From a virus, in IMG/VR virus record IMGVR_UViG_3300020457_000135, positions 1 to 20,565 of that record: a DNA stretch of 20,565 bases; one strand, written 5' to 3'. Each line of letters starts with the position of its first letter. Position 1 is the first letter of the stretch. The position numbers and the translations under genes are program-made. Under the pieces are notes generated by a model. That model worked only from the letters and a program-made list of their open reading frames with translations. It searched no databases and was not told the DNA's origin. Shown piece after piece: positions 1-20,565 of this stretch.

Positions 1-2
1 CG

Positions 3-3000
3 CCTGTAGAAACTACTGAGCTTCCTAAACAAACTGTTTCTTCTTTACAGTCTCTTAAAAACTTTGCAAAAACTATTCCTTCTTATGAGCAAGATACTTC
101 TGTTCCTGTTTCTATAGATGTTCCAAAAGTAGATACAGCTTTTACTTTTGAAGATTTACAAAATAAAGCAAGACAAGCTGCTGTAAAAGATAGAGAAATA
201 CAGCGACACGATTATTCTAAATCTTATTCTGTTACTGATCTAGAATTAGGAAGAGGCCCTAGAAATGAAGAAGGAGAATCTTTTATTGAAGTAGCTGAAA
301 GATTTTTACCGTCAATAGGAGAAAGCGAAGATATAAAAGAAACTATGAGAGATAGTGATTATTCAGTAGGAGATGCTATTGCTTTAGGAATGAAATCTAA
401 AAATTGGACATATCAACAGAAAAAAGATTATGCTTTTTTAAGACCTGTATGGAATGATGCAGAATTAAATAATTGGGGAGAGATATTAGAAGCTACTAAA
501 GATATAGGCATAGATATAATTGCTGATCCTATGAATTTATTTTTTGCATATCTTACTGTACAAACAGGAGGAGTCGGTACTTTGGCTTTAACATCAGCTG
601 CTAAAATATCTGCTAATCAAGCTGTTAAACAAGGAATGTTAAAACTTGCTAATAACGGAACTTTTAGAGCTGCAAGTATAGGATTAACAGAAGGTTCTTA
701 TGATGCAGGTATGATTAATCTTGGCAATCAATTAACAGAAGTAAATACAGGACTTAGAAAAGAATTAGATAAAACAGAGCTTGGTGTAAATACAGCAATA
801 GGAGCAGGGTTAGGTTTAACTTTTGCGCCAGCTGCTTATACAACTACAAATTATTTATTAAGAAGAAAAACACAAAAAGTATTAGATGATCTTAAAATTG
901 AAATGGATAAAGGGCCTGTAACTCCAGAAATATTTGAAGAATACAATTCAACATTACAGTTTTTTGATTCTATTATGTCTAATACAACAGGTAAAGCTAC
1001 AAGTAAATTTATTGAAGTTTCTAAAGTAAGCCCGGTAATAAAACAATTTATACTAGGATTAAATCCTAAAGCATTACAACGTATTACTACTGCTAGATCA
1101 GATATTATTGATGCGCCTATTAGAGCTACTTCTAGAGAAGGAGACTTAGGATACTCTACAGATCAAGAAAGATTAAGTGGTTTATATACAACCTTTATAG
1201 ATGAAGTTTTAGATTCTGATATATTTGGAAGAGTAAGAGATAGAGGTAATGGTTGGTGGAATTTAGGCACAGCTTTAGATACTAATGATAATTTATCTTT
1301 AGCTTATTTATTAACTAAAGGAGATCTTTTAGATAATTATATTAAAGTAACTCCTGCAAATCCTAATAAACCGTTTGTTAATTTACAAGTTCAAAGTAAA
1401 GTAAAGAACGTAGTTCCTGATTCTAGAATTACAGAAATGCAAGAAAAATATGGATTAGAATTTAGTGAAGAGTTGTATGAAGCAGCGGCTAAAATAAGAT
1501 ATTTTTTCAAACAAATAGAAGTAGACGCTAAAAATATTGAAGGTATTCGACCTGATGGTTCTTTTAGAATGACTGCTTTACTAGACGAAGAACAGTCTAT
1601 TCCTAATTACTTTCACCGTATATTAGATTATGATGCTATAACAGCAACTCCAGAGTCTAGGAAAATCTTTAGAGATATGTTAGTTCGTTCTGGTCATGCA
1701 GATCCTATTAATACTGTTAAGAAAGATGATGTTGTTATAGTTGAAGAAGCTGTAAAAATGAAAGGATCAGGAGGAAGAGAAAAAGATATTCCTGATATTG
1801 CAAGATCTCCTAGAAGGACAGCGTATATTGAAGACAATACTATAGACAAAGAGTACTTTAAAGATTTAGATTCTCCTTTTATTGAAGGTCAAAAAATATT
1901 AGAAAGATTTGATAGCTTTGAAGATTTAGCTTTAGATGTGCTTAGAGTAGAACAATATAATAAAAAATATAATCCAAAGCCAGTACCAGATGCGGCTTCA
2001 ATTTTACAAAGAGCTAAAGAGTTAAAAGCAGATGCTCTTATGAGAAAGTTAGAAGAAGAGCAATATTTTAAAACAACTGCTAGAACAGCTAATGGAGGTA
2101 AAACAGAGTTTCTTAATAACAGAGTATGGTATATGTTAGATGATGAAGAACTTATATCTAATGGTTTTATTAATACTAATATGCTTCCTTTATTAAAGGA
2201 CTACGGTTATACAATGGGACAAAAAATAACTGAAGCTAAATATTTTGGTTTTGGTAGTAATTTTAGAAGAGAATGGATTCCTGAAATTAGAAAAGAATTA
2301 GAAAGAAGTGGAAAATTTAATAAAACAGAAATAAATAAAATATTATCAAAGCTAGAAAAAATAAAAGATTTAGCTGTAGGTTCTCCTAATAGTCAAGTAA
2401 AACTTCCAACAAGACTTATTAATACATTAGATGTAATTAGAACTACACAAGTATTAGCCCACCTTCCTTTTGCTGCTGTTTCAAGTATTACTGAACCTTT
2501 TATTGCTTTAAGTAAAGCTGATTTACTTAGTGATACTCCTAGTTTTGTAAAAGAATACGCTAAAGCAGGAATACAACAAATTAGAAAAAACATAGGTATT
2601 AATGGTAATTTATGGAAACAAATAAGTTTATCAACAGGAAGAAAAGTTTATGGTTTTAAAAACCTTACTGATGAAGAATTTTTAGATGTAAAAAGATGGG
2701 GAGTTGCTGTTGAACAAAGTATGATGGCTAGAATTGAAGGTATGTTTGCTGAAAATATACAAAACAAATCTGCTAGAAATTTAAACAATATGTTTTTTAA
2801 TTTAAACTTATTGCAACCCTGGACACAAGCAGTACAAATGGGTTCTTTTAATTTTGCAAAAGCAAGAACAATTAGAATAACTAGAGAATTAACAGAAGGT
2901 AAAACTCAATTTGGAAGAAAATTAACTAAAAATGAAATAAAAAGAAGACGAGAACAGTTACACGAAATAGGAATAGACTATCAAGACTCTATAAATGCTT

Positions 3001-6000
3001 ATCAAAACTCTATTGTTAATGGTAAATTTGATTTAAAAACTTTTCAAAATCAAGCTTTTTATGATACACAATTAAATCCAGGCGCACAGTTATTTGCTAA
3101 AGAAGTTATTTTAAATCCTTCTGCTTCTAATTTAAATAAACCTGCGTGGTTTAGTAATCCTTTTGCACAACTTGCTTTTCAGTTTGCAGGTTATCCTACA
3201 GCATTTAATAATACTGTTCTTAAAGGTTTTGCTAGGGATCTTACTCGTTACCCTTTACAAAGCGCACCTAGTATATTAGCAGCAACTACTATGATGGTAG
3301 GAACAGCACATTTAATGAATACAATAAGAAGTCGTGGCGAAAATTTAAAAAACGATGATCAAACTTTATTGTTAGATGCTGTTGAAAGACCAGGATTATT
3401 AGGTTCTGCTTCTCATATTTATAGGTTTAATAAAGGACAAAAATATAATCAAGGTTTTGTAGGAGGAGTTACTAAAGCGTTTGGTGGGCCTTTCTTATCA
3501 GACTATACAGATGCTATACAATATAGCTCTACTCCTTATGAAGTAGCAATACAAAACGCTCCTTTTTGGGGTGCGTTGTCTACAGATTCTAGAAGAGAGT
3601 GGAGAAAGTATGCTAAAAATAAATATCACGATCATTTTGGAAAACCTAAAAAAAATATACGTTCTATAAAAAGAAAAGGTGGTATAGTAGAAGACGTATT
3701 AAATGTTAAATTAGAACCTGATGAAGTTAAGATGAGAGGTCTTCCTTATACTTATAGTGAATTAGCTGGGCCGTTGTTTCAAGATGAAGAAGAAAGAGGT
3801 GCTTTTGCAGAAGGAGGAGAATCTACTTCTATTAAAGATAAAGATGCTACTTATAATTATTTAACTAAAGACGAAGATGAATATAATGTATTTATAGATA
3901 AAGATCCTATAAGGATTTATACAGAAGAAACTTTGCCAGATTTAAATATAAAAGATACATACTACACAGGCTTTAAAGGCAATACAGTCTCTGACAGACT
4001 AAACAGCGTAAGACAATCTAGTACAATAGGGCTTCCTGTAACTAAAGATAAAACAAAAGTAAAAGGCGGTGTAAAAGCTTCAGGTAAAATTAAATTTAAA
4101 AATGTATTGAAGCTCGATATAGACTTAGTTACTCCTGATAGTGTACAGGCAGAGATTAATAATAATATGGACAGTATTATTAAGATTGAAGATAAAGTAT
4201 TAGGTAAAGAAATAATTAATGCTACTACTGATAATTTAAATCTTAGAGATGCTGTTCTTAATAAAGATGATAATGTTACTAATGAAAAGAAAAGAGTTAT
4301 CGAAAGAAACAAAAGTTTCTTAGTAAGACATCAGTTACTTAAACTAGGCTATGATGCTATAGAGACTAACGAGGGCTATACGCTTCTTAGAGAAAACCAG
4401 TTCTTACCTACAGAGATTATGGAAAGAACTAAAGCCTATGGTGGCGGTATGGCTTCTGCATTAAATAGAAGACAACAGTACAACGAGGGTGGAGAGTCTT
4501 ATGGTGATGTAATTGTACAGGACTATAAAGAAGAATTACAAGGTTTAAAAGATATGCTTACAGATCCTGTAGGTATGATTGATAGTATTGGTCAATTAGG
4601 TTTAGGAGCAATAGCATTAGCTATTCCTGATGAATATCAAGAAAGAAAACTAGATCAATATGAAGATCTTGCTAAAGGAGTAGGACAATCTTTAGTTGAT
4701 AATTTTGGAACATTAGAAAAAGCAAAACAAACTATTATAAATAATCCTGTAGGTACAGCAGCAGCTGTATCAGGTTTATTGTTTGGTGGGGGATATGGTC
4801 TTAAAAGAATAGCAGACGCTACTAAAGTCTCTAAAGCTTCTCAGGCAGGTTCTAAAATGATTAAAGCTTCTGACGCAGTTGATCCTATTATTGGGCCTAT
4901 ATTAGGCGCAGGTAAACTTATAACTAGAAGAGATTTTAATAAAGGAGTAGGAGCAACAGCTCTTGCTTCAGCTATTCCTGCTTCTAAAGTATTAGATGAA
5001 GTTGGTAAAGCTAAAACAATTAAAAAACTTACAGGCATAAGCAAGTTTAGAAATATATATGATAATATTGGATATGCTTTAAATGGAAACAAACAAAGAA
5101 CTGATTTAATTGAGGAATTAACTAATGAAGCTCTTAAAGATAAAATACCAATGCACCTTAATGATGCAGGAATTGAAGCGTCTGGAAATTTAGACGATAT
5201 TCTTGAATACGGAGATGCTTTTGAAGCTCAATTAGCTATTGATAGAAAAATACCAGATATAGGTTATGAAACAACAACTAGCGAATTATATAAAGGGTAC
5301 AACCTTACTAGAGTTCGTAGAAAAACAAACGATGTTTTAAATAATTTTCAAAAATCTTTTAAATTAAATAATAACGATTTTGTTGAAATACTTCCTGAAA
5401 GATTAAAAACTGATACTAAAAAATCAAAATTAAATAATACTATAAAAGAACTTATTAATTCTTTTAATAAAACTTCAAATAAAAAAACATACAAAATTGT
5501 TGAAGATTTTGAAGGGATGGAGGATGCAGGATTGCCTTTTGGCGTAGAAATACATAAAGTTACAACTGCTGTTATTGAAGGAGTTCCTGTTATAAAAGTA
5601 GAAATGTATGAAGATATTTCTTCTGGATATAAAAATTGGGGAGCAGAAGAATTTAAAAATTCACAGTTTGTTAAACCTGAAACCATTTCACATCCTGAAT
5701 TTAAAAAAACTAATTATGAAAAAACAAATGAAATGTATTACATACCTAACGAATCTGGCTTGGAAAAACTAGCTAATCCAAAAAAAAATATTACTAAAAG
5801 AGATATGCTAACAGGGTTACGAGATAGAAATAATAAAGGCGGTGAAGTAAGACAACAGTACGGTGTTGGTGGTATTGCTTCTAAGTTAGCACAAAGATTA
5901 CTTAAAAAACAAAGTAAAAAATACAATTTAGCAGAGTCTCAAAAAACTCAAATAGCTACTACTGGAGGTACTTATAAAAAAGCTGCTAAAATAAAAGAAG

Positions 6001-6488
6001 AGTATAATAAAAAAACAGCTTTAGATTATGGATCAGGTATGCAAGTTAAATCAGCAAAACAATTTTTAAATGCAGACACATTTGAACCTTATCCAAAAGA
6101 AAAATATCAAACCCCAGACTTTACAGATCCTAAATTTATAAATAAAAAATATGATTTTATTACAAATTTTTCAGTACTTAATGTGTTGCCTAAAGATAGC
6201 AGAGATCTTGTTGTTAAAGATATAGGAAGATTATTAGATGATAAGGGAATAGCAGTTATTACTGCACGTTCTAAAAAAGATGTTGTTACAGAACAAACTA
6301 AAAAAAATGCTCAACAAATAATATCTGATTCTGAAATTATTACTAAAAAAGGAACATATCAAAAAGGATTTACACAAGAAGAATTAAAATCTTATTTAAA
6401 TAAAACATTAGGAAAAGATTTTGAAGTAATAGAATTACCTAATATTTATAAGATGTCAGGAATAGGAGCATTAGTTAAAAGAAAATGA
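3..6488 (+). CDS. Giant multi-module virion-associated (internal/ejection-type or polyvalent) protein, 5' end outside window
   Basis: The frame is open from the first full codon at position 3, so the gene begins upstream; at least 2,161 residues are visible. The first ~1,200 residues are mixed helical and hydrophobic sequence, for example around nt 520-620, 790-880 and 3130-3330, as in large internal virion proteins that enter the cell with phage DNA. Later modules are separated by glycine-pair joints: an ADP-ribosyltransferase-like segment (about nt 3890-4430, weak), a hydrophobic segment with a twin-arginine-like motif (nt 4923-4987), an unrecognised region (about 5090-5830), and a class I SAM methyltransferase-like domain (about 5990-6480). 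The last has motif I LDYGSG at 6021-6038 and YDFITNFSVLNVLP at 6150-6191. This layout fits 'polyvalent' phage proteins. The gene lies directly before the lysis genes. Being a virion protein is inference from size and position; the methyltransferase fold is better supported than the other modules. Confidence 0.75.
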   Translation, partial: PVETTELPKQTVSSLQSLKNFAKTIPSYEQDTSVPVSIDVPKVDTAFTFEDLQNKARQAAVKDREIQRHDYSKSYSVTDLELGRGPRNEEGESFIEVAERFLPSIGESEDIKETMRDSDYSVGDAIALGMKSKNWTYQQKKDYAFLRPVWNDAELNNWGEILEATKDIGIDIIADPMNLFFAYLTVQTGGVGTLALTSAAKISANQAVKQGMLKLANNGTFRAASIGLTEGSYDAGMINLGNQLTEVNTGLRKELDKTELGVNTAIGAGLGLTFAPAAYTTTNYLLRRKTQKVLDDLKIEMDKGPVTPEIFEEYNSTLQFFDSIMSNTTGKATSKFIEVSKVSPVIKQFILGLNPKALQRITTARSDIIDAPIRATSREGDLGYSTDQERLSGLYTTFIDEVLDSDIFGRVRDRGNGWWNLGTALDTNDNLSLAYLLTKGDLLDNYIKVTPANPNKPFVNLQVQSKVKNVVPDSRITEMQEKYGLEFSEELYEAAAKIRYFFKQIEVDAKNIEGIRPDGSFRMTALLDEEQSIPNYFHRILDYDAITATPESRKIFRDMLVRSGHADPINTVKKDDVVIVEEAVKMKGSGGREKDIPDIARSPRRTAYIEDNTIDKEYFKDLDSPFIEGQKILERFDSFEDLALDVLRVEQYNKKYNPKPVPDAASILQRAKELKADALMRKLEEEQYFKTTARTANGGKTEFLNNRVWYMLDDEELISNGFINTNMLPLLKDYGYTMGQKITEAKYFGFGSNFRREWIPEIRKELERSGKFNKTEINKILSKLEKIKDLAVGSPNSQVKLPTRLINTLDVIRTTQVLAHLPFAAVSSITEPFIALSKADLLSDTPSFVKEYAKAGIQQIRKNIGINGNLWKQISLSTGRKVYGFKNLTDEEFLDVKRWGVAVEQSMMARIEGMFAENIQNKSARNLNNMFFNLNLLQPWTQAVQMGSFNFAKARTIRITRELTEGKTQFGRKLTKNEIKRRREQLHEIGIDYQDSINAYQNSIVNGKFDLKTFQNQAFYDTQLNPGAQLFAKEVILNPSASNLNKPAWFSNPFAQLAFQFAGYPTAFNNTVLKGFARDLTRYPLQSAPSILAATTMMVGTAHLMNTIRSRGENLKNDDQTLLLDAVERPGLLGSASHIYRFNKGQKYNQGFVGGVTKAFGGPFLSDYTDAIQYSSTPYEVAIQNAPFWGALSTDSRREWRKYAKNKYHDHFGKPKKNIRSIKRKGGIVEDVLNVKLEPDEVKMRGLPYTYSELAGPLFQDEEERGAFAEGGESTSIKDKDATYNYLTKDEDEYNVFIDKDPIRIYTEETLPDLNIKDTYYTGFKGNTVSDRLNSVRQSSTIGLPVTKDKTKVKGGVKASGKIKFKNVLKLDIDLVTPDSVQAEINNNMDSIIKIEDKVLGKEIINATTDNLNLRDAVLNKDDNVTNEKKRVIERNKSFLVRHQLLKLGYDAIETNEGYTLLRENQFLPTEIMERTKAYGGGMASALNRRQQYNEGGESYGDVIVQDYKEELQGLKDMLTDPVGMIDSIGQLGLGAIALAIPDEYQERKLDQYEDLAKGVGQSLVDNFGTLEKAKQTIINNPVGTAAAVSGLLFGGGYGLKRIADATKVSKASQAGSKMIKASDAVDPIIGPILGAGKLITRRDFNKGVGATALASAIPASKVLDEVGKAKTIKKLTGISKFRNIYDNIGYALNGNKQRTDLIEELTNEALKDKIPMHLNDAGIEASGNLDDILEYGDAFEAQLAIDRKIPDIGYETTTSELYKGYNLTRVRRKTNDVLNNFQKSFKLNNNDFVEILPERLKTDTKKSKLNNTIKELINSFNKTSNKKTYKIVEDFEGMEDAGLPFGVEIHKVTTAVIEGVPVIKVEMYEDISSGYKNWGAEEFKNSQFVKPETISHPEFKKTNYEKTNEMYYIPNESGLEKLANPKKNITKRDMLTGLRDRNNKGGEVRQQYGVGGIASKLAQRLLKKQSKKYNLAESQKTQIATTGGTYKKAAKIKEEYNKKTALDYGSGMQVKSAKQFLNADTFEPYPKEKYQTPDFTDPKFINKKYDFITNFSVLNVLPKDSRDLVVKDIGRLLDDKGIAVITARSKKDVVTEQTKKNAQQIISDSEIITKKGTYQKGFTQEELKSYLNKTLGKDFEVIELPNIYKMSGIGALVKRK

Positions 6489-6754
6489 CTACAGATATGT
6501 TTACAAACGATATACTTATAATGTACCACGAAGATGATTTAGACAGGGGGTATCGCATAGATTGTAAGATGCGAACTAAACAAAACTTAGCTTGGTTAAA
6601 GCGAGAAGAGTTTAGAAAAGTCTATGAAGAGCTTTTACAAGCTCATCTAAAAGGGATGCCAGAACTACCGTTAGAATTAGCTATGGAGTCTGTAGATAAA
6701 ATACTACAAGGACACATACGATTCGATCCTGATGAACTAAACAGAGAGAAATAA
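6485..6754 (+). CDS. Small acidic helical protein of unknown function
   Basis: Protein of 89 residues whose ATG overlaps the stop of the giant gene in the ATGA arrangement, so translation is probably coupled. It has no signal peptide, membrane segment or recognised motif. It is rich in charged residues and looks mainly helical, with a leucine-rich middle and the end DPDELNREK. It sits between the giant virion gene and the holin-like gene. In T7 the small terminase gene (gp18, also 89 aa) lies in a similar place, but I see no sequence resemblance and do not assign that role. The gene is convincing because of tight packing on both sides; its function is unknown. Confidence 0.75.
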   Translation: MTTDMFTNDILIMYHEDDLDRGYRIDCKMRTKQNLAWLKREEFRKVYEELLQAHLKGMPELPLELAMESVDKILQGHIRFDPDELNREK

Positions 6755-6755
6755 A

Positions 6756-7238
6756 ATGAAATTTGGAATGATAAAGAACTTAATAGGCGCAGTAGCTCCT
6801 ACAATTGGTACAGCATTAGGCGGGCCTATGGGTAGCATGGCAGCCAATATGGTAGCTGATGCTCTTGGTTGTGAGCCAACACCTAAGAAGATAGAACAGG
6901 CAGTACAGGCAGCAACTCCTGAACAACTGGCAGAACTTAAAAAGATTGACACAGACTTTGAAGTCAAGATGAAAGAGTTAGATGTAGATCTATATGCTCT
7001 AGAGACTAAAGATATCCAGGATGCTAGAACAAAGTTTTCTAAAGACTGGACATCTCGTATTATGGGATTAGTTGTTGTTGGTGGCTTTATGGGTTATATC
7101 TTTCTAATTACTCTTCAACCTCCAGAACAAAACAGCGAAGCCTTGATTAATTTAGTACTTGGCTATCTTGGTGGATTAGCAAGTGCTATTATATCTTTTT
7201 ATTTTGGAGCAAGTAACTCTAATAAAGAAGATAAGTAA
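6756..7238 (+). CDS. Holin-like membrane protein (3-TM, GTA-holin-like)
   Basis: Protein of 160 residues. An N-terminal hydrophobic glycine/alanine segment (about residues 5-38) is followed by a charged helical middle with DIQDARTKFSKDWTSR. Two strongly hydrophobic segments come next (about 101-121 and 131-151), then a short charged tail ending NSNKEDK. This order resembles the 3-TM holins described for gene transfer agents (GTA_holin_3TM). Such proteins sit in the inner membrane and trigger lysis by forming holes. The gene starts one base after the stop of the preceding gene and ends directly at the next ATG. No endolysin is visible nearby, so the lysis role rests on topology and family resemblance recognised by eye. 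Confidence 0.65.
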   Translation: MKFGMIKNLIGAVAPTIGTALGGPMGSMAANMVADALGCEPTPKKIEQAVQAATPEQLAELKKIDTDFEVKMKELDVDLYALETKDIQDARTKFSKDWTSRIMGLVVVGGFMGYIFLITLQPPEQNSEALINLVLGYLGGLASAIISFYFGASNSNKEDK

Positions 7239-7589
7239 ATGCAAGAAGCTATTGATTTTATAAATCAAGTAGGATTCCCTATTGCTAGTGCGCTAGGATT
7301 GGGGTTTTTTATTTGGAAGCTTATAAATAAAATTATTGATGGCATGGAACAAAAGATAGATGTTGTTGATGAGAAAGTAGATGCTAGTCTAAATGCTATG
7401 GAAGAAAGACTTAGTACTAAACTAGACAGTCAATACGGAATAATTGTAGCTTTGATTGATAGAGTAAGATCTCTTGACAATCAAACAATAAGACAAGATG
7501 TACTTCTTAAAACTTTGTTAGGTATTCCTAACTTAATTGAAATAGATAAAGTGAGTAAAGCGGATCGTGAAGATCAAAGAAAAGATTAA
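7239..7589 (+). CDS. One-TM coiled-coil protein, possible holin partner or antiholin
   Basis: Protein of 116 residues starting immediately after the TAA of the holin-like gene, without an intergenic base. It has one N-terminal membrane segment (about residues 8-29, GFPIASALGLGFFIWKLINK) followed by a long amphipathic coiled-coil region (about 30-90, DVVDEKVDASLNAMEERLS). It ends in a charged tail. The topology recalls small BhlA/UviB-type phage holins, but I see no decisive motif. Its position between the holin-like gene and csgF suggests a lysis or envelope role. Its last 23 bases overlap the start proposed for csgF. Confidence 0.6.
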   Translation: MQEAIDFINQVGFPIASALGLGFFIWKLINKIIDGMEQKIDVVDEKVDASLNAMEERLSTKLDSQYGIIVALIDRVRSLDNQTIRQDVLLKTLLGIPNLIEIDKVSKADREDQRKD

Positions 7590-8058
7590 AAAATTAAATT
7601 TAGATATAGCTGCTGCATTCTGCGTATATCTTATTATATTTTTATTTATCTTATCTGCTAAGTTATATGCAGATGAAATACTATTTAAATTTAAAAGTCC
7701 TAGCTTTTCAGGGGTAAACAGTAGTTCGCATTATCTTACAATCGAGAATCAAGAAGCTACTAGAAAACAAGCAATCAAAGATGAGATAGAAGCATATCAA
7801 GATGAGTTAGCTAGAGAAGCAGACAATACTACACTTGCAAGGTTTATTCGTAACTTAGAAAGCAGAATCTACGCGCAGTTATCTAGGCAAATGGTAGAGC
7901 AACTGTTCGGAGAAACACCACAAACATCAGGTACACTTGAGCTAGAGGGAAACACTATTGAATACAAAGTTGAAAATGAGCTTATCACACTTACTATTAC
8001 AGATGAAGAAGGTAGCGTTACCAGTATTTCTGTTCCTATCGGTTCTTTTACTTTCTAG
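7567..8058 (+). CDS. csgF: CsgF-like curli assembly protein
   Basis: Protein of 163 residues from a GTG start. The N-terminus has basic residues, a hydrophobic core and an ALA-type cleavage context (AKLYA before DE, about residue 35), giving a Sec signal peptide. The predicted mature N-terminus carries FKFKSPSFSG, matching the FQFRNPNFGG element by which E. coli CsgF inserts into the CsgG pore. The helical middle (TLARFIRNLESRIYAQLS) and the C-terminal strand-rich part ending TITDEEGSVTSISVP also follow the CsgF order. In curli systems CsgF caps the CsgG channel at the outer surface and links the nucleator to it. The start is chosen because it gives a full signal peptide; it overlaps the preceding gene by 23 bases and its SD is weak. 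csgG follows in an overlapping frame, the expected partner. Confidence 0.9.
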   Translation: MKIKEKIKKLNLDIAAAFCVYLIIFLFILSAKLYADEILFKFKSPSFSGVNSSSHYLTIENQEATRKQAIKDEIEAYQDELAREADNTTLARFIRNLESRIYAQLSRQMVEQLFGETPQTSGTLELEGNTIEYKVENELITLTITDEEGSVTSISVPIGSFTF

Positions 8059-8818
8059 TTGTGCGTCTAGAGATTTACTGAACGGAAATGGAATACCTTA
8101 TATTATAATTAAAAGTTCTTCAATATTAGAACTACAATCCGAAGAACTCAATAGTCTTCCTAGAGCTAAAAGAAAACCAGTAATAGCTATATATCCTAAT
8201 AGTTTTAGAGATCACACAGGACAAAGGAAATCTAACGGTAGCTTTGCTTTGTTCTCTACAGCAATTACACAAGCACCAGAAGCTTTTCTTATAAGAGCTT
8301 TGAAACACGCATCAGATGGAGAGTTCTTTCAAGTAGCAGAGCGTGTAGGTTTAGAGTCTTTAACTAAAGAAAGGCAACTTATACGCAGTACAAGAGAAAC
8401 ATTTGAAGAGGACAGCAGCGTGAAACCTCTTTTACTAGCAGGACTGTTGATTCAGGGAGGAGTGATAACATATGACAGTAATGTAAAGTCAGGAGGTACA
8501 GGAGCAAGACTGCTAGGAGTAGGAAGTTCTAAACAATACAGAGAAGATTTAATTACCATATCTTTGAGATTAGTTTCTGTCTCAACAGGAGAGGTACTGA
8601 TAGAAGTATTAGTATCTAAAACAGTTACATCAGCAGGGATTTCGCAAGACATCTTTAGATTCATAGATGAAGGGCAAAGACTTGTTGAGGTAGAAGGGGG
8701 AGTTGCAGAGAACGAAAGTACCTCTATAGCTCTACAACAGGCAATAGAAGAAGGTGTTTTACAAATAATAAAAACAGGAATAACCAGGGGGTATTGGGAA
8801 TATGAAGAAACTAATTAG
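8003..8818 (+). CDS. csgG: CsgG-like outer-membrane curli secretion channel lipoprotein
   Basis: From this ATG the protein has 271 residues, close to E. coli CsgG (277). A lipoprotein signal peptide ends in the lipobox LSSC with C20. Family signatures follow in order: the FSTA stretch (F84, equal to constriction residue F56 of E. coli), TYDSNVKSGGTGARLLGVG (157-174), the strand LRLVSVSTGEVL (188-199), DIFRFIDEGQRLVE (216-229), and an end ITRGYWE. CsgG forms a nonameric outer-membrane pore that passes unfolded curli subunits. The equivalents of E. coli Y51 and N55 are Gly79 and Leu83, so the constriction differs. An in-frame TTG at 7958 with an AGGGA upstream is an alternative start, but it would put 15 extra residues before the signal peptide. 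The gene overlaps csgF by 56 bases and the next gene by 17. Confidence 0.93.
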   Translation: MKKVALPVFLFLSVLLLSSCASRDLLNGNGIPYIIIKSSSILELQSEELNSLPRAKRKPVIAIYPNSFRDHTGQRKSNGSFALFSTAITQAPEAFLIRALKHASDGEFFQVAERVGLESLTKERQLIRSTRETFEEDSSVKPLLLAGLLIQGGVITYDSNVKSGGTGARLLGVGSSKQYREDLITISLRLVSVSTGEVLIEVLVSKTVTSAGISQDIFRFIDEGQRLVEVEGGVAENESTSIALQQAIEEGVLQIIKTGITRGYWEYEETN

Positions 8819-9509
8819 CTTATTGTTGCTTATATCTTATAGCGTGATAGCTGATGATAACGAAATCTATGTAGATCAAGTTGGTGCTACAGCGAATATA
8901 GATCTTGAGCAATTAGGAAGTGGTAACATAATCGGAGGCTTACTATCGACACACGGCTCTATGACTCCGTTTGATTTAGACGGTACAACTATGACACTAG
9001 ATGTCAATCAGATAGGTAATAATAACAAAATGTTAGGTGACATTAACGCAGATACCTTTACAGGTATTTTTGATTTTGATGGTGATACAAACTCGTACAC
9101 TATTCAAGTTGATCCTACAAATACTTATAGTGCAGATAACTCAAATGTAAACGTAGATGTGGACGGCAGTACAAATACATTTACTCTTGATCTAGCTACA
9201 AATGCTTTATCTAGTGGTGCAGATATAGACACTATAGTTCAAGGAGATTCAAATACTGTTAATATTGATTTAGATGTAGACTCGGCTACTAACTATATAG
9301 ATCTTGATGGTGATAGTAACACAGTTAATTATGATGGAGATGGCTATGCGTCTGGGTACTTCAAGTTGGAACACGATGGTAACTCAAGGTCGTTTGCTGT
9401 TGATCAGCAGTCTACTTTGGATAACGATTGGTTGCGTATTACATCTAACGGAAACAACGGAACGGTATGCGTTAATCAGGACGATCAAGGCACAAGCGTT
9501 GGATGTTGA
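8802..9509 (+). CDS. Curlin-repeat (CsgA/CsgB-like) secreted protein
   Basis: Protein of 235 residues with a short signal peptide (MKKLISLLLL to SVIA, cut near residue 17). The mature start has curlin-type repeats: YVDQVGATANIDLEQLGSGN and later VNQIGNNNK, with the Q-x-G-x-x-N spacing typical of curli subunits. The middle and C-terminal parts become rich in Asp, Asn, Ser and Thr in alternating patterns such as GDSNTVNIDLD and GDSNTVNYDGDG, suggesting a stacked beta or beta-helical fold. The last 16 residues hold two cysteines (CVNQDDQGTSVGC). A strong SD (AGGGGG, about 10 bases upstream) lies inside the end of csgG, overlapped by 17 bases. The family makes extracellular amyloid subunits exported through CsgG. 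It is more acidic than CsgA, so it could be a nucleator or a divergent substrate. Confidence 0.75.
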   Translation: MKKLISLLLLISYSVIADDNEIYVDQVGATANIDLEQLGSGNIIGGLLSTHGSMTPFDLDGTTMTLDVNQIGNNNKMLGDINADTFTGIFDFDGDTNSYTIQVDPTNTYSADNSNVNVDVDGSTNTFTLDLATNALSSGADIDTIVQGDSNTVNIDLDVDSATNYIDLDGDSNTVNYDGDGYASGYFKLEHDGNSRSFAVDQQSTLDNDWLRITSNGNNGTVCVNQDDQGTSVGC

Positions 9510-10527
9510 TATAGGAAGTATTACAGAACTAAACGGAAACACCAGAGTAGTAAGAGACAAACCATATGAAAGTGCTATAGACTTTTCTCTTAACTCTATG
9601 GATAAATTAGAGACTGCAAAGGGCAGGATGGGTGTTACGTTTAGGGATGATACTCTTATAAAGCTCACGGAGAATAGTACTGTTATTTTAGATGAGTTTG
9701 TGTTCGATCCTAATCCTAGCAAATCTACAATGGCTCTTAACTTTGTTAAAGGCACAGGCCGTTTTATATCTAGTAAGAAACCACGCATACCAAAAGATAA
9801 TATTAAGATTCGTACCCATTCGGCTTCAATTGGAATAAGAGGTACAGACTTCACAATAACTGTAAAAGAAACTGGTGAAGCTCTGGTGATACTTTTGCCT
9901 GATGAGTTTGGTAATGCTAGTGGAGAGATAGTTGTAGATACAGCTCTAGGACAAGTGATACTCAACAAGCCCTATGAAGCTACTACAGTCTATAACTTTG
10001 AAACAGCTCCTACTCCTGCTGTTATTCTTGATTTGACTGTCGATATGATAGACAACATGTTGATTGTTAATCCTCCACAAAGAGAAGACCAAGAATCAGA
10101 AGAAGGAACTGCAGTAGCAGATAACATACTTGACATAGATGCTCTTGAGTTTAGTGATTTAGATGAAGATGAACTAAAAGAAAACAAACTAGAATATACA
10201 GAGCTTGACATCGACTATTTGGCAGGTAATTTTTTAGAGGATTTGTTAGACGTAATACAAGATGTAGATGAACTAGAAAAAGCTGAGAAGTCTTTGTCTG
10301 CTGATGGAGTAAAAGGAACAGCAGTAGGATACGATAGTAATACACAAATAAGTACATTTGTAACTGATACGCATTTAAAGTTTCTTAGATCTATAGAAGA
10401 TACATTAGAAATGAAAGTAGATAAAGCAGGTTCGTATAATATTCGGATTGAGCAGGAAGGGAAAGTAAATCAGATAACTACAAATGGTGGTAGCAGTTCT
10501 AATATTACAATAAAACAAGGCAGTTAA
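9376..10527 (+). CDS. FecR-domain protein with acidic linker and C-terminal curlin-like repeat
   Basis: From the ATG at 9376 the protein has 383 residues. A FecR domain lies at about residues 44-155: IGSITELNGNTRVV, then MGVTFRDDTLIKLTENS, then FVKGTGRF and HSASIGIRGTDFTI. FecR domains of this type are usually periplasmic or surface-exposed. A very acidic linker follows (about 250-310, with FSDLDEDELKEN). The final 31 residues read as curlin-like strands: NIRIEQEGKVNQIT and NITIKQGS. The start is uncertain because the frame overlaps the curlin gene by 134 bases. From 9376 there is a hydrophobic stretch (LLLISSLLWITIGCVLHL) that could anchor or export it; the minimal start is TTG at 9500. The gene closes the curli locus, and its tail suggests it is built into or binds the curli-like polymer. 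The FecR assignment is firm; the role is inference. Confidence 0.8.
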   Translation: MVTQGRLLLISSLLWITIGCVLHLTETTERYALIRTIKAQALDVDIGSITELNGNTRVVRDKPYESAIDFSLNSMDKLETAKGRMGVTFRDDTLIKLTENSTVILDEFVFDPNPSKSTMALNFVKGTGRFISSKKPRIPKDNIKIRTHSASIGIRGTDFTITVKETGEALVILLPDEFGNASGEIVVDTALGQVILNKPYEATTVYNFETAPTPAVILDLTVDMIDNMLIVNPPQREDQESEEGTAVADNILDIDALEFSDLDEDELKENKLEYTELDIDYLAGNFLEDLLDVIQDVDELEKAEKSLSADGVKGTAVGYDSNTQISTFVTDTHLKFLRSIEDTLEMKVDKAGSYNIRIEQEGKVNQITTNGGSSSNITIKQGS

Positions 10528-10755
10528 TTATGTTATACGAGCATTTAAGTCCGCTTCAATTTTATTATGTACTGCGTCTAATTCAGTTGTCGCACTTCTT
10601 AGTACGGACTGTAACAGGCTAAATTCTTCTTTACTTAAAAACTTTTTTAGTTTTTTAATGTCTGTAGATATTCTTTCTGTTATTAACTGTCCTTGTTTAT
10701 TAAACAAAACTGTATAAGCTAACAGCTTTGCTTCTTCCCTTTTTATTCTTGCCAT
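10528..10755 (-). CDS. Small helical protein of unknown function
   Basis: Protein of 75 residues, basic at the N-terminus (MARIKREEAK) and predicted mostly helical, with heptad-like stretches (STDIKKLKKFLSKEEFSLLQ). No motif is recognised. Its ATG overlaps the reductase stop by one base (TAATG), so its translation is likely coupled to the reductase. It is the last gene of the leftward arm; its stop codon directly abuts the stop of the FecR-type gene on the other strand. Confidence 0.7.
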   Translation of the reverse strand: MARIKREEAKLLAYTVLFNKQGQLITERISTDIKKLKKFLSKEEFSLLQSVLRSATTELDAVHNKIEADLNARIT

Positions 10756-12671
10756 TAAATTATCTCACATGTTCCTGCACTACAGGCTAGTTCTTTAGTA
10801 TTCTCTGTATTATCTTCAGTTTCATACTCAGTAATCTTTGACCAATCAACACTATCTGTTGTTTTCTTTAGCCACTTTCTATACTCATTATAAGTTATCT
10901 CTTGATAAGGAGCTTGTTTGTATGAATGATCTGAATAAGGAAGAAAAGAAATCCCGGATATATCATTAAAGTTTCTATATACCCAAGCACCTACTCCTAA
11001 CCATTCATCTTCTTTTACTGAGATAGTTACAGAGGGTTTATGTTCACACCATTTATCTTGATAGTCTTTCCATATTTCTAAATGTTCAATAGCTGACAAG
11101 TCTTTTCTAGTTAATGCACCTTTAGGACTTTTCATAGGAAAGTAAAAGACATAAGTGTGTTCTGGTTTAGTAAGATCGTCTTCATAATATACTCCTGCAT
11201 CTACCATAAGTTTAGCTAGAGGATCTTTTTTATCTGCTCTTACTGTACGAAGGTAGTATGGGCTATGTCTAGTGTGAATACCAGAGGCACTATCGACCAG
11301 TTGACTAACTGTTCCACTAGGCTTCACACAGGTTATCGCTGCGGATTGGGGTATGCCTAGCTTCTTAGCCCATACTTTATTTACATCAATAGATACTTTC
11401 TTTAATCTATCTAAATCTATTTTACCATTTATCATATTAGTGTTATCCATTATTCCTGTAAGAGATACACCAAGTAAAGATTCTTCTTCTGTATTATTTT
11501 TCCATTTGCTAGTTAAGTATCTAAAGTTTGTTAACGTTGCTTGGAACGTACCTAGAATTGTAGCAGCTTCTACTTTTGAGACTAAAGAGTCTTCTGTATC
11601 ATCAGGTCTTACAACAACCTCAGTTAAATTACAGAACTGTTTGTTGCGTAGAATAATCTCACTACATGGATTACATCCAAAGTCTTTGTAATCTTCTCTT
11701 CTTCCATTTTTAGCGGCTTGTTTTTCTGCGGCTTGTCTATTAAAGATACCACGTTCTCCGCTTTTAGATTCATAAAGTGATAACCATTCTCTCATAAATG
11801 CACCAGGTTCTGCTACATCTGTATAGGCTACAGAGTTGTTAGATAAAGCTCTCTGCTGATTGTCTTCCCACCAAGCACCTGACTTAGCGTTACGCATACG
11901 GTTGTCTGAGAGATTGCTGAGAGAGATTAAAGCACTTCGCCTTACTCCTCCTACGACTACCACTTCTGCGACCTTACACATCAAATCGTGGCAGTCTATA
12001 GATACAAGCTTACGTTGTCCTTTTGTAATAGCATCACGGAATATGTTAATAGTAAAATCAAATAACTCTTCAAGAGGAGCAGGGCCACTTGCTCTTCCTC
12101 CAAATGTTTTTAATCTAGCACCATAAGGTCTTATGTTAGAGACATCCCATGTAGGAACTTGACCTGAGTAAAGTAAGGATAATAATTCTTTGTAGGCTTT
12201 TGCCCATCCTATTTTAGAATCAGCTACTTTTATAATGGTATCTGTAGGAAACAAATCTTCTGGAAGATCTGGTAGCTCGTTTATATACTGACGCTCTACA
12301 CTAAAGCCAACACCAGTACCACACATAAGTATGTAAAGTGTCTCATCAAATGCACGAACATTATCTACAGCAACATAGCTACAGTTAAAACCTGCTACAT
12401 TATCTTTTTCTAAAGCTAATCCTGCAGACATTAATGCTCTCATACTTGGCATAATGTTTAAATACAGTACAGCTTTTTCTAAGTACTTTCTAGTTTCATC
12501 GAACTTCGATTTACTTAGGTTATGATTTTCTTTTAAATGTTTCTCAAAGAAATCAAAGTATCGAGATACAGTTTCATCCCATGTTTCTCTGCGTTGATTT
12601 TCTTCATTCCATCTAGCGTATCTGCTTAGATGTATAAACTGTTGATAGTTAGTAGGTAGTTGTGTATTCAT
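10755..12671 (-). CDS. nrdJ: Class II (adenosylcobalamin-dependent) monomeric ribonucleotide triphosphate reductase
   Basis: Protein of 638 residues that reduces ribonucleotides to deoxyribonucleotides for phage DNA synthesis. The active-site set is complete: C97 (FNCSYVAVD), NPCSEI with the likely thiyl radical C336 and E338, and C347 (FCNLTEV). The C336-C347 spacing of 11 equals C408-C419 of the Lactobacillus leichmannii enzyme. A C-terminal CSAGTC pair (C630, C635) matches the re-reduction cysteines of that family. No glycyl radical motif and no small-subunit gene are present, which supports the B12-dependent class. It is shorter than the 739-residue Lactobacillus enzyme. Class II reductases of this sort are common in marine phages. 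One-base TAATG overlaps link it to the genes on both sides. Confidence 0.95.
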   Translation of the reverse strand: MNTQLPTNYQQFIHLSRYARWNEENQRRETWDETVSRYFDFFEKHLKENHNLSKSKFDETRKYLEKAVLYLNIMPSMRALMSAGLALEKDNVAGFNCSYVAVDNVRAFDETLYILMCGTGVGFSVERQYINELPDLPEDLFPTDTIIKVADSKIGWAKAYKELLSLLYSGQVPTWDVSNIRPYGARLKTFGGRASGPAPLEELFDFTINIFRDAITKGQRKLVSIDCHDLMCKVAEVVVVGGVRRSALISLSNLSDNRMRNAKSGAWWEDNQQRALSNNSVAYTDVAEPGAFMREWLSLYESKSGERGIFNRQAAEKQAAKNGRREDYKDFGCNPCSEIILRNKQFCNLTEVVVRPDDTEDSLVSKVEAATILGTFQATLTNFRYLTSKWKNNTEEESLLGVSLTGIMDNTNMINGKIDLDRLKKVSIDVNKVWAKKLGIPQSAAITCVKPSGTVSQLVDSASGIHTRHSPYYLRTVRADKKDPLAKLMVDAGVYYEDDLTKPEHTYVFYFPMKSPKGALTRKDLSAIEHLEIWKDYQDKWCEHKPSVTISVKEDEWLGVGAWVYRNFNDISGISFLPYSDHSYKQAPYQEITYNEYRKWLKKTTDSVDWSKITEYETEDNTENTKELACSAGTCEII

Positions 12672-12961
12672 TAAATTATCCCCTTTAGTGTTTCATTTAT
12701 AAATAATAAATAAGAAATAGCAGACAGCATTAAAAAGATAACTGGCATTAAAGCATCCCACAGTTGTACTTCTACTTCTAAAGTTCCTTCGATTCCTGCA
12801 ACAGACATTTGAATTATTAAATATGTAAAACAAATTACACCTTGTGCTAAAGCTAATAAAGCCATAATATATGCTGCAGCTATATTCATAGTATAAACAT
12901 AATAACTTCCTGTGAACATTCCAAAAAATGGAATCATATATAATAATCTACCTATCATCAT
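12671..12961 (-). CDS. Small polytopic membrane protein of unknown function
   Basis: Protein of 96 residues with three or four membrane segments: about residues 5-24 (LLYMIPFFGMFTGSYYVYTM), 27-53 (AAAYIMALLALAQGVICFTYLII) and 68-90 (ALMPVIFLMLSAISYLLFI). A short acidic loop (EGTLEVEVQ) separates the last two. An AGGAG lies four bases before the first ATG and seven before the second (12958), so the second Met may be the real start. It overlaps the stop of the DUF3310 gene by 14 bases and the reductase start by one. A membrane protein inside a nucleotide-metabolism block is unusual; possible roles include superinfection exclusion or a second holin, neither of which the sequence proves. Confidence 0.7.
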   Translation of the reverse strand: MMIGRLLYMIPFFGMFTGSYYVYTMNIAAAYIMALLALAQGVICFTYLIIQMSVAGIEGTLEVEVQLWDALMPVIFLMLSAISYLLFINETLKGII

Positions 12962-13190
12962 AGTACTCCTTTTTTGTTTGTGCTAATGTAAGAAATAATT
13001 GTTCCTCATACCATTCTGCTTTTTTTAAATCTTCCAATCCATTCTTGTATCTAAATCTCCATCTATATTTATGAGAGTTTCCTCTACAATATCCTATCCA
13101 TTCTTCTATACTTAACATAGCTTTGATTGAATCTATACATTCAATATCTCCTTGATTATAATGTTTAGGACTGTTAACTGCATCTGTCAT
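12948..13190 (-). CDS. DUF3310 protein (related to the C-terminal part of T7 gp1.7)
   Basis: Protein of 80 residues carrying the DUF3310 signature: SPKHYNQGDIECIDSI near the N-terminus, then IGYCRGNSHKYRWRFRYKNG and the end DLKKAEWYEEQL. The domain is widespread in phages and occurs in T7 gp1.7, described as a nucleotide kinase that makes T7 sensitive to dideoxythymidine. Whether this stand-alone short form has kinase activity is unknown. The location between endonuclease I and the reductase suits nucleotide or DNA metabolism. The ATG overlaps the stop of the endonuclease gene in a TAATG. Confidence 0.88.
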   Translation of the reverse strand: MTDAVNSPKHYNQGDIECIDSIKAMLSIEEWIGYCRGNSHKYRWRFRYKNGLEDLKKAEWYEEQLFLTLAQTKKEYYDDR

Positions 13191-13603
13191 TATTTAAACT
13201 CCTCTGGTAAAGTTTCTTCTGTGTACCATTTAAAATTATTTGCCTCTGCCCATTCAGCATGTGTTCTTTTAGTTCCGTCTTTTCTTTTAGTAGCTCCTGG
13301 CATAGGAGAAAAAGGTTTCTGAAAAAGGAAGACAAGTTCCATTGTATCAGGTAAAGATTCTCTAATCCATACATACTTACTATACTCTGCGTGATCCCAA
13401 AATCTTCCCTTTGCTTCTATAATAATTTTATCTTTAACAAAATCAGGCTCATATTTTCTTTTAATAATGTACTCAATATAATCTGAATGATGATCCCAAT
13501 TCTTTAATACTCCTGTGTGGAGACTGTATTCCCATTTACTGTCATACCCTTTAGGTACTCCTTTTTCTTTTGGTCTAGCTTTTCTTGGTTTTCTTTTGGC
13601 CAT
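13190..13603 (-). CDS. T7-type endonuclease I (Holliday junction resolvase)
   Basis: Protein of 137 residues, close in size to T7 gp3 (149). It has the PD-(D/E)XK core of phage endonuclease I: E25 in SKWEYSL, D54 in YEPDF, and E63 and K65 in IIIEAKG, in the same order and near the same spacing as T7 E20, D55, E65 and K67. The following WIRESLPDTMELVFLF matches the T7 helix-strand region. The N-terminus is very basic (AKRKPRKARPKEKG). The enzyme cuts branched DNA, resolving recombination and replication intermediates and helping break down host DNA. It is linked to both neighbours by one-base TAATG overlaps. The start is the first ATG. Confidence 0.93.
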   Translation of the reverse strand: MAKRKPRKARPKEKGVPKGYDSKWEYSLHTGVLKNWDHHSDYIEYIIKRKYEPDFVKDKIIIEAKGRFWDHAEYSKYVWIRESLPDTMELVFLFQKPFSPMPGATKRKDGTKRTHAEWAEANNFKWYTEETLPEEFK

Positions 13604-14382
13604 TACTTAACTGTTGAATCGTGCTTCTTAACAAGTTGCCAGTAAGTAAGAATACTGTTAAACATACCAACATGTCTAGAATGAGATTCTTTATCCCATA
13701 TAAAAAATTTAATTGTTTCTATATTTTCTCTATCAATAAATATAGATATTCTTTCAGGATCTTTTGCATTACAACCTTGTGCATAAGCTGAGAGTTGCAT
13801 ACCGTGATCATCAAATACTAATTTAGCAGGATCTTTATCTTCGATATTACTTTTAGTTTTAAAGTCTATGAAGATTCCTGATTCAGAATACAAATCAATC
13901 TTACCTCCGTATCCTTGTTTAGCACAGAAAGAATCTTCTGCTATCCATTTTTCTTTAGGATAATTTTTATCTAACCATTTCTTAATTATCTTATAAGGTT
14001 TAGATTTAGTTCCTCCTAAGAATCCTTTCTCAATCATAGCATGTATCTTTGTACCTTCTTTTGCTGCGTTCAATCCAATACTCTTAGCATCATTCTTACA
14101 TCTATAAAGGAAAGCATTAAAACTTTCTTCCTCTAATCTCTCTAAAGTAATTGCAGATTTTAGAGCTTGTTCAATCTTCCAGTTCTCTAAAGAAGGTTTT
14201 GCTATCATTCCTATAATGGTAGTAACTGAAGGAACTAAACCTAATTGCTTTGCATCTCTTAGTGTTGTGTTTCTTTCTTTACCGTTTACACCTATAATCG
14301 TGTACATAGGCTCACCCTCTTGGGTATACCAATGCCCTGATTCAGATTTAAATTTACTAAAATTATCTTTCGGTTTCATCAT
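13603..14382 (-). CDS. PD-(D/E)XK exonuclease (RecB/Cas4-like)
   Basis: Protein of 259 residues with a RecB/Cas4-type nuclease core. H114 lies in GTKIHAMIE; D163 in GGKIDLYS; D173 and K175 in IFIDFKTK; and the QxxxY element is Q196-Y200 in MQLSAYAQG. This catalytic set fits Mg-dependent DNA exonucleases. In this gene order (polymerase, exonuclease, endonuclease I) it occupies the place of the T7 gp6 exonuclease, so it probably removes primers and degrades DNA ends. Two consecutive ATG codons (14382, 14379) could start it; neither has a clear SD. Its start lies inside the end of the HNH nuclease gene (20-base overlap), which suggests coupled translation or disturbance of its original leader. 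Confidence 0.88.
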   Translation of the reverse strand: MMKPKDNFSKFKSESGHWYTQEGEPMYTIIGVNGKERNTTLRDAKQLGLVPSVTTIIGMIAKPSLENWKIEQALKSAITLERLEEESFNAFLYRCKNDAKSIGLNAAKEGTKIHAMIEKGFLGGTKSKPYKIIKKWLDKNYPKEKWIAEDSFCAKQGYGGKIDLYSESGIFIDFKTKSNIEDKDPAKLVFDDHGMQLSAYAQGCNAKDPERISIFIDRENIETIKFFIWDKESHSRHVGMFNSILTYWQLVKKHDSTVK

Positions 14383-14794
14383 GTTTTAATAAATATTTTA
14401 AAGCATTTTTTAATATTTGTATATTATCTTTAAACATTCCTAATCCTCTATTACAAGTTTCACATAAATAATCTCTAAATATATTTGTATTATGATTATG
14501 GTCTAAATTCCATTTAGTTTTTTTTCCAATTTCATTTACCTCTCCTACTAAACAAATAGGACAAATATGATTATCAGGTAAATTATATGTTATTTTTAAT
14601 TTTTGCAATTCTTTTGTATATTCATTCATGCAAGAATTACATTCTCTTCTTCTCCATTTTTTATCTGCACCTGTAAAACGAAAAAAGGATAAAGGTAAAG
14701 ACTCTTTACATAAATAACATATTTTAAAATCTTCTTCATAATCTTCTTGATTTATTTCTTTAGCAAAAAGATTTAATTGATTAGTGTGTTTCAC
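14363..14794 (-). CDS. HNH / recombination endonuclease VII-type nuclease
   Basis: Protein of 143 residues from a GTG start with a GGAG about nine bases upstream. An N-terminal zinc finger has C26-C29 and C52-C55. A second part has C78-C81 and C111-C114 framing the catalytic NLDHNH (D98, H99, H101) and ETCNRGLGMF, the pattern of the endonuclease VII/HNH family. Such proteins resolve branched DNA or act as free-standing homing endonucleases. It overlaps the polymerase end by 14 bases and the exonuclease start by 20. By eye it is more AT-rich than its neighbours: 14401-14460 holds 12 G/C in 60, against 26 in 60 at 15661-15720 in the polymerase. That suggests a mobile nuclease gene set into the replication block. 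Confidence 0.85.
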   Translation of the reverse strand: MKHTNQLNLFAKEINQEDYEEDFKICYLCKESLPLSFFRFTGADKKWRRRECNSCMNEYTKELQKLKITYNLPDNHICPICLVGEVNEIGKKTKWNLDHNHNTNIFRDYLCETCNRGLGMFKDNIQILKNALKYLLKHDETER

Positions 14795-16574
14795 TCCAAT
14801 TATCTCCTATCTTATATTCTCCATCTAAAGGACAATTAAGATTTAATAAAGTAGCTGTATCTTGTATAGCTTCAACACCTAGTTTTCCAACAGTCTCTGC
14901 CTGGTCTTCTCTAACTTCTATTTGCCATTCATCGTGTATGTTGGCTACAAACTTTGCATCAAGATTTAATTCTTTAATTTTATTATATAAAAGAACAAGA
15001 GCTGTCTTCATAATAACTGCTCCTCCTCCTTGTAATAAAGTGTTTAATGCTGAGTAAACTTTTCTAATATGTATAACTCTTCCATCTAATGCTTTGACAT
15101 ACTTTCTTGTTTGTGCCGCTCTTTCAACAGCAGATGTAAGATTTCCAAGCGAGGGTAAATTGCGGATAAAACGAGATCTAAGTGCTGCACCTTCTTTAGT
15201 TGATCCTCCAACCACGCTTCCAATTTTAGAGTCTCCTGCTCCGTAGATGAGAGCGTAGATGAAAGTTTTTGCCTGACTTCGTGATCCAAGTCTAGCAAGG
15301 CTTTGATTTGTTGTGTGTATATCTCCGTTGACGACTTCATTTATGTACTCCTTATTTTTCATATAATGTGCTAATACTCTTAATTCTAAACCAGAGGCAT
15401 CTATTCCTACTAACTTGTAGTTTTCTGGTACTCTCCAACATTCTCTACATTCTTTACCATAAGGTTTAGTAGAACTAGGAGTTTGAGCTACGTTTGGATT
15501 TCTATGCGTCATTCTTCCTGTGATAGCTCCGTTGGAAATAACAAAGCCATGTACTCTACTTTCTTTTGATAACTCTAGCCAAGAAGAAACTTGCGCTACT
15601 CTTTTCTGTAGCATCATAAACTCTGCAATAAGCGTAGCTTCTGGTATGTTTTTAACTTTTTCTAGTGTGGTTTCATCTACAATAGGTTGCCCGGTAGGTG
15701 TAAACTTGGTAGGTTTCCAACCGAAATCAATCAAGTATTCTCCGATTTGTTTGCGACTACCAAGATTAAAAGTAACCCACTTCTGCCTCATAAAAGATTT
15801 GAAGTTATTTGTTTTAAGACACTTAGCCATTTCCTCATTAGTTAATCCTACTTTAGAAAGCGTACCGTCTTTCCTTAACTTTGGAGTAACTAACTTATCA
15901 TCTACCCATTTAGGTTTAAATGTTTCGTGTACTTTCTTTTCTATCTCTGCCATCTTAGAATTAAGCTTTGCTGCAAGTAGTGTAGCTTTCTTTTCATCTA
16001 GCATAAATCCGTTTTGTTCCTGCTCTTTAACTATCTTTGCAACTGCATGTTCAAGATCAATAGATTCTTGACTAAAGTTTTCAACTTGTTCTAATAGTTT
16101 ATAGTAAACATCTGCATTAAGTTCAACGTCCTGTATGCAGTACTTTCCCATTTCTTCTGTGTACTCTTCCCAACTATCAGGTTGTTGTGCTTTTCTTTTA
16201 TCAGCATCATTAGGGTAAAGAATGTATCCCCAATTTTCTAAACTGTGGCCACCAGTAAGAACTGGATTAACTAATCGAGAGACAACAAGAGTATCTTCAA
16301 TGTGATTGGTAAGGTTAAGATTAAAATGTTTTTTGAGAACCGGGATGTCAAAGCCTATGATGTTGTGTCCAATAAGAACATCTGCGCTTTCAATTAAGTC
16401 TGCTCCTTCTTGAAGTTTATCAGGAGGAAACAAATAAGTTTCCCCTCCGATAACTTTAGCAACGATACAATGGATAGTGTTGCCTTCAAGACCTTCTGTT
16501 TCTATATCAAAGATAACCTTTTTAAAACGGTGATGGGCTATTTTGTTGGGGAGAGAAATCAGATTCTGTTTCAT
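14781..16574 (-). CDS. Family A DNA polymerase with 3'-5' proofreading exonuclease (T7 gp5-like)
   Basis: Protein of 597 residues that copies phage DNA. Exonuclease motifs are intact: D23 and E25 in FDIETEG, N71 and D76 in GHNIIGFD, and Y145 with D149 in YCIQD. Polymerase motif A is IDASGLELR (D392), motif B is RSQAKTFIYALIYG with K436, and motif C is HDE (547-549). The residue equal to E. coli Pol I F762 is Tyr440, as in T7 polymerase. The start is the ATG at 16572-16574 with AGGAAG a few bases upstream; a longer frame opens with TTG at 16616 but has no such support. The gene overlaps the primase-helicase end by 53 bases. It is shorter than T7 gp5 (704), and I cannot tell whether it binds thioredoxin. 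Confidence 0.95.
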   Translation of the reverse strand: MKQNLISLPNKIAHHRFKKVIFDIETEGLEGNTIHCIVAKVIGGETYLFPPDKLQEGADLIESADVLIGHNIIGFDIPVLKKHFNLNLTNHIEDTLVVSRLVNPVLTGGHSLENWGYILYPNDADKRKAQQPDSWEEYTEEMGKYCIQDVELNADVYYKLLEQVENFSQESIDLEHAVAKIVKEQEQNGFMLDEKKATLLAAKLNSKMAEIEKKVHETFKPKWVDDKLVTPKLRKDGTLSKVGLTNEEMAKCLKTNNFKSFMRQKWVTFNLGSRKQIGEYLIDFGWKPTKFTPTGQPIVDETTLEKVKNIPEATLIAEFMMLQKRVAQVSSWLELSKESRVHGFVISNGAITGRMTHRNPNVAQTPSSTKPYGKECRECWRVPENYKLVGIDASGLELRVLAHYMKNKEYINEVVNGDIHTTNQSLARLGSRSQAKTFIYALIYGAGDSKIGSVVGGSTKEGAALRSRFIRNLPSLGNLTSAVERAAQTRKYVKALDGRVIHIRKVYSALNTLLQGGGAVIMKTALVLLYNKIKELNLDAKFVANIHDEWQIEVREDQAETVGKLGVEAIQDTATLLNLNCPLDGEYKIGDNWSETH

Positions 16575-18183
16575 ATAGTCTTCCTGTGTCCGAATTATAT
16601 TGTAGGCTACAAGCAAGTCCAGTATCCCCTGTGTATCTAGACTTTAAAACTCTTACCCTTGTTGTGTTTGCTTCTTCTGGATCATCTGCCTGTTGATTTC
16701 TTTCAAGTGCTATAACACAATCAGAAAGCTGTGATATTCCTTGTGATCCTTTTAAATGAGATAAGGATACTTCAATACCTTGTTCGTGTCCTTTTTCTCC
16801 TGCTGCTCTTCTTAAATGAGAAACAAGAATCATGCCTACTCCTGTTTCTTCTACAAGAGATCTAAGACGATTCATTAAACTATCAATTCCTCGTCTCTCA
16901 TCTCCTTCTGTCATTACGTTTACTAACATGTGTAGATGATCAACAACTACCCATTCACACTCGCAACCAACGATTATGTAACGTAACTTAGAAAAAATTT
17001 CATCAATATTTGTTGCGCCAAGATGAGCATGGATAAATACTCTACCATCTTCTATCACATTGTCAAACATTTGTTCTAGTTCTTCATTAGAATATTTAGA
17101 TCTTTTCTCAGATAAATAGATTCTATCGTTAGCTTCGATAGATACTATTCCGTCTGCAGTTCTAAGCCAGTTCTCTTCTAGAGCCACAATGCCTACATTG
17201 TCTGTAGTGTTTTTAATTAGCCAATGTTCTAGTTCTCTAGTGACACTTGATTTACCTAAACCTGTGCCTCCAGTAAGAGTAACTAACTCTCCTTTGCGCA
17301 TACCATATAGTTTTTTATTCAAGCCTTCCCACGGATAAGGAATACTTTCTTTATCTTCACGCTGTAACCAATCGCTTTTTTTGCTTGATAATTCTAAGAT
17401 ACCTGATGGTGTGTATGTTTTAGATTCCCACCAGGCTTTGGTAAACTCTTCATACTTACCTTGCTTGAGCATATCGTTAGCGTCTTTATAGCCAGTAGGA
17501 AAAGACATAATTTTAGTTTTGTTTGGTTTTAGTATTCTAGCTACTTGTCTTGCTGCTTTCTGTCCTGCATCATCATTATCAAATGCAAGTACTACATTCT
17601 CATAAGCTTCTACAAACTCTATGCTTTCTCTAATATCTTTTACAGCAGAGGCGCACCCACGCTTGAGAGATACTACTGCCCATTTACCGCCAAACATTTC
17701 ATAAACGGCCATAGCATCACACTCGCCTTCTGTGATTGTAAGATACTTACCACCGGTGTTTCGATATAACTGTTCTCCAAATAATCCTGTGCCTTCAAAG
17801 TTACCGCCTGAGTAAAACTTTTTAGTAGCAATCTCTCTGGTTTTAGTAGCGACTACTTCGTTATTATTATAGTAAGGATACACATGTTTATTGTTACTAG
17901 ATAATACTCCAAAAGCTTTAGCAGTTTTAAGACTAATTTTTCTATCTTCTAGCGCATTGTATGAGCCTTTATAAGAATGAAGAAAAGTATTTTTATCTGT
18001 AGGTAATGCGCTTACTGTCCTATGCGCCATGCCTGTGTATGTATTATATGATTCTTTGCCTGATGTTCTTTTATTACAACCAAAACAATATGTGTGTCCG
18101 TCATCATATAGTGAGTTGTTATCTTTACTGCCGCAGGCTTCGCATGGAATATGCTTTACAAATTTGCTTTCTGGTCTTGTCAT
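16522..18183 (-). CDS. Bifunctional primase-helicase (T7 gp4-like)
   Basis: Protein of 553 residues, near T7 gp4A (566). Domains in order are: a zinc finger with C14, C17, C33 and C36; a TOPRIM primase core with E152 in ITEGECDAM and FDNDDAG (201-207); then a RecA-fold replicative helicase with Walker A GGTGLGKS (305-312), a Walker B-type VVVDHLHML and ILVSHLRR. The full protein would make RNA primers and unwind DNA at the fork. The tail (YETESDFSPQQNSPSPF) is acidic then polar; T7 gp4 uses an acidic tail to contact the polymerase. The ATG follows a GGGGAA sequence at good spacing. Its leader contains the 18212-18263 inverted repeat. Confidence 0.95.
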   Translation of the reverse strand: MTRPESKFVKHIPCEACGSKDNNSLYDDGHTYCFGCNKRTSGKESYNTYTGMAHRTVSALPTDKNTFLHSYKGSYNALEDRKISLKTAKAFGVLSSNNKHVYPYYNNNEVVATKTREIATKKFYSGGNFEGTGLFGEQLYRNTGGKYLTITEGECDAMAVYEMFGGKWAVVSLKRGCASAVKDIRESIEFVEAYENVVLAFDNDDAGQKAARQVARILKPNKTKIMSFPTGYKDANDMLKQGKYEEFTKAWWESKTYTPSGILELSSKKSDWLQREDKESIPYPWEGLNKKLYGMRKGELVTLTGGTGLGKSSVTRELEHWLIKNTTDNVGIVALEENWLRTADGIVSIEANDRIYLSEKRSKYSNEELEQMFDNVIEDGRVFIHAHLGATNIDEIFSKLRYIIVGCECEWVVVDHLHMLVNVMTEGDERRGIDSLMNRLRSLVEETGVGMILVSHLRRAAGEKGHEQGIEVSLSHLKGSQGISQLSDCVIALERNQQADDPEEANTTRVRVLKSRYTGDTGLACSLQYNSDTGRLYETESDFSPQQNSPSPF

Positions 18184-18211
18184 TATTGTTCCCCAATATT
18201 TAAAAGAAAGT

Positions 18212-18263
18212 CTAGATACCTCACTAAAACAAGAGTCTAAGGAGTATTAAATGAGGTATCTAG
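18212..18263. promoter_or_regulatory. 12-bp perfect inverted repeat between the 84-aa gene and the primase-helicase
   Basis: The arms CTAGATACCTCA (18212-18223) and TGAGGTATCTAG (18252-18263) are exact inverted copies around a 28-base spacer. This lies in the only sizeable gap of the leftward arm (18184-18274). In leftward RNA it would form a 12-bp stem followed by ACTTTCTTTTAAA, a weak U-rich run, then the SD of the primase-helicase. It could be an attenuating terminator, an RNA-processing hairpin or an operator. On the plus strand the spacer ends in AAGGAGTATTAAATG, an SD plus ATG, but that frame stops after five codons. Function is not decided by the sequence. Confidence 0.7.
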
Positions 18264-18274
18264 GATAACGATGA

Positions 18275-18529
18275 TTATTTGTTTGATTTCACTTCTTCTT
18301 CGTTAGCTTCCTCCTTTGTCGTTGGAGCATCACTATTTACTATATCAACAATCTTATTAGTAAAAAAGTTTAGCCCTGCTTGTACCTCTTCGAGATCAAG
18401 CGTTAGATTTACTTTTTTTTGATTTAGTCTTTGTACTCTACCAAAAACTCCTTGTGCTTCTTCAGGTAGATCCTCTACGTATATCTGCACATCATCAATA
18501 GTAATGTAAGGTTTATCTTCTTGAGTCAT
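18275..18529 (-). CDS. Small acidic helical phage protein of unknown function
   Basis: Protein of 84 residues whose ATG overlaps the SSB stop in a TAATG, so it is likely co-translated with it. The N-terminal ITIDDVQIYVEDLPEEAQ followed by a heptad-like helix (RVQRLNQKKVNLTLDLEEVQAGL) resembles in outline small phage proteins of the DUF6447 type. The resemblance is by eye and not firm. The tail is a run of Glu, Asn and Lys. Being paired with SSB and next to the primase-helicase suggests an accessory replication role. Confidence 0.7.
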   Translation of the reverse strand: MTQEDKPYITIDDVQIYVEDLPEEAQGVFGRVQRLNQKKVNLTLDLEEVQAGLNFFTNKIVDIVNSDAPTTKEEANEEEVKSNK

Positions 18530-18981
18530 TAGAAGTCTCCTTCGTCATACATTCCTGCGCCATCAGGTTCTACATATTCAATTAAATCAAGAAGCTGTAT
18601 AGCTTTTAAGTCTCTGCCTTTACCTGACTTGCCATTGTATTCCCACGAATATTCTCCGTATTGGATTTTAACTGTTGAGCCATTACCAATCTTTGGAAGT
18701 GTATCTACTCGTTGCCTATCTTCGTTGATAAGAACTGGTCTAGGATTTTGTCCACCGCCTTTCTTATTAACATTTCGTTTAAAGTTTACGAATCTACCGT
18801 AATCTTTTTCTTTAACAGGATGTCCTCTGTTTTCAAAATCAGCTAGAGTTTCATCATCTAATACAAGATTAACTTCCCATTTGTGATCAAAAGTAGTATT
18901 TGGAGTTGTTACACTAGCGTAATAGGCGCGACCTGTAACTTCGCCAACACCACTTGCAGGATTAAAATTATTTTCTGCCAT
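18529..18981 (-). CDS. Single-stranded DNA-binding protein (T7 gp2.5-like)
   Basis: Protein of 150 residues with strand-rich OB-fold sequence (GEVTGRAYYASVTTPN, HKWEVNLVLDDE, GRFVNFKRNV, STVKIQYGEYSWEYNGKSG). The acidic C-terminus ends in GMYDEGDF; T7 gp2.5 also ends in an acidic tail with a terminal Phe that contacts polymerase and helicase. It would coat ssDNA at the fork. It is shorter than gp2.5 (232), mainly because the acidic tail is brief. A clear GAGG precedes the ATG. The 84-residue protein, primase-helicase and polymerase follow in the same direction, which supports the call. Confidence 0.88.
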   Translation of the reverse strand: MAENNFNPASGVGEVTGRAYYASVTTPNTTFDHKWEVNLVLDDETLADFENRGHPVKEKDYGRFVNFKRNVNKKGGGQNPRPVLINEDRQRVDTLPKIGNGSTVKIQYGEYSWEYNGKSGKGRDLKAIQLLDLIEYVEPDGAGMYDEGDF

Positions 18982-18994
18982 TTTTTTACCTCGT

Positions 18995-19765
18995 TTATGT
19001 TACATTTAAATTGAAAGACATTTCACAATTAGATTGTAAGCTATCTTTAGCTACAAATTTTAACTGAGAAACATAAGATTGTACAGCTTTTTCTAATCTA
19101 TTTGGTGCGTCATTTGAATTAACATTTGATATAACTGCAGTACCATTATTTACATCAAAAGAAACAACAAGCGTATAATCTCCTCTGCGTCTTTCCCTGT
19201 CTACAGCTTTCTGTATAAGAGAAGTTTTATTCTGTGTGCCTGACATTAGTTCATAGGTACATTGTTCTTCTTCTCTATAGGATTCAATAGCCATTGAGCC
19301 TCTCAAACTATCTAGGGCCTGTGGAGTTTCAATTGGCTTTTCTATTATATCCTGTGTTTGTTTAAGAAGTTCTAACTCCTGTAAAAGAAAGTTTAATTTA
19401 TCTTTTAGGATTTGATTGTTAGAATTGTTTGTGTTCACCATGTCGTTCAACCCTTCCATATCTGCGTTCAACTTTGAGATAAATTCTTCGATACTTTTCC
19501 GGGACATCTTAACTTCATATTCAAAAAAGCGTTTGTTGTCCTCAATAGTTATGTAAGCATTTCGTAGTTCATTACTTGAGATTGCTTGTGCAGTTCTGGC
19601 ACTTACATCTTGTATAGACTTTTCCATTTCAGAGATTACAGAATTAGTGTAATTAATAGATAGTTCATTTTTTTCAAGTCTATTTATGACATGTTTACTA
19701 AAAAGATTTGCTCCAAATCCTACAATAATAAGTGTTACTACAACTGTTAAAAAATTATTTCTCAT
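18995..19765 (-). CDS. Inner-membrane-anchored coiled-coil protein with a TonB-C-like end
   Basis: Protein of 256 residues with a perfect AAGGAGGT before its ATG. One N-terminal membrane anchor (about residues 5-20, FLTVVVTLIIVGFGANLF) is followed by coiled coil (about 28-145). A C-terminal globular domain (about 165-256) reads DYTLVVSFDVNNGTAVISNV and LEKAVQSYVSQLKF. Its strand-helix-strand order resembles the periplasmic TonB C-terminal domain. Two cysteines (EEQCTYE and SNCEMSF) bracket that domain and could form a periplasmic disulfide. It is an odd gene in a replication block; a role at the envelope, such as blocking superinfection or modulating TonB-linked receptors, is a guess. The topology is well supported, the fold only moderately. 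Confidence 0.65.
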   Translation of the reverse strand: MRNNFLTVVVTLIIVGFGANLFSKHVINRLEKNELSINYTNSVISEMEKSIQDVSARTAQAISSNELRNAYITIEDNKRFFEYEVKMSRKSIEEFISKLNADMEGLNDMVNTNNSNNQILKDKLNFLLQELELLKQTQDIIEKPIETPQALDSLRGSMAIESYREEEQCTYELMSGTQNKTSLIQKAVDRERRRGDYTLVVSFDVNNGTAVISNVNSNDAPNRLEKAVQSYVSQLKFVAKDSLQSNCEMSFNLNVT

Positions 19766-19778
19766 AATACCTCCTTCG

Positions 19779-20078
19779 TTAAATGTTCCAGTTTAACTTC
19801 CCTTTATTCTTTGCTCTCCAATCTTCGTAATACTGAGACAATTCAGCAAACGAATTAATATGAGGATACTTTTTTAAGTATTTCATAATCCATTTGGGAG
19901 TCATAAAAGATAGATACATAGTTCGATTAGCCATGTAATAATCCTGAGTAGGTGCTAACTGATCTATATTGTCTATAGAGACCTGTGCTGCTTCATCTTC
20001 GCTTAACAGAGTCTTTAGCCATTCTACTTGTAGTGGCTTTATTCTTTTTCTTAATGCTTTAACTTTCTTTGCGTTCAA
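19779..20078 (-). CDS. Basic small protein of unknown function with TTG start
   Basis: Protein of 99 residues. There is no ATG near the start; the codon at 20076-20078 is TTG with GGAG six bases upstream, a good SD. The N-terminus is strongly basic (NAKKVKALRKRIKPLQ), and aromatic residues are frequent (TMYLSFMTPKWIMKYLKKY, WRAKNKGKLNWN). No family is recognised. It is the first cistron downstream of the consensus promoter at 20102-20131, with a predicted leader of only about 20 bases, so it could be an early gene. Confidence 0.7.
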   Translation of the reverse strand: MNAKKVKALRKRIKPLQVEWLKTLLSEDEAAQVSIDNIDQLAPTQDYYMANRTMYLSFMTPKWIMKYLKKYPHINSFAELSQYYEDWRAKNKGKLNWNI

Positions 20079-20101
20079 TAGTTTCTCCAGATCTATATAG
20101 G

Positions 20102-20131
20102 ATTATAAAAGAAGTGAAAGGGGATTGTCAA
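20102..20131 (-). promoter_or_regulatory. Consensus sigma70 promoter for the leftward block
   Basis: Read on the minus strand, TTGACA (20126-20131) and TATAAT (20102-20107) are both exact consensus boxes separated by 18 bases. Transcription would begin near 20095 and run into the TTG-start gene at 20078. The -35 box lies inside a small GGGGA/TCCCC inverted repeat. Exact matches to both boxes are unlikely by chance at this spacing, and the location directly before a gene supports a real host-RNA-polymerase promoter. Confidence 0.8.
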
Positions 20132-20220
20132 ACTCCCCATATCACAATTCCTAAAATTAATATTATCCAAACACATAATGGTAATGCTTTGATAAAATTT
20201 TCTTTGTCTTTATCTTTCAT
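20128..20220 (-). CDS. Possible 30-residue single-TM small protein
   Basis: A short frame overlaps the stop of the preceding 87-residue gene. It starts with a charged N-terminus (MKDKDKENFIKALP) followed by one membrane segment (LCVWIILILGIVIWGV) and then a stop that falls inside the -35 box of the leftward promoter. The clean charged-then-hydrophobic layout and the 11-base overlap support a real small membrane protein, but no good SD is seen and short AT-rich frames arise by chance. Confidence 0.4.
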   Translation of the reverse strand: MKDKDKENFIKALPLCVWIILILGIVIWGV

Positions 20221-20473
20221 AGATATACACATCATATCTAACTGCATCTTCGAGCCTACACTCGCGCCAGTTTATAAATCCATTAGCACTTGTGTACTTA
20301 TGTAGATTAGGATTCTTTTCTCCAAAGCGTCCATGTAGTTTTACATAAAGTTTTTTGGATAAATATTTATTAACAAACTTAACAGCATTCCTAACTCCTT
20401 CGAGTTTGTACTCGCCCATAGTATCTCCTTTGTGTACAGTCATTACATATCTATTTGTTCTTTTCTTTTTCAT
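20210..20473 (-). CDS. Small basic protein of unknown function
   Basis: Protein of 87 residues with AAGGAG about ten bases before its ATG. It begins MKKKRTNRYVMTVHKG and is rich in Lys, Arg and Tyr throughout, with alternating strand-like stretches (KLYVKLHGRF, DAVRYDVYIYER). No family is recognised. It is transcribed leftward like its neighbours and lies just before the consensus promoter, so it belongs to an upstream transcript. Confidence 0.65.
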   Translation of the reverse strand: MKKKRTNRYVMTVHKGDTMGEYKLEGVRNAVKFVNKYLSKKLYVKLHGRFGEKNPNLHKYTSANGFINWRECRLEDAVRYDVYIYER

Positions 20474-20500
20474 TTTACTTTGCTCCTTTTTGTTTATAAT

Positions 20501-20563
20501 TTATTTTTTTAAAGCTCTGGCCATGCTATCCCAACCTTCAATATCTTTTTTCAATTCCTGGAA
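20501..20563 (-). CDS. C-terminal end of a gene running in from beyond the right edge
   Basis: The last 20 codons of a minus-strand frame, ending in WDSMARALKK and a TAA at 20501-20503, are open to the window edge. The stop lies 27 bases before the ATG of the next gene, with that gene's SD in between, as expected for a real upstream cistron. Nothing can be said of its function. Confidence 0.55.
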   Translation of the reverse strand, partial: FQELKKDIEGWDSMARALKK

Positions 20564-20565
20564 TA

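Follow-up and report, generated by a model that had tools for sequence, protein, structure and literature searches.

The window, that is, the whole stretch of DNA analysed here, is an IMG/VR fragment of 20,565 bases whose late genes lie on the + strand. This strand ends with a run of genes that overlap or abut one another, and the csg block (7567-10527), comprising csgF, csgG, a curlin gene and the gene of a FecR-domain protein, lies at its end (Table 1). The genes between 7239 and 10527 overlap one another, the first of them abuts the gene of a 160-aa protein, and an opposite-strand gene ends at 10528, directly against the FecR gene. A sequence-only reading had placed a csgF, csgG, curlin and FecR-curlin set in this interval, and these gene identities were borne out. 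A promoter and terminator scan was uninformative.

Table 1. Features of the csg block and of the genes around it, with window coordinates
Feature	Position	Strand	Evidence or remark
Candidate holin, 160-aa membrane protein	6756-7238	+	phrog_1544; adjoins the csg block in many relatives
116-aa protein	7239-7589	+	phrog_18771, E 1.9e-14; holin family phrog_4898, E 0.0012
CsgF	7567-8058	+	PF10614, E 6.6e-18; phrog_35372, E 3e-44
CsgG, outer-membrane lipoprotein pore	8003-8818	+	PF03783, E 4.6e-48; PDB CsgG, E 1e-62; codon-shuffle test
Curlin-like subunit (CsgA/B type), predicted to be secreted	8802-9509	+	signal peptide MKKLISLLLLISYSVIA; homology, motif count, predicted fold
+1-frame overlap within the curlin gene, probable FecR signal peptide or anchor	9376-9509	+	
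FecR-domain protein with curlin-like tail	9376-10527	+	PF04773, E 1.3e-11; phrog_37870, E 1.5e-63
B12-type ribonucleotide reductase	10755-12671	-	64% to HMO-2011; convergent module marking the phage lineage

Recurrence, carrier and lysis neighbourhood

The synteny search suggested with that reading found the block in 42 IMG/VR contigs, which repeat its gene order as far as each of them reaches. Every contig that extends far enough has the curlin gene after csgG, and the FecR gene comes next after curlin in the window and in the 37 relatives where both are readable. A chimera with a bacterial contig, named beforehand as the outcome that would overturn the reading, is ruled out, as the block is present in these 42 contigs and the closest of them share phage genes with the window both upstream and downstream. 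A bacterial source was also rejected: six of the eight matches among genome contigs carry the set of genes seen in the phages and appear to be phage sequences that ended up in MAG bins. The other two, L052 and L053, are the only ones that look bacterial, and no FecR gene lies beside their csg genes.

The polymerase of the window is 49% to that of HTVC103P, and its primase is 44% to the HTVC103P/HMO-2011-like group. The nearest isolates are HTVC103P, HTVC104P and HTVC115P for the polymerase and HMO-2011 for the ribonucleotide reductase, so that the earlier description of the phage as T7-like is a loose one. The match to HTVC027P is weak for the polymerase, the comparison covering the end of that gene of HTVC027P. 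The ribonucleotide reductase of the window also occurs in roughly half of the 42 relatives, and others (L022, L026, L028, L035 and L036) have a structural gene in common with HTVC027P. Judged from these similarities, the carrier is an HTVC103P/HMO-2011-like podovirus, of a lineage other than the HTVC023P-type phages.

With regard to lysis, the 160-aa protein exhibits two C-terminal hydrophobic helices, as read from its sequence. Its relatives match no Pfam family, and one relative in a phage database overlaps a gene annotated as holin. A candidate holin, of either 160 or 104 aa, lies beside the block in most contigs, these holin calls being weak. Lysis genes from some of the contigs served as queries for searching the contigs, and representatives were identified as endolysins or spanins by family matches. 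On this basis, 19 of the 42 IMG/VR contigs have an endolysin gene within about 6 kb of the block, and L046 and L051 also have one near it. Directly after the FecR gene, L035, L036, L038 and L042 encode Rz-like spanins; in L051 these also come after it, with a cyclase gene in between. The lysis region proposed by the sequence-only reading is thus clear in relatives from the endolysin and spanin neighbours, but in the window itself the search found no endolysin next to the block.

The pore proteins and the curlin-like subunit

The profile matches expected for CsgF and CsgG were both obtained, with 65.6 bits for PF10614 (cut-off 25.8) and 163.7 bits for PF03783 (cut-off 20.8). CsgF exhibits a signal peptide followed by the motif FKSPSFSG; a phmmer search of the PDB with this protein returned no CsgF among its matches. 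A profile built from phage CsgGs recovers the structures of E. coli CsgG (3x2r and 6l7a, E about 1e-62). The csgG gene probably starts at the ATG at 8003, which opens a predicted lipoprotein signal, MKKVALPVFLFLSVLLLSSC, whose lipobox cysteine is invariant (8 of 8). The segment encoding this signal peptide is overprinted on the 3' end of csgF (8003-8058). A codon-shuffle test on csgF recovers the lipoprotein signal and serves as a positive control, and the synonymous rate is lowered at the 3' end of csgF in a dual-coding test (0.75, P 0.02).

In the alignment, Y51 and N55, which we take to be the constriction residues of E. coli CsgG, are not kept in phage CsgG. As the constriction therefore differs from that of E. 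coli, the export specificity of the phage pore is uncertain. In a quickly computed tree, whose outgroup consists of two very long bacterial branches, the podovirus CsgGs form one strongly supported group in which both phage backbones are mixed, which gives no more than a hint of exchange.

CsgE (PF10627) matched nothing in eight phage records, several of which, the window included, are fragments, whereas the E. coli control was positive. This agrees with the sequence-only reading, which had seen no CsgE, and the pore is therefore presumably ungated. In E. coli, curli do not strictly require CsgE (PMC7029224).

The curlin assignment of the third gene holds in part. Its PF07012 match, at 8853-8927, stays below the threshold (14.2 bits against a cut-off of 20.7, E 0.0014), so that the call is weaker on this profile alone. 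Nevertheless, it is supported by homology, by an excess of turns and by the predicted fold. The protein is 31% to the curlin of HTVC008M (E 1e-22) and 30% to that of Melnitz (E 1e-14), the latter of which passes PF07012. It comprises seven G-x-x-N turns against 1.9 in shuffles (P 0.003), and its fold is predicted to be all-beta (pLDDT 78), with no significant match of the predicted fold in the PDB. Two C-terminal cysteine residues are conserved. Export signals are carried by CsgF, CsgG and the curlin alike.

The FecR-domain protein and the small upstream protein

The FecR domain was matched as proposed (PF04773, 45.2 bits). The protein also ends, as had been read from the sequence, in a curlin-like stretch: its tail is QEGKVN...NITIKQGS, and all 15 of the compared FecR proteins that are complete at the C-terminus retain Q-x-G-x-x-N there. 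The FecR homologues of HTVC008M and Melnitz exhibit a plain signal peptide and likewise a curlin-like stretch at their end. The structural model of the window protein is too poor for a fold search (pLDDT 47).

The FecR frame probably starts inside the curlin gene, at the ATG at 9376. FecR is in the +1 frame with respect to curlin in all 38 loci, the window included, and the stop codon of curlin marks the exact point from which the FecR sequence is conserved. Upstream of this point, 24 of the 25 distinct loci have an open +1 frame of 46-76 codons and the remaining one has 29 open codons, while the median open length in codon shuffles that preserve the curlin protein is 2-22 codons. The overlap comprises a hydrophobic stretch in excess over these shuffles (mean P per locus about 0.01-0.03, from related loci that are not independent). 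The remaining alternative frame over the 3' end of curlin is not open. Signal-like stretches in the overlap are good in the far relatives L047 and L051 and weak in L046; the clade of the window has an unusual layout, in which about 20 residues separate the hydrophobic stretch of the FecR signal from the FecR domain downstream of it. No synonymous constraint is observed at the 3' end of curlin, where the ratio is 1.00 and the sites vary freely, so that the overprint of FecR is argued solely from the open frame and its hydrophobicity.

Based on these features, the FecR protein is probably exported and substrate-like. It looks like a curlin-tailed second substrate, nucleator or anchor and not a regulator, and both its Q-x-G-x-x-N tail and the signal peptides of the myophage homologues speak against an inner-membrane transducer. 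A tentative, more complete account is that FecR would be a second type VIII substrate which, through its curlin tail, tips or anchors a phage amyloid. Its signal would be encoded within the curlin gene, in a different frame, linking the translation of subunit and anchor within a module for adhesion at the lysis stage.

The position of the conserved part, which in every locus begins at the curlin stop codon in the +1 frame, could also be explained by a +1 frameshift that fuses FecR to curlin, as a CsgA-FecR protein lacking an internal start of its own, and the unconstrained synonymous sites of the overlap are compatible with this. We consider such a fusion distinctly improbable, as it does not account for the long open frame or for the excess of hydrophobicity upstream of the stop codon, the myophage FecR has a signal peptide of its own, and no slippery motif of a known type was recognised by eye at the curlin stop.

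The 116-aa protein encoded at 7239 has one hydrophobic helix at its N-terminus and a likely coiled coil. At the same position, the relatives encode either one protein of 116-117 aa or a pair of 84-98 aa. Every one of these exhibits one hydrophobic helix, also N-terminal, and a probable coiled coil, and these small proteins match phrog_18771 and, weakly, a holin family (phrog_4898). One or two histidine kinases have been placed just upstream of the csg genes (PMC9599517), and we equate the small proteins with these by position and number. No kinase domain was found for them in Pfam or NCBIfam, and HATPase_c was matched in none of the eight phage records, HTVC008M and Melnitz included, while 14 of 14 control genomes were positive. 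The scan of the main genes of the window matched no sigma factor family and showed no paired ECF sigma factor. The published annotation, in which FecR, as an iron-dependent regulator, and the histidine kinase regulate the operon (PMC9599517), thus agrees with the FecR match but is highly improbable, given the missing ATPase domain, a length of 84-117 aa where a kinase needs more, the absence of a sigma factor match, and a FecR whose export signal is either predicted or plain and whose tail is curlin-like.

Possible roles and comparison with known curli systems

The hosts known for these phages do not possess curli themselves. The lack of a kinase domain, the probable export of FecR and the frequent proximity to lysis genes, which is not confined to one podovirus lineage, point to an event at the cell surface near lysis. 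With modest confidence, we favour a minimal curli (type VIII) operon. CsgF and CsgG would assemble into a pore complex in the outer membrane that lacks the CsgE gate, and the curlin and the FecR protein would be exported by Sec and then pass through CsgG or dock at it. The FecR protein would act as a nucleator or anchor, in a role like that of CsgB. The infected cell would be covered by a coat, amyloid or sticky, at about the time when the lysis proteins are made. Such a coat may glue infected cells, debris and neighbouring hosts together, and released virions would reach hosts sooner. Late expression, secretion, amyloid formation, the nucleator role of FecR and the ecological purpose are the parts of this reading that we infer. 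Ideas of aggregation and of superinfection have already been put forward (PMC9599517). Speaking against the favoured reading, infection by Melnitz gave no visible clumping (PMC9004378).

As endolysin, Rz-like spanin and holin-like genes adjoin the block in many relatives and the gene of the CsgE gate is absent from the phage records, the CsgG/CsgF pore might instead depolarise or permeabilise the envelope at lysis, with curlin and FecR being secondary; this has been proposed for Melnitz (PMC9004378). We regard it as unlikely. Curlin and FecR genes are retained in every locus long enough to show them, which argues against a bare pore, as such a pore would not need them. Several contigs also encode spanins and an endolysin, so envelope disruption is already covered, and CsgF is kept although it is dispensable for CsgG assembly (PMC7029224). 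Somewhat less likely still is superinfection exclusion, in which a surface amyloid stops competing phages from adsorbing to the infected cell (PMC9599517). The anatomy expected is identical to that of the adhesive coat, but the position of the block at the end of the late strand, near lysis-type genes, suggests from gene order a late expression, when exclusion would be least useful. Whether the purpose is host capture, exclusion of rivals or an aid to lysis is more than sequence can settle.

Bacterial curli systems, namely csgBAC/csgDEFG of E. coli and the loci of a Granulosicoccaceae (L052) and an Alphaproteobacteria (L053) contig, share CsgG and curlin-type proteins with the phage set, and L052 also shares CsgF. 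They differ in that the phage set is without CsgE, and L052 and L053 exhibit no homologue of FecR, of the small membrane protein or of the cyclase beside csgG. The csgF and csgG genes have been reported in pelagimyophages (PMC7029224) and in the methylophage Melnitz (PMC9004378). The operon of HTVC008M and Melnitz resembles that of the window in CsgF (about 42%), CsgG (40-43%), curlin (about 30%) and FecR (about 38%), with small proteins in the same place. In contrast, these are T4-like phages, a second curlin and a CHASE2-cyclase lie downstream, and the signal peptides of csgG and fecR hardly overlap the preceding gene or do not overlap it at all.

The closest known system is the T8SS/Curli module of the HTVC023P-type podoviruses, reported in 2022 with csgF, csgG, csgA/B and FecR in nine genomes (PMC9599517). 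The suggestion of the sequence-only reading that a podovirus locus with its own substrates would be a distinct case therefore does not stand. Curli operons of ocean phages were reported there as widespread and expressed, and the present operon is a further example of such sets, not a first. Both modules lie in podoviruses, share the order small protein(s)-csgF-csgG-curlin-FecR and are without CsgE (PMC9599517). The window differs in its HTVC103P/HMO-2011-like phage, which is without a second curlin and without the cyclase. No paper among those searched mentions HMO-2011 together with curli, though such fragments may sit unrecognised in the published GOV2.0 counts. The published account of the HTVC023P-type module does not describe lysis neighbours or FecR export, and the words 'holin', 'endolysin', 'signal peptide' and 'frameshift' are all absent from its text (PMC9599517). 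What is new here is the carrier lineage, the endolysin and spanin neighbours in relatives, and an upstream protein without a kinase domain, together with the probable nature of FecR as an exported, substrate-like protein and the predicted overprinting of signal peptides on the preceding genes.

csg blocks in bacterial assemblies

A phage-type csg block is present on contigs L046-L051, which are assigned to GTDB MAGs named Maricaulis, Neomarinimicrobiota, Flavobacteriaceae, Rhodobacteraceae, and Pelagibacter, and phage lysozyme genes adjoin the block in two of these contigs. The six contigs are probably phage DNA mis-binned into MAGs; if so, they would mislead searches for bacterial curli. Among the database records, the 1499-base OR851715.1, named 'Salmonella phage', matches here by its csgG (41% identity) and is possibly host DNA.

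Late protein and cyclases

The 2047-aa late protein of the window exhibits GG-containing linkers, and its C-terminal part, which matches the podovirus isolate HTVC103P (38%), reads like a SAM methyltransferase. Some phages exhibit a cyclase after the csg block, which the window lacks.

Late protein of the window and cyclases located 3' of the csg block at three other loci
Feature	Location	Assignment
2047-aa late protein	window 345-6488	endolysin-family stretch, phrog_7348
Cyclase	L044:8784-10619	CHASE2 and cyclase domains
Cyclase	L026:8085-9905	by similarity
Cyclase	L051:8519-10267	CHASE2 and cyclase domains

Curlin subunits

At the C-terminus of the window curlin (9468-9506), C223 and C235 are invariant in the podophage curlins compared (16/16). 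This pair may form a disulfide at the subunit's end. Although csgA and csgB are absent from the methylophage Melnitz according to its paper (PMC9004378), both of its curlin genes (L045:5701-8495) pass PF07012 and are labelled as curlin repeat proteins in its record.
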